Shown: positions 1 to 64,000 of the stretch, in pieces
Layout: each line of letters opens with the position of its first letter
Position numbering within the stretch: the stretch's first letter is position 1
The notes under the pieces: generated by a model
What the model was told of the DNA's origin: nothing
The model's database searches: none
What the model saw: only the letters and a program-made list of their open reading frames with translations
Translations under genes and position numbers: made by a program
Assembly: GCA_030424715.1 (NCBI GenBank)
Contig: JAUHWH010000001.1
Location: 62,001 to 126,000 of the forward strand
Direction: 5' to 3'
Source of the DNA: Bdellovibrionia bacterium
GTDB taxonomy: Bacteria; Bdellovibrionota; Bdellovibrionia; Bdellovibrionales; JAGQZY01
DNA length: 64,000 nt

Positions 1-258
1 AAAGTCCACGTGCCCAGGGGTGTCAATGAGATTGAGTTGATAGGTTTCACCATCGTCTGCGACATAGTGCAAGCGCACCGTCTGAGCCTTGATTGTGATA
101 CCGCGCTCTCGTTCAATGTCCATGGAATCGAGAACCTGCTTCTTCATCTCTCGATCAGAAAGGCCCCCGGTGTTGTGAATCAACCCGTCGGCGAGCGTGG
201 ATTTTCCATGATCAATATGGGCGATGATTGAAAAATTCCGTATATGAGTTGAGTCCAT
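1..258 (-). CDS. lepA: Elongation factor 4 (LepA), N-terminal part
   Basis: This is the first 86 codons of a translational GTPase; the rest lies beyond the left edge. The protein begins [20 protein letters not shown], with the G1 loop (AHIDHGKST) at residues 13-21, the RERGITIK switch at 50-57 and the G3 motif DTPGH at 79-83, giving the LepA-type series [11 protein letters not shown]. LepA acts on the ribosome and affects elongation or back-translocation under stress. The fragment cannot be checked against the LepA-specific C-terminal domain. EF-G and TypA are less likely because the spacing and wording of the motifs fit LepA best. metK lies on the same strand upstream. Confidence 0.9.
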
Positions 259-324
259 AAGTCCCGTGAACTTAACACGGCCTCTTAAAAAATACGCCAG
301 TATTCTTCGAGAGGCTCGCGATTG

Positions 325-1482
325 TTAGATTTTAAAATAAGCCTTGAGAGCGTCTACCTTGTTCATTTTCTCCCAAGTGAAACTCTCTTCTTCACGACCA
401 AAATGGCCGTAAGCGGCTGTGGCACGGTAGCGAGGTTTCAAAAGGTCCAAATCTTTTACGATTTGAGATGGCTTCAGACCCCAAAGTTCTCGAACCGCCA
501 GTGAAAGCTCTTCGCTGGTCACTTTACCTGTGCCGTAATCGTCAACCATAATACTCATAGGCTCAGCAACACCAATGGCGTAGGACAACTGCACAAGGCA
601 GCGGTCAGCAAGGCCAGCACCAACAATGTTTTTGGCGATGTGGCGGCCAGCGTAGGCTGCCGAACGATCAACTTTAGAAGGATCTTTTCCGGAAAAGGCA
701 CCGCCACCGTGGGCACCATGGCCACCATAAGTGTCGACAATGATTTTGCGGCCCGTGAGACCACAATCTCCCTGGGGACCACCGATCACAAAATTACCAG
801 TTGGGTTGATAAAGAACTTGGTGTTCTCATCCATCCACTTGGAGTCGATCACTTCGCGAATCACTCCGTCGATGACAAACTCTTTGATTTGATCTTGCTT
901 TACATCGGGACCGTGCTGAGTGGAGATAACAACAGCGTCCACCCGAGTCGGCTTACCATCAACATATTCGAAAGTGACCTGGGATTTACTGTCGGGACGT
1001 AACCAATCCACAACATTAGTTTTTCTTTTTTGGGCCAAGGTTTGTACAAGCTTATGAGAGAGCGATGTGGTTAACGGCATAAGCTCTGGCGTTTCGTTAA
1101 TAGCATAACCGAACATGATACCTTGATCTCCGGCGCCCTGCTCTTTGCCGCCAGCTTCGTCAACGCCCATGGCGATATCGGGGCTTTGCTGATCGATGGA
1201 AGTTAATACAGCGCAGGTTTGGTAATCAAATCCTTTGGCGTGATCATCGTAGCCGATGTCTTTGATCACAGAACGAACGATCTCGGGAATTTCAACGTAG
1301 GTCTTTGTTGAGATCTCTCCAGCCACGATAGCCATTCCGGTTGTGATCATGGTCTCGGCGGCGACTCTACCATTGGGGTCATCTTTCAGGATGGCATCAA
1401 GAACACCATCACTGATCTGGTCCGCCATTTTGTCGGGATGGCCTTCGGAAACGGATTCGCTGGTAAATAGGTAGTTTTTCAT
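325..1482 (-). CDS. metK: S-adenosylmethionine synthase
   Basis: Makes S-adenosylmethionine from methionine and ATP in the cytoplasm. The 385-residue length is normal. Visible signatures are GHPDK at 14-18, with the catalytic His at 15, the family motif [12 protein letters not shown] at 116-127, and the glycine-rich [19 protein letters not shown] segment near residues 255-275. The ATG has a good SD (GAGGGG, spacing about 5). It is divergent from the beta-propeller lipoprotein gene, with 273 bp between them. I looked for a SAM riboswitch in the leader and could not fit one, so control is probably by the promoter at 1521-1550. Confidence 0.97.
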
Positions 1483-1520
1483 AGATTCCCCTCATAAGAG
1501 TCATAGTTTTCGAGTCTGAC

Positions 1521-1550
1521 AAGATGGACCAGGAGTGAGCGGACTGTCAA
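1521..1550 (-). promoter_or_regulatory. Candidate sigma-70 promoter of metK
   Basis: On the minus strand a perfect -35 box TTGACA (1550-1545) is followed after 18 nt by CATCTT (1526-1521), a 3-of-6 match to TATAAT. It would place the transcript start about 30 nt before the metK ATG. The -35 is convincing and the -10 is weak, so this is a prediction only. Confidence 0.4.
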
Positions 1551-1755
1551 TATATGGGCGCCCCTCCTCTCCCTTTGTCACACCGCCTTACAGGGCGACT
1601 CTCGGCAACAACTCTCACAGCCCGCCCTCCCCTAGCACGCCCTTCGTATTCTCGCAGACTACACAAATAAGTGTATTCCGGAGGTCGTCATCTCGCGCCC
1701 CTCCTCAGAATGCCCGATAATAGGGCTCTACCAACAGCCTACCAAGGAGTTTTAA

Positions 1756-3642
1756 ATGAAATGGATTCTCGTCTTTTTGCTCTTCCTCAGCGCGTGCACC
1801 TCAGATCAAGAGGAATGCTTGGACCCTGTGGCGCCCCAGCCCGTGAATGGCATGAGCTATCCACCCACGGGCAAGGCCTCGCTGCTGAAAGACTTCTCCC
1901 GCTTTTCATCGTGCAACGAATTAAGAGACTTCGCAATGGACCGCTGGAGCCGACGACGCCAATTCGAATCCTGGAGCACGCCAGAGCCTTCGATCTGCCA
2001 GGGCATAACGAATGCAGAAACATTAACCGACCCCATCAATAGCATTGAGCAGCCGACCAATGTTCAAGAAGGCGGGATGGATGAATCGGATATCGTCAAA
2101 GTTTCAGAACACTTTATCTTTTACGCTCGTAAAAAAACAGTGGAGGTCATCAACCGAAGAACCAAAACCTATGTGCAATCGATACCAGCGGAAGGCACTA
2201 GGCGTCCTTTGATGTTTGTATTCAACGAACATTTAATCGTGGTGCGCTCCCCTCTTGACCACGGAAGCGGCCACGATGTGGGCATCATGAATCAACCGAT
2301 CTATCCCACTTGGCCCAGCTCTGCCAAAATGGAAGTCCTCTTGTTTGATGTTTCCAAAAACATTCGCCTGGTCGACCAACGGAGCCTCATGGGTCGCTAT
2401 CGCAGTGCTAGGCTTTCAGATGAAGGAGTGCTAACACTCATCGCTGAATCTTCACTAGCGGCAGGATATGACAAGACGACGGCCCTAAATCACCTGGCCA
2501 CTGTGATCGATAAGATTGACTGCACCCAAGTCACTCGATCCAGACTACAGGACAACGACCTGGCGCTAACCAGCTTGTACTCTTTTGATTTAGCGCAACC
2601 GACTTTGGATAAAAAAGAAAGTCACGTTACCGGGAGCATCAACACCGTGTATGGTAAGGACGAGCTCTACCTCACCAGAAGTTATATCTACGGACGGTTG
2701 GATGAAGAGACCAAGCAAGCCTCCTCATACAACAACTTGACCACTCGACTTGCTTTGAAAGAAAACCAATGGCAAGTGCAGTCTCAGTTTCACTTTCTAG
2801 GCCAAACTCTTGGACCCTGGTCATTTAGCGAACAAAAACCCTATCTTTTTGTCTCGGTTAGCCAGCGAGATAAAAACAATGTTGAGCTCCAGGTTTATAA
2901 AAATCAAGACCGGCAGACCAAACCTGTTGCAACCCTCACGGGTCTGGCGCCAGGAGAAACGTTGCGATCTTCACGATTCACCGAAGACCACGCGTACCTG
3001 GTTACCTTTAGAACGGTCGATCCACTCTTTGTCATAGACATTCAAGCGCCCGAAAACCCCGCTGTGGTCTCGGAGCTCAAGATCCCTGGTTTTTCGAGCT
3101 ACCTCCACAAAACCCAAGACAATGAATTGATAGGGGTTGGCTACTCCGAACACGGGAACCTCCAACTCTCGCTTTTTGATGTGTCCGATGCGACGAATCC
3201 CTCACTGATTGAGCAACAAGAGGTCGGCCCTGAATTCAGCGACTCTGAGTCTCAACACGACCACCGTGCTTTTTTCTATGACGACCAATGGCGGACACTG
3301 GCCGTGCCCGTTTTATCGAGACAATATTCCAGTAAGCAAGACAAAGTCCTTAGCGGGGCTTTTGTGTATTCATTGTCGCATCTCGGCTTCGGAGACCCCT
3401 TTCACCTTTCTCATGAAGACTGGTCCACCTCTTACTGTCCACGGCCCCAGAAAGAGGGTTGGTGGTCACGGCCGGTGGACATTACACGGGTGTTGCGAAT
3501 CGACGATCAGCTGTTTAGCTTTTCAGATTTTGGATTGCGAATTCACTCGGTTGTAAATCCCAGCCAAGAGTTCAACAGAACACTTTTTGCTAACCCACAT
3601 GAAGTCTGCATGAAAGACGAAAGCCCGGTAACACCGCACTAA
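1756..3642 (+). CDS. Lipoprotein with C-terminal beta-propeller (Beta_propel family)
   Basis: A 628-residue predicted lipoprotein. The signal peptide ends in a lipobox, LSAC, with the lipidated Cys at 14. The segment TNVQEGGMDESDIVK (101-115) is the hallmark of the PF09826 family of secreted beta-propellers distantly related to WD40, found in archaea and bacteria. The rest is a chain of beta-rich repeats (for example VDPLFVIDIQAPENPAVVSEL and LSLFDVSDATNPSLIEQQEV), as expected for propeller blades. The SD AAGGAG sits 6 nt before the ATG. The ligand and role are unknown; an envelope protein-binding role is only a guess. It stands alone, divergent from metK. Confidence 0.85.
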   Translation: MKWILVFLLFLSACTSDQEECLDPVAPQPVNGMSYPPTGKASLLKDFSRFSSCNELRDFAMDRWSRRRQFESWSTPEPSICQGITNAETLTDPINSIEQPTNVQEGGMDESDIVKVSEHFIFYARKKTVEVINRRTKTYVQSIPAEGTRRPLMFVFNEHLIVVRSPLDHGSGHDVGIMNQPIYPTWPSSAKMEVLLFDVSKNIRLVDQRSLMGRYRSARLSDEGVLTLIAESSLAAGYDKTTALNHLATVIDKIDCTQVTRSRLQDNDLALTSLYSFDLAQPTLDKKESHVTGSINTVYGKDELYLTRSYIYGRLDEETKQASSYNNLTTRLALKENQWQVQSQFHFLGQTLGPWSFSEQKPYLFVSVSQRDKNNVELQVYKNQDRQTKPVATLTGLAPGETLRSSRFTEDHAYLVTFRTVDPLFVIDIQAPENPAVVSELKIPGFSSYLHKTQDNELIGVGYSEHGNLQLSLFDVSDATNPSLIEQQEVGPEFSDSESQHDHRAFFYDDQWRTLAVPVLSRQYSSKQDKVLSGAFVYSLSHLGFGDPFHLSHEDWSTSYCPRPQKEGWWSRPVDITRVLRIDDQLFSFSDFGLRIHSVVNPSQEFNRTLFANPHEVCMKDESPVTPH

Positions 3643-3690
3643 AATCGATGACCAAAATTTTAGAAAGCGTATTCTCGATGTCTACAGCGA

Positions 3691-3727
3691 GGGCCCCAGA
3701 GCCAACAGGCTTGCCCTCTGGGCCCCC
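3691..3727 (+). terminator. GC-rich hairpin after the beta-propeller gene
   Basis: A strong hairpin 48 nt after the stop codon: GGGCCCCAGAG pairs with CTCTGGGCCC with one bulged C, around a loop of about 14 nt. No clear U-tract follows, so it may be a Rho-assisted end, a processing barrier, or an unrelated structure. Confidence 0.35.
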
Positions 3728-3775
3728 GCCAAAGGGAAAACGCCAAAAGTAGAGAGTTTTGAAAAATAGCCCCAT

Positions 3776-3789
3776 CTAGTATACACTAG
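3776..3789. promoter_or_regulatory. Small palindrome upstream of the TIGR02147 gene
   Basis: CTAGT-atac-ACTAG, a 5+5 palindrome 40 nt before the start of the regulator gene at 3830. Its position suits an operator, possibly for autoregulation, but nothing shows binding. Confidence 0.25.
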
Positions 3790-3829
3790 AGCTATAAAAG
3801 TAAGATTTGGAGTCCTTTTAAGGGACAAT

Positions 3830-4675
3830 ATGGATATGGATCAAAAAAAACCATCGATTTTAGAATACACCGACTACCGCCTCTTTTTAAAAGATCGTTA
3901 CGATTTTCTGAAACAAACAACAACTTACTTTTCGTTTCGTTATTTTTCTAAAAAGGCTGGGTTCAAATCTCCGAATTATCTTAAGCTGGTGATCGAGGGG
4001 GATCGAAATATCTCAGAAGACTCCATTGATCGCTTCGCCTTGGCTTTTAAACTTAATAAAGCGGAACATGAATTTTTTGGCTACTTGGTTGGGTATTGTC
4101 AGGCGAGCAACAATGTTGAAAAGTCGGAATTCGCCCTAAAGCTTTTGCAAACAAAGATTTATCAGAAAATTAACCCTCTGACCCAGGATCGCCTGAACTA
4201 TTATCAAAAATGGTTTCAGATTGGTGTTCGCGAATTGGCTCTTTGTAAAGGAGCCATTGCCGACCCCGCTTGGATTGCCAAACAGTTTCGGCCAGCACTG
4301 ACGGTAAAAGAGGCCTCTCTCGCTGTCGACTCACTCATACGACTGGGAATGCTAAAAAAAGATAAAAAAGGTCGACTGACTGCGAGTGAACAAAACGTGC
4401 AGTTTCAAAAAGGTGTGATCTCCAGCATCGTAGCGGTCTACCACAAACGTATGCTAGACAAAGCGAAAGAGTCCCTCGACATTTCCACTAAAGACGAACG
4501 AGACATCTCAAGTGTCTGCGTGCCAATCTCAGAAAAAACTTTCAACGAAATGCGCGAACGAATACGAACCTTTCGCCAAGAGCTGATCGCCCTTGCCAGT
4601 AACGATGACGACCCCGACCAAGTTTACCAGTTGAACCTGCAACTTTTTCCGCTCACCAACAAGGTGGAACCATGA
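3830..4675 (+). CDS. TIGR02147 / DUF4423 family putative transcriptional regulator
   Basis: A 281-residue cytoplasmic protein. The N-terminal part (SILEYTDYRLFLKDRYDFLK, then FSFRYFSKKAGFKSPNYL and the VIEGDRNIS turn) matches the TIGR02147 family, which is abundant in Fibrobacter and Bdellovibrio. The segment at about residues 35-75 looks like an HTH-type fold and the rest is helical (DUF4423). Such genes are commonly coupled to a small lipoprotein gene, and here the next gene overlaps by 4 bp (ATGA). SD AAGGG lies 5 nt before the ATG. The signal sensed and the target promoters are unknown. An operon of regulator and lipoprotein is the natural reading. Confidence 0.85.
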   Translation: MDMDQKKPSILEYTDYRLFLKDRYDFLKQTTTYFSFRYFSKKAGFKSPNYLKLVIEGDRNISEDSIDRFALAFKLNKAEHEFFGYLVGYCQASNNVEKSEFALKLLQTKIYQKINPLTQDRLNYYQKWFQIGVRELALCKGAIADPAWIAKQFRPALTVKEASLAVDSLIRLGMLKKDKKGRLTASEQNVQFQKGVISSIVAVYHKRMLDKAKESLDISTKDERDISSVCVPISEKTFNEMRERIRTFRQELIALASNDDDPDQVYQLNLQLFPLTNKVEP

Positions 4676-5139
4676 AACAAATGATCTTTGCGCTTTTTCT
4701 CTGCTTTTTTCTTTGCTCATGTCTGAACGAGGGCACTGACACTGGCGACCCCGGGCTCACCAACGGGGGACAACCGATACAGGCGGACCCCTCGACCGGG
4801 AATGCCGTGGAAACCATAGTGGTCAATTTTTGCAAACTAATGAAAACCTGCGAAGCTGTTGACCCAGGCTCATGTCAAATGCAGCTGCTCAATCAATCTA
4901 ACATCGACACCGAGTTGGGCCTCGGCGCCAACGACTACCCCACACTCAACGACATCTCGATGGCCTTGGATAACGGCGCAATCAACGTCAACGCAACCGG
5001 CCTGAGCCAATGTTTATCGGCCATCGATGGCCTGGATTGCAACAGCCCGGGAGTGCCCGCGGCTTACGACGCCGGCGCAGGCAACCCATACCAAGGCGTG
5101 GCCGCAGCGATCCCGACAGCCTGCACGAGCGTCTTTTAA
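4672..5139 (+). CDS. Small cysteine-containing lipoprotein, unknown function
   Basis: A 155-residue predicted lipoprotein with signal peptide and lipobox FLCSCLNE (Cys 17). It is followed by a TDTGDPGLTNGG linker like those seen in lipoproteins of Bdellovibrio and myxobacteria. Five or more Cys after the signal (VNFCKLMKTCE, GSCQMQ, LSQCLSA, LDCNSPG, PTACTSVF) suggest a disulfide-bonded periplasmic or surface domain. It is translationally coupled to the TIGR02147 regulator by a 4-bp overlap. Its 3' end overlaps the convergent alkyltransferase gene by 4 bp. I do not recognise a family. Confidence 0.75.
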   Translation: MKQMIFALFLCFFLCSCLNEGTDTGDPGLTNGGQPIQADPSTGNAVETIVVNFCKLMKTCEAVDPGSCQMQLLNQSNIDTELGLGANDYPTLNDISMALDNGAINVNATGLSQCLSAIDGLDCNSPGVPAAYDAGAGNPYQGVAAAIPTACTSVF

Positions 5140-5609
5140 ATGTATTGCTCGTGTCCCTCGAGTGCGAGGAGCCGTCGCTTGACCAACAGTCCACCACCAC
5201 TGAACCCTCCCAAGCCCGCAGAACCAACCACACGGTGACAGGGAATGGCCAACAGCACCGGATTTGCACCGCAAGCTGTGCCAACGGCTCGCGCGGCTCC
5301 TGGTTTTTTTAACTCTTTGGCGATCGCGCCATAGGATTTGGTTTTGCCAAAAGGGATCTTCGCCATTTTCATCCACACCTTTTTTTGAAAAGGTGTGCCT
5401 TGGAGGTTCTCCCAATCAATCGTCAGGCCAGTGGCATCGGTCTTTCCGGCCAAGAACTGGTCGAGAGTGGCCGCTACCTTTTTTGAACGGGGAGACTTGA
5501 GCTCTGTCGCCTTGGCTTTTCGCTTCTGCCACTGAATCTCGATCACGCCCTTGGCAGAGTGAGTGATCTTTAGACTGTTATTGAAAAAGGGGTATTCGAA
5601 CGTATCCAC
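5136..5609 (-). CDS. ogt: Methylated-DNA-protein cysteine methyltransferase (Ogt-like)
   Basis: Repairs O6-alkylguanine by moving the alkyl group to its own Cys. The active-site motif PCHRVVG is present, preceded by the helix-turn-helix and Asn-hinge region (GAARAVGTACGANP) and followed by GLGGFSGG. The length, 157 residues, fits the Ogt/MGMT type without the Ada sensor domain. The start is GTG with a strong SD (GGGAGG, 5 nt). The gene is convergent with the lipoprotein gene at 4672-5139. Confidence 0.93.
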   Translation of the reverse strand: MDTFEYPFFNNSLKITHSAKGVIEIQWQKRKAKATELKSPRSKKVAATLDQFLAGKTDATGLTIDWENLQGTPFQKKVWMKMAKIPFGKTKSYGAIAKELKKPGAARAVGTACGANPVLLAIPCHRVVGSAGLGGFSGGGLLVKRRLLALEGHEQYI

Positions 5610-5688
5610 AGTGCCTCCCTGACCTCAAGCAATCTAGTCACCTTTTGGTTTCAGGGCAAGCCAACCAGAGCTAAAAGCACAAGACTCT

Positions 5689-7152
5689 TTAAAAGTACTT
5701 CTTGCGCTTGCTTGAAGGCAAAATCTTTAGAACATCTCGATACTTGGCCACTGTACGACGAGCGATTTCGATACCGTCTTTTTTCAAAAGATCAACGAGC
5801 TTTTGATCGGACAGGGGCTTCTTCGGGTCTTCGTCGTCGACCAAGTTTTTGATCTTCAGCTTTACCGACTCGCTGGCAAGAGAGCCACCACCGGTTTTGT
5901 TGATCCCCGAGTTAAAGAAATACTTTAGTTCGAAAATCCCTTGGGGTGTATGCATGTACTTTGACGTTGTCACTCGTGAAACCGTGGATTCATGCATTTC
6001 GATATCATTGGCGATGTCTCGTAAAATCATCGGCTTGATAAAAGCCGGGCCTTTATCAAAGAACTCTTGCTGATGCTTGACGATACTCTCTGAAACCTTA
6101 TAAATGGTCCGCTGACGTTGATGGATCGATTTGATCAGCCAAACCGCTGAACGTAGCTTGTCTTGCACATAGTCTTGAGCTTCGTTTTTACTGGCGTTCT
6201 CTTCACCCGTTTTTTTACCTTTATTTTCTTTTTTCTCTTGATCCTCTTTGGCGATCATATTTTTGTAAAAGTTTGAAATTCTGAGTTTTGGAAGACCATC
6301 TTCATTAAGAGAAACTACGTACTCATCGCCCACTTTGTAGACATAAACATCAGGGGTGACGTAATGAGTGTCATTGGATGTAAAGATTCTGCCTGGCTTG
6401 GGCTCCATGGTGTTGATGATCTTACACATGTCGATCACTTCTTCGACCGTGATGCCCATAGCTTTGGCGATACCGGGGTAGTTCTTTTTTTCGAGATCGT
6501 GCATATGATTAGAAATCAAATGAACAAAATCATGGGTGTCCTCTTGCACAGCCTTGGCTTGAATCAAAAGACACTCCTTTAAATCCCGCGCACCGACTCC
6601 CGGAGGATCAAACTGATGGACAAACATTAAAGTCTCTTCAAGGTCTTGCTCCGTAACACCTTCATCTTGCGCAATTTGATCGAGAGGGGTGCCCAGGTAA
6701 CCGTCGTCGTTGATATACTCAATAATCATCATCGCCTGATTGAGTTCTTCATCATTAAAACCGTAAAGGCCCGCTTGCCAATTGAGATGATCATGGAGTG
6801 TTTCTTTTGAAGCAATGATGTTCTCATAGTTCATGATCTCATCGTTGTTTCTAGAAAAGTTGGTTTCTCTGGTTTTTTGCTGTTTATCGAAGTAGTCGTC
6901 CCACTCGAACTCATCTTGCTTGCGGGGGTCCTGCATGTCCGCGTCTTGTTGAGGCGTCTCAGACTCTTTATTCACATCTTCGTTAGCGACTTCCATGCCT
7001 TCTTCAAGCACAGGGTTTTCCACAAGTTCTTTGCGTATTTCGGTTTCTAGTTCGAGCCTCGAGAGTTGTAAAAGCTTAATCGCCTGCTGTAACTGCGGAG
7101 TCATCCGCAGTGCCTGCTTCAACGCTAAACTCTGTTTCATACCACCAGACAT
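5689..7152 (-). CDS. rpoN: RNA polymerase sigma-54 factor
   Basis: Recognises -24/-12 promoters and needs AAA+ activators. Region I begins MSGGMKQSLALKQALRMTPQ and continues LQQAIKLLQLSRLELETEI, typical of RpoN. An acidic linker follows, then the core-binding domain, the HTH and the RpoN box ARRTVAKYR near the C terminus. The start at 7152 is preferred because SD AAAGGGG lies 5 nt upstream; an ATG 24 nt further up has poorer spacing. It follows lptB directly, the lptB-rpoN order known from many proteobacteria. An FHA-type sigma-54 activator is encoded at 34176-35462. Confidence 0.97.
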   Translation of the reverse strand: MSGGMKQSLALKQALRMTPQLQQAIKLLQLSRLELETEIRKELVENPVLEEGMEVANEDVNKESETPQQDADMQDPRKQDEFEWDDYFDKQQKTRETNFSRNNDEIMNYENIIASKETLHDHLNWQAGLYGFNDEELNQAMMIIEYINDDGYLGTPLDQIAQDEGVTEQDLEETLMFVHQFDPPGVGARDLKECLLIQAKAVQEDTHDFVHLISNHMHDLEKKNYPGIAKAMGITVEEVIDMCKIINTMEPKPGRIFTSNDTHYVTPDVYVYKVGDEYVVSLNEDGLPKLRISNFYKNMIAKEDQEKKENKGKKTGEENASKNEAQDYVQDKLRSAVWLIKSIHQRQRTIYKVSESIVKHQQEFFDKGPAFIKPMILRDIANDIEMHESTVSRVTTSKYMHTPQGIFELKYFFNSGINKTGGGSLASESVKLKIKNLVDDEDPKKPLSDQKLVDLLKKDGIEIARRTVAKYRDVLKILPSSKRKKYF

Positions 7153-7179
7153 TTTGCCCCTTTCTTGGGGATCCATCCC

Positions 7180-7902
7180 CTAGAGTCTAAAATTTTCACC
7201 AAGATAAAACTTTTTCGCGAGATCAGACTTGGTGATCGCTTCGGGAGTGCCCTTCACTTGGACAGCTCCATCTTTCATTATATAGCTAAAATCACAAATT
7301 CCGAGTGTTTCTCTCACATTGTGGTCAGTTATGAGAATTCCGATACCTTGGTCGCGCAATTTCTTTATGATTTGCTGAATGTCGTAAACCGCGATCGGAT
7401 CAATCCCGGCAAAGGGCTCATCAAGAAGTAAAAACTTTGGACGCCCCACCAAAGACCGGGCGATCTCGACGCGACGACGCTCCCCCCCCGAAAGAGCATA
7501 TCCATAACTCTCCGTGATGTGATTGAGGCTGAACTCATTGATCAAACGCTCTTGCGTCTCTTGCTTTTGACTACCCGTAATATTCTGTGCGTCGAGAGCG
7601 ACCTGAATATTCTCGGCCACAGTGAGCTTACGAAACACGCTGGGCTCTTGCGGCAAATAGCTAATACCCTTGCGGGCTCTCTCATAGATCGGAAGCTGGG
7701 TGATGCTGTCGCCATCAAGCTCGATGTCGCCCTCGTCAGGAGACACCAATCCGACCACCATATAAAAGCTGGTGGTCTTACCGGCCCCGTTAGGCCCAAG
7801 CAGTCCCACGACCGAAGTCGTGCTGACCTCAAGGTTAACACCCTTCACAACGTGACGGTGCTTAAAACTCTTATGAATATTTTTGACTACTAACGTACTC
7901 AA
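7180..7902 (-). CDS. lptB: LPS export ABC transporter ATP-binding protein LptB
   Basis: The ATPase of the LptB2FGC complex that lifts LPS from the inner membrane. At 240 residues it has the usual length. Visible motifs are Walker A GPNGAGKT (36-43), Q-loop LPQEPSVF, signature LSGGE (137-141), Walker B FLLLDEP (157-163) and the switch His 194 (ITDHNVRET, as in LptB). It overlaps the upstream lptC gene by 4 bp (ATGA) and is followed by rpoN, so lptC-lptB-rpoN is probably one operon. Confidence 0.96.
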   Translation of the reverse strand: MSTLVVKNIHKSFKHRHVVKGVNLEVSTTSVVGLLGPNGAGKTTSFYMVVGLVSPDEGDIELDGDSITQLPIYERARKGISYLPQEPSVFRKLTVAENIQVALDAQNITGSQKQETQERLINEFSLNHITESYGYALSGGERRRVEIARSLVGRPKFLLLDEPFAGIDPIAVYDIQQIIKKLRDQGIGILITDHNVRETLGICDFSYIMKDGAVQVKGTPEAITKSDLAKKFYLGENFRL

Positions 7903-8879
7903 GGTCGCTTCTCCCCTTCGGACTCTTTGTTGGTATTGTATTTCGTCTTGGCTTTTTTGACAACGATGCGGTCACCACCCTGAGAGACAATAATCTCATC
8001 CCCTACGAGCTGGTCATCGGCCTCCACCACTTTGGGATTATCCCTAAAAATATACTTGTCCTCTTGAAAAAACACCTCAGCCTCGCCAGCCACACCCCAG
8101 CGACCGATATCCTTAATTTTGACACCGCCGTCGATAAACATGGAGTGCAGATCATTGTTTTTATAGATAAATTTCGCCCGTGGCCCTGTGATGGTCATAG
8201 AGTCGACATCGATAATCACATCTTTTTTAAACAACACAAAATTACTCGCCCCACTAAACACGGCCTCCCGACTTTGAATCTTCATCTGCCGGCCACCACT
8301 CATGCTTTTGCGACCTCTGACATTACTTTTAAGATTGATAATATTTGTTGTTAGGTTGGCGTCAAAATAATCCGCACGCATATGCAAGGGGCCACCATCG
8401 CCGTTTTGATCGGGAGGGCCCACAAGAGTGACCTCCTCAGGTCCATCAATGGTGCGGGTGTCGGTTTTATAGTACAGCACTTCGGTGTTAAGAGTGTAGC
8501 CGTTGTTTGAGGTGATTTCAGTGTCGCCGGAGATCTTGAGCTTTTTTTGCAGCTCCCCGACAAAGCCCTCTTTACCAACGGCGTTATAGATGACTTGGTT
8601 TTCTCCGAAGAACTTCACCTTTACGGCCGTTAAGCCCCAATCATCACTTTGCTTCTTTTTACGAGCCTCTTGGGCGTCGAGCTCCCAAAGCTTTTTCTCA
8701 CCCTTAGACTCAACCAGGTGACTGCCAGAGAGAACCTGCTCAATGTCTTTCTCGTCTTCGATTTCGCTTTCCGCCACCCAGTCTTTCTCGACTTCACGGT
8801 CGCCGGCTTGCGGCGCAAAAAACACCAACTCAACGACGATCAAAGCAAAAACAAATGTGGCCAGTAGCCATTTCCACAT
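7899..8879 (-). CDS. lptC: LptC-family LPS transport protein with OstA/LptA-like C-terminal half
   Basis: A 326-residue bitopic protein with one TM near residues 3-22 and the remainder periplasmic. Residues about 50-180 resemble LptC (WELDAQEARKKKQSDDWGLT, then VKVKFF). The C-terminal part repeats the OstA/LptA-type strands (REAVFSGASNFVLFKKDVII, TITGPRAKFIYKNNDLHSMF). LptC is usually about 190 residues and a separate LptA about 180, so this length suggests one protein covering both roles or an extended bridge segment. No separate lptA is seen here. It overlaps lptB by 4 bp. Confidence 0.85.
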   Translation of the reverse strand: MWKWLLATFVFALIVVELVFFAPQAGDREVEKDWVAESEIEDEKDIEQVLSGSHLVESKGEKKLWELDAQEARKKKQSDDWGLTAVKVKFFGENQVIYNAVGKEGFVGELQKKLKISGDTEITSNNGYTLNTEVLYYKTDTRTIDGPEEVTLVGPPDQNGDGGPLHMRADYFDANLTTNIINLKSNVRGRKSMSGGRQMKIQSREAVFSGASNFVLFKKDVIIDVDSMTITGPRAKFIYKNNDLHSMFIDGGVKIKDIGRWGVAGEAEVFFQEDKYIFRDNPKVVEADDQLVGDEIIVSQGGDRIVVKKAKTKYNTNKESEGEKRP

Positions 8880-8990
8880 GGGTGTAATCCTTGGGGGCGG
8901 TTCCCGTTATAAGTGACTCTATACCCATATCATATCGAGACAATTACGAAAAAGCTTTAAGTTCTTGGCCATTTGGCCGATAGGGGACTG

Positions 8991-9701
8991 ATGACTTGGT
9001 TTGTTCACCACGACGAAAAAATATTAGGCCCCTTCTCCACTGAAAAGATCCTCAAGGATCTAAAAGATGGAGAAATCAGCTATGGTGCCTATATATGGTC
9101 AAAAGGCCAAGTGGAGTGGGTCCCGGTCTCCGACTGGGAAAACAGCCTCGATGAGCTCACCGCCAAAGCCAATGGCGAAAATCACAAATGGCAATTGCGC
9201 ACCCCTAAAAAAGTGATCGAGGACTTAGACTTTAACCAAGTCGTTGATCACCTGAAAAATCTCGAGAACTTTCAGATGGTGGCCGTCGCCCCCGCCGACT
9301 CCACAGAATGGACCCCGGTCTATTCATCGTATCGCTTTATGGAAGCTTTAAATATGTCTCGTCGCAACTTTTTGCGAGCCCCCTTGATGGGTTTAGCTAA
9401 AATCACTCGCGACGCCTCACGGTTTTCCTATGTCGTTAAAACAGCGACCATTGGACAAGGTGGTATCGGCGTGTATGGGCTAGGGCCCAATTTCGAACCG
9501 GGGACCCATATCAGCATGCGCATCGAAAGCGAAGACATCAACGCCCCAATCACAGTCAGCGGCACCGTCGTCTACAACACCGCCGACGGCTTCATTGGCA
9601 TCCGCTTTGGCGAAATGCAGGCCGAATCCACCGGAGTAATCATCGACTACATGAAGCGCTTTCAAGAAGCGGATGATGTGGTTGAGAAGAAGGCTTCATA
9701 G
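8991..9701 (+). CDS. GYF_2-PilZ domain protein
   Basis: A 236-residue soluble protein. Residues 2-50 form a GYF_2-type domain (TWFVHHDEKILGPFSTEKI, then the conserved WSKGQVEWVPVSDW). The C-terminal 110 residues look like PilZ, the c-di-GMP-binding fold: MSRRNFLRAP carries the Arg-rich loop, and TATIGQGGIGVYG stands where DxSxxG is expected. The second motif is altered, so c-di-GMP binding is uncertain. The ATG at 8991 has SD AGGGG 5 nt upstream, better than a TTG 18 nt earlier. It is divergent from the lptC operon. Confidence 0.75.
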   Translation: MTWFVHHDEKILGPFSTEKILKDLKDGEISYGAYIWSKGQVEWVPVSDWENSLDELTAKANGENHKWQLRTPKKVIEDLDFNQVVDHLKNLENFQMVAVAPADSTEWTPVYSSYRFMEALNMSRRNFLRAPLMGLAKITRDASRFSYVVKTATIGQGGIGVYGLGPNFEPGTHISMRIESEDINAPITVSGTVVYNTADGFIGIRFGEMQAESTGVIIDYMKRFQEADDVVEKKAS

Positions 9702-9824
9702 GCCAGTCCCAGGGGCTTTATATTTCCTACCAGAGCGCGCCCTAAGGACAGAAGCATTGTTCCACCAAACAAAGACTATTACATGCCCACTTTGGAATTC
9801 AAATATTCTTGCAAAACAAGAGTT

Positions 9825-10979
9825 CTATTTCGCGGCTTTGAGAAGTAGGGATACCATTACCACTGTTCCAGAGGGACCAGTCTTTTTAATCAGAATATCG
9901 CCCCCCCATTCATTTAGGTCCTTTTTCGCAAGGAATAGGCCCAACCCATTGCCACCTTTTTTGGAAGACACTAGGATTTTCTGCCCAACCTCTGCAAGAA
10001 TAGAATCAGGAAACCCCGATCCATTGTCAGAAATCTCCAAGAAGACCCTTGATTCATCTTTAAATGCAGAAAGATCCAGGAGAAGAACATCTCCTTCTGT
10101 TGACTCAAATGCATTATCTATCAAGTTAGACAAGGTTCTCTTGAACTTGTTTTCGTGCCCAAGTACATTGCAAACATTATTATCAAATCTGATAGAGCAA
10201 TTGATAGCTGCGGCATCTCGATACAACGAGCTTTTTTCCGAAATGACTTCTGAAATCGCATCTACCAAGTTGAAAGAAACATTTTTAAAACTGTCTATAT
10301 CCAGGGTTCCATCCAGTATTGTGCGTGAAATCTCTGACAGTCGAATAGTTGCTTTATCGAGGTAGTCCTTTAACCGATCTTCATTAAGCTCTAGATTAGA
10401 CGAGCCGATCAGGCGTAGCATGCCGATGGGGGAGGTCAGGTCGTGGGCTATGGCTCTCATGTTGAGAGCTAGCTCCCTCTCCCTCTCCGCAGCAAGTGAT
10501 AAGCGCTTGTCGACAAAATGGAAAAAGAAAAAGATAGCTCCCGCAGCAATAAATCTTACGAACCAAAGTATAAGGGAGAATTCAAACTGGGTGGGAACGA
10601 CATATTGAAATACCCATGAGTTCCCGTCTTTGCTTACCAATGATCCCGAATATGGAATCCCAAATAGAAAAAATGGAGTCGGCAAACAGTCCTCTTCTAT
10701 AGCTGACTTGTAGACGACAAACGCCCGCTCTATCCCAACAACCTCCAACGTGACACACTTTAACAACCCGCCTTTTTCAAGGTTTCGAACAAGAACTGAT
10801 GCATTCTGAAAATCAGAGTCATACAGCCCGGCATCAAGAGACTCATTCAAAATCTTTGCTACTCTATTGCCATGCGACTTCAAAACCACATAAAAGACAC
10901 CTTGCACTCCCAGAAAAATCCCTGCCGAAATGAAAAGACGGATCACCCACTTGTTAAAAAATGATAATCCTTTTCTCAC
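9825..10979 (-). CDS. Membrane sensor histidine kinase
   Basis: A 384-residue kinase. TM1 lies at about residues 12-32, followed by an extracytoplasmic region of about 100 residues without a recognised domain, TM2 at about 135-155, the DHp helix with H-box AIAHDLTSPIG (His 179), N-box NLIDNAFES, G1 DNGSGFP and G2 GNGLGLFLAKK. The chosen GTG overlaps the stop of the YcaO-like gene as GTGA; a longer version would overlap by about 60 nt. No response regulator is adjacent. Linkage to the peptide-binding-like and YcaO-like genes suggests sensing of a peptide or of the YcaO product, which is inference. Confidence 0.85.
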   Translation of the reverse strand: MRKGLSFFNKWVIRLFISAGIFLGVQGVFYVVLKSHGNRVAKILNESLDAGLYDSDFQNASVLVRNLEKGGLLKCVTLEVVGIERAFVVYKSAIEEDCLPTPFFLFGIPYSGSLVSKDGNSWVFQYVVPTQFEFSLILWFVRFIAAGAIFFFFHFVDKRLSLAAERERELALNMRAIAHDLTSPIGMLRLIGSSNLELNEDRLKDYLDKATIRLSEISRTILDGTLDIDSFKNVSFNLVDAISEVISEKSSLYRDAAAINCSIRFDNNVCNVLGHENKFKRTLSNLIDNAFESTEGDVLLLDLSAFKDESRVFLEISDNGSGFPDSILAEVGQKILVSSKKGGNGLGLFLAKKDLNEWGGDILIKKTGPSGTVVMVSLLLKAAK

Positions 10980-11821
10980 AACTTTACCTGCAGCTCGTCG
11001 TTTTTGAATTGAAACCCTTGAACAAAAGACCGACATAAAATGAGCCCCATGAAAGACTCTACTTCTTGCCAGGAAATCTTTGGCAAGAAAATCTCGCCGA
11101 TAGTTGGAACATCGTTTTTTAACAAGGCATCCACCTGATCGCCATTCTCCGAAATATCAGAGAGGACGGAGTGATGAGAATTTATTTGAAGGTTATAGGG
11201 GTAATTATTCATATTCTGCAAAATAAAGAGATTTCTCCTAGCCTCAATAAAAGAGTGTGCTAGGGCTTCTGATAGACTATCTCTCACGGCCGATCCTGTG
11301 ACAAAATGAGTTCCAATACGACAAGTTACGATACCAAAAAAAACTTCCTCCAGTGCGCCCGAAAAATTGCAATAGTTAACTTTCACCACGTAGGCACCAT
11401 TATGCTCGGAAAATGCTGCGTAAATGCCTAGATCGTAATCCAGCAAGTCCACAGAACAAACCGAGCACCTACCCTCCGCAACTAACAACTTTACGTACCT
11501 TTCAACGGCCTCAGCATTCGATCTACGAATAGTTTCATTTAAGCCAAAACCAGCAGCCATACAGTCGGTTGAGTTGATAAAATCAAACCTAAATTTACTC
11601 GTACCACTAAACTTTTCAAAAAAAATTCTCTCTACCGCTTCAGAACAGGCTTTATTAACGGAGATCTGCTTTTCAACATCAGTTCCTGACGACATTATTT
11701 TTGATTTTCTAAAAAGTAGAGTAGTATTAAATATATTATATGGAGCAGTTGCAAATTCAAGTACCTGCTCATACACAACAGGTAGTTCTCCAAAGCATTC
11801 AAACACCTTAATTTTTGTCAT
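10976..11821 (-). CDS. Divergent YcaO-domain protein
   Basis: A 281-residue cytoplasmic protein with the three ATP-binding signatures of YcaO enzymes in order: NKACSEAVER (56-65), STDCMAAGFG followed by NAEAVER (84-108), and SLSEALAHSFIEARR (182-196). YcaO proteins use ATP to activate peptide backbone amides, forming azolines, thioamides or amidines in RiPPs. The usual final Gln/Arg pattern is changed (EARR), and the C-terminal PxPxP tail of cyclodehydratases is absent. No partner E1-like protein or obvious precursor peptide is nearby. It overlaps the upstream peptide-binding-like gene by 14 bp. The fold assignment is by motif only; the reaction is unknown. Confidence 0.7.
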   Translation of the reverse strand: MTKIKVFECFGELPVVYEQVLEFATAPYNIFNTTLLFRKSKIMSSGTDVEKQISVNKACSEAVERIFFEKFSGTSKFRFDFINSTDCMAAGFGLNETIRRSNAEAVERYVKLLVAEGRCSVCSVDLLDYDLGIYAAFSEHNGAYVVKVNYCNFSGALEEVFFGIVTCRIGTHFVTGSAVRDSLSEALAHSFIEARRNLFILQNMNNYPYNLQINSHHSVLSDISENGDQVDALLKNDVPTIGEIFLPKISWQEVESFMGLILCRSFVQGFQFKNDELQVKL

Positions 11822-13382
11822 CGACTCTTATAAACTCTGGAGCGGGATAAAGAGCCGAGCTCGATACGGACTCAATGTCTATACTTTTCGAATACATAAA
11901 TGATATGGATCGATGAGAAATCGGCATCAACAGCCCTCCAGAAATGATAATATCGTGTAGCTTGGTTCTTTGATCACCAGTCAAAGGCCCCTTATGATTT
12001 TTTAAGTTGCGGGACACAAAACTGCAAACTCGCCCCTTGTAATCCGAGTACCTAACACCTAGTTCCGAGCAGAAAATCATATCGAGTAGCGAAAAATACG
12101 GGATCGAGCCAAGGTTTACTGATGTAATCCTAATATCAAAAGGCTTGATATTGTCTTGACTGATCGGGGTGTGCCTTTCTTTGTCGTACAACTGTATTTC
12201 AAAATTCATTTTTTCGGCTATTAGTTTGAATATCTCCAGCAATTTTTCTCTGCGGGCATCCGGTAAAACCGTAGAAATTGAAACAATAGCCTTCTGCTTT
12301 TTTTTAAAAGACCAGGGTTCAATTTTATTATTCCTGTAATACTCTTTAAAGTAGTCGACCTGATCGAGAGGAAAAAAACTATTGGCAGAGACCGAAGAGG
12401 CATCTGAGTACCTAAATTTCTGTTTCAAATTATACAACAGAAAGAAAAAATATTTCCGAGCATCGGCAGATTGGAAAATTGACTTATTCCATATTGGAAG
12501 TGAAACGTTGACAGTAAAAGTAGGCGTTCCTCGAATAACCCGCACATCATCCCGCTCTGGTAACCTCTCATTAAGCTGCGCCACAAAGTGCCCCCCTGGC
12601 GTGCCAATCTGATCAATCGAAGGTACGATTTTAAACTTAACTTTTTTGAAGTCTGGCTCTGGCGCATTGGAACCATTCCTATATACTAGAACAATCTCTT
12701 CATCTGATATTACGTCAAGAACCTTATAGGTGCCGCTAGACACGACACTCCGCTCGCTTGCCCAAGAAACTCGGTCGTCCTTAAAATTCCCTTCACAGAG
12801 GTAGCCAAAATACGGATCCGACAATCGTTCAAAAAGGTGTTCTGGGCGCTGTCTAAACTTAAAAATCAATTGATTACCCTTGAAAGAAATCCCACTAATT
12901 GAAGACGAACTTTTTTCTTTCAGCTTTTCTGCCTCGAGTAGTTTTTCGAATTCAAGCAATCGCCCTTGCTCAGCATATTTCCGCAATGACCCCGTCAGGA
13001 TCCCCGCATAAGACTCGGCCGTGATTCTCTCGCCAGATTCACAGGTTAAATTGTCTCGGAGAGTAAAAACCCAGGTCAACTTATCTAATGATGTATTTAG
13101 GCTTTTCGCCAAGTGTAAATTAAACTTTCCAACATTATCTGCTCGGACCAGTGTGCCAATAAGATTGGTCATCAGAACGTGGTTTCTAAAGTAGTCACTT
13201 TTTAAAATATTGAACGAAAACGGTTTCTTTTGATGGAGAAAATAGGTCAGCTCGGCATTAGCAGTGGCTCTATCTTCTTTGGTTCCCGCCGTTCCAGAGG
13301 TTAGCTGAGGCCAAAATCTCAACATTAGAAGGAATGAAAATAGACTCACAATCAGACAGATCAACCACCACGTCGTTTTCAC
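11808..13382 (-). CDS. Membrane-anchored SBP_bac_5-like (oligopeptide-binding) protein
   Basis: A 524-residue protein beginning with a hydrophobic anchor (WWLICLIVSLFSFLLML) and no lipobox. It then shows family 5 periplasmic binding-protein features: LIGTLVRADN, HLAKSLNTSLDKLTWVFTLRDNLTCE (the typical YTFHLR-like segment), and TAESYAGILTG matching the ADDV..S region. The C-terminal third is divergent. SBP_bac_5 proteins bind peptides, usually for ABC importers, but no permease or ATPase gene is here, so it may sense or deliver a peptide. The GTG at 13382 is chosen because SD AAGGGG lies 6 nt before it. It overlaps the upstream gene by 113 nt. Confidence 0.75.
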   Translation of the reverse strand: MKTTWWLICLIVSLFSFLLMLRFWPQLTSGTAGTKEDRATANAELTYFLHQKKPFSFNILKSDYFRNHVLMTNLIGTLVRADNVGKFNLHLAKSLNTSLDKLTWVFTLRDNLTCESGERITAESYAGILTGSLRKYAEQGRLLEFEKLLEAEKLKEKSSSSISGISFKGNQLIFKFRQRPEHLFERLSDPYFGYLCEGNFKDDRVSWASERSVVSSGTYKVLDVISDEEIVLVYRNGSNAPEPDFKKVKFKIVPSIDQIGTPGGHFVAQLNERLPERDDVRVIRGTPTFTVNVSLPIWNKSIFQSADARKYFFFLLYNLKQKFRYSDASSVSANSFFPLDQVDYFKEYYRNNKIEPWSFKKKQKAIVSISTVLPDARREKLLEIFKLIAEKMNFEIQLYDKERHTPISQDNIKPFDIRITSVNLGSIPYFSLLDMIFCSELGVRYSDYKGRVCSFVSRNLKNHKGPLTGDQRTKLHDIIISGGLLMPISHRSISFMYSKSIDIESVSSSALYPAPEFIRVDDKN

Positions 13383-13614
13383 TAACAACCCCTTCACTCA
13401 CTAAATGTACACACTCGTTCGAATCTAGGAAAGAATAGTAACTTTTTTCATCAGTGAACTGAAGCAACATACGCTCATCGTTGCCACTAATTTTCCCCAC
13501 TCCATCAATGGTTTCACCAAGGTCTCCAGGAAGCACCTCAGGCCCTCGGTGCCCCAAGGCGACATGTGGCAATATTAGAGGGATTAACAAGAAGAGTTTG
13601 TTTAAAAAAAGCAT
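13270..13614 (-). CDS. Small exported protein, unknown
   Basis: A 114-residue protein with a clear signal peptide (LNKLFLLIPLILPHVALG) and a mature part of about 93 residues with two Cys (NECVHLV and LSDCESI) that could pair. SD GGAGG is 5 nt from the ATG, and a plausible promoter lies at 13656-13684. Its last 37 codons overlap the peptide-binding-like gene in another frame. It is probably the first gene of the block running to 9825. I recognise no family. A signal peptide makes it an unlikely YcaO substrate. Confidence 0.65.
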   Translation of the reverse strand: MLFLNKLFLLIPLILPHVALGHRGPEVLPGDLGETIDGVGKISGNDERMLLQFTDEKSYYSFLDSNECVHLVSEGVVSENDVVVDLSDCESIFIPSNVEILASANLWNGGNQRR

Positions 13615-13655
13615 AGAGCCTCCGGTTGAGTCAAAGTGGGGTAACCAAGGGAATT

Positions 13656-13684
13656 TGGATATGCAAAATCTACTCTGCCGTCAA
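13656..13684 (-). promoter_or_regulatory. Candidate promoter of the YcaO / peptide-binding block
   Basis: On the minus strand TTGACG (13684-13679, 5 of 6 to the -35 consensus) is spaced 17 nt from TATCCA (13661-13656, 3 of 6 to -10), about 42 nt ahead of the ATG at 13614. It is the best match in this gap. Confidence 0.4.
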
Positions 13685-13797
13685 GCACTAAACATTATTT
13701 ATATACCAATTACATCTCTAAGTAACTAATTTTACTAAATTCAATAGTGTTGCGACCCGCAGAGCAGCCTTCGCTTAGGTTTCCCCCCACCTTAGCT

Positions 13798-14364
13798 CTA
13801 CCGATTTTCGGACGGCAGGGTGACTTCAACATAAGAAGGCATTTCACAACGAAACTGGCGGACATTACCGGCACCAATATCGGTGTGTCCCTCATACATG
13901 AATGAGGCATCAAGATCGTTAGTGATCATAGTGAACAGCAAGTCGTCGTCCTTCCCTTCAGTCCCATGGCCATGGCGAAAAGCATAAGATAAGTGGTAGC
14001 GACCGATCTGCCCTTCTTTTTCCATATAAGGTGTCGTATTTCTAATTATACTATCGACAGCGTCTTTTGTAAGGTGTTTCGAAGAATCTTTTTGATAATA
14101 TTTAAATGAAGCATCAAGGATGGGAGTTTCCTCATAGTTGGATTTCTTAATGAACTCTTTGCCCTGCATGTGTTTTACATCGGAACCATCATTGTACGAG
14201 GTACTCGTCTGCTGGATAACCAAGATCATTATTGATCCTGGCTCAGGGTTGATTTCTTGACAGATGATTTGTGCGCGAGTTTCTTTGTCAGAGGATTCTC
14301 CCGCGAGCGCCAGAAAGCCCGCTGCTAAAGACAAGATAGTCACTAAAAGGTTCATCAAATACAT
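13798..14364 (-). CDS. Exported protein, tandem paralogue 2
   Basis: A 188-residue protein with signal peptide LLVTILSLAAGFLALA and two conserved Cys (QIICQEINPEPG near the N terminus and RQFRCEMPSY near the C terminus) that probably form a disulfide. It is a close paralogue of the next gene upstream: long stretches such as DGSDVKHMQGKEFIKKSNY and IGAGNVRQFRCEMPSYVEV are nearly identical in both. SD AAGGA is 9 nt from the first ATG; a second ATG 9 nt in matches the paralogue's start. No family recognised. The tandem copy implies a fairly recent duplication. Confidence 0.75.
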   Translation of the reverse strand: MYLMNLLVTILSLAAGFLALAGESSDKETRAQIICQEINPEPGSIMILVIQQTSTSYNDGSDVKHMQGKEFIKKSNYEETPILDASFKYYQKDSSKHLTKDAVDSIIRNTTPYMEKEGQIGRYHLSYAFRHGHGTEGKDDDLLFTMITNDLDASFMYEGHTDIGAGNVRQFRCEMPSYVEVTLPSENR

Positions 14365-14465
14365 ACTTTTTTATCCTTTAATAGTTTTATGGGAGTTAGC
14401 TGTTATAAGATATCCGGTTGGCAGCTGTGCGAGGCAGGTATGCCTCACAGAGCCATCGATAAAGA

Positions 14466-15053
14466 TTAGTACTCAGCGGAAGTGTACTCTTCGCCATCTA
14501 CGGCTTCGGTTGGCAGGGTCACTTCAACATAAGAAGGCATTTCACAACGAAACTGGCGGATATTACCAGCACCGATTTCGGTGTGTCCTTCACGCATGAA
14601 TACGCCCTCGAGGTCAGTGGTAGCAAACTGAAGACGTAAATCATCGCTCTTGTCTTGAGTCCCTTCGCCGTAACGGAAACCATAGGTCAGGTTGTAACGA
14701 CCGATTTGCCCAACTTTTTCCATATAGGGAGTCGAGTTTCTAATTATTTTATCAACAGCATCTTTCTCTAGATATTCCGAAGAATCCTTTTGGAAATATT
14801 TAACTGAAGCATCAAGAATGGGTGTTTTTTTGTAGTTTGATTTCTTAACGAACTCTTTACCCTGCATGTGTTTCACTTCACTGCCGTCGTTGTACAAGGT
14901 GCTCGTCTGCTGAATAAGCATAATCATTATTGGTCCCGGCTCAGGGTTGATTTCTTGACAGACGATCTCCGCTCGAGTTTCTTTTCCCGATGATGATACT
15001 GCTAAAGCTTGAAAACTCACTACTAAGGATAAAATGCTCACCAAAATATTCAT
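14466..15053 (-). CDS. Exported protein, tandem paralogue 1
   Basis: A 195-residue paralogue of the gene at 13798-14364, with signal peptide LVSILSLVVSFQALA and the same two Cys. Differences cluster in the segment after GRYNLTYGFRYGEGTQ and at the C terminus, which carries an extra acidic and Tyr-rich tail (EAVDGEEYTSAEY). The 101-bp spacer between the copies has its own SD for the second gene. Function unknown. It faces the divergent gene at 15326 across a 272-bp gap containing inverted repeats. A surface or periplasmic role follows only from the signal peptide. Confidence 0.75.
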   Translation of the reverse strand: MNILVSILSLVVSFQALAVSSSGKETRAEIVCQEINPEPGPIMIMLIQQTSTLYNDGSEVKHMQGKEFVKKSNYKKTPILDASVKYFQKDSSEYLEKDAVDKIIRNSTPYMEKVGQIGRYNLTYGFRYGEGTQDKSDDLRLQFATTDLEGVFMREGHTEIGAGNIRQFRCEMPSYVEVTLPTEAVDGEEYTSAEY

Positions 15054-15245
15054 CTGATACCTGCCTTTTCACCCATTGATATTTCAAGGATGGTGCCAAT
15101 GGTTCTAAATAACCGAATTAACGAGCTTTAACTCTAGCACTGCCCTGAGAGGAAGAAAATTGCCCTTGTAAGCCTTACAAACCTGACTACAGTTTTGACA
15201 ATCGAGAACCGAGGATGACTTTTTTTGTCTTATTTCAGATAGTTA

Positions 15246-15305
15246 TCTCATTTTGAGACACAACAATCATTGTTTTTTCGTGATCCGTGAAACTGGCTAT
15301 ATAAT
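15246..15305 (+). promoter_or_regulatory. Inverted repeats and -10 box ahead of the 15326 operon
   Basis: The gap between divergent genes holds TCTCA-ttt-TGAGA (15246-15258), AACAAT-c-ATTGTT (15262-15274) and a perfect TATAAT (15300-15305). The -35 position (15277-15282) is poor, so an activator bound at the inverted repeats is plausible. Transcription would start about 14 nt before the ATG at 15326. Confidence 0.35.
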
Positions 15306-15325
15306 ATAAGGAAGTCGGGGGATTT

Positions 15326-16192
15326 ATGAAACAGCTTATTCTAGCTTCAATTATCGTGAGTCATTGTTGCCTCTCCTTATCCCAAGGGTTTGACCCGACA
15401 GCTATTAATAAAAAAAGAGACGAACTTGTCAAAAAAGTGCGAGACCAGATGGAGCAAGATGATTTCATGGTCTGGCAGATGACCACCGCAGAACAACAGG
15501 GTGATCTAAAAAGCGTTACATATGAACACCAACTTGCGGTATCTCGAAAAAGTCGACGTTCATCAAAGTGTGAACTCGACCCAATTTTAATGGGGAAATT
15601 GATCAATGAAATTAACTTAGCGTGTAAATTCGAACGAGCTCACGGGGCCTGTGAGTCTGCTATTGAGGAGCGAAACAAGACTCAGGGGCAAATCGCACAA
15701 GCTCAACAGTTTAGAAGAACTAATGCGAACTCCTCGGCCGGCTTCTCAGAAGCCAAGCAACTTTTAACGGAGATGATATCTTCCTTGAATTCGATGAAGT
15801 CTGCTTATCGTGCCTGCGAAGGAGCTTTGGGAGGTTACTTCAATGAAGGGTGCTATGCGGCCTATGACAGCGCGTTTGCAGATGAACTTTTAATCCGACA
15901 AATCGCCAACACGTGTACCCCGGATACTGTCGAAAATGCAGTAGAGGAAGTGATCAATCAACTCGCAGATGCCGGAATGCATGGGGATAGCAAGGTTGAG
16001 ATCGCTCAGAAAGCAAAACGACTATACAACCAAGCAAGAGTAGACGCCATAGCATTCGGCGAGACTCTCTTTCAGTACTACAAATCACTTGTTGAAACAT
16101 TTCCAGATAAATTCTCTGACGAAGCGAAGCAGCAATTCTCTGTTCGACCTAAAAGGCGCCCAGCTCACTATCCACAAGACGGGGCGCTGTGA
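15326..16192 (+). CDS. Exported alpha-helical protein, unknown
   Basis: A 288-residue protein with a signal peptide (QLILASIIVSHCCLSLSQG). The mature part is strongly helical and charged, with scattered Cys (SKCELD, LACKFERAHGACES, YRACEGA, EGCYAAY, NTCTPD), which suggests a disulfide-stabilised helical bundle. SD GGGGGA lies before the ATG. The stop overlaps the next gene by 4 bp (GTGA), so the two are co-translated. I recognise no family. It is the first gene of a three-gene plus-strand set that ends at the terminator at 17763. Confidence 0.7.
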   Translation: MKQLILASIIVSHCCLSLSQGFDPTAINKKRDELVKKVRDQMEQDDFMVWQMTTAEQQGDLKSVTYEHQLAVSRKSRRSSKCELDPILMGKLINEINLACKFERAHGACESAIEERNKTQGQIAQAQQFRRTNANSSAGFSEAKQLLTEMISSLNSMKSAYRACEGALGGYFNEGCYAAYDSAFADELLIRQIANTCTPDTVENAVEEVINQLADAGMHGDSKVEIAQKAKRLYNQARVDAIAFGETLFQYYKSLVETFPDKFSDEAKQQFSVRPKRRPAHYPQDGAL

Positions 16193-17274
16193 AAAGAACT
16201 CCATTTCTTATATCTTTTCTAATTTTATTGTCCTCCCTGACCGGGATGGCAAATGACGTAAACCTCGCAGACCTGTACGAATGCAATCAATTCTTTTGCC
16301 CGGGTCAAGAAATTAGCGACGCCGACCGCCGCCTTCATGAAACAGTTGGGGTTATTCCTCCTCCGGCTCCGCCGAGTAACTATGCCCGGCGTAATTTCAG
16401 GATTTCTTCACAAGGGTTTATTACAGCCACCGCTCCAGCAGCGAGTGTTTCCCCGCAGGATGCCATGGGAGAAGCAGCGGCTCTGGCTGCCGACTCTGGT
16501 TCAGAAAGTTCTGGTGGAAAAAATTCGCACTCCGACACTGTTAACGAAAACCCCAATGGTGAGCAGCCCCAGAATTATGGGAGTACCTCGTCGGCGAATC
16601 GGGATGCTCCTGTGCAGACGGCTGCTTTGCAGGTGCAAAATCCTAACGGTAAAGTGACTCGTGTTGGCGGCATGGTTTATGCCGACGATGAGGACAACAA
16701 ACCCAAGCCCATCGAGGCTCCGGGTGAAACCTCAAGTGGGACCCTGGCGCAAACCTTAAACACCGGCACATCCAATGTGGCGGCGAACCGAGGCTTTGAT
16801 ACCGGCGGTGAATCCGATGATTCCGGTGGTGGTCGTAGTATGGCGAGCTCCGGTGGTTCTGGAGCCGGTCAATTTGGAGAGATGGACAACAGCCCGACAC
16901 CCACCCGGTCAACGCCCACGGGCAATAATAGCCTGGGATCGAAGCTGGCTTCGTTGGCCGCGGCCATGGGCTCAAAGTTTATGTCGGCCACTGGACTCGG
17001 TGGAAATCTCGGCTCAAAATCTGGTCAAAACGGAAGTGGCGGAGCACATCGCGGACTGGCCTCGAAAAAAGGCCTCAAGGTTGGCGGCAATGGACAAAGC
17101 ATTGATCCCAACTTGCTAAAAGATCGTTACGGCCGTTATTTGCGAAGCACCGCCAGCCGTATGGAGTTTGGTGCCTCTGATGGCTTTATGTTTGGAAGTA
17201 TGTGCCGGCACTACGCCTCTTACGCAAGAAAGCATCGCATCCCCTATGATGTTGTGGGCTGTCCGAAAAAGTAG
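16189..17274 (+). CDS. Exported Gly/Ser/Asn-rich protein, unknown
   Basis: A 361-residue protein starting at a GTG inside the GTGA overlap with the upstream gene. A signal peptide (PFLISFLILLSSLTGMA) is followed by a short Cys-containing part (LYECNQFFCPG) and a long low-complexity middle of about 200 residues rich in Gly, Ser, Asn and Ala. A more ordered C-terminal part follows from about residue 300 (SIDPNLLKDRYGRYLRSTAS) with two more Cys. The disordered linker suggests a surface-exposed or envelope-spanning protein. No family recognised. Confidence 0.65.
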   Translation: MKRTPFLISFLILLSSLTGMANDVNLADLYECNQFFCPGQEISDADRRLHETVGVIPPPAPPSNYARRNFRISSQGFITATAPAASVSPQDAMGEAAALAADSGSESSGGKNSHSDTVNENPNGEQPQNYGSTSSANRDAPVQTAALQVQNPNGKVTRVGGMVYADDEDNKPKPIEAPGETSSGTLAQTLNTGTSNVAANRGFDTGGESDDSGGGRSMASSGGSGAGQFGEMDNSPTPTRSTPTGNNSLGSKLASLAAAMGSKFMSATGLGGNLGSKSGQNGSGGAHRGLASKKGLKVGGNGQSIDPNLLKDRYGRYLRSTASRMEFGASDGFMFGSMCRHYASYARKHRIPYDVVGCPKK

Positions 17275-17336
17275 CCCTTATGATTGTGATTCGCACGCTT
17301 CATTGCTAACATTTGCATATTACGAAAGGCCTTATC

Positions 17337-17687
17337 GTGAATGTAAAAAAACTTATAAGACCTATTATCATTTTAGCTGGTGTGGCGACGGCAGCCGTTC
17401 TGATCACAAAGACTGCAACACGCTCAGGTCACGGCGATGAATCTCTTGCCACCGCAAAGACAACACTTAAAACAGTCAGTGAAGCGCTGATGACTCACCA
17501 AGTGCAATTTCAACGTTACCCTGACTCACTCGACGAGTTGGGAGAACTATCGCTCTCGGATGACGTAGTTCTTCAGTATCAAGCCGAGCCTGGTGGGTTT
17601 AGACTCACGGCTAAGATTAAAGATTCTGATGTCTCGGTGTCAATGGATCACAATGATGTGATCACCACCTCATTAGACAATCCATAA
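17337..17687 (+). CDS. Small single-TM protein, pseudopilin-G-like layout
   Basis: A 116-residue protein with one N-terminal TM (LIRPIIILAGVATAAVLIT), then a helix and a short segment VSEALMTHQVQFQRYPDSLDEL that resembles the helix and RYP turn of type II secretion major pseudopilins (GspG). It lacks the prepilin G|FTLIE cleavage motif, so it is not a normal pseudopilin. The GTG start is chosen from SD AAAGG 7 nt upstream. It is the last gene before the terminator at 17763. The assignment is weak. Confidence 0.5.
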   Translation: MNVKKLIRPIIILAGVATAAVLITKTATRSGHGDESLATAKTTLKTVSEALMTHQVQFQRYPDSLDELGELSLSDDVVLQYQAEPGGFRLTAKIKDSDVSVSMDHNDVITTSLDNP

Positions 17688-17762
17688 CGTCAAAATCAAC
17701 CGCTGCGGGTTGATCTCGTTGGTCTTCATACAAATTGAGGAGTTTGAGGTGTGAGCTTGCAC

Positions 17763-17799
17763 ACCCCAAGAAGTTTTATTGGGGTTGTTTGTCTTTTTT
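17763..17799 (+). terminator. Rho-independent terminator
   Basis: ACCCCAA (17763-17769) pairs with TTGGGGT (17779-17785), followed by a T-rich run (TGTTTGTCTTTTTT). It closes the plus-strand genes ending at 17687 and runs into the 3' end of the convergent TolR-like gene. A second hairpin, GGTGTG/CACACC, lies just upstream. Confidence 0.6.
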
Positions 17800-18378
17800 A
17801 GGCGTCACGGCAAAGTTAATCAGTGAAGCGCCGGCTTCCGTGATAGTGTACATCACTTTCTTGACCGTTAAAAAGTCGATGTCTTTATCGGCCTGCATAG
17901 TCACCCGGCCATAGGCATACCTTTTGGCACGCTCCTGGTCTCGCTCTTCTTCAGTCATATCCATCGGGTTTTTGTTCTGCCCCATAGCGCCTTTAAGAGC
18001 ATTTTTTAGGCCACTTTCCATTTCGACCTTCTTCTCTTCAATGGCTCTTTTAAGTCCCTCTTGTAGAGGCTCGATCAACCAATGCTCCTGCTCCTTGACA
18101 GTCTCGAAGTCGGCAACCGCAACGTCATCCAAAAAGATTTCGTCTTGGGTCACCACGACCACATGAGCGGGTCGTAACTTTTTTACCGCCGTTGCTTCAG
18201 GGAGAGGGACTGACTTCTTTAACTGGATCTCTTCAACCCGATAGTTCTGCAACAGGAACACCGCAAGAACGGTGAACATATCAACCATGGCCGTTAGCGA
18301 GAGAACAACGACCAAACTTTTTTTGCTCGCACTCATGTGTCCACGACGATTGCGTTTACCGGGGGCATATATTGCCAT
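17776..18378 (-). CDS. ExbD/TolR-family motor subunit (AglS/AglQ-like)
   Basis: A 200-residue inner-membrane protein with a cytoplasmic N terminus and one TM (VVLSLTAMVDMFTVLAVFLL). Its Asp in AMVDMF is where ExbD/TolR proteins carry the proton-accepting residue. A long periplasmic part follows. Its start abuts the stop of the first TolR-like gene. A TolQ-like protein with two TolR-like partners in one operon matches the Myxococcus AglRQS motor, which drives gliding through the Glt complex. Last gene of the ten-gene run. Confidence 0.85.
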   Translation of the reverse strand: MAIYAPGKRNRRGHMSASKKSLVVVLSLTAMVDMFTVLAVFLLQNYRVEEIQLKKSVPLPEATAVKKLRPAHVVVVTQDEIFLDDVAVADFETVKEQEHWLIEPLQEGLKRAIEEKKVEMESGLKNALKGAMGQNKNPMDMTEEERDQERAKRYAYGRVTMQADKDIDFLTVKKVMYTITEAGASLINFAVTPKKDKQPQ

Positions 18379-18854
18379 TACTGTGCTCCTCCAGTTGCCA
18401 CCGACACAGCGGGAAAGCCTGCCTGCAACAACATGTCCATACTCTGAATAAGGTAATCATACTTCAATTGCTCTTCAACAGTCACAACAGCGTCCACTTT
18501 GTCGGGATAAGCTTGCTTGATGTTCTCGAGCTTTGTTTTGAGTTCTGCTTTATCGTACTCACCATTAACCTTATCAATGGTGTAGTTCTGTTTTCCGATG
18601 ACGACTCGATAGCCTGTTTCTTTAACATCCAACCGAAAAGGCACATCCGCATTGGGAGGCGGCGGAGGTGTTTCTTCGGTATTCTGTTTGCCGTAAATCG
18701 AGCTACCTAGCTTAATCATAGAAACCTGCGTCCACACAGCCGTGATCAATAGGAATGTGATCATAACACTCATGAGATCAATAAAGGGAACCAAGTTTAA
18801 ATCGAAACTGGCTTCCCGTTTATTCCCACTTCCACTATCACTGACTTGTGCCAT
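18378..18854 (-). CDS. ExbD/TolR-family motor subunit
   Basis: A 158-residue bitopic protein with the classic ExbD N terminus: LNLVPFIDLMSVMITFLLIT, where the Asp in PFID is the proton-carrying residue. A short Pro-rich segment (EETPPPPPNADVPFRL) follows the TM. The periplasmic domain has the TolR-like pattern up to LLQAGFPAVSVAT. It lies 20 bp downstream of the TolQ-like gene and overlaps the next TolR-like gene by 1 bp. It would form a PMF-driven stator with the TolQ-like protein. Confidence 0.9.
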   Translation of the reverse strand: MAQVSDSGSGNKREASFDLNLVPFIDLMSVMITFLLITAVWTQVSMIKLGSSIYGKQNTEETPPPPPNADVPFRLDVKETGYRVVIGKQNYTIDKVNGEYDKAELKTKLENIKQAYPDKVDAVVTVEEQLKYDYLIQSMDMLLQAGFPAVSVATGGAQ

Positions 18855-18874
18855 ACGCTTTACCTAAAACCTTT

Positions 18875-19561
18875 CTATGACTTGATTTTATCTCTGTTTG
18901 AAGCCACGAGATTAATCAAACTCATGCTACTTTCTGTCATTTCGTTAAGAATCAACGAGATTCTATGTTGAAAGATACCAAAGGTTGCAATGGCAAGCAC
19001 TGCCACCATCAGACCAAAGGCCGTACAGTTAAGAGCTTCTGAAATACCTTTGGAGAGAAGTTCTGCTTTCTTAGCATCATCGGCTGAAGACACCCCTCGA
19101 AAGGCAGTGATCATACCAATGATTGTTCCAACCAGCCCAATCAAAGTGGACAAGTTACCAAAAACTGCAAGAAACGAAACCCAGCCCTCAACACGAGGCG
19201 TGTCTCTTAGAACAGCGGCGTCCATAGCCACTTGAATCTCTTCATCCGGCCTTTTGTTCATCACCTGAACTAAACCCGCTTTTAAAACATTGGTGAGCGG
19301 CGATGGCTTGCTGTCGCAATAAGCGATGGCTTGTTGAATGTCTCCACGTAAGATCATGCCAAAAAGATTTTCATTGAAATCCTTTTTATCAACACTGGCA
19401 TGCTTAAGAGCCATAATTTGTTTAATTATTACGACAATGGTCAAAATACCAATGAACGCAATAAAGTACATCGCTGTGCCACCCTCTTCGAATGCGCGCA
19501 ACACAAAATTCTGTGTCTCCTCATTCGCTAAGACTTCTGTCATTGTTTCGGTTTCTTCCAC
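18875..19561 (-). CDS. MotA/TolQ/ExbB-family proton channel (AglR-like)
   Basis: A 228-residue polytopic inner-membrane protein with three TMs: FIAFIGILTIVVIIKQI, then VEGWVSFLAVFGNLSTLIGLVGTIIGMI, which is the conserved TolQ/ExbB channel segment, and LNCTAFGLMVAVLAIATFGIF. Together with the two TolR-like proteins it makes a PMF-driven motor. The downstream order TolQ, TolR, TolR and the upstream GltG-like gene point to the Agl-Glt machine rather than to Tol-Pal or TonB. It lies 19 bp after the GltG-like gene. Confidence 0.92.
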   Translation of the reverse strand: MEETETMTEVLANEETQNFVLRAFEEGGTAMYFIAFIGILTIVVIIKQIMALKHASVDKKDFNENLFGMILRGDIQQAIAYCDSKPSPLTNVLKAGLVQVMNKRPDEEIQVAMDAAVLRDTPRVEGWVSFLAVFGNLSTLIGLVGTIIGMITAFRGVSSADDAKKAELLSKGISEALNCTAFGLMVAVLAIATFGIFQHRISLILNEMTESSMSLINLVASNRDKIKS

Positions 19562-19580
19562 TTTTAACCTCCCATTATTA

Positions 19581-21641
19581 TCACTTAGCTGCGAAGGCTA
19601 AGGGATAAAGTACATTTACGACTTGATTTCTTGGAGGCTCAGGGAACCTCCATGTTTTTAATCTATTTAATATACAGCCGGCCACTGCTCGGCTTTTCAA
19701 TGACGAATCACCCCAGTTGACAGAAGGTCGCCCGACCACTCGACCTAGCTCACCGATATCAAAGTTTAACTTTAAGATACCTGCTAAGTTGGGGTTTTGA
19801 TTAAGCTCACGCTCGTAACAAGAACGAATGGCTCTTTGATTATCATAAAAGACCTTACGAATACCCTCGCGATCGATTTGACCACTAAACTCTTCGCCGG
19901 CGCCACCGGGAATGATAGAGACCGCTTTACGATCACCCAACCCGGAACTTCCGAAACCACCGGCTCCAAGTCCCTTGCCGCCTTTGCTTAAACCGGAGAC
20001 ACCCACGTTGGATTTTCCGCTTCCACCCGCGCCGGTGTCTTTGAATTTAGACCCCAAACCTTCGCCCGGACGGTCTTCAGCAAAGCCTGCCGTACCCGAG
20101 GCCTGGTCAGCAAGACCGGCCAACTCTCCGCTTCCGGAGTAGGACTTATCAATACGATTGTTACGGCCGCCACTTCCAAAGGCACTAAAGATACCAGAGT
20201 CTTTTAGCTTTCTTTCGGATTGCGCTTGAGCCCCAGCCTTGTTTGCTGTCTTGACCGCGCCCCCCTGCTTAACAGAAGTTACCTGATTAGACTTTTTACC
20301 ATCTTTCGGACGCATGGCTCGTGGGCTCGAATCACGGCCACTACCCTTGGCTCGCGCTTGCTTACCGGCTCGAGCGACCTTAGTGGTGCGCTTGCGCTTG
20401 GTTTTTTTGTCCATATTTAAAGTCACCTTTTTCTTTTTAGGCTTTTCTTTGGTGAGCTTTAAAACTTTTTTTATCTTCTTAACCACTTTCTTCTTTGGCT
20501 TTTCAGGTGGTGGCAGCTTGATCTTGGCTTGCGGTGGTGGCTTCGGTGGATTGGTGATGATCAAAGCGGTTCGAAACTCCTCTTCATCGGGCATTTCCAA
20601 CTTATCCAATCGATTGAGTGCCACCCACAAAGACAGAATTCCAGAGAGAACGATAGCCAACAATATTGCTAAAAAACCATTGCTGGAGAGATCCAGAAAA
20701 GGGACTACCACTGGTTTAGGAGCTTGCGAAGCATAACGAACAATAATTTCGACCTCTTCGCCCAATTGAATGCGCGCCATCTCTCCTTGCTGAAGAGCCA
20801 CACTTTGCCCGTTACCACGACCAATCCCTGACAACTGGTTGAACGGGGTGGTTTGTTGGTCACTGATCAATACCCCTTCCATCCCAGGGTAGAGCATGAT
20901 CTGCACTTGATTGTTTATTTGAAGTAACGGCGCCTTGTTCACGTTTGACGAAAGTAAAGGAACCATCACATCACAAGAAGGATGAGTCCCCACGGTCACT
21001 GGACCATTCTCAGAAAAATGATTGGCTGATATCACACGTTCACGCCATGCCACCAAAACTTCAACACTCGTGCCTTTGGTGGGACGAATGAATTCGTTAA
21101 TATTTTTATACGAGCTGATAGGTGCAAAGGTGTTGCGGCTGTAAGGAGACCCCTTACCCACGAATGCAGTACCCGATTCAGCCTGCACAGCGGCTTCTTG
21201 CGGGGTCACTCCGGCACCGGCGTTACCAGCCCCATCATTGGGCAAGCTACTGCTAGAACCGGCATTGTCGGAGGGTGCATCGATAGCACTAATCTCTATA
21301 CTTTCGGTGTTATCGTCGTTGATGACGGTTGGGGCCGCCACGGCCTCTTGCAAAAAGAACTCGATGGTGAATTCACCCAACACAATCTTGTCACCGGGCT
21401 TGATTTCAGCCTCTAAAATTTTATCAGAATTTTTATAGGTGCCCTTTTCAGAACCGAGGTCACATAAAAAGTACTTGTCGTCTCTCTTTTCGATACAAGC
21501 ATGCACAGGAGAGGCGTCACCGGATAGTAAAACTTGTGTGTCGGCCTCAGAGGAGCCGAGGACAAAGCGCTCTTGATTGAGTTTCTTTTCGTCAATCAGC
21601 TGCCCGCCCTTATAAATTTTAAGAACCACCATATGAGTCAA
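19581..21641 (-). CDS. FHA - TM - TonB-type (AgmX/PglI C-terminal) protein, GltG-like
   Basis: A 686-residue bitopic protein. The N-terminal FHA domain is at about 27-95 (LGSSEADTQVLL, CDLGSEKGTYKN) and a second less clear beta domain at about 190-305. The TM is at 322-341, followed by a TonB-like Pro/Lys stretch (365-395), a long basic then Gly/Ser-rich periplasmic linker, and a C-terminal AgmX/PglI-type domain (REGIRKVFYDNQRAIRSCYE). This is the architecture of Myxococcus GltG (PglI), which links the AglRQS motor to outer components. The start is TTG with SD GGAG 6-7 nt upstream. The FHA domain implies control by a Thr kinase. Confidence 0.85.
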   Translation of the reverse strand: MTHMVVLKIYKGGQLIDEKKLNQERFVLGSSEADTQVLLSGDASPVHACIEKRDDKYFLCDLGSEKGTYKNSDKILEAEIKPGDKIVLGEFTIEFFLQEAVAAPTVINDDNTESIEISAIDAPSDNAGSSSSLPNDGAGNAGAGVTPQEAAVQAESGTAFVGKGSPYSRNTFAPISSYKNINEFIRPTKGTSVEVLVAWRERVISANHFSENGPVTVGTHPSCDVMVPLLSSNVNKAPLLQINNQVQIMLYPGMEGVLISDQQTTPFNQLSGIGRGNGQSVALQQGEMARIQLGEEVEIIVRYASQAPKPVVVPFLDLSSNGFLAILLAIVLSGILSLWVALNRLDKLEMPDEEEFRTALIITNPPKPPPQAKIKLPPPEKPKKKVVKKIKKVLKLTKEKPKKKKVTLNMDKKTKRKRTTKVARAGKQARAKGSGRDSSPRAMRPKDGKKSNQVTSVKQGGAVKTANKAGAQAQSERKLKDSGIFSAFGSGGRNNRIDKSYSGSGELAGLADQASGTAGFAEDRPGEGLGSKFKDTGAGGSGKSNVGVSGLSKGGKGLGAGGFGSSGLGDRKAVSIIPGGAGEEFSGQIDREGIRKVFYDNQRAIRSCYERELNQNPNLAGILKLNFDIGELGRVVGRPSVNWGDSSLKSRAVAGCILNRLKTWRFPEPPRNQVVNVLYPLAFAAK

Positions 21642-21644
21642 AAC

Positions 21645-21941
21645 TTACTCCTTCTCCGGTTTCTTCAGCTGAATTCTGCTACCCTCTTCAATATCGGTCG
21701 CTGTTTCTCGCATTTCTGGCAAAAAGTTTTCACGCAACCGGATAAGGCGCTTGTAGTTGAATTGCTTTTTTTGCAAAAGGTAAAGTAAGTCGGGCTTTTG
21801 ATTTTGCCCTTTAATCAACTGATCTTCGAAGTTAACCGTCGTTCGCTTAGGCTTGCCTTGAGTCGACTTCTGGGCAAACGCACCAATAGACAAGAATAGA
21901 ATAACGATGAATGAGAGAAAAATAGTCACTATACGAATCAT
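21645..21941 (-). CDS. Small exported basic protein of the Agl-Glt-like cluster
   Basis: A 98-residue protein with a signal peptide (IVTIFLSFIVILFLSIGAFA) and a short, highly charged mature part (PKRTTVNFEDQLIKGQNQKP onward). It overlaps the upstream TPR lipoprotein gene by 4 bp (ATGA) and is separated from the GltG-like gene by 3 bp, so expression is tightly coupled. No domain recognised. Its fixed place between the TPR lipoprotein and the TonB-type protein suggests a periplasmic accessory of the machine. Confidence 0.7.
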   Translation of the reverse strand: MIRIVTIFLSFIVILFLSIGAFAQKSTQGKPKRTTVNFEDQLIKGQNQKPDLLYLLQKKQFNYKRLIRLRENFLPEMRETATDIEEGSRIQLKKPEKE

Positions 21942-22765
21942 TTTGCTGCTGCTACCTTACGCTGTAAATCCTTTATCTTTCTCAGCACATATTTGTCATT
22001 GGGATTTAAAAATTCAATCTTATTAACAATCTGCCGAGCTTTTTCATATTTTTTCATATATTCAACTAACAAGATAGCATAATTTAAATTGGTCGAGATA
22101 TTTCGAGAGTCTCTCGCCAATGCTTTCTCGTATACTTTCTGCGCATCCTCGTACTGTCCTTGAGTCCGCAGGACGATAGCATAGTTATTTGCTACGATAT
22201 TGTTCTCCGACATTCTTGAGTAGGAGTCTTCAACCAAAGGCTCGGCCTCAACATAGTCCATGTACTTGACGTAGATACTACCCAAGTTGGCCTGGACCAC
22301 AGGGTTGTTTCTTTGCAAGTCATGAGCTTTCTTAAAGCTCAGTAGAGCAGACTCAAGATTGTCTTCTCGTAAAAGGATGACACCAATATTATTAAAAAGG
22401 CCCGGCTCGTCGGGGTGTTTCTCAAGAGCTTTTTCAAACATAATTCTCGCCGCTCCGAATTCTCTTTGGTCCATGTGGTGGATACCCAAGATGGAGAGAG
22501 CCCGTAAGTCGTATTCATCTTTTGAGAGAATTTTGGCGGCCTCTGACAACAGTTCACGATGACGCTTGGCCTTGTACAAGGTTCGAAGCTTGGAATGTGA
22601 ACCACCCACCTTCTCTTGGCGCTCCGCTAACTCTTGCTTCTCTTCGGCATCAAGGTTGACCTTCGCCTCCTCACCGGACGAATCTCCGCTCTTGTCACCG
22701 GTCTGGCAAGAGACGAGTAAGAACAGACCCAAAAGCAATGCTGATAAGATTTTCATTTTTCTCAT
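21938..22765 (-). CDS. TPR lipoprotein (AglT/GltE-like)
   Basis: A 275-residue predicted lipoprotein with lipobox LVSC (Cys 20), followed by an acidic linker and about five TPR units (for example AARIMFEKALEKHPDEPGLF and DAQKVYEKALARDSRNISTN). In Myxococcus the gliding complex contains a TPR lipoprotein, AglT/GltE, and the cluster position fits. TPRs would scaffold the periplasmic part. It lies 2 bp downstream of the large TPR gene and overlaps the small gene after it. Confidence 0.82.
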   Translation of the reverse strand: MRKMKILSALLLGLFLLVSCQTGDKSGDSSGEEAKVNLDAEEKQELAERQEKVGGSHSKLRTLYKAKRHRELLSEAAKILSKDEYDLRALSILGIHHMDQREFGAARIMFEKALEKHPDEPGLFNNIGVILLREDNLESALLSFKKAHDLQRNNPVVQANLGSIYVKYMDYVEAEPLVEDSYSRMSENNIVANNYAIVLRTQGQYEDAQKVYEKALARDSRNISTNLNYAILLVEYMKKYEKARQIVNKIEFLNPNDKYVLRKIKDLQRKVAAAK

Positions 22766-22767
22766 GC

Positions 22768-25700
22768 TTATATCCCCATCATATCGACAATCTGCCCGAC
22801 GTCGTTGACTTCACCAGCGTTCTTGAACCCTTCGGGGTCAAGACGATACAGAGCTTCCGCACTGTCTAACATCGCATCACCATAGGCTTTGAGGGCCAAA
22901 CCTTTGTTAAAGGCGTTGCGGTAGCCCGCTATTGCCTTGATATTAAACTCGTTGGCCTGTTGCTTGGCCATGTCTAAGAACTGCTTTCGTACATCGCCCT
23001 TGGCATACTCCTTCGGCACAGGAATGTTTTTAAAGGTCTGGCTGATGATCTCGTTAGACTCGGCATCGGCTGCGAGTGCCGCAACAACCATCGGCCCGTA
23101 GTCATACTTAATCACCTTGGCCATGTCTTTCACCAAGCGCTTTTGAATGGCCTGCATGTTACTCAAGCCTTTTGTGATCGAAGCATCCGTATTACCGAGC
23201 TTGGTCCGTCGCATTTCACTGAGCAGCTCTCGAGAAATACGAAACTGGGATTGCGCCGCATATTTGGCCCCCAACTTCATCCCACGCGAGGTGTTGTTCA
23301 CTACCCGAATGACCTTATTGTGCCATTCGATCGCCTTTCTCACATTGCGAATCTTCGAGTAGAAGTCTGCGATATGAAAGTGAGCCTTGATCATGCGGTC
23401 AAGATTAGGGGAATTAGACTTTATAAAGGCATCGTACTGATAAATTGCTTTAGACCACATCTTTTGTCGACGATACATCTCCGCCTTCGCCCAGGCAGCC
23501 TCTTGTACACCCTTGTTTTTTACTTTATCTAGATTGGCGTAGAGGTTGTAAACTTGGAATGCCTTTTTGTACTCATTAAGGGCATCCCAAATTACAGCAG
23601 CGTTAAACAAAGCATTGATAGCCTTAGGCCCCTTTGCATTGCGACCATAGGATTCGTAGTGAATAGCGGCTTCTCTCAGCTGCCCTAACTTTTTGTAAAC
23701 AGATCCAAGGCTGTTCCTTGCATCTTGCTTGAGACTTAGAATGGCCTTACGCCCTGGCTTGGCAATGACCTGCTTGTACATTCGAATCGAGTCAAAAATA
23801 GCTCCCGCTTTGGCAAAGTTGGTCGCCGCATTGAAAAGCGCCGAATGGGCTTGGTCAGATCGTGGGTTGGCGGCTGCGAACGCCTCAAAGGCCTTGGCCG
23901 CTTTCAAGTTATTACCCGAATTTGAGAATTTATCAGCCACCAAAAACTTAGCTTTTTGCAAGTTAACCTTTAGCTCTTTTCCGTAAGGAGAATTAGCAAT
24001 AGTCGGGTTTGCCAAAAACTCAAGACCTTCTTTTTGGTACAAATCAAGATTGTTCCTAAGTCTGTGGATATCCAAGATGATCTCAGCAGCGATAACGGCA
24101 TCCTTCGACCGTGGACGTTCTTTGATAATCTGTCTCAACACTTTTTGAGAGTCGTCAAACTGATTGTGGGCGTAATAGATGGTTCCCAAACGTCTTTTGA
24201 TCTCAAGCGCCTTCTCTCCTCTCGGAAAGTTTTTCAGGTAGATTAGTGCGGACCGTTCAAAAGCTTTTACGCTCGGGTCCAGTGGAATTTGCTCAAGCTT
24301 GTTTGAGAGACTGCTCCGACGAGCTTCCATCACTTTATTTGACGGAATGCCTTTTTCGCGGGCCAAAACGTTATTGGTAACGGCCTTCTCAAAGTACTTG
24401 CTCTTTTTGTCCGTTAAAGCCACACGCTCATACTGTTGAGCGGCTCCAGCGTAGTCGCGCAGATCATAAAGCAGCTCTCCGTAGAAAAAGAGCATTTCGC
24501 TATAGTTTTTTGCACCCTTAAAATAGGTCAGATACATCTTGTAAGAGCCCGCGGCGAGCTTTTTGGAGTAGTCCGTCCGAGCATTGAGTGCTTGTTGGTG
24601 CAACTGGAGGGTTGAATTTCGCAGCGTACTCTCTTGAAGTTCAAAGTTCTCACTGATGACCTTGGGATTGCCCTTATTAGCATCGGCCCAACTGCTTCCA
24701 GCGCCAAACTGATCCAACCATACGGCCAACTCTTTACGAAAGGCCTTCACTCGTCCGGTGGAGTTGTAGTCCTGCACCAGTTGATACTGATATTTCGCGG
24801 CCTCGGGCGCAGTAGGGTTGAGGGATATCAACTGCTTAAAAAGATAGTGTGCCGCAGTCAAATTACCAGCGTAAGAGTACCGGTACGCCAATTGCTCAAT
24901 CATCGCTAACGATCTTTTTTCACTACGAGCGATATCGTAGAAGTCATCATAGGCTTGTTTATAACGACCGGTTTGTTCATAAAAAGATACGAAGTCACCG
25001 ACCGCTTCTTTTGCCAGTCGCATTTTATCAACCGCACGCGTCCCTTCGACGGCCTCTTCTGAGCGGCTACCACGAGAGATCTTAATTACTTTTGTTAAAG
25101 TGGAAAGAGCCGTTTTGTAAGCCCCACCCCGATAGTAACACCAAGATGCTTTATAGAGCGCAAAAGTGAACAGTCGGGATCGACGCTGATCAACAACCTT
25201 CATATACTCAGCAAGAGCCTTTTTCCATTGCTCTTTCTCGAAGTAATACTCGCCTAAAGCAAAGTGAGACTCACTGACGTACACGCTGTTCGGAAAACGT
25301 CGGGTGAGTTGAAGATAGTACTTCTCACCTTTTTTCAAGTTTCCAATTTCAAAGTTATTGTACCCGAGAAAGTAAAGGGCCTGAGGCACCTTACGATCTT
25401 TTGGAAAATCACGCACAAACCACTCATACAAACGAAGGGCTCTCTTATGATAGTCTCGAACCTCTCTTCGGCTTGGTGGCCGAGGCTTTACCTTCGTTTT
25501 GCCTTCATTGTAGGCCTTTAGCTTTTTGTCGTAGGCGTCTTGTAATTTAAAATCGATGATTTGAGCTTTTTCAACATAGCGCTCACCCAAGCGAAGCCAG
25601 ATCTCGCCACGACTTCGGCTTCTCTTGTACTGCTTGGAAAGTTTGTAGAGTTTCCGAATTTCTTCATCAACCAGTCGGTTGTACTCGGCCTTTCTTGGAT

Positions 25701-25926
25701 CATCATCATAGATATAGAACTTTTTCGAACTCGGAGGCTTGATTAATCCCACGTTACGAGCACGCACTCGCTTTTTCCTGGTGGCTTTCGCTGGAGGAAT
25801 TTCTGACTTCAGCTTACGAAGCGTCAAGTTGCCCATCTGCTTCCGCTGACGGGATGCTTGGGCAGAGGCCTCTGGACTCAATGAGACTATTGATAACAGG
25901 AGTAGTCCTGCCAGTAGATTTTTCAT
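22768..25926 (-). CDS. Large periplasmic TPR protein (GltD/AgnA-like)
   Basis: A 1052-residue protein with a signal peptide (NLLAGLLLLSIVSLSPEASA) and then TPR-like repeats over most of its length, such as ALYFLGYNNFEIGNLKKGEK and ALAEYMKVVDQRRSRLFTFA. The start at 25926 is chosen from SD AAGGA 7 nt upstream; a start 18 nt earlier would overlap the previous gene. Size, signal and position next to other TPR, TonB-type and barrel genes fit the large periplasmic TPR protein of the Glt complex. The precise orthology is inferred. Confidence 0.8.
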   Translation of the reverse strand: MKNLLAGLLLLSIVSLSPEASAQASRQRKQMGNLTLRKLKSEIPPAKATRKKRVRARNVGLIKPPSSKKFYIYDDDPRKAEYNRLVDEEIRKLYKLSKQYKRSRSRGEIWLRLGERYVEKAQIIDFKLQDAYDKKLKAYNEGKTKVKPRPPSRREVRDYHKRALRLYEWFVRDFPKDRKVPQALYFLGYNNFEIGNLKKGEKYYLQLTRRFPNSVYVSESHFALGEYYFEKEQWKKALAEYMKVVDQRRSRLFTFALYKASWCYYRGGAYKTALSTLTKVIKISRGSRSEEAVEGTRAVDKMRLAKEAVGDFVSFYEQTGRYKQAYDDFYDIARSEKRSLAMIEQLAYRYSYAGNLTAAHYLFKQLISLNPTAPEAAKYQYQLVQDYNSTGRVKAFRKELAVWLDQFGAGSSWADANKGNPKVISENFELQESTLRNSTLQLHQQALNARTDYSKKLAAGSYKMYLTYFKGAKNYSEMLFFYGELLYDLRDYAGAAQQYERVALTDKKSKYFEKAVTNNVLAREKGIPSNKVMEARRSSLSNKLEQIPLDPSVKAFERSALIYLKNFPRGEKALEIKRRLGTIYYAHNQFDDSQKVLRQIIKERPRSKDAVIAAEIILDIHRLRNNLDLYQKEGLEFLANPTIANSPYGKELKVNLQKAKFLVADKFSNSGNNLKAAKAFEAFAAANPRSDQAHSALFNAATNFAKAGAIFDSIRMYKQVIAKPGRKAILSLKQDARNSLGSVYKKLGQLREAAIHYESYGRNAKGPKAINALFNAAVIWDALNEYKKAFQVYNLYANLDKVKNKGVQEAAWAKAEMYRRQKMWSKAIYQYDAFIKSNSPNLDRMIKAHFHIADFYSKIRNVRKAIEWHNKVIRVVNNTSRGMKLGAKYAAQSQFRISRELLSEMRRTKLGNTDASITKGLSNMQAIQKRLVKDMAKVIKYDYGPMVVAALAADAESNEIISQTFKNIPVPKEYAKGDVRKQFLDMAKQQANEFNIKAIAGYRNAFNKGLALKAYGDAMLDSAEALYRLDPEGFKNAGEVNDVGQIVDMMGI

Positions 25927-25936
25927 ACCGCGTTCC

Positions 25937-27598
25937 TTATTCACAAGCTTGCACTCCTACGTAATGGTAGTTACCAAGCTCGTCGAGCCAATATTCCCCC
26001 TGATAGGGCCAATACTCAAAACCATTACCAATAAAGAAAGAACGACTCTCGTCATCGGTAATTTGCTTTTTCAAAACACCCTTACCGGCAATCTCTTTGC
26101 GAAGGCTTTCTTTTTTTCCGCTGGTCATTTCAAACTTTAGAAAGTCACTCTGCTCAAAAAAGTCTCGAAGTTCAGACTTGATTCTTCGCAAGTGGTTGCG
26201 GGCCTGCTTACCGATAACGCTATTCGTGCTTTTCATACGTTTGTCGATCACTCTTTTTGCGTATTTCCCAATGCCCGAGGTCTGCCACTCAATCGTTAGC
26301 CTTTTCACACGAGCCATTTCACCATCAAGAGCATTCAAATAATTGAGGTTCCTGCGAATATTGGGGCGTCCGATGATTTCATTGAGCACCAATTTCGGCA
26401 AACGAGTCGTGTGCTTGGCCTCTTGTTGGTTGCGGGCCGCTTGATAGTTGGCCTCACCTTTCCTGATTTCATCGAGGTAACTTTTCGACGAGGCGCTATT
26501 TGAAAAACGGCGCAGCTTCGAGTTAACAGGCTTGTATATCTTGTCAAACAGGTTCAAAACCTTGTCCATTTCGTCGTAACGACAGATAAAAAGGTAAACC
26601 ATTCCCCGCAGCAAGAGAGACTCTGGAGCGTAGCGATCTTCATAATAGGAAGAATGAAGAGTGTGAAAGTTCGACAAAGCCGAGCGGAAATAGCGCCCGG
26701 AGCGAAGCATCGCCCAACTTTGCTCAAAGAGGGAATCATGCCACTGCCATGTGTCCCGCGGGATCTGACGATAGTACTCAATAGCCTTATCCCATTTTTT
26801 ATTCTGATAATAGACGCGGGCCATGGATAGCAAGGCATTCACACGGTTCGAATCAGTGACGCCCTTTTTCTCGCTCACTTGCAAGAGCTCATTAAAAGCG
26901 GCCAAGGCTTTTCCACCCCGTCGAGACTCAGAGTAAGCCAATCCCATCTTATAGAGGGCCTTTGGATACACCAAGCTGTCGGCATCGACGCGGCTAAAAA
27001 TTTTGGCGGCTTGAGTGTAGCGTTTTTCCTTCATGCGCAGTTCACCCAAACGGTAGTAAAATAGATCTTTTTTCTCGCTCGGGAAGTCTTTCACCTTAAT
27101 TTTTGAGATTGTGTACTTTAAGAGAACATCACTATCCAAAGCATTGCTTAAAAATGACAGCTTGCCTAAACTTTGACGTAAATACTTGGTGGTTCGTCCG
27201 GAACGAATCTCTCCACTGATCACATCATAAAATACAAATGAAGCCACCTGATAAAGCCCCATCTCCATAAGCATCAACCCCAGGATGTACTTGATCTGCG
27301 AGTTGTCTTTACGATACTTCGAACTACGCGTGAGAGAGAATAGAAGCTGAGAGGACTTTTCGTATTGTTTGTCCACCGCTAGCTTTTTGGCCTTGGCCAG
27401 CAAGTCCACCTTGGTCGAGCGGCGACGACGCCGTTGGCGCTTCGAAGATCTCTTCGATTTACTTTGTGCGACAACATACTCCGGCTGGTCCAGCTGCTGC
27501 ACAATCTCTTCAGAGAGGTTCGGAAGCTCGTTACTGTTCGCATCTGCCACAGAAGAGAGTAAGAAAATAGGGATAAGTAATGTACAAACTTTTCTCAT
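25937..27598 (-). CDS. Periplasmic TPR protein (GltC-like)
   Basis: A 553-residue protein with a signal peptide (VCTLLIPIFLLSSVADA), a basic patch (KRSSKRQRRRRRSTK) and TPR-type repeats from about residue 75 to 310, for example YTQAAKIFSRVDADSLVYPK and KWDKAIEYYRQIPRDTWQWH. The C-terminal 150 residues are different and end with a Trp/Tyr-rich segment (WPYQGEYWLDELGNYHYVGV). It overlaps the barrel gene upstream by 4 bp and precedes the larger TPR gene. Glt complexes have a GltC TPR protein bound to barrels A and B, which matches this order. Confidence 0.8.
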   Translation of the reverse strand: MRKVCTLLIPIFLLSSVADANSNELPNLSEEIVQQLDQPEYVVAQSKSKRSSKRQRRRRRSTKVDLLAKAKKLAVDKQYEKSSQLLFSLTRSSKYRKDNSQIKYILGLMLMEMGLYQVASFVFYDVISGEIRSGRTTKYLRQSLGKLSFLSNALDSDVLLKYTISKIKVKDFPSEKKDLFYYRLGELRMKEKRYTQAAKIFSRVDADSLVYPKALYKMGLAYSESRRGGKALAAFNELLQVSEKKGVTDSNRVNALLSMARVYYQNKKWDKAIEYYRQIPRDTWQWHDSLFEQSWAMLRSGRYFRSALSNFHTLHSSYYEDRYAPESLLLRGMVYLFICRYDEMDKVLNLFDKIYKPVNSKLRRFSNSASSKSYLDEIRKGEANYQAARNQQEAKHTTRLPKLVLNEIIGRPNIRRNLNYLNALDGEMARVKRLTIEWQTSGIGKYAKRVIDKRMKSTNSVIGKQARNHLRRIKSELRDFFEQSDFLKFEMTSGKKESLRKEIAGKGVLKKQITDDESRSFFIGNGFEYWPYQGEYWLDELGNYHYVGVQACE

Positions 27599-28443
27599 CG
27601 GTAATTCGCCTCCGGAAAGAAGAAACTCAGTCCAACACTCAGAAAAAGGTTATTATTAAAACCACTGTCTTGACTGACTATGGAGTTGTCAGCACGGAGT
27701 CTGACAGTCGTGTCGGCATGGATCATGTGAAATGACATATCCCAACGAAATGCCATCCATTTGGTAAGAGCAAAAATCTGCCCCGTCCCTAGTTTGATTG
27801 TGTACGAAGAGTCGGCTTCAGCAAAGCGAGTTCCCGCTGAGGAAGAGCCGACGCGAGGATCTGTCTGCCCAAATCCTAGGGTAAAGTAGAGATCGAAGGG
27901 AATAATCTTCTCATTAAAATAAGAGTACTTCCCGTAAATAGGCGTCCACTTAAGATCAAGACCCATATAACTATCGGTCGATACTGAACCATCAGTAGTA
28001 ACCCCGCGCTCAAGCAACTCGCTGGTGACATCACGATTGTCGTTCTGAATATATGAGAACATGCCTTCGACACTCCACTTTTCAGTGAAGCTGTAACCCA
28101 GACGGGCATTAAGACCGTTCCCCACGAAGAAAGCATCGTTCAAGTTGGTGGCACCAGCGATAAAAAATTCGAATCGCTTGGTCTTCGGTAGATAGCGTTT
28201 CTGAATCACGGCGATATCAGAGAAGGTCTCTAACTTTTTTAGATCTTCGATTTCGTCTGGAGCTTCTTCTTTTTTCCTGCGTCGCTCGCTCGCACGCTGG
28301 GCTTCTCGATCATCACGACGCTCATCTTGGGCCTCTTCTTCTTTGAAGAGGCCTTCGATATCATCAATGGAAGAGTCGCCACCGCTCTGTGCGAAAGTTG
28401 TAGATGCAAAACAAAGAAGAATAACAAAAATGATGTGCTTCAT
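27595..28443 (-). CDS. Outer-membrane beta-barrel protein (GltB/A-like)
   Basis: A 282-residue protein with a signal peptide (HIIFVILLCFASTTFA), a charged, Arg/Glu-rich linker (DDREAQRASERRRKKEE), then alternating beta-strand segments ending in FLSVGLSFFF, a typical barrel end with aromatic residues. The start is placed at the ATG before the signal peptide; an upstream ATG would add 10 residues that spoil it. Together with the barrel at 28585 it fits the paired barrels GltA and GltB of the Glt complex. Confidence 0.75.
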   Translation of the reverse strand: MKHIIFVILLCFASTTFAQSGGDSSIDDIEGLFKEEEAQDERRDDREAQRASERRRKKEEAPDEIEDLKKLETFSDIAVIQKRYLPKTKRFEFFIAGATNLNDAFFVGNGLNARLGYSFTEKWSVEGMFSYIQNDNRDVTSELLERGVTTDGSVSTDSYMGLDLKWTPIYGKYSYFNEKIIPFDLYFTLGFGQTDPRVGSSSAGTRFAEADSSYTIKLGTGQIFALTKWMAFRWDMSFHMIHADTTVRLRADNSIVSQDSGFNNNLFLSVGLSFFFPEANYR

Positions 28444-28527
28444 AGTATTAACCCAACCCGGTAAGTCTTCCATCAGACTATAGAAAAGATGAGGGAATTT
28501 GTAGACTTATCGGAAATAACTGGACCA

Positions 28528-28549
28528 ACACCGAAGCCACATTCGGTGT
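28528..28549. other. 8-bp-stem hairpin between the barrel genes
   Basis: ACACCGAA-gccaca-TTCGGTGT, a perfect stem in the 141-bp gap between the two barrel genes. It has no U-tract on either strand, so it is more likely an mRNA-stability or processing element within the operon than a terminator. Confidence 0.35.
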
Positions 28550-28584
28550 ATTCGTCGGCAACAACACTTATGTTACATGGGTTT

Positions 28585-29361
28585 CTATAAAAGAATGATT
28601 ACGGCTAGCGAAAGGTGCAGGTCGTAATTGATCTGCCTTTCAAACTCGCTGGCCGTTTTTTGGGAGGCCACAAAAGGAGTGCTACCCGCCACTGTTGAAT
28701 CCGCTAGAGGTGACGAACCACCATTGCTAGCCTTAAAAAAGTTCACACCTTCGTAAGCCATAAGACCCATGTCAGCACGTATTCCCCACTTTTTCGAGAA
28801 ATAGAACTTTTGCCCCATACCAATATTCAAGGCCGGCGTGGTTTCACCACCGATATCAACGACGCCTAGACCTAATAACCCGTAGAGGGAAAGGTTCATG
28901 ACAAAATCTTTAAAAACAGAAATTTTGCCGTAATAAGGGGTGATCTGATAGTTCGCAAAAAAGTGATAGGCGGGCTGCGGAGCAAACTCCATACGCAAAT
29001 AAGTGGTATCAGCACTGTTCGGCAATAGATCTGTGTTCGCCAGCGACTTTCCGTTATTGCCTAGACCATCAGCATAAAGCTGTCCATTGAGTAAAATGCC
29101 GTGTGTTTCATTAAAATGGTAAGCCACATGGCCCCCAAAACGAGCCGTTTCAAAAAAGGGTTCGTTCATGGCAAAGCCACCACCGATACCAAGCTCAAAG
29201 CGTTTTGCCGTGGGAACTAAACGTGATTTGACGGCCGTTGCATTTTCAAAAACCGGCAAGACCGACTCACGCGCCAATTCCTCTTCGGGGAACTCGATGG
29301 TAACAGCCAAAGCCTGAGCGCTCATAAGAAGGGAACACAGAACTAGAAATACAATTTTCAT
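28585..29361 (-). CDS. Outer-membrane beta-barrel protein (GltA/B-like)
   Basis: A 258-residue protein with a signal peptide (IVFLVLCSLLMSAQALA) and a succession of amphipathic strands (FELGIGGGFAMNEPFFETAR, GHVAYHFNETHGILLNGQLY) ending INYDLHLSLAVIILL. The N-terminal mature part resembles the second barrel at 27595 (SRLVPTAKRFELGIGG against KRYLPTKTRFEFFIAG), so the two are paralogues. The ATG overlaps the kdsC stop by one base (TAATG), linking the Kdo genes and the machine genes. Confidence 0.75.
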   Translation of the reverse strand: MKIVFLVLCSLLMSAQALAVTIEFPEEELARESVLPVFENATAVKSRLVPTAKRFELGIGGGFAMNEPFFETARFGGHVAYHFNETHGILLNGQLYADGLGNNGKSLANTDLLPNSADTTYLRMEFAPQPAYHFFANYQITPYYGKISVFKDFVMNLSLYGLLGLGVVDIGGETTPALNIGMGQKFYFSKKWGIRADMGLMAYEGVNFFKASNGGSSPLADSTVAGSTPFVASQKTASEFERQINYDLHLSLAVIILL

Positions 29362-29867
29362 TAGGACCTCTCACTAAAGTGACCATTATTGAGTATAATT
29401 TGACAAAGGTCACGGACGGCGCCGTAACCTCCACCTCGGTTGGTAATATAGTCACATTCATTAATCACTTCTTCAACAGCTTCTGGAACTGTCGCCGAGA
29501 ACCCCACCTGTCGCAACAGCGGAATATCGTAGACGTCATCACCAATATAACAAATCTCTTCATCCGAGAAACCGGATTGCTGCTTAAGCTCTTCGTACGC
29601 CGGACCTTTGTCGAATTGGTTTTCATAAAAGTAATCAATTTTAAGGTGTTGCATTCTTCGTTGCACATCCTCAGAATGGCTCCCGGTGATGACTGCGGTT
29701 TTGTATCCTGCACGACGGAGGTGATTAATCCCAATACCATCGCGGACTGAAAAAAATCTTTTCCAACCTAAACTTGAGTCCAGAATAATTCGCGTGTCGG
29801 TAAGAATACCGTCCACGTCCATAACCACCATTTTTATTTTTTTTACTTTTTCAAGATCTATAGACAT
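29361..29867 (-). CDS. kdsC: 3-deoxy-D-manno-octulosonate 8-phosphate phosphatase
   Basis: HAD-family phosphatase that releases Kdo from Kdo-8-P for LPS synthesis. It has 168 residues. HAD motif I is VMDVDGILTDTR (nucleophile Asp 17), motif II ITGSHSEDV, a Lys in the QFDKGPA segment, and motif IV GDDVYDIPLL. The GGGYGAVRD segment near the end is typical of KdsC. It is followed without a gap by the barrel gene and preceded by kdsD, pyrG and kdsB. Confidence 0.95.
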   Translation of the reverse strand: MSIDLEKVKKIKMVVMDVDGILTDTRIILDSSLGWKRFFSVRDGIGINHLRRAGYKTAVITGSHSEDVQRRMQHLKIDYFYENQFDKGPAYEELKQQSGFSDEEICYIGDDVYDIPLLRQVGFSATVPEAVEEVINECDYITNRGGGYGAVRDLCQIILNNGHFSERS

Positions 29868-29915
29868 GAATCTATTCTCTGTTTTTTTTCAGAAAAAACA
29901 AGAGTCAAAGTTCAA

Positions 29916-30884
29916 TCAGCGGATTTTTGCCTTAATCAGATCCTGCAAGTGAATCAACCCTTGAGGTTTCTGAGTTTGTGGATCAACCACAAATAAAGAC
30001 TGGATAGAAAACTGCTCCATAATGAACAGGGCCTTTACTGCCAACTCTCCGGGATCGATGGTTTTGGGCTTTGAAGACATCAATTCAGCAATGTCAGACT
30101 CCAACGGGTTTTTGTTTTTCTCTAGGTGACGACGAATGTCTCCGTCGGTGATCACTCCCACCAAAAGCCCCTCTTGATTGGTCACACCAGCGACTCCTCG
30201 CACATGACTGCCGGTCATGACACTCACCGCTTTCACCATGGAGTCTGAATCTTTGACCACAGGCAACCCACCATTTTCATGCATAATGTCTCGCACGCGA
30301 GTTAGCAATCGACGGCCAAGCTTGCCTCCCGGATGAAATTCAGCAAAGTCTTCTTCCTTAAAGCCCTTCTTTTTCAAGGTAGCCATAGCCAATGCATCGC
30401 CAAGAGCGAGGGTTGCTGTCGAACTCGAGGTGGGCGCTAACTTGAGAGGACAGGCCTCTTCTGTAACGCTGATATCCAGTGCCACAACGGCGGCTTGGGC
30501 CAATTGACTTTCTGGGTTCCCAGTCATAGCTATCATGGGCAGACCTTTGCGAGACACGTAACTCAACAGATCCGTGAGCTCCTGTGATCCCCCACCGTAA
30601 CTGATGATCAGTAAGCAATCGCCTTCAGCGACGACACCAAGATCTCCATGAGAGCTTTCCGCTGGGTGCAAAAAGAACGCCGGCGTGCCAGTGGAACTCA
30701 TTGTGGCTGCGATTTTACGCCCAATATGCCCGGACTTGCCCATGCCCGCGACAACAACCTTCCCCTTGCACTGACAGATCATATCCACGGCTTTTTCAAA
30801 ATCGTCATTTAAACGATCTTTTAGGGCAAGGATGGCCTGGGCTTCAATGTCGAGAACTCTTTTGGCTTCTTGTAGGCTAGACAT
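29916..30884 (-). CDS. kdsD: Arabinose-5-phosphate isomerase (KdsD/KpsF)
   Basis: Converts ribulose-5-P to arabinose-5-P, the first step of Kdo synthesis. The 322 residues hold a SIS domain (VVAGMGKSGHIGRKIAATMS, SSHGDLGVV, ISYGGGSQELTDLL) and two C-terminal CBS domains (RVRDIMHENGGLPVV and a second ending ALFIMEQFSIQSLFVVD). It sits between pyrG and kdsC, so most of the Kdo pathway is clustered; only kdsA (Kdo-8-P synthase) is not in the window. Confidence 0.95.
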   Translation of the reverse strand: MSSLQEAKRVLDIEAQAILALKDRLNDDFEKAVDMICQCKGKVVVAGMGKSGHIGRKIAATMSSTGTPAFFLHPAESSHGDLGVVAEGDCLLIISYGGGSQELTDLLSYVSRKGLPMIAMTGNPESQLAQAAVVALDISVTEEACPLKLAPTSSSTATLALGDALAMATLKKKGFKEEDFAEFHPGGKLGRRLLTRVRDIMHENGGLPVVKDSDSMVKAVSVMTGSHVRGVAGVTNQEGLLVGVITDGDIRRHLEKNKNPLESDIAELMSSKPKTIDPGELAVKALFIMEQFSIQSLFVVDPQTQKPQGLIHLQDLIKAKIR

Positions 30885-30897
30885 GGCATTGCCCCTC

Positions 30898-33367
<2,470 letters not shown>

Positions 33368-33440
33368 AAGCTCCTACTGAAAACCATCTCGAAGACATAT
33401 CAATCTTCAAGTGGCTTGTCATGACATTTAGAAAATTTGC

Positions 33441-34007
33441 CTATTTCAGCCAATTTCTAAAAACGTGGCCAATGATGTCGCTCATTCCCCACTTTTTAAG
33501 GGAGGAGCAGGCAAAAACTGGCACCCCCAGCTCTTTCTCTCGCTTTAAGACTTCGGCTTTCCATTTGGAACGAGACAGCTTGTCAGCCTTGGTCAAACCC
33601 ACAACAAGGCCCAGGTCCATGGCGTTGCAAAAATCAAGAATCATGCTCTCTTCGTCGCTCCATTTGCGGCGCACATCCATAAGCAGAATGATCCCACGCA
33701 GTTGCTCTGAGTTGACGAGGTACTCTTCGATCATCTTCTCCCAATCATTGCGTTCTGAGTGCGAGCGAGCGGCGTAACCATAGCCAGGCATATCCACGAG
33801 CCAAAACTTTTTCTCCACATCGAATATATTGAGCAACCGAGTTTTCCCGGGGGTTCCACTGACTTTGGCCACTTTCTGCCGAGCCAGCGAATTGATGAAA
33901 GATGACTTACCACTATTGGAGCGCCCTGCGATTGCCACTTGTGGCATTCCACTTGGGGGAAACTGGTCGAAGCGACTGGCACTCTGAACGAATTGGACAT
34001 GGCCCAC
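33441..34007 (-). CDS. engB: Ribosome biogenesis GTPase YsxC/EngB
   Basis: A 188-residue GTPase needed for large-subunit assembly. G1 is AGRSNSGKSSFIN, followed by the switch region TPGKTR, G3 DMPGYGYA and G4 TKADKL. The length and order match the EngB (YihA/YsxC) family. It lies 73 bp upstream of kdsB on the same strand and is divergent from the sigma-54 activator gene. Confidence 0.95.
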   Translation of the reverse strand: MGHVQFVQSASRFDQFPPSGMPQVAIAGRSNSGKSSFINSLARQKVAKVSGTPGKTRLLNIFDVEKKFWLVDMPGYGYAARSHSERNDWEKMIEEYLVNSEQLRGIILLMDVRRKWSDEESMILDFCNAMDLGLVVGLTKADKLSRSKWKAEVLKREKELGVPVFACSSLKKWGMSDIIGHVFRNWLK

Positions 34008-34129
34008 TGGAACTCCTCAATTAGAACCCACTTCTACAGTATTTTTTCTGGAAAATAATCCGAAAACTTGGAATTCGGACATATTTTCAGGCTTGAGCGC
34101 TCATATATCGGATTTCACCCCCTCTGTAG

Positions 34130-34145
34130 TGGCACGAACATTGAA
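34130..34145 (+). promoter_or_regulatory. Near-match sigma-54 promoter ahead of the FHA activator
   Basis: TGGCAC-N5-TTGAA, against the consensus TGGCAC-N5-TTGCA/T. The -24 GG is perfect and the spacing is exact, but the -12 GC reads GA. It lies 30 nt before the ATG at 34176, which fits autogenous control of a sigma-54 activator. The changed -12 base would weaken it. Confidence 0.4.
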
Positions 34146-34175
34146 AAATGTTTCTACAACAAACTTGGAGGACCC

Positions 34176-35462
34176 ATGGAAACACGAAGAGTAACCACCC
34201 CCGGAAGGGAAAAAATAAATCAGGCCTACTTGCTGCCGATCAACCAAAGCACCCAAGAGTCGTACGAGGTGGGTGAATTTTTGACAATTGGCCGCGATGC
34301 CAACAACACCATCCGCATTGATGACCCTTTCGTTTCAAGTCGCCATCTGCGCATTGAAAAGCGCACCCGAGGCTTTTTACTGCGAGATATGCAAAGTCGA
34401 AACGGGAGCTACGTAAACGGAACCGGGGTCATCGAAGCCTACCTTGAAAACAACGACAAGGTGATGGTCGGAGAAAGTCTTTTTGTCTTCTCAAACCTGA
34501 AACATCAACAGTCTCCATTGAAAAGTGACAACGAGCAGTGGAACCTACAGTTACAACGGCTCCCCGCCATTGCCAACACGGACTACACGGTTTTAGTGAT
34601 CGGTCCCTCGGGCACAGGCAAAGAAATCGTCTCCCATTGGATCCATAAAAACTCAAACCGACGGCAGGCCCCCTACATCACCATAAACTGCAGTGCACTG
34701 AGCGAAAGCCTGATCGAAAGTGAGCTCTTCGGACATGTGCGAGGCGCTTTTACCGGAGCCACGGAAGATCGCAAAGGAGCTTTTGAGGCCGCACGTGGAG
34801 GCACACTATTTCTGGACGAAATAGGAGATCTCCCACTATCACTGCAACCTAAATTACTACGGGCCCTTGAAAATAAAGAGATTCGCCCCGTCGGCAGTGA
34901 TCGCAGTGTTCAAACCAATGTTCGCATTATCGCTGCCACTCACAAGAACCTTAAACAAAAGGTCATCAAAAATGAGTTTCGAGAGGACCTCTACCATCGC
35001 CTTAACATCTGCCGAGTGACTCCGCCTTCGCTACTGAACCGCATGGAGGACTTCGAAAGTCTGCTCTATAACTTTGCACGAGATCAAAAGGTTGGATTTT
35101 CTTATCGAGCGATTGAGAAGTTAAAAAACCATACCTGGCCTGGCAACATTCGCGAACTGAAGAACGTAATTATTCGGGCCGCCGCCTACTTTCCCGGTAA
35201 GCGCATTCAAGAGGAGGACCTCCCTCAGCTTTTAGAGGCTGAGACCGATCACTCGTCTGACGGCTATCTCCCCGATGAGGACGCCGATCTTCCACCGCTC
35301 AAGGAGATCGAGCGCAACCTTATTCTGTCAAAGCTTCAGAAGTACTATGGCAATCAAAGAAAGGTGGCAGAAGAACTCAAGATGCCCAAAAGCACCTTGC
35401 ATGACAAACTCAAAACCTACCGGATTGACCCCACCCATTTTAAGAAACGCGGGAAGGTGTAA
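34176..35462 (+). CDS. FHA-domain sigma-54-dependent transcriptional activator
   Basis: A 428-residue bacterial enhancer-binding protein. An FHA domain at about 33-105 (LTIGRDANNTIRI, SSRHLRIE, RNGSYVNG) takes the place of a response-regulator receiver, so the input is a phosphothreonine partner. The AAA+ domain has Walker A GPSGTGKE (143-150), GAFTGA (190-195), which contacts RpoN, and Walker B LFLDEIGD. A Fis-type HTH (GNQRKVAEELKMPKSTLHDK) ends the protein. The ATG at 34176 has SD GGAGG. A longer upstream frame is not supported. It is convergent with the FliL-like gene, with no bases between the stops. Confidence 0.92.
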   Translation: METRRVTTPGREKINQAYLLPINQSTQESYEVGEFLTIGRDANNTIRIDDPFVSSRHLRIEKRTRGFLLRDMQSRNGSYVNGTGVIEAYLENNDKVMVGESLFVFSNLKHQQSPLKSDNEQWNLQLQRLPAIANTDYTVLVIGPSGTGKEIVSHWIHKNSNRRQAPYITINCSALSESLIESELFGHVRGAFTGATEDRKGAFEAARGGTLFLDEIGDLPLSLQPKLLRALENKEIRPVGSDRSVQTNVRIIAATHKNLKQKVIKNEFREDLYHRLNICRVTPPSLLNRMEDFESLLYNFARDQKVGFSYRAIEKLKNHTWPGNIRELKNVIIRAAAYFPGKRIQEEDLPQLLEAETDHSSDGYLPDEDADLPPLKEIERNLILSKLQKYYGNQRKVAEELKMPKSTLHDKLKTYRIDPTHFKKRGKV

Positions 35463-36410
35463 TTATTTTTGTAGCAGGACAGACCGGTAATACACGCCGA
35501 TGACGATGTTACCCTTAAAATATTCATTAAGACGATGTCGAATGACCTTTTTTACTTTTTCTTTTCCGATAGGGTTCTGTAGCTCTTTCCAAGTGACTTG
35601 CTCCAGAACCCTTTGGATAAGATCGAGAATTTCGGACTGATTGTCTGCCACCACCTCTTGGGATTCCTTGTCTCGCAAATTGACGAAAAACTCAAACTGC
35701 CCATAGGCGGTGTTACCATCGACAGATTTGAGATTGATAGAGGCTTTAGGCAAAGTCACCGTAAAAGCCTTGGTTCGAAAGTCATCAAACAAGGGCACAT
35801 ACACGTCTTCTACGGGATAGGTGTACACATCGTTGCTCAATTCATTCATAGACACAACATAAGGCAGGTCGAAACGAGGCAATATCTTGCCCATGTAAAT
35901 TAAAACAGCAAAAGGAATCATTACCGCCAGAACACCTGCAGCCATCTTGTAGCGATTTTTGATCTCTTTAGGGAGGTTGCCTAAGTAGGCACGAAATGCC
36001 GATGGCACTTTCGCATCTTCTGGAACTTCTTCGGAGACACTGTCTTTCTCAATGACCACGCCCTGAAAATCGCCGGCCGAGATTTCATCGATTTCAGAGC
36101 CAAAATTGGGGTCGGCCTCCGCAAGAGCTGCGTCGACATCAATCTCTTCGCCGCCCTCGGCCCCCTCTTCACCCAAGGCATCGGCGAGATCGTCATCAAG
36201 GTCGAGATCAAGGTCGAGATCAATATTTGAGTCCGGATCAACTTCAGAAGTTTCGCCAGCTGCTTTAGCAGAGTCAACAACGTTAGCCTCCCCTGAGGAG
36301 GTCGCGCCTTCAGCAGGGCTTTCGTCCGCCGAAGGAGGCGTCGCCGCCGAATTCTCGTCCGAGTTTGAAGCTTCTTTGCTTTTGGGGTCTTCTGAATTTT
36401 CGTCTGCCAT
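35463..36410 (-). CDS. FliL-like single-TM protein with acidic N-terminal domain
   Basis: A 315-residue protein. The cytoplasmic N-terminal 140 residues are acidic and disordered, with a DLDLDLDLDD run. The TM is at about 155-175 (MAAGVLAVMIPFAVLIYMG). The periplasmic C-terminal domain ends in the FliL pattern (RHRLNEYFKGNIVIGVYYRS, then VLLQ). FliL supports the flagellar stator; here the protein is much longer and no flagellar genes are near, so it may serve another motor or the flagellum at a distance. Start 36410 is chosen from SD GAGGGG. Confidence 0.65.
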   Translation of the reverse strand: MADENSEDPKSKEASNSDENSAATPPSADESPAEGATSSGEANVVDSAKAAGETSEVDPDSNIDLDLDLDLDDDLADALGEEGAEGGEEIDVDAALAEADPNFGSEIDEISAGDFQGVVIEKDSVSEEVPEDAKVPSAFRAYLGNLPKEIKNRYKMAAGVLAVMIPFAVLIYMGKILPRFDLPYVVSMNELSNDVYTYPVEDVYVPLFDDFRTKAFTVTLPKASINLKSVDGNTAYGQFEFFVNLRDKESQEVVADNQSEILDLIQRVLEQVTWKELQNPIGKEKVKKVIRHRLNEYFKGNIVIGVYYRSVLLQK

Positions 36411-36579
36411 GGCCCCTCTATTATTCTTGAAACCTATTCTAAATTGAACCTCTTTTAAAAGACAAGACATTGGTCGTGCAGCACCGGAGTTTTTTTAAAA
36501 AGACCTCGAGCTAGACTTAAAAAGTTTTACAAAAAATCCGATCTATTGGCATGAACCGATACACGACAAAGGAGATACA

Positions 36580-36963
36580 ATGAAAATTCTCGCTCTTTTT
36601 TTAATGAGCCAGGTGTTTATTGCCTGCATGTTGACTCCGCGCCCAGCTGATCATTCTCGGCGAGTGCACCCTGCCATTTCAGATCTTGATAACCTAGAAA
36701 TGCTTTTGCTAAATGACCAAGAGGCTCTGTACGAAGAACAAAGACAACTCTCGAGCACTAGAAATATCCGTCTGGGCATGGAGAAAAACCGAGTGGCCAG
36801 GACACTGGGTGAACCGAAATTGGTCGAAGTGGCCGGCAACCCCAAATATGGTAACGAACGTTGGATCTACGAAACCGCTATCCCCACACTCGATGGCTAT
36901 TACAAAGAAAAACGAGTGATATATTTTGAAGGTGGAAATGTCGTTGGATGGGAAACTCAATAG
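36580..36963 (+). CDS. BamE/SmpA-like small lipoprotein
   Basis: A 127-residue predicted lipoprotein with lipobox FIAC (Cys 16). The C-terminal part (IRLGMEKNRVARTLGEPKLV, then NERWIYE and VIYFEGGNVVGWE) is the SmpA/OmlA (BamE-like) fold pattern: a G-M-x-x-x-x-V helix, a G-x-P turn and a Trp-Tyr strand. BamE helps the BAM barrel-insertion complex, but many BamE-like lipoproteins are unrelated to BAM. It is a single-gene unit with SD AAAGGAG. Confidence 0.7.
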   Translation: MKILALFLMSQVFIACMLTPRPADHSRRVHPAISDLDNLEMLLLNDQEALYEEQRQLSSTRNIRLGMEKNRVARTLGEPKLVEVAGNPKYGNERWIYETAIPTLDGYYKEKRVIYFEGGNVVGWETQ

Positions 36964-37000
36964 TCCAACGAAACCCTTGGGCCCTCTCAAGTAAAAAAAT

Positions 37001-37549
37001 TTAGTTGGCGGTAATTTCTACTTTCGACTGAATCAGTGAGTGGGCCTGCACAAAGTCCTTTTGCACGATCCGACCAAACTCGTCGACTTTGAAACTCTCA
37101 TAGTAAAATGCCAACTGTCCGTTCTTGTTTCTTTTCAAGTGGATGATTTCCTGTACATAAGGTATTTTTAGGATGGCTTGTTCCAACTGCGAAACCTGCG
37201 GCTTCTTCATTAAGTAGGCATACTTGGTTATGGTGGTGTTTCCTGCCGATTGGCTCACCGAATACTGCGCCTGACTCTCAACCAATAGAGAGACTGATTT
37301 TTCAAAGCCCGGGCAAGTGATTTTAAAAGAGAGTTCTTTGTTTAGCTTAACGGAGAACACCGAACACTGAGCCTCTTGTCCAAGAGCGCTCCCTTTGATT
37401 TTAATAACACTCCCTGGGTCCATCGCCCATTGCTGGGTCTTAACGACGGTCGCGGCTCGACTCTCCGTTGAGACTCGACGCTGATTTTTTGCAAAGGCTG
37501 AGTTTGCAAAAAGCATGATGATGACAATGATGACTTTCGCGTTCCACAT
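37001..37549 (-). CDS. Exported protein, unknown
   Basis: A 182-residue protein with a signal peptide (VIIVIIMLFANSAFA) and a basic start. The mature part is beta-rich (VIKIKGSALGQEAQCSVFSV, LNKELSFKITCPGFEKSV) with two Cys that can form one disulfide. No domain recognised. It is convergent with the BamE-like gene. The upstream side is a 608-bp gap with repeats, so it is probably transcribed alone. Confidence 0.65.
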   Translation of the reverse strand: MWNAKVIIVIIMLFANSAFAKNQRRVSTESRAATVVKTQQWAMDPGSVIKIKGSALGQEAQCSVFSVKLNKELSFKITCPGFEKSVSLLVESQAQYSVSQSAGNTTITKYAYLMKKPQVSQLEQAILKIPYVQEIIHLKRNKNGQLAFYYESFKVDEFGRIVQKDFVQAHSLIQSKVEITAN

Positions 37550-37868
37550 GATTAGTTCTCCTTGCCCTAACTTAATGCCACAACTGTGCCATTATGAGAT
37601 GGAGCATTTTGAACCTAGGCAAGTAAAATCAATCACTTAGGGGTCGGACGAATTCCATGAGACTGTCTAAAATTTCGACAGTGGCAAATCTCGAACAACA
37701 AAAGACAAATCTGTAGGCGCTACCTGCGGGCCAACCGCTGCTCCACCTGTGACCTTCCTGCCTTTCGAATGGCACCATTTCATTTTCTACTGCTTGGTCA
37801 AGGAGACTGGAGGTACGAATGAGAACGTACCACCCACTTCCCAAGAAGATTTTGGCACCTCTCCCTTT

Positions 37869-37940
37869 TGTCATTCTGAGCGAAGCGAAGAATCTGCAGC
37901 ATTTACGGTCGGATCCTTCGGCTGCGCCTCTGGATGACAG
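37869..37940. repeat. REP-like imperfect palindrome
   Basis: The left arm TCATTCTGAGCGAAGCGAAG at 37871-37890 faces a right arm at 37911-37939 (GATCCTTCGGCTGCGCCTC then TGGATGACA). They can pair imperfectly around a loop of about 19 nt. The left-arm wording is the widespread intergenic palindrome reported from many bacterial genomes. It lies in the non-coding gap 37550-38157, which contains no gene I can support. Confidence 0.6.
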
Positions 37941-37986
37941 CCGGTAGTGCATTTTTTGATAAGTTACGTTGCTTGCATGTTATTTC

Positions 37987-38109
37987 GTGGATAGGTCCTT
38001 CACTGTGTTCTGGACGACATTGTTGCAGTGGGTAGGTCCTTCACTGTATTCTGGACGACACTGTCGCAGTGGGTAGGTCCTTCACTGTGTTCTGGACGTC
38101 ATTGTTGCA
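37987..38109. repeat. Three tandem copies of a 41-bp repeat
   Basis: Copies begin at 37987, 38028 and 38069, with a strict 41-bp period and a few changes per copy. The core is TAGGTCCTTCACTGTGTTCT followed by GGACGACATTGTTGCA, in which GGTCC and GGAC can pair. The block ends 49 bp before the polA stop codon. A related single copy lies at 53603-53640. Function unknown. Confidence 0.8.
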
Positions 38110-38157
38110 GACGTCCGGCTCCTCCGTGACGATGCTTGGCTTGCACAAAAGAGCTGC

Positions 38158-40677
38158 TTAGTGGGCTTCGGACCAGTTGTCGCCCCAGGAGACATTGACC
38201 TTTAGCTTTACGTTGAGTTTTACGTTGTTCTCCATGACCTCTTTAATTTTTTCGGCGTGGTCTTGGATTTCTTTTTCAGGGAGTTCAAAGATCAATTCAT
38301 CGTGCACCTGTAGCAACATATCGTGAGAATAGTCTTCGTAGAGCTCCAGCATTGCCATTTTAACAAGATCACTGGCCGTGCCTTGAATGGGAGCGTTAAT
38401 GGCGGCTCTTTCACCAAAGCTCCGCTGCATAGGGTTTTTGGCCTGTAGCTCGGGCAGATAGCGGCGCCGGCCAAACAGGGTTTCAACGTAGCCTTGTTCT
38501 TTTGCCGTTTCTACGATTTCATCCATATAAGTTTTCACCCCTGGAAATTTCGTAAAATAGTTTTCGATAATTTCTTTGGCCTCTTTCCGCGAAATTTGTA
38601 GAGTTTCAGCCAAACCATAGACCCCCTGCCCGTAGGCAATACCAAAGTTCACCGCTTTGGCCATCCGACGCTGGCTGGAGCTGACTTCCTCTAAGGGAAT
38701 AGAGAAAACCTCACTGGCAGTCCAACTGTGAATATCACGGTCGCTATTAAAGGCATCGATCAGTCCCTGATCTTGAGTGATGTGGGCCAAGACTCTTAAC
38801 TCGATTTGACTATAATCCGCAGAAAGCATTTTGTAGCCCTTGGGCACAACAAAGGCCTCTCTGACTTTTTTGCCACGCTCCGTTCGAATGGGGATGTTTT
38901 GCAAATTGGGATGATTGCTCGAAAGCCGGCCTGTGGTGGTTAAGGCTTGGTTGAAAATGGTGTGAACGCGATTGGTCTTTTCATCAACGAGCTCTGGCAA
39001 AGCGTCGACGTAAGTGGATTTGAGTTTCGACAGCTCTCGAAAGTCTAAGATCTTTTGTGCAATAGGGCTCTCAGCGATCAGCTTTTCAAGAACATCGGTG
39101 GCCGTTGAAAAACCAGTTTTGGTTTTCTTACCCTTGGTCAGTCCCATTTTATCAAACAAGATCACCGACAGCTGTTTCGGGCTGGCGACATTGAATTCTT
39201 CCCCAGCCATCTCTTTGATCTCGGCCTCGAGAACCGCAATTTCTTTTTCAAGAGCCTGGCTTTCTTTACCCAGTTGCTCGGTGTCCAAACAAACGCCCTT
39301 GGCCTCCATCGCAGCTAACACTTCGATCAGAGGCAAATCCACACTTTGCAGAATGGGGAGCATTTTTTGCTCTTTCAGCTTCGCCAGAACCACCGCTCGA
39401 GTTTCTTCACAGGCCACAAGGATATCAGAAGGCTCTGGGAACTCCGGCAGCGTATTGCCGACATACTGTTGATAAACTTCATTGAGATTTTTTATCGCAC
39501 CCGCTTTAAGCAGATAAGCGGCTAACATAAGGTCAGAGAGCACCTCGCCCGATGAAATACCGAGGTCTCTCCATACCGATTTGACGTCAAAACCTTGCCA
39601 ACGCAATGTTTTGGATCCCAAGATTTCACCCACTTTCAGTGCGTCGTCATCCACGACACGGCACTCGTTGTCCTTGGCCACGAACAAGGTACGAGCGTCT
39701 TTCCAAACAAAGACCTCGTCACCGGTCTTTAACCATGAGTCTAGGGCCATGGCATCGCAGGTCTCTACCTTCAGGCTGGCTTTTCTTTTGGCGATGGCTT
39801 CGCCCGAGGCCTTTTGCTTGGTGGTCGCCCCCCCCAAGAGATTTTTCTTGAAAGATGCAAACTCAAGCTCGTCGAGCACTTCCTCGAGCTTCTCATTGTT
39901 TATGGGTTTCAGACTGATTTCGTTGAGGTCAGAAACAAGATCGAGATCTTTGACAATCTCCACCAGTTTTTGCGAAAGATAAGCGCTCGGTTTGGATTCT
40001 TGGAGCTTTTTCACCTGAGACGGTGTCTTGATAAGATTGATGTTGTCGTAAATGCCATCCAGGCTGTCGTACTGGCTCAAAAGTTTCTGCGCCCCTTTGG
40101 GTCCGATACCCTTCACACCAGGAATGTTATCAGAACTGTCGCCCGTAATCGCTAAATAGTCGATAAACTGGTCGGGTCGCACGCCCCACTTTTCGACGAC
40201 TCCGGGGACGTCATAGGTCACATCTTTCATGGTGTCGAACATGCAGACTTTGTCATTAATCAATTGAGCAAAATCTTTGTCACCACTCACAATCACAACA
40301 TCAAGTTTATTGGCTTGGCCAAACTGCGCCAGGGAGCCAATGATATCATCGGCCTCAAATTTTTCTTTACCAATACCAGGGATTCCCATCAGTTCTGTAA
40401 GCTTTTTAATGTATGGGATTTGCGGCACAAGGTCTTCGGGCGTTTCACTGCGGTTGGCTTTATAAGCCTCATAAAGCTCTTTGCGAAACGACGGCCCCGG
40501 CTGGTCGTAGCAGTACACCATATAGTCTGGCTGCACATCCTTGAGAAGCTTCACCGACATCGATAGAAACCCATAAATCGCATTGGTCGGCATACCCTGA
40601 GAATTGCTCAGCGGGCGAACGGCGTAGAAGGCCCTAAAAAACATTGAACTGACATCAACCAAATAAAGCTTTTTCAT
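38158..40677 (-). CDS. polA: DNA polymerase I
   Basis: An 839-residue polymerase. The N-terminal 5'-3' exonuclease has DVSSMFFRAFYA, SGDKDFAQLI and the H3TH region DNIPGVKGIGPKGAQKL. Polymerase motifs are A (DYSQIELRVLAH), B (RRMAKAVNFGIAYGQGVYGL) and C (LLQVHDELIFELP). The central 3'-5' exonuclease domain is degenerate: the DxE motif and the final YxxxD are not found, and only an Asp in LSDLMLAAYLL remains. This repair and Okazaki-fragment enzyme therefore probably lacks proofreading, as in Taq. The downstream gap carries the 41-bp repeats. Confidence 0.97.
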   Translation of the reverse strand: MKKLYLVDVSSMFFRAFYAVRPLSNSQGMPTNAIYGFLSMSVKLLKDVQPDYMVYCYDQPGPSFRKELYEAYKANRSETPEDLVPQIPYIKKLTELMGIPGIGKEKFEADDIIGSLAQFGQANKLDVVIVSGDKDFAQLINDKVCMFDTMKDVTYDVPGVVEKWGVRPDQFIDYLAITGDSSDNIPGVKGIGPKGAQKLLSQYDSLDGIYDNINLIKTPSQVKKLQESKPSAYLSQKLVEIVKDLDLVSDLNEISLKPINNEKLEEVLDELEFASFKKNLLGGATTKQKASGEAIAKRKASLKVETCDAMALDSWLKTGDEVFVWKDARTLFVAKDNECRVVDDDALKVGEILGSKTLRWQGFDVKSVWRDLGISSGEVLSDLMLAAYLLKAGAIKNLNEVYQQYVGNTLPEFPEPSDILVACEETRAVVLAKLKEQKMLPILQSVDLPLIEVLAAMEAKGVCLDTEQLGKESQALEKEIAVLEAEIKEMAGEEFNVASPKQLSVILFDKMGLTKGKKTKTGFSTATDVLEKLIAESPIAQKILDFRELSKLKSTYVDALPELVDEKTNRVHTIFNQALTTTGRLSSNHPNLQNIPIRTERGKKVREAFVVPKGYKMLSADYSQIELRVLAHITQDQGLIDAFNSDRDIHSWTASEVFSIPLEEVSSSQRRMAKAVNFGIAYGQGVYGLAETLQISRKEAKEIIENYFTKFPGVKTYMDEIVETAKEQGYVETLFGRRRYLPELQAKNPMQRSFGERAAINAPIQGTASDLVKMAMLELYEDYSHDMLLQVHDELIFELPEKEIQDHAEKIKEVMENNVKLNVKLKVNVSWGDNWSEAH

Positions 40678-40762
40678 TGGGGGCCCCTTGCCGCAAAGAT
40701 CTTAAATCGAGAGGGACTGTAACATGAAAGGGATAGACAGAAAAGCGCAGGGGGATTTATGA

Positions 40763-41062
40763 CTACTCGGCAAACACAAAAATCAAATCGCCCTCGCGGA
40801 CGTAGTCAAACTGGTCGGTGGCCTGTCGCTCGATGTAGGTCATCTGCTTTGCTTGGTGGATCTTGAACTCAAGATTTTTTGCCTTTTCCTCAAGGTCAGC
40901 CATTCGTTGCATCATGTCTTCTTGCCCGCGTTGTAAGCTCCAGAAACGCCAAAGGCTGCCATCGAAGATGAGCATCACAAAAGTAATAACAACACCCAGC
41001 ACAAAAACCCGAACAGGGTTATAAAGCAGACTATGCAAATAGAAATGGAGACGCGATAACAT
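40763..41062 (-). CDS. ftsB: FtsB/DivIC-like septum protein
   Basis: A 99-residue bitopic protein with a short N terminus, a TM (VFVLGVVITFVMLIFDGSLW), a coiled coil (EDMMQRMADLEEKAKNLEFK) and a C-terminal part ending REGDLIFVFAE, matching the REGE-type end of the DivIC/FtsB family. FtsB forms the FtsQLB complex that activates septal peptidoglycan synthesis. It lies 66 bp downstream of eno; eno-ftsB is a common proteobacterial order and supports the call. Confidence 0.85.
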   Translation of the reverse strand: MLSRLHFYLHSLLYNPVRVFVLGVVITFVMLIFDGSLWRFWSLQRGQEDMMQRMADLEEKAKNLEFKIHQAKQMTYIERQATDQFDYVREGDLIFVFAE

Positions 41063-41128
41063 GCCTCCATCTTAAAGGCTTCTTTGTGGTGAAAACAACT
41101 GATTCCACCAGAAAGTCCAGGAGACCCG

Positions 41129-42394
41129 TCACTTCATTAATGCGAGCTTTGCAAAAGTCGCCTGACCACCGAGTTCTTCTTCAATTCGAAGCAGCTGATT
41201 GTACTTGGCAATGCGCTCGCTACGACAGAGACTCCCGGTTTTAATTTGAGAGCAGTTCATGGCCACAGCCAGATCGGCGATTGTGGTGTCCTCGGTCTCG
41301 CCACTACGATGAGACATCACGGTTTGAAAACCAGAGTCTTGCGCAAAGTTCACCGCTTTTTTCGTTTCGCTGAGACTGCCGATTTGGTTCACCTTCACTA
41401 ACAAAGCGTTGGCGCACTTTTTTTCGACACCGGTTTTTAAACGGTCGTAGTTGGTGACAAAGAGGTCGTCACCAACCAGTTGAGTAGAATCTCCCAACTC
41501 GCTGGTTAAATGGGCCCAGCCCTCCCAATCGTCCTCATCCAAGCCGTCTTCAATGGAGATCAAGGGGGCCTTGGACTTCCAGTCGGCATAGATTTTTGTG
41601 ATTTCGTCAGCAGATTTGGCAGAGCCTTCCCATTGATATTTTCCATCGGAGTGAAACTCTGTGGCCGCCACGTCGAGAGCCATATAGACCTCGGAGCCCA
41701 GTTGATACCCGGCTTTTTCCACAGCTCGACAAAGATAATCGAGAGCCTCTTCGTTGCTCTTTAGCTTTGGAGCAAATCCGCCCTCATCGCCCACGGCAAC
41801 AGTCAGCCCACTGTCGGACAACAATTTTTTGAGGTGATGGAAAATCTCACTGCCCGCGCGCAGCGAGTCTTTAAACGTCGCCAGACGCGGAACGACCATG
41901 AACTCTTGCACGTCCAAACCATTATCGGCATGAGCGCCTCCGTTTAAAACGTTCATCAGAGGAATCGGGAGTTGAGTGGCACTGTCACCACCGAGGAACT
42001 TGTACAGGGGTAAGCCACGCTCAGTGGCCGCCGCTTTGGCCGCTGCCAAAGACACACCTAAGATCGCATTGGCCCCCAACGAGGTTTTGTTGGGGGTCCC
42101 GTCGAGTTCGATGAGCTTTTCATCAATAGCAGACCAATCCTGTACGTCCATTCCCAGGACACATTCACTGATCTTGCCGTTAACATTGGCCACAGCTTGC
42201 TCGACACCTTTGCCAAGATAGCGGCCCGAGTCTCCATCGCGCAGCTCACAAGCCTCATGGGCTCCAGTGGAGGCGCCTGACGGCACAGCCGCGCGAGCGA
42301 ATGTCCCAGAGTCTGTGGTGACGTCGACCTCTACAGTGGGAAAACCGCGACTGTCTAAAATCTCTCGGGCATGAATTTGACGAATGTTGGACAT
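41129..42394 (-). CDS. eno: Enolase
   Basis: Converts 2-phosphoglycerate to phosphoenolpyruvate. At 421 residues it is typical. Visible features are the N-terminal [14 protein letters not shown], the [17 protein letters not shown] loop, the metal ligands in [23 protein letters not shown] and VGDDLFVTN, the catalytic Lys in [10 protein letters not shown], and [18 protein letters not shown]. The gene follows the kinase-like gene at 42409 by 14 bp and precedes ftsB. Confidence 0.98.
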
Positions 42395-42408
42395 GAAGAC
42401 CTCCTCTG

Positions 42409-43830
42409 CTAAACAGGCAGTTCAATAAGATAAGTCGAGCCCTCTCCTTGGCGACTTGAAATGGATATCTGACCTCGGTGTCTTTGGATAATTTTTTGTG
42501 ATTCACTCAAATTGTTTTCAGTGTCAGCATCAAAAATGTGCTGCAACTCTTCGGCAGGGATACCCACGCCGGCATCGGTGATTTCAATTTGAACTTTGGA
42601 GCCCGACGAACGAGTGACCACTCGAACCTCGGCTCCTTTGTTGCTTTTTGAAAGGGAGTTGTTAAAAACACCGCCGATGGCCGAAGCAAAGCTGGCAGGG
42701 TCCACCGCCACAGGCTTGTCCAGGTGCATGTTGCGATCGATGGTGAAAGAGCGTTCGTCGAAAGAGAGACTCTCGACAACACTGTCAATCAACTCGTTAA
42801 GATTCACCGGCTCGACAGCCGCCATGGTCATCTTTTCAGAGGTGTTTTGGTCCACCGTCATTTGAAAGGTGTCTTTCATGGCAAGTATGGAGTCACAGGC
42901 GCTCTCTACCATTTTAGGGAACTCTTTTTGAATGTGCTCCCAATCCACGCGACGCATGGCCTCTCGCACCGAAGCTTTGCGGGCGGACGGACTGATCAGT
43001 GTGATGATTTGCTGAGCCCGTGTGAAGTAATCGTACATTTTATAAAAATCATTTTTAATTTTGAAAAAAGACTCGTCGAAATCTTTTTGTTTGTTGATCC
43101 AAGTGTCTAGACGCTTTTCAACCTCCAAAGACACCATTTTTTCAAAAGCCTCACTGGCAATGTGTTGTGGACTGGCCGTCGTTTCCGATTGATCCCCTAT
43201 CGTCTTTTGATGCTCTTGCAAGCTTTGCATAACAGAGTGGACGATTTCAGGATGAAACTGACGTCGCTTTTTCTCTTGCTCGTCAAAAAGACTTTCTTGG
43301 TCGTCGAACCACTGCAATTGATAAGACAATGGTGATAGCTGCGTGATTTGTGCCGGAGGGGTGCCCATGTAATTCGGAAGTCCCTCTACCGCGCCGATAA
43401 GGTAAGCCAGAACATTTTTTGCCGTGGCCTCTCCATTAAAAGTAAATATCAACTTGCGGTCTTCTTGACGATCAATCACAAGCTCTGGATGAGGGGTCAG
43501 AAAATAAGACAAGAATCGATCGGGCTGTAAGAAAATATCTTTGGGCGACTCCACCATTTTTAGAACGCTGTCGAGAACACCCCAGGCTCGCAACTCGAAA
43601 TTGCGAACACCGATTTCACGATAAAAAGCTTCGGGGTTTTGTTGATTGATGAATTCTGCTAAAGAACCGAGGAAGGCTTCCATCTCTGAAACATCAAGCC
43701 ACCCCGTCGGGTTTTTCAGAAACTCAATCGGTGTCTCGCATTTCTCAAAGAAGCGGTCCAGTTGAGCACCCTGACGCTCAACGTAAACCAGAACTGAATA
43801 AGAAACTTTACAAGACACTTGCATGTTCAC
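42409..43830 (-). CDS. Histidine-kinase-like ATPase with unrecognised N-terminal sensor region
   Basis: A 473-residue cytoplasmic protein with no TM. The C-terminal HATPase_c domain has an N-box variant ([15 protein letters not shown]), a G1 box ([14 protein letters not shown]) and a final [12 protein letters not shown] strand. The G2 loop is altered, and no phospho-accepting His motif is obvious in the preceding helices ([20 protein letters not shown] is the nearest). The N-terminal 180 residues may be a ligand-binding domain ([19 protein letters not shown]) but I cannot name it. The start is GTG with an AGG SD. It lies 14 bp upstream of eno. Confidence 0.65.
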
Positions 43831-43896
43831 TTTTTACCTGTTTTCACGTCAATAAAACAAGGAATGCTTTTATCTGGGTTTTTATGACTGCGGCGG

Positions 43897-45030
43897 TCAA
43901 GAAGCCTGTTTTTTGGGCTTTTTCGGAGGGGCCTGGAACTTGCTGCGAGGGTAAGGGATTCGGTTCTCCTCGATCTCATTAATAAAACTAGGTAATTCTC
44001 CGGTAGGCAGAAGTTGCCCTTTTAATGTGCCATCATTTTGCAGTTTCAAACTGGGAATATGGAACAGATCCTTAATAATATAATTATTTTTTTCATCAGT
44101 CCCAAAGACTTCAGAGATGCTCATAACGCGGCGTGATCCGTCCCGCAATCGAGAGATCTGAATGACCATATCAATGGCAGACCCTATGGAATGCTGCAGG
44201 GCTCGCTCACTCACTCCACCAGCGCCTAAGGCCAGTGACTCTAAGCGAACCAAGGCATCTTCGGCCGAGTTGGAGTGAATGGTTCCCAAGCAACCTTTGT
44301 GACCGGTGTTCATGGCTTGGATCAGCTCGAAGGCCTCGGGTCCTCGAACCTCTCCGACAATGATCCGATCGGGGCGCAATCGTAAACTACTTTTTAAAAG
44401 ATCAAAAATAGAAACGGCGCCCTCGCCCAACTCATCGGCCTGTTTCGTTTCAAAGCGCACCACATGCTCGTAGTGAATCGTTAACTCAGAGGCATCTTCG
44501 ATCACAATGATTCTTTGTCCGCCGGGAATGCGGCCGCACAAGAGCCCGAGCAAAGTCGTTTTACCAGAGCCCGTTCCACCACTGACCAAAATGTTTTTAC
44601 CTAAGAACATAGCGATCTCTAAAAACTGGGCGGCGTCTGACGTGATCGCGCCCCACTCAATGTATTTTTTAAAGTCCACTTCAACCTGACTAAATTTTCG
44701 AATAGCCACTGTCGGGCCCGACTGGGCACAGGGACGGATCACGGCATGAATACGAGAGCCGTCTGGCAAACGAGCATCCAGCCTTGGGTCTTCTTTTGAA
44801 ATGCGACGGCCCACATAATTGGCTATGGCTGTGATGCCAGCGAGCAATTCATCTTCAGAGTCAAACTGGGCAGACGTGCGCGTGAGCTTGCCTTTCATTT
44901 CCACAAAAACTTCTTGATGACCGTTAATAAGAACTTCGGTGACCTCAGGATCTTCGAGGTACTTCACCACTGGTGATAGATAGTTATGAAGGGCATCTTT
45001 AAAGGCTTGGTCACGACCGGCGGAAGACAT
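43897..45030 (-). CDS. cpaF: CpaF/TadA-type secretion ATPase
   Basis: A 377-residue cytoplasmic VirB11/CpaF-family ATPase. The N-terminal domain runs to about 115 (LINGHQEVFVEMKGKLTRTS). Walker A is GGTGSGKT (151-158), the Asp box IIVIEDASEL, Walker B-like RPDRIIVGEVRGPEAFELI, and the His box HKGCLGTIHSNSAEDALVRLE. Such ATPases power Flp/Tad pili. No other tad or cpa gene is in the window, so it may be an orphan copy serving pilus genes elsewhere. It follows the cupredoxin-like gene by 8 bp. Confidence 0.92.
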   Translation of the reverse strand: MSSAGRDQAFKDALHNYLSPVVKYLEDPEVTEVLINGHQEVFVEMKGKLTRTSAQFDSEDELLAGITAIANYVGRRISKEDPRLDARLPDGSRIHAVIRPCAQSGPTVAIRKFSQVEVDFKKYIEWGAITSDAAQFLEIAMFLGKNILVSGGTGSGKTTLLGLLCGRIPGGQRIIVIEDASELTIHYEHVVRFETKQADELGEGAVSIFDLLKSSLRLRPDRIIVGEVRGPEAFELIQAMNTGHKGCLGTIHSNSAEDALVRLESLALGAGGVSERALQHSIGSAIDMVIQISRLRDGSRRVMSISEVFGTDEKNNYIIKDLFHIPSLKLQNDGTLKGQLLPTGELPSFINEIEENRIPYPRSKFQAPPKKPKKQAS

Positions 45031-45038
45031 GGGTCACC

Positions 45039-45542
45039 TCACTCAGAGGCCGGACGACGCAACTTTATACTCTCAAGTGGAGACTCGATCGGTGTCTCAG
45101 AGGCGTAAACGACCATTTGTCCCTTGGCCAAAGACTCTGGGCATTTGAAATCAAACAACCCCTCTTTGCGAGGCTCGATCTCAAAAACCACTTCGTCACC
45201 AAAATAGGTGCCATGGTGTTCAGAAAAAGCGTCCATCATAAAGCTCACATTCTTTTGAGTCTTGTCGACGTTAACCACATGAATACGATAACGCTGATTG
45301 CGTTTCACTTGAATGCGTTGGGGATGATAACCATCTTTTGTGTGAATGATGACGATGTCTTTCATAGCCTCTTGACGGTCTGTGACCATATCAAGAACGC
45401 TCTTTTGCTCTTCTTTATAAACTTGGGTTTGTTTTTCAAGCTCCACCAAGTCTTGCTGGCGTCGCGAGAAATCCACCATCCACTCGGCATGTAAAGCCGA
45501 AGAGAATCCTAAACAAAAAACAATGAGAAATAAAACTTTCAT
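45039..45542 (-). CDS. Exported cupredoxin-like protein with incomplete copper site
   Basis: A 167-residue protein with a signal peptide (VLFLIVFCLGFSSALHA), a short coiled-coil region and a C-terminal cupredoxin-like domain (DGYHPQRIQVKRNQRYRIHV, then FDFKCPESLAKGQMVVYAS). The usual Cys-x-x-His-x-x-Met arrangement is not complete: Cys and Met are present but the His between them is missing. It may have lost copper binding and serve as a binding domain. It stands between the small gene at 45553 and cpaF with 8-10 bp gaps. Confidence 0.65.
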   Translation of the reverse strand: MKVLFLIVFCLGFSSALHAEWMVDFSRRQQDLVELEKQTQVYKEEQKSVLDMVTDRQEAMKDIVIIHTKDGYHPQRIQVKRNQRYRIHVVNVDKTQKNVSFMMDAFSEHHGTYFGDEVVFEIEPRKEGLFDFKCPESLAKGQMVVYASETPIESPLESIKLRRPASE

Positions 45543-45552
45543 AATGTCTTCC

Positions 45553-45831
45553 TTAGTGAATCACCTTATTGGTGTGAAAACCAACGAGCTCTTTTGCTAC
45601 AACGATAGCCAAGTGACTGAGGTCCCTATCGTCAAATGAGCTAAGTTGCCCCATAAGGTCCTCGTAGTTTCCTAAATTTGAATTCACAATTCCTACAATC
45701 TCTGCCAGCTGTAGAGGGTTGTCTTCGATGGATTTAAACTCTTCGCTCCAATCCATTTCTAAAACCGGGTCAATAACACCTAAGTGATAGAGAGCATCAA
45801 AAACTTTTTGTAAATCACCTTGCAGTAGCAT
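45553..45831 (-). CDS. Small acidic protein upstream of the cupredoxin-like gene, unknown
   Basis: A 92-residue soluble protein without signal or TM, mostly helical (GDLQKVFDALYHLGVIDPVL, then PLQLAEIVGIVNSNLGNYED). The start is set by a strong SD GGGAGG 4 nt before the ATG at 45831. It forms a compact run with the cupredoxin-like gene and cpaF, so it may be cytoplasmic control or adaptor for that ATPase; this is a guess from location. No family recognised. Confidence 0.65.
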   Translation of the reverse strand: MLLQGDLQKVFDALYHLGVIDPVLEMDWSEEFKSIEDNPLQLAEIVGIVNSNLGNYEDLMGQLSSFDDRDLSHLAIVVAKELVGFHTNKVIH

Positions 45832-46011
45832 CCTGCCTCCCACATAAAACTTGTTCATAAAGCTATTCGGCAGTTTGCTAAAAAGGTTTAAATTTGAGAC
45901 ACATTTCTCGACAAAGGTCGCTGTTCTTGCTGGGTAAGATCGAACGATAGCGGGAAGAAGGCATCCTGGACCTCAATGAAAAGGCCCAAGAATAAGGCTT
46001 TTAAGCAAAGT

Positions 46012-46035
46012 AGCCTCGACGACAGCGCCGAGGCT
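46012..46035 (-). terminator. Hairpin after phoH-like gene
   Basis: AGCCTCG and CGAGGCT form a perfect 7-bp stem just after the stop of the PIN-PhoH gene on the minus strand. Only scattered Ts follow, so termination is likely but not certain. A weaker imperfect stem lies at about 45979-46003. Confidence 0.4.
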
Positions 46036-46040
46036 GCAAT

Positions 46041-47363
46041 TTATAGGATATTCGCGGCCAATTCAGCCAATTCGGATCTCTCACCCTTCACAAGCGTGTT
46101 GTGGGCTGAAATCTGATGTCCCTTGAACCGCTCCACCGAATAGGTCAGGCCACTGGTGGCACTATCAACATAGGGGTTATCAATCTGATAACAATCTCCG
46201 GTAAGGACGACCTTTGTCCCCGACCCGGCTCGGGTCACGATGGTTTTGATCTCATGGGGTGTTAAGTTCTGAGCCTCATCGACAATTAAAAACTGATTGG
46301 GAATACTTCGGCCTCGGATGTAGGTCAGAGGTTCAATATTGAGCATCCCCTGATTCATCAACTCTTGAGCGCGACCGGCCGCCTTCTTGTCAGCCCCCAT
46401 CAAAAACTCCACGTTATCGAAGATCGGTTGCATCCATGGGTTCAACTTCTGCTCCACGTCTCCCGGTAAATAACCGATGTCGCGCCCCATGGGAAAGATC
46501 GGGCGACTGACAAGGAGTCTCTGAAAACGCCCCTCATCCAAGGTCTTATAAAGCCCTGCCGCCAAGGCCAAAAGGGTTTTTCCGGTCCCCGCTTTTCCAA
46601 CTAACGACACAAAAAGAATGTCGTCGTTAAGCAAACAGTCGAGAGCAAAAGATTGTTCGACATTGCGAGGGTGAATCCCCCAAATGCCCTCGTTCACGCT
46701 GATCAGGGGAACCATGGCCTTATCGGGCTCGCTGTAGCGCCCAATAGCCGAATGGTTTTCGTTGGAAGCATCTTTAGCAATGATATATTGATTGGCAAAA
46801 AGCTTTTCGTCATCAGAGATGGGCAGTATTTTGTCTTGATAAAACTGGTTGATCAAATCGGAAGTGACAGTGATCTCGGAGTGACCATTGTACATCTCTT
46901 CAAAAGACACTTTCTCGGGCTCGTAGTCTTTGGCTGTAACGCCAAAAACGTCAGCCTTGATTCGCAGGTTGATGTCTTTTGTGACAAGCTCGACCTGCGC
47001 CGTCGGGTCTTCTTTTTTCAAGTACAGGGCCATCATTAAGATGCGGTTATCAGCTTTGTTTTCAAACAAATCGTCCGGGATATCTTCGGCCTTGCGATCC
47101 GCTGTTATAAAAATCTTTGATTCGGAGTCATCAGAAACAGGAATACCTTCTGAAAGGCTCCCCTTTTCTCGCAGTACATCGATAAACCGACTGAAGTGGC
47201 GAGCGTTACGACCATTCTCGCCCGGGTCTCGCTTAAAGCGGTCAATCTCTTCGATAACTGATATAGGAACATACACATGGGCTTTGTTAAATTTATTCAC
47301 CGCTAAGGCATCAAAGAGAATAACATTCGTATCGACAACAATTTTTCTTATACCAGCTGACAA
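46041..47363 (-). CDS. PIN domain - PhoH ATPase fusion (YlaK-like)
   Basis: A 440-residue protein. The N-terminal PIN nuclease domain (KIVVDTNVILFDALA, SVIEEIDRFKRDPGENGRNA, LVTKDINLRIKA) is joined to a PhoH helicase-like ATPase with Walker A LVGKAGTGKTLLALAAGL, FLIVDEAQNLTPHEIKT as Walker B, and LTGDCYQID. Such proteins are linked to RNA unwinding and cleavage. A TTG start at 47363 is preferred because AGAGGGG lies 5 nt before it and the protein then starts close to the PIN strand; an ATG 54 nt upstream is possible. It stands alone. Confidence 0.88.
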   Translation of the reverse strand: MSAGIRKIVVDTNVILFDALAVNKFNKAHVYVPISVIEEIDRFKRDPGENGRNARHFSRFIDVLREKGSLSEGIPVSDDSESKIFITADRKAEDIPDDLFENKADNRILMMALYLKKEDPTAQVELVTKDINLRIKADVFGVTAKDYEPEKVSFEEMYNGHSEITVTSDLINQFYQDKILPISDDEKLFANQYIIAKDASNENHSAIGRYSEPDKAMVPLISVNEGIWGIHPRNVEQSFALDCLLNDDILFVSLVGKAGTGKTLLALAAGLYKTLDEGRFQRLLVSRPIFPMGRDIGYLPGDVEQKLNPWMQPIFDNVEFLMGADKKAAGRAQELMNQGMLNIEPLTYIRGRSIPNQFLIVDEAQNLTPHEIKTIVTRAGSGTKVVLTGDCYQIDNPYVDSATSGLTYSVERFKGHQISAHNTLVKGERSELAELAANIL

Positions 47364-47494
47364 GTTCACCCCTCTTTTAGAATTAATACCAACGCCTACG
47401 CATTGGTATGTCTTCATTGCATTACAATTACTAGGGGCTGGCAACAACTTCCCCAACGAGAAGCAGTGCACACAAGGGAACCCTGACAGAGATT

Positions 47495-48010
47495 CTAGGT
47501 CAATTCGAGGTTTGAGACGATCACATCGCCGTGATCCGTTTTTAAGTTGGCGCTCACCGTTTCAATGAACTTGATAAAGTGCTCAAGGGCTTCACGATTG
47601 GCGGTTTCTTTAAGCACAGAGGCTCCGTGGCGGTAAACGGCCTCTTCTTTAATAAAGCGAGAAGATCGCACCGATACCACAAAGGTAAAATAGGTTTTAT
47701 GATTCAGATAGACTCTCAGAGCCACTTCTTCTCCTGCAGAGAAGTGCCCTTGCTTTTTACTCAGGTCAAAGGCGACACCATTCACTGAAATGTCATAAAG
47801 GGCGCATTTCTGCAAACCATGCCCTGGGACAACAGCATGAACACCGATAAACTCGGTGAGGATCGTTCTACGCACCGACCGACGCTCATCTTGAATGATC
47901 TCCTGTCGCTTCTCGGTGATATCAACGATACTAGCCTTAGAGTCAGCTATTTCGTCTGTTCTGTCCTGTTTTATATTAGGAAATGTTAAGACTTTACCTT
48001 CTGTACTCAT
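47495..48010 (-). CDS. PilZ domain protein
   Basis: A 171-residue cytoplasmic protein. The c-di-GMP-binding signature is complete: DERRSVRRTIL supplies the RxxxR loop and YDISVNGVAF supplies DxSxxG. The N-terminal 40 residues are variable. The target is unknown. It lies in the region of envelope genes; two GGDEF proteins that could make its ligand are encoded at 54.8-59.4 kb. Divergent from the TonB-like gene, with overlapping upstream regions. Confidence 0.88.
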   Translation of the reverse strand: MSTEGKVLTFPNIKQDRTDEIADSKASIVDITEKRQEIIQDERRSVRRTILTEFIGVHAVVPGHGLQKCALYDISVNGVAFDLSKKQGHFSAGEEVALRVYLNHKTYFTFVVSVRSSRFIKEEAVYRHGASVLKETANREALEHFIKFIETVSANLKTDHGDVIVSNLELT

Positions 48011-48089
48011 CGACCCTCCCTATGCTATAAATTCAAATCGGAAGGAAAGGGTCTCAACTTTAGACATATTCGAAGGAAAAGGAGGATTT

Positions 48090-48977
48090 ATCTACGACTC
48101 AGACTCAAATCAAGCTCTGATTGCTTTCATTGCGAGTCTAGCTTTTCATGGTCTATTTTTCCTACTTTTCTCATATTTAGACAATCTCAAACCTGTATCA
48201 AATCAAGACACGCCCATGGAGATTGTTTTCAACCAGCCTCAAAAATCTCCTGAATTTGTACAAACTCCGCCACAACAGAACAAGCCATCTAAGCCCGCAA
48301 AAGATGAAGTGCGCTTTAAGTCCAACCAAACCAATCGCGTGGACCTTGAAACCTTTCAACGACCAACAAAGATCTCTGAGTTGCAAGCCCCCCTGGATGC
48401 CGGAGGCCAACAAGGCCAGGCGAAGAAGCAACAAAAGGTGGCCGAAAAAACGAACAGTGACGACGGCACCTACCAGAAAAAAGAGTCTCGCGAGGTTCTA
48501 CATCTCCCCGGCTTTGGCAGCACAAGCAGTCGCCCCTTGATCCCGGCCTACGTCCAACAAAGACTGCCACCGGGGGTTCGCCTCGGAAACATCACGGCAC
48601 TGAACACTGACCAACATCGCTTTTACAGCTTCAACCAACGCCTACTGTCTCGCTTTGTTCCTCTCTGGGGTGAGCGGGTGCGCAGCGCCCTTTACCAATG
48701 GCTCAGCGAAAACAATGCGCCCCCGATCAGCAAAACCTGGGTGACCAATGTCGAAGTCATTATGAATAAAAAGGGCGAGATTTTGGACGTGCAACCCTTT
48801 CGCCTGTCTGGTCAGTGGTCCATTGACGAAGCCTCCATTAACTCTTTTGTTGATGTGAAGAACGTACCCAACCCACCCCAAGAGATGGTCGATGAGAACG
48901 GCTATATTCACTTGCAGTTTCAGACCGAAGTGCTGTGGGTGCCCCAACCTGGGGTGCGTTTTCACGGCGGCAACTAG
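48090..48977 (+). CDS. TonB-like protein
   Basis: A protein of about 295 residues with a short N terminus, one TM (LIAFIASLAFHGLFFLLFSY), a Pro/Lys-rich periplasmic linker (QKSPEFVQTPPQQNKPSKPA) and a C-terminal TonB-like domain (TWVTNVEVIMNKKGEILDVQ to NPPQEMVDENGYIHLQF). It may transmit PMF energy to outer-membrane proteins. The start is odd: a perfect SD AAGGAGG at 48079-48085 is followed 4 nt later by the in-frame codon ATC. The nearest in-frame ATG/GTG lies upstream inside the antisense PilZ gene (47895 or 47916), and CTG lies at 48117. I give ATC as the most sensible start. Confidence 0.72.
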   Translation: MYDSDSNQALIAFIASLAFHGLFFLLFSYLDNLKPVSNQDTPMEIVFNQPQKSPEFVQTPPQQNKPSKPAKDEVRFKSNQTNRVDLETFQRPTKISELQAPLDAGGQQGQAKKQQKVAEKTNSDDGTYQKKESREVLHLPGFGSTSSRPLIPAYVQQRLPPGVRLGNITALNTDQHRFYSFNQRLLSRFVPLWGERVRSALYQWLSENNAPPISKTWVTNVEVIMNKKGEILDVQPFRLSGQWSIDEASINSFVDVKNVPNPPQEMVDENGYIHLQFQTEVLWVPQPGVRFHGGN

Positions 48978-49071
48978 CCGCCCGACCTTGCACCAGCGGT
49001 TGCCAACTGCCCCGCGCAACTGGACTTTTGCCGCTCTATTTATCAGCCCCGTTTTTTGATAAAATATTGGA

Positions 49072-49656
49072 ATGCGAACTCTGTTATTTATCCTCGTGCT
49101 ACTCCCCACCTTAAGCCACGCCGGCTATTACGAACTCGGGTTTTCGGGGAACTATCGCAAACTCTACTTACCCTCTGACACCAATCGAGAATCCTTTGAT
49201 GCCACCGTCTCCTACACTGGCTCCTTCGCCTACTACTTTGCAGAGATGGCGGCCGCAGAGTTAAGCTTTACCAAGGGACAATCGGAGCGCTTTGTACCGA
49301 GTGCTGCGGCGGACTCTCGGACGATCTACGACTTCAACCTCATTGGACTGGACATCGTGCTGACCTTTGCCGAACGCAAGGCCGACTTTATCCCCTACTT
49401 TAAGTTTGGCGTGGCCTACTTTGCGAAAAAAGAAGTGACCTACGAGTTCATCGACAACTCCGGCGCATTGGTTCCTGGATCGGGCACCGAGTCTCTACCC
49501 GCCACATTTGTACCGAGCCTTGGGTTCGGGCTGAAAGTTCGACTGACCAAGTATATGTCGTTCAAAATTGGCCTGGAGGCGTGGACCAGTGACGCCTTGA
49601 ACACAGAACCCCGCTGGGACATCGCCGGTCGCGCTGGTATCTCGTGGTTTCTCTAA
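49072..49656 (+). CDS. Outer-membrane beta-barrel protein
   Basis: A 194-residue protein with a signal peptide (LLFILVLLPTLSHAG) and amphipathic strands (GYYELGFSGNYRKLYLP, ADFIPYFKFGVAYFAKKEVT, RWDIAGRAGISWFL). The closing aromatic residue fits barrel insertion by BAM. It resembles the small OmpA-type eight-stranded class. Its end overlaps the putative peptidase gene by 13 bp. Confidence 0.78.
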   Translation: MRTLLFILVLLPTLSHAGYYELGFSGNYRKLYLPSDTNRESFDATVSYTGSFAYYFAEMAAAELSFTKGQSERFVPSAAADSRTIYDFNLIGLDIVLTFAERKADFIPYFKFGVAYFAKKEVTYEFIDNSGALVPGSGTESLPATFVPSLGFGLKVRLTKYMSFKIGLEAWTSDALNTEPRWDIAGRAGISWFL

Positions 49657-50732
49657 CTAAGAAAAGTTCAACTATTGGTATTGTGTCAACACTCCTCCTG
49701 GGGTTGACCCTGTCGTCCTGCCAATTGGGTTACATCGCTGAAAGCGCCTACTACCAGGCCAAACTGATGCGCAACCGCGTGCCCTTAAAGTACGCGTTGG
49801 AGCACTACGACCTCTCGGGAGAACAAAAACAAAAGCTCGAGCTCGCCATAGAGCTACGAAATTTTATGAAGACCGATCTGAATCTCGACACCGAAAACAA
49901 CTACTCACGTTACGTGCACCTTGACCAGAAGTATGTCACCTACGCCGTCAATGCAGCCCCCAAAGACAAACTCAAACAATACAAATGGAAGTTTCCCATC
50001 ATTGGCTCTGTGCCCTACAAAGGGTACTTCAAAAAAGAGAGTGCTTTAGAAGAAGAAGCCCGTCTGAAAAAGAAAAATCTCGACACCCATGTCAGGGGTG
50101 TTAGCGCCTACAGCACCCTGGGGTGGTTTGAAGATCCCTTGCTATCATCGATGTTACGCATGAAAGAGCATCACTTTGTAAACACTTTAATCCATGAGAC
50201 CGTGCACGCCAACCTGTACATCAAGGGACAATCCAAGTTCAACGAACGGGTGGCAAGCTTTCTTGGGCAACTCGGGGCCGAAGCCTACTATAAAAAAACC
50301 AATCGCAGCGATGAGTTACGAAAAACAGTGGCCGCAGAAACCCACGATGAGCTGCTGTTCTCAAAGTTTATAACGGCGGAGCTTAAAGCCCTTCGCCAGT
50401 GGTACCAAAAAAAATCTGGCTCTGCGGATGTCCTCACGGCCAGAGAAGAGCAGTTCGACGGGATGAAGGCGCGCTTTAAAAAACAGATCTCACCGCAACT
50501 AAAGACTGAGAACTATCAGTGGTTTGCAAAAAAAGAACTGAACAACGCCTTCCTGGTACTGTTAGAACTCTACAACAGCGACTTCAAGGTCCTGGAGAAA
50601 CTCGCCGATCTGTGCGACCGTGATTTCAAGAAAACCCTACAACAACTGAAATCCTTAGAAGACTCCGATGACCCGGAAAAAGAGCTGATCAAACGAGTGA
50701 CCCAGCTAGAAGCCAAAAAGCCAACGTCTTGA
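49644..50732 (+). CDS. Putative zinc aminopeptidase lipoprotein (PF10023 type)
   Basis: A 362-residue predicted lipoprotein with lipobox LSSC (Cys 26). The sequence matches the PF10023 family: GYIAESAYYQAKLM, then RGVSAYSTLGWFEDPLLSSM, the zinc motif HETVH (184-188) and FNERVASFLGQLGAEAYY, which supplies further Glu ligands. The substrate is not known. The GTG at 49644 gives a basic n-region; a later GTG would shorten the signal peptide. It overlaps the barrel gene. Confidence 0.8.
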   Translation: MVSLTKKSSTIGIVSTLLLGLTLSSCQLGYIAESAYYQAKLMRNRVPLKYALEHYDLSGEQKQKLELAIELRNFMKTDLNLDTENNYSRYVHLDQKYVTYAVNAAPKDKLKQYKWKFPIIGSVPYKGYFKKESALEEEARLKKKNLDTHVRGVSAYSTLGWFEDPLLSSMLRMKEHHFVNTLIHETVHANLYIKGQSKFNERVASFLGQLGAEAYYKKTNRSDELRKTVAAETHDELLFSKFITAELKALRQWYQKKSGSADVLTAREEQFDGMKARFKKQISPQLKTENYQWFAKKELNNAFLVLLELYNSDFKVLEKLADLCDRDFKKTLQQLKSLEDSDDPEKELIKRVTQLEAKKPTS

Positions 50733-50883
50733 TATCCTGAACACCCGAAGCAAAGTACGACTGCTTGCTTGAACCGTGACCCTGAACATCAACACCTTGT
50801 TCTCAGTGTTTGTCCCCAAGATGAAGCAGAAGAAACCTTCGCCGGCAACAATGTCTTTATTCCCCCAAAAATAACGCTAAGGT

Positions 50884-50897
50884 AATGGGACTTCTAG
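50884..50897. repeat. 14-bp direct repeat, left copy
   Basis: AATGGGACTTCTAG, identical to 53006-53019. Each copy is followed by a hairpin (50907-50933 and 53026-53054). The repeat bounds about 2.1 kb with the kinase-like and HNH genes. A shorter match (AATGGGACT) is at 52694-52702. Confidence 0.6.
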
Positions 50898-50906
50898 AGC
50901 TTCATT

Positions 50907-50933
50907 TGTTCTTTAATTATTATAGAAAGAACA
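50907..50933. other. 8-bp-stem hairpin beside the left direct repeat
   Basis: TGTTCTTT (50907-50914) pairs with AAAGAACA (50926-50933) around an 11-nt AT-rich loop, 9 nt after the left 14-bp repeat. Confidence 0.4.
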
Positions 50934-50969
50934 GAATACTAAGGAATGGATTTTGCACCATAATTTTCA

Positions 50970-51650
50970 ATGCTGATTAAACGAATTTATAAGGCTTTTA
51001 TTGCTATTTCTTTTTTTGTGTTGCTCGTATTTTCGCCCGTATTCATATGGGGTATGTCTTGTGTCAAAATTTTTGACAGCCGACTCAGTCAAGCTTGGAA
51101 GATTGATGTTTTTAGGGAAATCGAAGAAATTCGTAATAGTCGCTTCAACGAAATTCTTGTGAATGAAGGGCATCGATATTACGAAGGTGATCCGGTAAAA
51201 CTTAAAGGTGATTTCTTTACCCCCCCTCTTCGATCTGTACAAAATTTTACTGTGTCAAAGTGGCTCGGGCGCGGCGAAGAGGGTGAGGTTTTCCTAGTTC
51301 AATCTGAAAATGGTAAATTATTCGTTCTAAAAAAGTTTTTTGAAAAAAATGAAGCTATTGAGAACTATGAAACTATTGAGAACGTTCAGGCAAAAATGCC
51401 TCATGCTGTAGTTGCCCCTCTTGCCTTCAATAGTACGCGAGGCTTATTACTTTCTGAATATATTCCAGGCGAAGCACTCTACGACGTTCTCAGCAGTGCG
51501 TCCTTGCCTAAAACTGTCCGCGAACAACTCAATAAAGATTTCGACAAAATGGTCAATCAAGCGATTGAAAATGGTTTTTTCGGCATTACAGAGGCCAATG
51601 TCTTAGTTCAAAAATCAGACCTTAGGCTCTTTATCGTTGACCCCTATTAG
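50970..51650 (+). CDS. Exported or membrane-anchored kinase-like protein lacking the catalytic Asp
   Basis: A 226-residue protein with an N-terminal hydrophobic segment (AFIAISFFVLLVFSPVFIWG). From about residue 90 it has a protein-kinase N-lobe: glycine loop GRGEEGEV, the VAIK-type Lys in FVLKKFF, and hinge LLLSEYIPGE. The catalytic loop reads FFGITEANVLV, so Asp is replaced by Gly while Asn is kept, and DFG reads DPY. The protein stops right there, without a C-lobe end. The same frame stays open for 42 more codons after the TAG (to 51779). Probably a pseudokinase, a truncated kinase, or a decaying gene. AT-rich compared with neighbours. Confidence 0.6.
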   Translation: MLIKRIYKAFIAISFFVLLVFSPVFIWGMSCVKIFDSRLSQAWKIDVFREIEEIRNSRFNEILVNEGHRYYEGDPVKLKGDFFTPPLRSVQNFTVSKWLGRGEEGEVFLVQSENGKLFVLKKFFEKNEAIENYETIENVQAKMPHAVVAPLAFNSTRGLLLSEYIPGEALYDVLSSASLPKTVREQLNKDFDKMVNQAIENGFFGITEANVLVQKSDLRLFIVDPY

Positions 51651-51892
51651 ATTTCCAAATGTTTTAAAGTTAGTCGTTTGCTGGGTCAAATTTTATCTGT
51701 TAAGCAGGACATAACATTCGAGTATTTCAGCGAGTTGAAGCGTGAGAATTGCCAGCCAATCGCAACTATTAGCGAATAATCAGTTGCCGAAATTTCAAGC
51801 CTGACTCAGCTCAGTAAATACTACTGTGACCTGGACCTTTTTTAACAGAGGCCAATGCATCTGCGTCTGTTTGTTATTCAAAAAAAGTCCGT

Positions 51893-52660
51893 TCATCCTT
51901 TCCACTGGTTATGACCGGCACATAGTATTTGAAGATTCTCAGGCCTTTGATTCCCTCCCGCCCGAATTGGCACAATATGATCCACTTGTAAGAAATGGCT
52001 TGATTCGCAACCTGGATACTGACATCTGTAGGCTGATTTTTTTAACACAGAGTTTCTCAGGCGCTTAGAGATGAATCTTGGATTCCTTGATTTTGTCGGC
52101 TTAAATTTCGCATCATCAAAAGCTCTCAGTTCTTTTTCTATGAAGTTCTCAAAGAGGCTCTCAATGGTGTGCTTGTGTGACTTTAGGGCTTTTAGTTTTT
52201 CCAATGTTCTATTTTGTTCGTGGCTCAATGCAAGTCTTAGATAAACCTTGTCCTGGTATTCTGTCTTCTGAATCTTAATGGCTTTAAAAGGTTCAGCAAA
52301 CATTTGTTTAACCTCTCGGGTGGTCTTGTTCTCAATTCTCTTAAGTGTTTGACGCTTTTCCTTGGTGGGCTTGCTTCGAATGTGTTTATAGACAGTGGTC
52401 ACGGCCGAAAGGCTCAATCGGCCCTGGTCGATTTGTTCTTTAATTTCAGGAACCTCACGAGCCAAGCGCACACAGGCCTGGCGCTGATAGGCTGTGGCCT
52501 CAGAATATTGAAGCCCGCGCACCAGGTAGTCAAAGAGAGACGAGTGGCCCAGTTCCAGATAGCCTCGACAGTCCTCCATCAATTGCAATTTATCTAAAAT
52601 TTCAGAAGTGATTCGTTTTTCCTGTCTCCTCAGTTCAAGGAGTTCTTGATGAAGTTGCAT
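51893..52660 (-). CDS. HNH endonuclease domain protein
   Basis: A 255-residue protein. The helical N-terminal 190 residues (TSEILDKLQLMEDCRGYLEL, FDYLVRGLQYSEATAYQRQA) resemble the part found in many Bdellovibrio HNH proteins. The C-terminal HNH motif is CQYPGCESSHFLQVDHIVPI, then RAGGNQRPENLQILCAGHN, with the zinc Cys pairs and the catalytic His. SD AGAGG precedes the ATG, and an inverted repeat TAACG/CGTTA (52675-52694) lies just upstream. Such proteins are repeated in genomes of this group and may be mobile or selfish; the target is unknown. Confidence 0.85.
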   Translation of the reverse strand: MQLHQELLELRRQEKRITSEILDKLQLMEDCRGYLELGHSSLFDYLVRGLQYSEATAYQRQACVRLAREVPEIKEQIDQGRLSLSAVTTVYKHIRSKPTKEKRQTLKRIENKTTREVKQMFAEPFKAIKIQKTEYQDKVYLRLALSHEQNRTLEKLKALKSHKHTIESLFENFIEKELRAFDDAKFKPTKSRNPRFISKRLRNSVLKKSAYRCQYPGCESSHFLQVDHIVPIRAGGNQRPENLQILCAGHNQWKG

Positions 52661-53005
52661 AAAACCTCTTTTGCTAACGGTACTATTTTCGTTAATGGGA
52701 CTCTATCATGGGTTTTAATTTCTAGATTTCGGCTTCATATTTGAAGTCAGACAAGTCTTTTTAACTTTGATGAGGTCCATGGCAAAACAAAAGTGACCTC
52801 TCTTCAGCACGCAACCTTGACGTCTTGAGAGGCTATGATGCTTGATTGCCACCAACAAACAAAATTCGGTTTTTTGTTTGAAAGAACGGTCAAATGGAAA
52901 ATAATAAAATATCAAAAATGCTGCGACGCTTAGTGGGCGTCTAGAATTAAAGGCTCTTCATCTTTTACGTTTTTGAGTCTCAATATCTTTTTTTTGTAAT
53001 TATAA

Positions 53006-53019
53006 AATGGGACTTCTAG
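53006..53019. repeat. 14-bp direct repeat, right copy
   Basis: AATGGGACTTCTAG, identical to 50884-50897, and followed 6 nt later by a 12-bp-stem hairpin. Confidence 0.6.
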
Positions 53020-53025
53020 CGCATG

Positions 53026-53054
53026 AAGAATAACTAGACCCGCTAGTTATTCTT
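53026..53054. terminator. Perfect 12-bp hairpin upstream of the DUF2306 gene
   Basis: AAGAATAACTAG-acccg-CTAGTTATTCTT. A very stable stem with a 5-nt loop, next to the right direct repeat and 31 nt before the DUF2306 ATG. It may terminate transcription entering from the island, or be part of a recombination site. The following T-run is short. Confidence 0.45.
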
Positions 53055-53084
53055 TCGTATCGTCAGCCGTCAAAGGTTGGCTTT

Positions 53085-53531
53085 ATGATCTTTAAGATTT
53101 GTTTATACATACATATTCTCGCTGGAATTTTAGGTCTAGTAATTGGCCCTGTAGCAATGTATGCGAAAAAGTCTAAGGGGTTACATACAAGATCTGGAAA
53201 AATCTATTTTTATTTGATGGCTGCTGTTTGTGTTTCCGCAACAGTACTTTCCATCATGCACTGGAGTACTAGTTGGTGGTTTTTAATCGTAGCAGTCTTC
53301 AGTTTCTCTTTTGCTTTAAGAGGATACCTGGCAACTTTCAACAAATACGAAGGCTGGCTTAAAAAACATATTTCAGGGATGCTGGGGTCTTACATCGCAA
53401 TGAGTACGGCTCTTTTAGTAGTCAATTCTTCTAACCTACCGACTCATATTCCCGGTGTAGTGTATTGGGTTCTGCCTACAATTATTGGAACTCCATTTAT
53501 TATTAGAGTAACTAGGAAATACATAAAGTAA
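53085..53531 (+). CDS. DUF2306-family membrane protein
   Basis: A 148-residue inner-membrane protein with four TMs: IYLHILAGILGLV-type helix (LYIHILAGILGLVIGPVAM), YLMAAVCVSATVLSIM, WFLIVAVFSFSFALRGYLA and VVYWVLPTIIGTPFII. The LHTRSGKIYFY motif after TM1 is typical of DUF2306. Function unknown. Its codon use and AT content resemble the island to its left. It is a lone gene between two gene-free stretches. Confidence 0.75.
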   Translation: MIFKICLYIHILAGILGLVIGPVAMYAKKSKGLHTRSGKIYFYLMAAVCVSATVLSIMHWSTSWWFLIVAVFSFSFALRGYLATFNKYEGWLKKHISGMLGSYIAMSTALLVVNSSNLPTHIPGVVYWVLPTIIGTPFIIRVTRKYIK

Positions 53532-54015
53532 AATATTTTATAAAGATAATCATTTTTATTATACAAATATGTTTTATATAAAGAATGGCCTTAAAGAAAA
53601 CTGCTTGCCGGTTATTTCGTGCATGGCCACTTCACTGCACTCAGAGTGGTGTTATTGAGTAAGTCGCAACTTCTTATGGGAAACATGTCTGCGAAGTTTG
53701 TCTTGTCTCCGACCAAAGTTCTTTCGGCTTTGCCTAAGGACAGCTTTGGCGAGTCGTCGTGCCTAGGAAACAAGCTGGTCTTTGTCCTCGCGAGAAGACG
53801 TATGGCTGGCAGGCCGGATGGCCATCTTCACAAAACCGTTCTGCCTCGGCCTCCTCTTGTTGAGAAAGCGTTAGGTTTTAGTTGCCAACTCATTCATGAC
53901 TTGAATTGTGTTTCAGCTGGCTGCTAGCAATACAACATGATTGATTCAAGGACGGTTATCGATGATCACTCCCACCAGAGTTTCCAAACTCCCTTTGCCG
54001 CTGAGAGCCCAGCGG
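53532..54015. other. Gene-free stretch
   Basis: 484 bp with no gene I can support; the open frame at 53619-53927 has no SD, domain or plausible composition. It contains the dispersed repeat copy at 53603-53640 and short inverted repeats around TTTCGGCTTTGCC and CTTTGGCGAG (about 53720-53760). Confidence 0.55.
53603..53640. repeat. Dispersed copy of the 38-kb repeat family
   Basis: GCTTGC-NN-GTTATTTCGTG-N-AT followed by CTTCACTG matches 37971-38008 with few differences (11 consecutive identical bases, then CTTCACTG at the same spacing). It links the two largest gene-free gaps of the window. Confidence 0.55.
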
Positions 54016-54549
54016 TTACCATGTGAGGACCATTTTTTCTTTTAGCTTTACTAGGCCGTGGCGGTAGTTGGCTTTGGCGGTGTCGTAGGGGCAGTCCATT
54101 TTGTGGGCCACCTCTTTAAAACTTAGGTCGTCGAACACTCGCAACTTAAGGGCCTGCTGTTGCTTGTCGGGTAGCACCTCGATGATCTCTTGGGCCTGGT
54201 GCAACAGTTGCCTTTCGATCATGTTGATCTCACACAGGCTCTCGACTCGCAATTGCACGTGTTCAATATCCACGGTTGGCTTTTTACTGCGTAGCGAGTT
54301 CTTTGAGGTGTTGATGGCAATGCGGTAGAGCCAGCTCTTGAATGCCGATCGAAACTGAAAGCTTGCAAGCTTTTCATAGGCCTTTAAAAAACTCTCTTGC
54401 ACAATGTCTTCTGCTAATTGAGCGTCACGCACATAGCGAACACAAACATTTTGCAAAGGTTGCTGATAACGCTTCACAAGTATAGTGAAGGCTTCAATAT
54501 AACCATCTTTCGTTTTTCTTACCAATTCGAAATCAGACAATGCTTCCAA
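54016..54549 (-). CDS. ECF-type RNA polymerase sigma factor
   Basis: A 177-residue sigma-70 family protein with only regions 2 and 4. Region 2 includes DAQLAEDIVQESFLKAYEKL and FKSWLYRIAINTSKNSLR, and region 4 has LPDKQQQALKLRVFDDLSFK and the HTH EVAHKMDCPYDTAKANYRHG. The TTG start has SD GGGGGG 5 nt upstream. No anti-sigma gene is beside it, unlike many ECF systems. The 252-bp region upstream carries structured elements that could be involved in its control. Confidence 0.93.
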   Translation of the reverse strand: MEALSDFELVRKTKDGYIEAFTILVKRYQQPLQNVCVRYVRDAQLAEDIVQESFLKAYEKLASFQFRSAFKSWLYRIAINTSKNSLRSKKPTVDIEHVQLRVESLCEINMIERQLLHQAQEIIEVLPDKQQQALKLRVFDDLSFKEVAHKMDCPYDTAKANYRHGLVKLKEKMVLTW

Positions 54550-54601
54550 CGTTTCCCCCCGTTTGGTGACAATTGGCTGTCGTAATTTTATGGATCTAAG
54601 A

Positions 54602-54673
54602 GGCTCATCCGTGCTGCTTATCAGCCCACTCTTCCTGAGTGGGTGTCACAGTTATAGGGGGTAATGATGAGCC
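54602..54673. other. Possible structured RNA or operator region
   Basis: An outer stem GGCTCATC (54602-54609) and GATGAGCC (54666-54673) encloses hairpins GCTG-cttat-CAGC (54613-54625) and CCACTC-ttcct-GAGTGG (54626-54642). The fold works on either strand and is 72 nt long. It lies about 55 nt upstream of the ECF sigma start, so it could be a 5' leader structure of that gene. It does not match a tRNA or a riboswitch class that I know. Confidence 0.4.
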
Positions 54674-54741
54674 GTGTCGATTAACATTTTTTAATGGTCC
54701 GTATAAGAGATGAACCCTAGATTGGTCTTTCTCTAGTTATT

Positions 54742-54773
54742 TCAATAGATTAAATCATAATTTAATCTACTGA
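54742..54773. other. AT-rich palindrome after the FHA-GGDEF gene
   Basis: TCAaTAGATTAAAT-cata-ATTTAATCTAcTGA: arms of 14 bp with one mismatch, the inner 10 bp perfect. It lies 29 nt beyond the stop of the minus-strand GGDEF gene. It could end that transcript, though no U-run follows, or be a binding site. Confidence 0.4.
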
Positions 54774-54801
54774 CAGATAATAAGTTATATTAATGTTTTA
54801 A

Positions 54802-55764
54802 TTAGGATTTCAAGACGGTGACCCGGTTTCGGCCCGAATTCTTGGATGCGTAAAGGGCGGAATCAGCCTGCGCGAACAATTCGTCAAACGTGGTCATCTT
54901 CTCTTCTTGGCTGGAGATCCCGATGGAAACGGTCACTGGCAGCTTTTGTTCATCAAACGTAAAGTCGTGCTTCTCGATGGTGGCCCGAATACGCTCTCCG
55001 ATCTCTTCCGCTTGCTGAATGTTGGAACCGAAAAGTAAAATTACGAACTCTTCGCCCCCGAAGCGAGCAAAGTAGTCATCATTTCGGATCAATTTTGATT
55101 GAATGATACTCGCAGTTTCTTCAAGGACGTAGTCCCCGGCTTGATGACTGTAGTTGTCGTTCACCTTTTTAAAGTGATCGAGATCAAACACCAAAAGGCT
55201 GAGAGGCACTTCTAACAGTTTCGCTCGCTTGAAGAATTCGGGACCTTTTTGAAGTAAGGCCCCTTTGTTCCAAATTTTGGTCAAAGAGTCTTTTTCGCTT
55301 TTTGTTTGCAAGTTTTGATGAGCGGCCGCTTCGATACTGCCCTCTTCTAAATACTTAAAAAGAACATTACCAATTTTGACTTGATCATTGTTTTTTAGTT
55401 TCTTTGGAACAAACGGAGGAATGGCCGAACCGTTGATCACCGTCTTGTTGGTCGAGTCGAGATCGATGATGGCCACTTCGCCAAAAGACACAGTCAATTT
55501 GGCATGGGATTTTGAAACACTGCGATCATCGATAAAAATAGATGAGGTCATGGAGCGACCGATAATGATATCTGAATTGTCGATAGTCCATTGCCGGCTC
55601 ACATAGCCTGCCGGCCCCATTAGAAGAACCAAACTCGGTGGTACTTTTTCAGCTTGCTGCAAGCGCTTTGAGAACGTGCCTCCGAGGACGATAGAGGTTC
55701 GCTCTTCGGTGTTGGTTTCAAAGTCATCAAAGAATTCTTCTAATTTTTTGTCGTTATCGCCCAT
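54802..55764 (-). CDS. FHA-GGDEF diguanylate cyclase (DgcB-like)
   Basis: A 320-residue cytoplasmic protein. An acidic N-terminal tail with Thr at 18, 23 and 30 is followed by an FHA domain at about 68-115 (IIGRSMTSSIFIDDRSVSKS) and a GGDEF domain with active site GGEEF (236-240) and an inhibitory RxxD site (227-230). It makes c-di-GMP. This layout, with a tail that may bind the own FHA domain when phosphorylated, is that of Bdellovibrio DgcB, needed for prey invasion. Orthology is inferred from architecture. It is downstream of pgi by 31 bp. Confidence 0.9.
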   Translation of the reverse strand: MGDNDKKLEEFFDDFETNTEERTSIVLGGTFSKRLQQAEKVPPSLVLLMGPAGYVSRQWTIDNSDIIIGRSMTSSIFIDDRSVSKSHAKLTVSFGEVAIIDLDSTNKTVINGSAIPPFVPKKLKNNDQVKIGNVLFKYLEEGSIEAAAHQNLQTKSEKDSLTKIWNKGALLQKGPEFFKRAKLLEVPLSLLVFDLDHFKKVNDNYSHQAGDYVLEETASIIQSKLIRNDDYFARFGGEEFVILLFGSNIQQAEEIGERIRATIEKHDFTFDEQKLPVTVSIGISSQEEKMTTFDELFAQADSALYASKNSGRNRVTVLKS

Positions 55765-55795
55765 ACCACAATGTTAAGGACTTTCTGAAAAGAAC

Positions 55796-57028
55796 TCAAT
55801 CGACGTCGGTCAAAACACGACGAGCAATCACTTTTCCGGACTCGACTCCGGGCTGGTCAAAAGCGTTAATCCCCAGTAATTCTCCAAGCATCCCCACCAC
55901 CAGCATCCACGTGGTCATCAAATGTGCCATGGATTCTGCGCTTAACTCTGCAGTACTTAAGGCCATCGTTGCCGTTCCGGACTCCACCACCGACTGCTCA
56001 GTGGCCACGGCTTCAGCCGCAAGGAGCTCTCCTAGATTTTTCGAGATCATTAGAGATTTTGAAAATTGACTGTTTGCCAACTTTTGGGGTCCGCCTTCAG
56101 AACTCTCGACTCGATGAAAGGCGACAAACTTTTTCTCAGCCCCCTCGATCACTTGCTGTAAAACCGAGTGCTGATCAGAGGCCCCCCGACAAGGAACGAA
56201 GGTGGCCACGGCTGGAGCTGCCTCCTGCTGTTTTGTCTTAGCCTTGCTCAATGACTCCGACCAGAGCTGCTGCAGCCAGAGACCAAAAGCCGAGAGTCGA
56301 TCACTATACTGGAAGCTATAAAAATTCATTTCACCACGCAAATGAGACGCCCACAGAGACGCCGCAATAGATTTTGCTAGCTTCGGTTGCTCCACGGCCT
56401 GCTTGAAACCGGAGAAAACCTTATCCAGATCACAACCTAAAAAAGTCATAGGGAAAAGTCCGACGGTGGTAAAGACAGAAAAACGCCCCCCCACATCTTG
56501 CGGGATAGGCAAGGTGATGCATCCATTACGTTGGGCAAAGTCCGTAAGGAGACTTTCTTTCGTCTCAGTTAAGACACAGGTGTTTTTCAAAATCAAGACT
56601 TTGTATTCGGATTCTATGAACTGATGACAATGATCGTAAAGAGCTGTGACTTCAAGAGTGTTACCACTTTTTGAGCAAAGAACCCATCCCATGGTCTCGA
56701 CATCAGAAAGCTCGGCTAAAAATCGATCCACCGAAAAAGTATCTACATTGTCTAAAAAGTGAATTTTTGAGCCGGCGAGGTTTGCATAAAGAGATTCCAC
56801 TAAAGCTTTGGTACCTAATGAGCTGCCACCCAAGCCGATGATCACAAGGGCTGATTTGCCCTTGAAAAACTCCTGCTGCTTCCGACACTCAGTCATGGCG
56901 TCAATCAGTGTTCCTTCTTTGGTGAAGCCCAAGTCTTGATGACTGAGAAGAGATGAGTGAGCCTCGTCCACAGCTGTCAAAATATCATTGTCGAGGCTTA
57001 CATTCGATGATGTCCGTAATTTCCACAC
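55796..57028 (-). CDS. pgi: Glucose-6-phosphate isomerase
   Basis: Interconverts glucose-6-P and fructose-6-P. About 410 residues, shorter than the roughly 550-residue E. coli type but similar to compact bacterial forms. Features are the SIS sugar-binding motif IGLGGSSLGTKALVE, LCSKSGNTLEVTALYDH, the GGRFSVFTTVGLFPMTFLG motif, and a C-terminal region with FDQPGVESGK, where the catalytic Lys is expected. A GTG at 57028 has SD AAGGTGG with 5-nt spacing; a TTG at 57052 would overlap the upstream phosphoesterase gene by 8 bp. Confidence 0.92.
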   Translation of the reverse strand: MWKLRTSSNVSLDNDILTAVDEAHSSLLSHQDLGFTKEGTLIDAMTECRKQQEFFKGKSALVIIGLGGSSLGTKALVESLYANLAGSKIHFLDNVDTFSVDRFLAELSDVETMGWVLCSKSGNTLEVTALYDHCHQFIESEYKVLILKNTCVLTETKESLLTDFAQRNGCITLPIPQDVGGRFSVFTTVGLFPMTFLGCDLDKVFSGFKQAVEQPKLAKSIAASLWASHLRGEMNFYSFQYSDRLSAFGLWLQQLWSESLSKAKTKQQEAAPAVATFVPCRGASDQHSVLQQVIEGAEKKFVAFHRVESSEGGPQKLANSQFSKSLMISKNLGELLAAEAVATEQSVVESGTATMALSTAELSAESMAHLMTTWMLVVGMLGELLGINAFDQPGVESGKVIARRVLTDVD

Positions 57029-57044
57029 ACTCGCCACCTTAAAC

Positions 57045-58127
57045 CTAAGCAATCACCACATCTTCTTCGATGCGGTGGTACCCCTTCCACTCTTTGAGCC
57101 GACAAAAGGGTCGATCGGCCTTCTCGGGGTACTCAACCAGAACATAAGTGAGCTTGGTGATCTTTCCAAGGGAACTGACGTCAAGGGAGGTCAGCTCCGT
57201 CCAGGTGCCCGTATTGAAGTACTCTTGGTCTCGGCTCCATTGCCTGTACTGGTAGACGTGGGTATGGCCAAATACGACGGTGTGAACTCGCTCGTCATCC
57301 AAAATTCGCCTGGCTGAGTCACTCAGATCAGGAAAAATGGCGCTCTCTAAAAATACCTTCAAAATCCGACTGGCCGGGAACTGTCGGCGGGCATCTTTTA
57401 CAAAAACTGAGGACACAAAATAGTAGATAAGCAAAAACATTGTGCGAATCGTAAACCAGAATTCGTTGAAAATAGCCCAACGAATCAACAGTCGAAACGG
57501 GCGGATCTTATCAATATGAGGATGTTTCTCTTTGATCTTCATCACGAAATCCACAAAAAAGTGGGATCCAAATGGTAAGTTCAATATGGGCACCGGCAGA
57601 TCCTTTTTAAGAAAAAATTTCTTTGGATCAATACGGTTGGCCGCCTCGTACATATGTCCATGCTCAACATGGATACCATCAAAATAATGCACAATACTCT
57701 TATAACGTATGGGCACACCGATAACTTCGTTAAGATAAGACCGAAGCCCAGGCCAAAGCATGGCTTGGTCGTGATTACCGACAACATAGGTGATTTGGTT
57801 CTCGGGCTTGGCGGCAAACTCCCGTAGAGCCTTAAACGCCTCTGGCTGGCCTTTCACAATGTCTTTGAGAATCTCTAGAGAAACCTCTTCGGTGAACACC
57901 GTCAAAAAGTGACCACGATAGTCGACCTGTAAAAAGTTCAAAAAATCACCGTTAATGATTAGCTCAACCGCGTAGTCTCGAAAGCGCCCTGAGGTGTAAT
58001 AGTCCAGGAGTTCTGCGAATTTTTCTCCGAAAAAGAATTCTTCGAACTTGTTCACGGAGCCGTTCTCGAGAATCTTGCCTTTCCCGAGGTGCATATCGCT
58101 CACAATGACTTTTATTTTCTTATCCAT
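57045..58127 (-). CDS. Metallophosphoesterase
   Basis: A 360-residue calcineurin-type phosphoesterase. Metal-site motifs are present in order: VSDMHLGKG, INGDFLNFLQ, VVGNHDQAMLW, VEHGHMYE and VFGHTHVYQY. The two-metal active site is therefore complete. A central insert has hydrophobic helices (WFTIRTMFLLIYYFVSSVFV) that could bind a membrane. It resembles the LpxH/UDP-diacylglucosamine pyrophosphatase group loosely, but I would not name it. It shares a 1-bp overlap with the GGDEF gene upstream. Confidence 0.87.
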   Translation of the reverse strand: MDKKIKVIVSDMHLGKGKILENGSVNKFEEFFFGEKFAELLDYYTSGRFRDYAVELIINGDFLNFLQVDYRGHFLTVFTEEVSLEILKDIVKGQPEAFKALREFAAKPENQITYVVGNHDQAMLWPGLRSYLNEVIGVPIRYKSIVHYFDGIHVEHGHMYEAANRIDPKKFFLKKDLPVPILNLPFGSHFFVDFVMKIKEKHPHIDKIRPFRLLIRWAIFNEFWFTIRTMFLLIYYFVSSVFVKDARRQFPASRILKVFLESAIFPDLSDSARRILDDERVHTVVFGHTHVYQYRQWSRDQEYFNTGTWTELTSLDVSSLGKITKLTYVLVEYPEKADRPFCRLKEWKGYHRIEEDVVIA

Positions 58128-59428
58128 TAACTTGCTTTGTAGACAATGTTTCGACTTTTGTTTTTTCCATAATACATCGCTTCGTCAGCAATTCGTATGA
58201 TTTCTTCACCAGAGTCCGCGTGAGTTGGAAAAAAGGCCAGTCCAATACTGACTGTTATCCTAACGTCTATGTCATTAACACTAAACTGACAATTTTCAAC
58301 CGCTTTTCGAATGCGCTCTGAAACATTGACGGCGTCTTCACCATCGGTGTGGCTGAGTAAAACGATGAACTCGTCTCCCCCGTACCGAAACGCGTAGTCA
58401 GAATTACGAATTTGCTCTTGTAGAAGAGCGCCCAGCTGGCACAAGACCCCCGAACCCACGATATGCCCGAGAGAGTCGTTCACCTTTTTAAAGTGGTCAA
58501 CGTCGATGAAAAGGACAGAAAAGGGCGTCTTGTAACGCTTGTACTCCTCCGTTTTCTTGTCCACAACTTCCATGAGAAACTTCTGATTGTACAGGTCAGT
58601 CAAGCTGTCTTTGTAGATTTGGCTTTGAACATCTGCAATAGTCAGACACAGACTCCAACGTCTTTTTAAAAACGGCACAAAATGAACTAAGAAGCTCTCA
58701 AAATGACTCAAGTGCCTCAGTTGAAAATGGTTGAGGACGAGACATTGAGACACGCCTTCTTGATCTTTGATCCAAATCAACCCTAAATAGTCACCTTGAA
58801 CGGTTCGCCACAGTTGAAATTTTTCATTGTGAATCATTTCAATGGAGCAGCTATCCAGCGCCGCGATCAATGAGCCCTGATCCACCCTCTGTTTCTGAAG
58901 CTCCTGCTTCAACTTTAAGATCGGCGGCAAGTTCGCCAAGTCTTCTTTAACCTCAACCCAATAGGAGTTTTTGACCTTAAGACTCTTTGCCATAAAGTTT
59001 TTCGTCTCCGAAATAAAAAGATCCTTGCTTGCATGAAGTACCGTATTGGTAAAATCCGTGAGAGTTTTCAAGGTCGAGTGGATCTTTCTATTCTCACGCT
59101 CTGTTCGAAAACCGCCAAGGGCGTCATTCTGCCGGCTAATAAAATCTGAAATTTCAGACACGTCTTGCACAGAAAAAAAGCCCGTATCAGCAGAGGATTG
59201 GTTTCTGCCGACAAAGAGAAAAGGCACATGGTAAGTTTGAAAGATTTTTTCGAGTTTATCGGTTTGAGCCTCGGGTCCGTCGACAACGATCAGGTCAATT
59301 TCTGTTTCAATTAACGATCGAACAAGAGTCTTTAAAGACCCCGTACAAGAGTAAGAAACCCCCATACTTTCAAAACACAAAGCCAGCTGCTTGCTCCCCA
59401 ACAGAGCGAAATGAAGATCACTGCTCAT
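58127..59428 (-). CDS. GGDEF diguanylate cyclase with N-terminal receiver-like part
   Basis: A 433-residue cytoplasmic protein. Residues 1-100 (FALLGSKQLALCFESMGVSY, IDLIVVDGPEA) look like a divergent receiver-type fold; a middle part of about 170 residues is unassigned and a GGDEF domain ends the protein, with FRYGGDEFIVLL, the inhibitory RNSD site five residues before it, and VDHFKKVNDSLGH. It should make c-di-GMP. The start is uncertain: ATG 59428 gives an 11-bp overlap with the coiled-coil gene, while ATG 59473 has a better SD but a 56-bp overlap. Confidence 0.88.
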   Translation of the reverse strand: MSSDLHFALLGSKQLALCFESMGVSYSCTGSLKTLVRSLIETEIDLIVVDGPEAQTDKLEKIFQTYHVPFLFVGRNQSSADTGFFSVQDVSEISDFISRQNDALGGFRTERENRKIHSTLKTLTDFTNTVLHASKDLFISETKNFMAKSLKVKNSYWVEVKEDLANLPPILKLKQELQKQRVDQGSLIAALDSCSIEMIHNEKFQLWRTVQGDYLGLIWIKDQEGVSQCLVLNHFQLRHLSHFESFLVHFVPFLKRRWSLCLTIADVQSQIYKDSLTDLYNQKFLMEVVDKKTEEYKRYKTPFSVLFIDVDHFKKVNDSLGHIVGSGVLCQLGALLQEQIRNSDYAFRYGGDEFIVLLSHTDGEDAVNVSERIRKAVENCQFSVNDIDVRITVSIGLAFFPTHADSGEEIIRIADEAMYYGKNKSRNIVYKAS

Positions 59429-60344
59429 CTTCAGCACCGGATACCGTTGCATCAAAGCCGAAGTCGCTGTCATCGTCACCTTCGAGCTTGGTTAAAGCGA
59501 TCCGAAGCGCTCGAATGACCCCTCTCACCACTTGCTGCTTCTTTTGTAACTCTTTGTAGTTCTCTTGACTCTTTTTTCGAAAATTATTCGACTCGTTACC
59601 AACTTCGTCGATTCTCCGTTTCAGGTCGAGGATCAATTGATCTTTAGACTTTATGACGGCAGCTTCTTCCATTTTAGCGATCTCTAGACGGTGTTCCAGG
59701 TCTTTTTCTCGCTTGCGCACTCTCTGAAAATTGTTGTCGATACGGGACTTATAGTCGTCGATCTGCTGCTTGCACTCGATGATCTGTTTGTCTTTATTCT
59801 GATTGATCTGCTTGAGAAGTTTGATCTCTTGAGTCGAAGTTTGCTTCACGTCATGAAGTTTAGATTTTAAGTTTTCAATGTCTCCATAGTACTCATCGTT
59901 CAACTTTTTAAAGGTCTCTGCGGCGGAGGCAAGGTCTTCATTTTCACGTCTCAATTTTGCCACTTCGTCTTCAAGATCATTGATTTTTCTTTGTGCGATT
60001 CTAAGGTGCTCTGACTGCTTCAAAGGATTTTCATCCGGGGCTTCAGAAGGGTCGTAAGAGCGTGGGACCTGTTGCTTTGCTGGCAACCCGTAGCTGACTT
60101 TAATGCTGCTCTGGTCAGAATCCACCTGGTTCGGAGAGGGAGGCAGTGACTCGGCATTGGTGTGAACCAACCTGATGGTTTTATCTTTCTCTTCAGGGCT
60201 TACTACGGTTTTTGTTTCTTCAGGAACACCATCGGCGTCGGTCAAATTGAGATCAAATGCCTCGGACTGCAAGCCCGTGTCATCGAGTTCACCTAACTTG
60301 AGGTCAACCAACTCATCTGCGAGGTTCTTTTTCTTCTTACTCAT
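59418..60344 (-). CDS. Coiled-coil protein, unknown
   Basis: A 308-residue soluble protein. The first 110 residues are acidic and disordered (LVDLKLGELDDTGLQSEAFD). Residues about 112-285 form a long coiled coil (KINDLEDEVAKLRRENEDLA, IDNNFQRVRKREKDLEHRLE), ending in an acidic tail (DDDSDFGFDATVSGAEDEQ). Such proteins often act as scaffolds. It overlaps the GGDEF gene by at least 11 bp, so the two are co-translated and may work together. No family recognised. Confidence 0.75.
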   Translation of the reverse strand: MSKKKKNLADELVDLKLGELDDTGLQSEAFDLNLTDADGVPEETKTVVSPEEKDKTIRLVHTNAESLPPSPNQVDSDQSSIKVSYGLPAKQQVPRSYDPSEAPDENPLKQSEHLRIAQRKINDLEDEVAKLRRENEDLASAAETFKKLNDEYYGDIENLKSKLHDVKQTSTQEIKLLKQINQNKDKQIIECKQQIDDYKSRIDNNFQRVRKREKDLEHRLEIAKMEEAAVIKSKDQLILDLKRRIDEVGNESNNFRKKSQENYKELQKKQQVVRGVIRALRIALTKLEGDDDSDFGFDATVSGAEDEQ

Positions 60345-60437
60345 TCACTCTTTTTATCGGTAAATCCCTAAAAATAATGAGATTAAAAGAGTCGTTCTTG
60401 CTTTAGGTCTAGCAAAAATGGGGAGTGAAAGCCCGTC

Positions 60438-60716
60438 TTAAGGCTTGTTTATGTCCTCTTTGAGCTCTTTACCCACTTTAAAGAAAGGAAGTTTCTTCTC
60501 CGGAACATGGATCACTTCACCCGTTCGGGGGTTGCGTCCTTGGTAAGCATCGTAAGCTTTGTTGGTAAATGAACCGAATCCGCGGATTTCGATGCGATCA
60601 TTCTTTAAAAGGGCCTCAACCATGGAATCAAAAATGGTATTAACGACAGTCTCAGCTTTGACTCTGGTTATGCCGGATTTTTCTGAAATATGATTGATTA
60701 AGTCTGCTTTTGTCAT
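60438..60716 (-). CDS. HU/IHF-family DNA-binding protein
   Basis: A 92-residue histone-like protein (MTKADLINHISEKSGITRVK), with the GFGSFTNKAYDAYQGRNPRTGE segment holding the conserved Pro-containing arm (GRNPRTGE) that bends DNA. HU and IHF are not easily told apart; the EIRGFGSF wording fits both. It is a nucleoid protein and may assist sigma-54 promoters. Single gene with about 90 bp upstream of the coiled-coil gene. Confidence 0.93.
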   Translation of the reverse strand: MTKADLINHISEKSGITRVKAETVVNTIFDSMVEALLKNDRIEIRGFGSFTNKAYDAYQGRNPRTGEVIHVPEKKLPFFKVGKELKEDINKP

Positions 60717-60891
60717 GCCTTCAACACCCTTTAACTTATTAGAATATTTATAAATTATACCAATCCACGGAATAAGACCAAGGATTTATCTAAAATGAAG
60801 CGACTTTGGCCTAGAGAATAAAGATGGCAACGGATTAGCAACTTGAGTCATAGCTGCAAAAGACGCGCAGCCCAGCCCAAAGGCCTGCCTA

Positions 60892-62142
60892 TTAAAACCG
60901 CACCCATGGCGTTTTACTCAAGATCTTTTCATAAGCGGCCAAAGTCTTTTGCAGCATTTTCTTAGAGTCAAAGATATCGAGAGCTTTACGCCGAGCATTG
61001 GCCCCCATATCACCGGGCTGGATCTGATTCAGAAATAGACCCAACAGGAGCTGACTGAGTGTGGTGGTGTCTGCGGGGCGAATCAGGTAACCATCCACGC
61101 CGTCTTCTACCACCGTTGCAATAGGACTCACTTCTGACCCGATGATGATTTTTTCTTGGATCATGGCCTCCAGAAGATTGGGATCATAGCCAGAGGTCCG
61201 TCCACCAATGTAGATATAGACGTTGGCCAAATCGATATAAGAAGATATTTCATAGGCCGGCACCGCCCCCACCAACACAACATGGCTGCCTAAAGCCAAG
61301 TTCAACATCTCGTGCTCAATCTCTTTAAAAGCAGGCCCTCGACCAACGATGATCAAATAGGACGACGGCTTTTTTGTGGCCACGGGCTGAAAGGCTTGCA
61401 GAATATTAACCACATCTTGTTTTTCAATCATGTCGGAAACCGTCACCGCGATTTTTGCCGACTTGGGTATATTCAGTTTTTGTCGAAGTTCATCCGAAGC
61501 TTGCCGAGGCGACAAGTCTTCAATCTCAATCCCATAGGGAATGTTAAAGGTCTTACGCTCAGGATAAAGATAATATCTCTCCAGAGCCAAGCCTTGCTGA
61601 GGGCTATGAACGAAAAGTCCGTCAGCATTTTTCAGCACATGCCGGTCTCTGAGGTAATAGGTTTTCAAAAAGCGGTAGGCCACTTTGTAAGCCGTGCTCA
61701 GCTGACTAGTGACAGTGTTCTCAGCCAACCCGATCAGAGCAAAGATCTCTGCCATGCGAGTGGCCGTCACATCGTAGGCCACTGCGATCCCGAGAGACTT
61801 CTTTTCATAACCGACCCTCATCGCCGAGTGGGTTAAACTATGAACGATATGGAAAGGGTTTTTCCCATGCAGCTCAGCAAACTTTTGGCTGACTCGCCGA
61901 GGAAAGAGCTCAAGCCGACTGGAGTTCGCGCCAGAGACAAAATAGGTTTTTATCCCCTCTTGCTCAATCTCTTTTTCGCCCATGGGATTGTCCCAAGCAA
62001 TCACCGAAACCTCATGACCCGCCTTCACCAAACCGCGGGCAATGGGTGCAATAAAACCTCTGGCGTGGGTGCGACCAATGATTGGAAACTTTTCGGCGAC
62101 CAGGCAAATTTTTAAAGTTTGAGGAATAACATTTCGGCTCAT
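60892..62142 (-). CDS. Glycosyltransferase family 4 (GT-B) protein
   Basis: A 416-residue cytoplasmic or peripheral enzyme. The N-terminal acceptor domain begins KICLVAEKFPIIGRTHARGF and the donor domain has VVGRGPAFKEIEHEM and the family E-x7-E region (SGYDPNLLEAMIQEKIIIGS). It transfers a sugar, probably to an envelope glycan or lipid; donor and acceptor are unknown. It sits between the HU-like gene and a mutT-like gene. Kdo genes and lpt genes elsewhere in the window make an LPS role plausible. Confidence 0.88.
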   Translation of the reverse strand: MSRNVIPQTLKICLVAEKFPIIGRTHARGFIAPIARGLVKAGHEVSVIAWDNPMGEKEIEQEGIKTYFVSGANSSRLELFPRRVSQKFAELHGKNPFHIVHSLTHSAMRVGYEKKSLGIAVAYDVTATRMAEIFALIGLAENTVTSQLSTAYKVAYRFLKTYYLRDRHVLKNADGLFVHSPQQGLALERYYLYPERKTFNIPYGIEIEDLSPRQASDELRQKLNIPKSAKIAVTVSDMIEKQDVVNILQAFQPVATKKPSSYLIIVGRGPAFKEIEHEMLNLALGSHVVLVGAVPAYEISSYIDLANVYIYIGGRTSGYDPNLLEAMIQEKIIIGSEVSPIATVVEDGVDGYLIRPADTTTLSQLLLGLFLNQIQPGDMGANARRKALDIFDSKKMLQKTLAAYEKILSKTPWVRF

Positions 62143-62186
62143 CGCTCGATTCTAACTCAAAAAAAACAGCGAGGCTAGAACCCCGA

Positions 62187-62597
62187 TCACGACCGCAAAA
62201 TTTCTAGTATGGTGGGCAAAAGTCTTCTATTAGCCTCGGGGATATTAAGCGTCTTAAGCTCTTCGGGCAAAACCCACTTCAACTCAGAATGGTGCACGGG
62301 CTTGGGCTCCCCTTTCCAAAACTGCACTTCGAAAAACACCAGAAAGATCCCCACCTCTGGGTACGAGTGGGTGCACGCCATTTGGATATCTCCAATTTCG
62401 GCCTCGATGCCCAGCTCTTCGTTGAGTTCCCTGGCTAGAGCTTGCTCTGGAGATTCCCCAATTTCAATCTTGCCACCGGGGAACTCCCATTGACCGGCCA
62501 GGGTGTGCCCCTCAGGGCGCTGCCCTATAAGCACATAGGGACCCTTGCGAATCATCGCAGTCACCACAGGTATCCATGTCGGTCTTTTTGAAGCCAT
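62187..62597 (-). CDS. NUDIX hydrolase, MutT-like
   Basis: A 136-residue NUDIX enzyme. The Nudix box is complete (GGKIEIGESPEQALARELNE followed by ELGI). The first strand WIPVVTAMIRKGPYVLIGQR and the LAGQWEFPGGK turn resemble MutT, which destroys 8-oxo-dGTP. The start at 62597 fits the family length; longer starts up to 62648 have no better SD. It lies between the glycosyltransferase and pyrD. Confidence 0.88.
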   Translation of the reverse strand: MASKRPTWIPVVTAMIRKGPYVLIGQRPEGHTLAGQWEFPGGKIEIGESPEQALARELNEELGIEAEIGDIQMACTHSYPEVGIFLVFFEVQFWKGEPKPVHHSELKWVLPEELKTLNIPEANRRLLPTILEILRS

Positions 62598-62658
62598 GCA
62601 CTGCAGGGTATTATAGTTCACAGCACCTGTCATGGCCCGACTCAACAATCACAGAAAT

Positions 62659-63651
62659 TTATTGGGGATATTGCGACTTGAGGTGGCCGAGGGTTCTCCT
62701 GAAAAAGAGCGGACCTTGGAACACCAACGAGGAGTAGACTTGAACGAGGTCCGCCCCCATCGACAGGCGCTCCTGTACCTCTTCGGCAGAATCAATGCCT
62801 CCCACTGAAATCAAAAGCTTCTCTGGATGGCTTTTCTTGAAATCCGCCGCGACACGAAGAGCAGCTCGTGACAAATCTCGCAACGGCCCGCCAGAAACAC
62901 CGCCCGCATCGACGGGAAAGTGATTTTTTAAGGAACGCTGCTTCGTCGTGTTTGTCAAAATCCATCCATCGATAAATTTTGTCGACGTCTCGAGAGCCAT
63001 AGCGAGAGTCTCCCCATCCATGTCAGGACTCAACTTCAACAGAATAGGCATATTTGGACAATGGACCATGGTTTGCCCTGTCAGCTTTTCTAAAAAACCT
63101 CGCAACTCCGCTTCTGACAGTAAATCTCTTAAGCCTTCAGTGTTAGGGCTACTTAAATTCGCAACAATGGCGTCGGCAAAAGGCGCCAATAGTCGAACGC
63201 ATGCCGAATAGTCTTTGGGGGCATCGGCATTGTCCGTCCAACGATTTTTACCCACATTAATGAAAAGCGGGGTTCTATCGAGCTTGAGATGCTCGAGACG
63301 TCGTGCCAAGGCCTCGGCTCCTCTATTAGGAAATCCCATCTTGTTCCACAACGCCTGATTGGCAATGTCTCGATCCATAATTTGGCCACCATTGGGGCCC
63401 TGAGGTTGTGGGGTGATTGTACCCACCTCTAAAAAACCGGCACCCAAGCGAGCCCAGGCAGCAAGGCAGCGCCCCGTTTTATCGACTCCCCCGGCCAAGC
63501 CCAAAGGATTTTGAAAATGAAGACCGCGCCACTGAAAGGGGCGCCATACTTTTTCTTTCTTAGGTACGAAACGAGAAAGGCCTGGCAGCACCACCGGCGC
63601 CACGTCGTGGGCCAGTTGTGACGGAAGCCAAAGCCAGGGTTTCAAAATCAT
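62659..63651 (-). CDS. pyrD: Dihydroorotate dehydrogenase (quinone, class 2)
   Basis: Membrane-associated step of pyrimidine synthesis. The 330 residues include an N-terminal quinone-tunnel region (WLWLPSQLAHDVAP), FMN contacts LGLAGGVDKTG, the active-site Ser in NLSSPNTEGL, and the late ILTNTTKQR and ISVGGIDSAEE motifs. The class 2 assignment is from the N-terminal helix and Ser base. The ATG overlaps the end of the dehydrogenase gene by 4 bp (ATGA). Confidence 0.95.
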   Translation of the reverse strand: MILKPWLWLPSQLAHDVAPVVLPGLSRFVPKKEKVWRPFQWRGLHFQNPLGLAGGVDKTGRCLAAWARLGAGFLEVGTITPQPQGPNGGQIMDRDIANQALWNKMGFPNRGAEALARRLEHLKLDRTPLFINVGKNRWTDNADAPKDYSACVRLLAPFADAIVANLSSPNTEGLRDLLSEAELRGFLEKLTGQTMVHCPNMPILLKLSPDMDGETLAMALETSTKFIDGWILTNTTKQRSLKNHFPVDAGGVSGGPLRDLSRAALRVAADFKKSHPEKLLISVGGIDSAEEVQERLSMGADLVQVYSSLVFQGPLFFRRTLGHLKSQYPQ

Positions 63652-64000
63652 CGCGGGTAGAGGCCCCGTAAAAGCATCGCTTTTTCAAGATGCTGAATCG
63701 ACACAGCCATCGCTGCCGATCGGGTGTCCACCTTTTCTTCGCTGGCAAATTTGTGGACCTTATTAAAAGCTTTGGTGATCGTCTTCTGCATGTTGTGTTC
63801 AACAGCTTCGGCATCCCAATAGTAGTTTTGCACGTCTTGAACCCACTCAAAGTAACTCACAATAACCCCACCACCGTTGGCAAGGATGTCTGGAACAATC
63901 ATGACGCCTTTTTCAGAAAGAAAGTTACCGGCTTCCATGGTCGTGGGTCCGTTGGCACCTTCCACAATAATTTTAGCTTTCACATTCTCCATATTTTTTT
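63648..64000 (-). CDS. Glutamate dehydrogenase, C-terminal part
   Basis: The last 117 codons of a Glu/Leu/Phe/Val dehydrogenase; the rest lies beyond the right edge, so the ATG at 63992 is internal (the frame stays open before it). The segment KAKIIVEGANGPTTMEAGNF and the later DILANGGGVIVSYFEWVQD are typical of GdhA of the NAD(P)-dependent kind. Leucine dehydrogenases differ here. It is translationally coupled to pyrD. Confidence 0.9.
   Translation of the reverse strand, partial: KNMENVKAKIIVEGANGPTTMEAGNFLSEKGVMIVPDILANGGGVIVSYFEWVQDVQNYYWDAEAVEHNMQKTITKAFNKVHKFASEEKVDTRSAAMAVSIQHLEKAMLLRGLYPR

Follow-up and report, generated by a model that had tools for sequence, protein, structure and literature searches.

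The four-gene locus described here is probably one copy of a phylum-wide cassette that joins a RiPP-type maturase to a two-part receptor, and would encode a precursor, the maturase, a membrane-anchored binding protein of the SBP_bac_5 family (SBP) and a sensor kinase. It lies in a window of 64,000 nucleotides from a Bdellovibrionia bacterium (contig JAUHWH010000001.1); "the window" below means this whole stretch. No description of this cassette was found in the literature searched.

Gene layout and the YcaO protein

An earlier account based on the DNA letters only (the sequence-only reading) had proposed four overlapping minus-strand genes, and all four open reading frames were found where it had placed them. 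The features of the locus are as follows:

13270..13614, minus strand: small Sec-type exported protein, 114 aa (open reading frame with a hydrophobic, signal-peptide-like N-terminus)
13273..13305, minus strand: C-terminal tail of the small protein (NLWNGGNQRR region), putative variable core in the window, inside the overlap with the SBP gene
11808..13397, minus strand: SBP_bac_5 (OppA/PrgZ-like) protein, 529 aa (PF00496, E 1.9e-10)
10976..11821, minus strand: small YcaO-domain protein, 281 aa, candidate peptide maturase (from fold, motifs and relatives)
11627..11641, minus strand: YcaO motif 1, E61-x-x-E64-R65 (98% conserved in 44 sequences)
11498..11512, minus strand: YcaO motif 2, E104-x-x-E107-R108 (100% conserved in 44 sequences)
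11243..11245, minus strand: YcaO motif 3 glutamate, E193 (100% conserved in 44 sequences)
9825..11036, minus strand: two-TM sensor histidine kinase, 403 aa, candidate signal transducer (PF02518 HATPase_c, E 5.7e-16)

From the small protein through the SBP and YcaO to the kinase, consecutive genes overlap by 128, 14 and 61 nt. No Opp/Dpp permease or ATPase gene adjoins the SBP gene in the window, in line with the claim that this SBP lacks transporter partners, and none was seen in the SBP-YcaO-kinase neighbourhoods of relatives, as read from the sequences of their open reading frames. No response regulator gene adjoins the window cassette, the nearest NtrC-type gene being located at 34068-35462, and a SagB-type dehydrogenase is absent from it.

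Fold and profile searches, together with the conserved motifs, identify the 281-aa protein as a YcaO enzyme with an intact ATP site. With 19.7 bits it stays below the cut-off of 25.7 for PF02624, and it was not picked up when this profile was run on the whole genome; exact-pattern searches for close relatives returned none either. Both searches came back empty because the family is too divergent. Among 13 relatives, 12 matched PF02624 (best 3.8e-11), and the YcaO of locus L140 scored 77.8 bits. When the family profile was compared with the PDB, E. coli YcaO (4q84) was the only sequence match, and a weak one, while a phmmer search of the PDB with the single window protein gave chance matches only. 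The AF2 model of the window protein (pTM 0.69, mean pLDDT 65) found M. kandleri YcaO (6ci7/6cib; E 6e-5, probability 1.00) and E. coli 4q84 as top Foldseek matches. The protein thus falls inside YcaO, as the sequence-only reading had supposed from all three ATP-binding signatures, and in the 44 sequences compared, from divergent relatives, the ATP/Mg residues show 98-100% conservation. In most cassettes the YcaO protein measures ~265-330 aa. The PxPxP motif was found in none of the C-terminal tails, and the open reading frames of the window cassette include no E1-like/ocin-ThiF partner, both as had been claimed.

Stand-alone YcaOs (bottromycin, M. kandleri/M. jannaschii and E. coli 4q84) and the cassette YcaOs have the fold and the ATP/Mg-binding glutamates and arginines in common. 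The cassette proteins differ in being divergent (the window protein is sub-threshold for Pfam), in having neither PxPxP nor a recognised E1-like/TfuA partner, and in their fixed link to an SBP and a kinase.

Recurrence of the cassette and exchange of the maturase

Homologues were collected by searching related genomes at the protein level and with profiles. A search of the phylum with a YcaO-only profile yielded 44 loci, and in 40 of these an SBP_bac_5 gene adjoins the YcaO gene; a histidine kinase gene was likewise present in 40 of 44. Homologues of the window YcaO thus keep its neighbourhood, usually with the genes ordered as in the window: small exported protein, SBP, YcaO, histidine kinase. 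Since the same order recurs across the phylum, the four-gene arrangement is not due to chance. One genome carries six YcaO copies, the cassette is present in complete single-contig genomes, and type IV secretion genes adjoin some cassettes; plasmid searches with two of the YcaOs gave no matches. Many of the relatives' cassettes include an NtrC-type response regulator, often at the head.

Judged by gene content, the YcaO slot is swappable, and can be taken by a radical SAM/SPASM enzyme, by YcaO plus SagB, or by an MFS transporter plus a LanM-like dehydratase. A radical SAM/SPASM enzyme occupies it in 17 loci, accompanied by a small exported protein of this kind; in L134 and most of L190-L205 (PF04055, 5.9e-20) the order is response regulator, radical SAM/SPASM, small exported protein, SBP, histidine kinase. 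YcaO is paired with a SagB dehydrogenase in two loci, L140 and L091 (TIGR03605, 4.9e-17 and 6.3e-28), and a SagB-type dehydrogenase was weakly matched beside L206. A 302-aa gene of L140 was considered as TfuA and rejected, as it gave a weak acetyltransferase match only. All seven loci of the LanM-like type read response regulator, MFS, SBP, histidine kinase, a clear precursor peptide of 24-32 aa and a LanM-like DUF4135 protein, and this peptide has an acidic leader and a Ser-Gly core. Small upstream exported open reading frames in the LanM-like loci were not counted; by their coordinates they belong to the C-terminal part of the MFS gene. Radical SAM/SPASM, SagB and LanM-like enzymes belong to RiPP pathways, and the usual substrates of the radical SAM and LanM-like enzymes are small precursor peptides. 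Across the cassettes it is the maturase that varies, while the receptor genes change least, and SBP-kinase-response regulator units without any maturase exist as well.

The small exported protein and the receptor pair

The sequence-only reading had stated that no precursor peptide is apparent. This was probably wrong, as the small exported protein that it had itself listed is a candidate, and a small exported open reading frame takes the same position in most YcaO and radical SAM cassettes. A small Sec-type open reading frame lies directly upstream of the SBP gene in 43 of 56 YcaO cassettes and in 0 of 27 maturase-less SBP-kinase pairs (Fisher p 2e-12; detector background 61/312), statistics that ignore relatedness, the maturase-less pairs being mostly from one clade. 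The detector misses the small open reading frame in 13 of the 56, and in L010 the signal peptide is out of frame. Within a close clade the small gene and YcaO are both under purifying selection, with dN/dS values of about 0.1-0.33. The small proteins are hypervariable and span 47-171 aa; their bodies are conserved within clades and their tails are hypervariable between cassettes. The window protein aligns weakly with those of L094-L096, a comparison of four poorly alignable sequences. Typical RiPP precursors are smaller, and a Sec-exported YcaO substrate would be unusual. The small exported protein shows tight linkage to maturase-bearing cassettes and is likely their precursor or ligand.

The SBP family profile matches the structures of OppA, MppA and PrgZ; oligopeptide binders rank highest, among them PrgZ, which binds a pheromone. 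An N-terminal TM segment is found in nearly all SBP relatives, and the SBP is a candidate ligand receptor with a predicted uncleaved N-terminal membrane anchor. Where OppA has the aspartate that holds peptide N-termini, the window SBP shows a glycine according to a weak alignment from a PDB search. In the kinase, H198, N304, N308, D337 and G339/341 are invariant. It has an HD..SP phosphorylation box and a short periplasmic domain with two conserved cysteines, the sensor domains having been compared by eye.

Proposed function and alternatives

The conserved cassette and the maturase swaps strengthen the earlier suggestion of a peptide-sensing or peptide-modifying signalling unit, while its two activities are what we infer, namely that YcaO modifies the small protein and that the SBP-kinase pair binds or senses the product. 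With the small protein as precursor, the cytoplasmic YcaO would modify its backbone at the expense of ATP, the probable site being the variable C-terminal tail, after which the modified product would exit via Sec. In the periplasm, the membrane-anchored OppA/PrgZ-like SBP would bind the product or a fragment of it and would dock on the kinase's short sensor domain in the manner of LuxP on LuxQ. The kinase would then phosphorylate a sigma-54-type response regulator, whose gene lies elsewhere in this genome, and the output might be autoinduction or quorum control, with neighbouring conjugation genes as possible targets in some relatives. To act between cells, a RiPP signal from a Gram-negative bacterium must also cross the outer membrane.

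Alternatively, the SBP-kinase pair might sense external, e.g. prey-derived, peptides, with YcaO modifying the kinase or another cell protein in the cytoplasm and the small protein serving as a periplasmic SBP helper. YcaO can act on folded proteins, as established for methyl-CoM reductase, the E. coli and methanogen YcaOs act on large proteins, the maturase-less SBP-kinase-response regulator units presumably sense external ligands, and no modified product is known. We nevertheless consider this unlikely, as the small exported gene tracks maturase-bearing cassettes and not SBP-kinase pairs alone, and radical SAM or LanM-like enzymes take the place of YcaO in sister cassettes, the LanM versions having a typical 26-aa precursor. 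Less probable still is an antimicrobial or predation RiPP cluster, with a toxin or bacteriocin as product and an SBP-kinase pair that only regulates production or senses self, as in nisin-type autoinduction. It would suit the RiPP-type maturases, the known autoinduction of lantibiotics through kinases and a predatory or scavenging host, but no immunity gene, dedicated exporter or peptidase was seen in the YcaO and radical SAM versions, and it is the receptor genes that are constant and the maturase that varies. That YcaO is a non-biosynthetic ATP-dependent regulator or peptidase, trimming or gating the kinase signal, would fit its very small size, the missing PxPxP tail and partner protein, and the overlap with the kinase gene, yet is very improbable given its exchange with radical SAM/SPASM and LanM-like maturases and the SagB pairing in L140 and L091, which point to peptide modification.

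The preferred reading, a maturase joined to a two-part receptor, has partial parallels in known systems. LAP/TOMM clusters (SagBCD) have YcaO in common with the cassettes, and in two cassettes a SagB-family dehydrogenase too, but the cassettes lack a SagC-like partner and their constant genes are those for the receptor kinase and SBP; the window also lacks SagB. The streptococcal Shp-Rgg RaS-RiPP loci likewise combine small peptides, a radical SAM maturase and cell signalling, but their signal peptide stays unmodified and is taken up to reach a regulator in the cytoplasm, whereas the cassettes combine an SBP with a membrane kinase and a small exported protein of the Sec type. In nisin-type autoinduction (NisA-NisBC-NisRK), a RiPP product is sensed by a co-encoded sensor kinase, which resembles the proposed cassette function; this type uses other maturase sets and no SBP co-receptor, and no antimicrobial genes were seen in the cassettes. 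In LuxP-LuxQ and other SBP-kinase pairs, a periplasmic binding protein works with a histidine kinase, as proposed here, and PrgZ is of the same SBP family; what sets the cassette apart is an SBP_bac_5 protein that is membrane-anchored and co-encoded with a peptide maturase.

It is a real possibility, if somewhat less likely than not, that the cassettes form a new class of cell-cell signalling, in which maturases that can stand in for one another (YcaO, radical SAM, LanM-like) would make RiPP pheromones of Bdellovibrionota, to be exported through Sec or an MFS transporter and read out by an SBP-kinase receptor, with some copies controlling conjugative elements. The cassette is widespread in Bdellovibrio-type bacteria, had gone unnoticed in the literature searched, and may represent a chemical language new for these bacteria. 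One receptor pair combined with three unrelated types of maturase would offer a natural experiment in modified-peptide recognition, and the cassette could be tested in cultured strains if its complete single-contig genomes come from isolates. If the proposal is true, YcaO gains a signalling role beside antibiotics and the modification of the ribosome and methyl-CoM reductase, and the Bdellovibrionota, which live as predators or scavengers, gain a language of peptides that has many private dialects.

Identity and neighbourhood of the YcaO protein

The four overlapping minus-strand reading frames described in the sequence-only reading were found at the positions claimed, and a Pfam scan gave the following results:

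13270-13614, minus strand: small exported protein, no match
11808-13397, minus strand: SBP_bac_5-like protein (SBP), PF00496, E 1.9e-10
10976-11821, minus strand: YcaO protein, as a single sequence 19.7 bits versus a curated cut-off of 25.7
9825-11036, minus strand: sensor histidine kinase, PF02518, E 5.7e-16

Directly upstream (13798-15053) lie two tandem paralogous exported proteins of 188 and 195 aa, without a Pfam match.

The first YcaO relatives came from five genomes in the window's order, one of them the window genome itself, and a profile built from four of them matched in 94 of the 369 genomes of the phylum set (E ≤ 0.01), with six matches in genome G059. PF02624 was matched by 12 of the 13 relatives scanned (best 3.8e-11). 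In an alignment of 44 sequences, with pairwise identities down to about 20%, G46, E61, E64, R65, E104, E107, R108 and E193 were 98-100% conserved and G176 91%; their counterparts in known YcaOs are the ATP/Mg positions. An AlphaFold model based on seven input sequences (mean pLDDT 65, pTM 0.69) matched M. kandleri YcaO (6ci7/6cib; E 6e-5, probability 1.00) and also E. coli YcaO (4q84). Together, these results uphold the YcaO assignment. The classical PxPxP tail is indeed missing from the alignment, and many relatives have a conserved C-terminal tail instead, e.g. W..G...RF[LV]Y. The dN/dS of about 0.1-0.16 in a clade of near relatives indicates a working enzyme. The YcaO gene at L003:4250-5083 contains one in-frame TAA, reflecting either a pseudogene or an assembly error in this 57% complete genome.

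When 44 loci were chosen by YcaO match alone and their neighbours inspected afterwards, the neighbourhood proved conserved, with SBP adjoining YcaO in 40 loci and the kinase likewise in 40/44. The order SBP-YcaO-kinase on one strand is near-universal, with a divergent kinase in some loci; among the exceptions, L061 and L078 run into contig edges, and L066 and L088 appear decayed. A wider scan of 84,980 species genomes, restricted to two peptide patterns, found six loci, all in MAGs named Oligoflexia, Bdellovibrionales, Pseudobdellovibrionaceae or Bacteriovoracaceae. The cassette also occurs in single-contig genomes G049 (two copies), G011 and G091. At L130:3498-4619, a papain-family protease gene (PF00112, 2e-9) occupies the YcaO place 3' of SBP, with the kinase divergent. 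Searches on YcaO with signalling, SBP or Bdellovibrio, and on Bdellovibrio RiPPs, found no paper describing the cassette, subscription papers being outside their scope and absence not being proof. The nearest published slot is that of the 'non-TOMM' YcaOs with unknown substrate (Cox et al. 2015, PMC4603692).

Small exported proteins and alternative maturases

Most cassettes contain a 47-171-aa ORF with a Sec-type signal peptide directly upstream of SBP and, like the one in the window, it often runs into the start of the SBP gene. A crude automatic detector, using the position before SBP, counted such an ORF in 43 of 56 YcaO cassettes and in the one radical SAM cassette (1/1), against a background of 61/312 before other large ORFs. 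In the 27 SBP-kinase pairs that lack a maturase it found none (Fisher p 2.4e-12, ignoring relatedness, the pairs being mostly one clade by appearance). Where measurable, dN/dS of the small gene was about 0.15-0.33, indicating purifying selection. Members of one clade share the body of the protein and differ strongly in its C-terminal tail. The widespread SBP-kinase-response regulator triplets L155-L176 have neither maturase nor small exported gene, look like one clade and probably sense external ligands.

Searches starting from SBP instead of YcaO showed that the same SBP-kinase pair occurs with other maturases. Locus L134 has the order response regulator, radical SAM/SPASM enzyme (PF04055, 5.9e-20), small exported protein, SBP, kinase, and a search with this enzyme added 16 loci, in most of which all five genes recur. 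In this version (L134, L190-L205) the small protein is 95-118 aa long and in the same place; its tails are Ser/Gly/Ala-rich, e.g. ..TASGGAISIGGTQ. YcaO stands alongside a SagB-family peptide dehydrogenase in L140 and L091. In G049, a SagB-like dehydrogenase gene (L206:7104-8102; phmmer 1e-7) lies divergent from a complete small protein-SBP-YcaO-kinase cassette.

DUF4135, the LanM dehydratase domain, defines another version:

L132, L133, L137, L138, L151, L159, L174: response regulator - MFS - SBP - kinase - DUF4135
L133:8220-8314: precursor-like peptide region in such a cassette

The enzyme (PF13575, 8.8e-19) is a short stand-alone LanM-like dehydratase of about 330-370 aa. In all seven loci, the gap between kinase and DUF4135 holds a conserved ORF of 24-32 aa that begins with an acidic leader and ends Ser/Gly-rich (e.g. 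MEIVYIDLEALEAEAESHNAGLSSAG); in six it follows a clear Shine-Dalgarno sequence. Its layout is that of a lanthipeptide-type precursor. These cassettes would be a second RiPP signalling type.

Receptor, output and proposed mechanism

The SBP profile matched OppA and MppA, which bind oligopeptides, and PrgZ, which binds a pheromone in enterococci, but the cassette SBP retains an N-terminal membrane anchor. No permease or transport ATPase gene was seen beside it, in line with the earlier description of an SBP without transporter partners. Each kinase spans the membrane twice and has a short domain in the periplasm, which in the window's group carries two conserved Cys residues. NtrC-type response regulators lie within or adjoin many cassettes; the window cassette has none adjacent, the nearest being at 34068-35462.

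At least 11 YcaO cassettes have type IV secretion proteins no more than about 6 kb away, which suggests conjugative elements as regulatory targets of some copies; the window cassette has no such neighbour. Cassettes adjoining VirB2/VirB3/VirB4-like genes (L011, L068, L076, L082, L083, L086, L090, L092, L147, L149, L186) probably sit in integrative conjugative elements.

In RiPP pathways, YcaO, radical SAM and LanM-type enzymes all take ribosomal precursor peptides as substrates, so the YcaO version is most simply read as having a RiPP role. Gene content, conservation, the maturase swap and the fold were established by the analysis; the substrate, chemistry, ligand and output of the cassette are inferred. 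In the best supported scheme, a precursor would be made, modified by the ATP-dependent YcaO and exported by Sec, after which the membrane-anchored SBP would bind the product and the kinase would read it.
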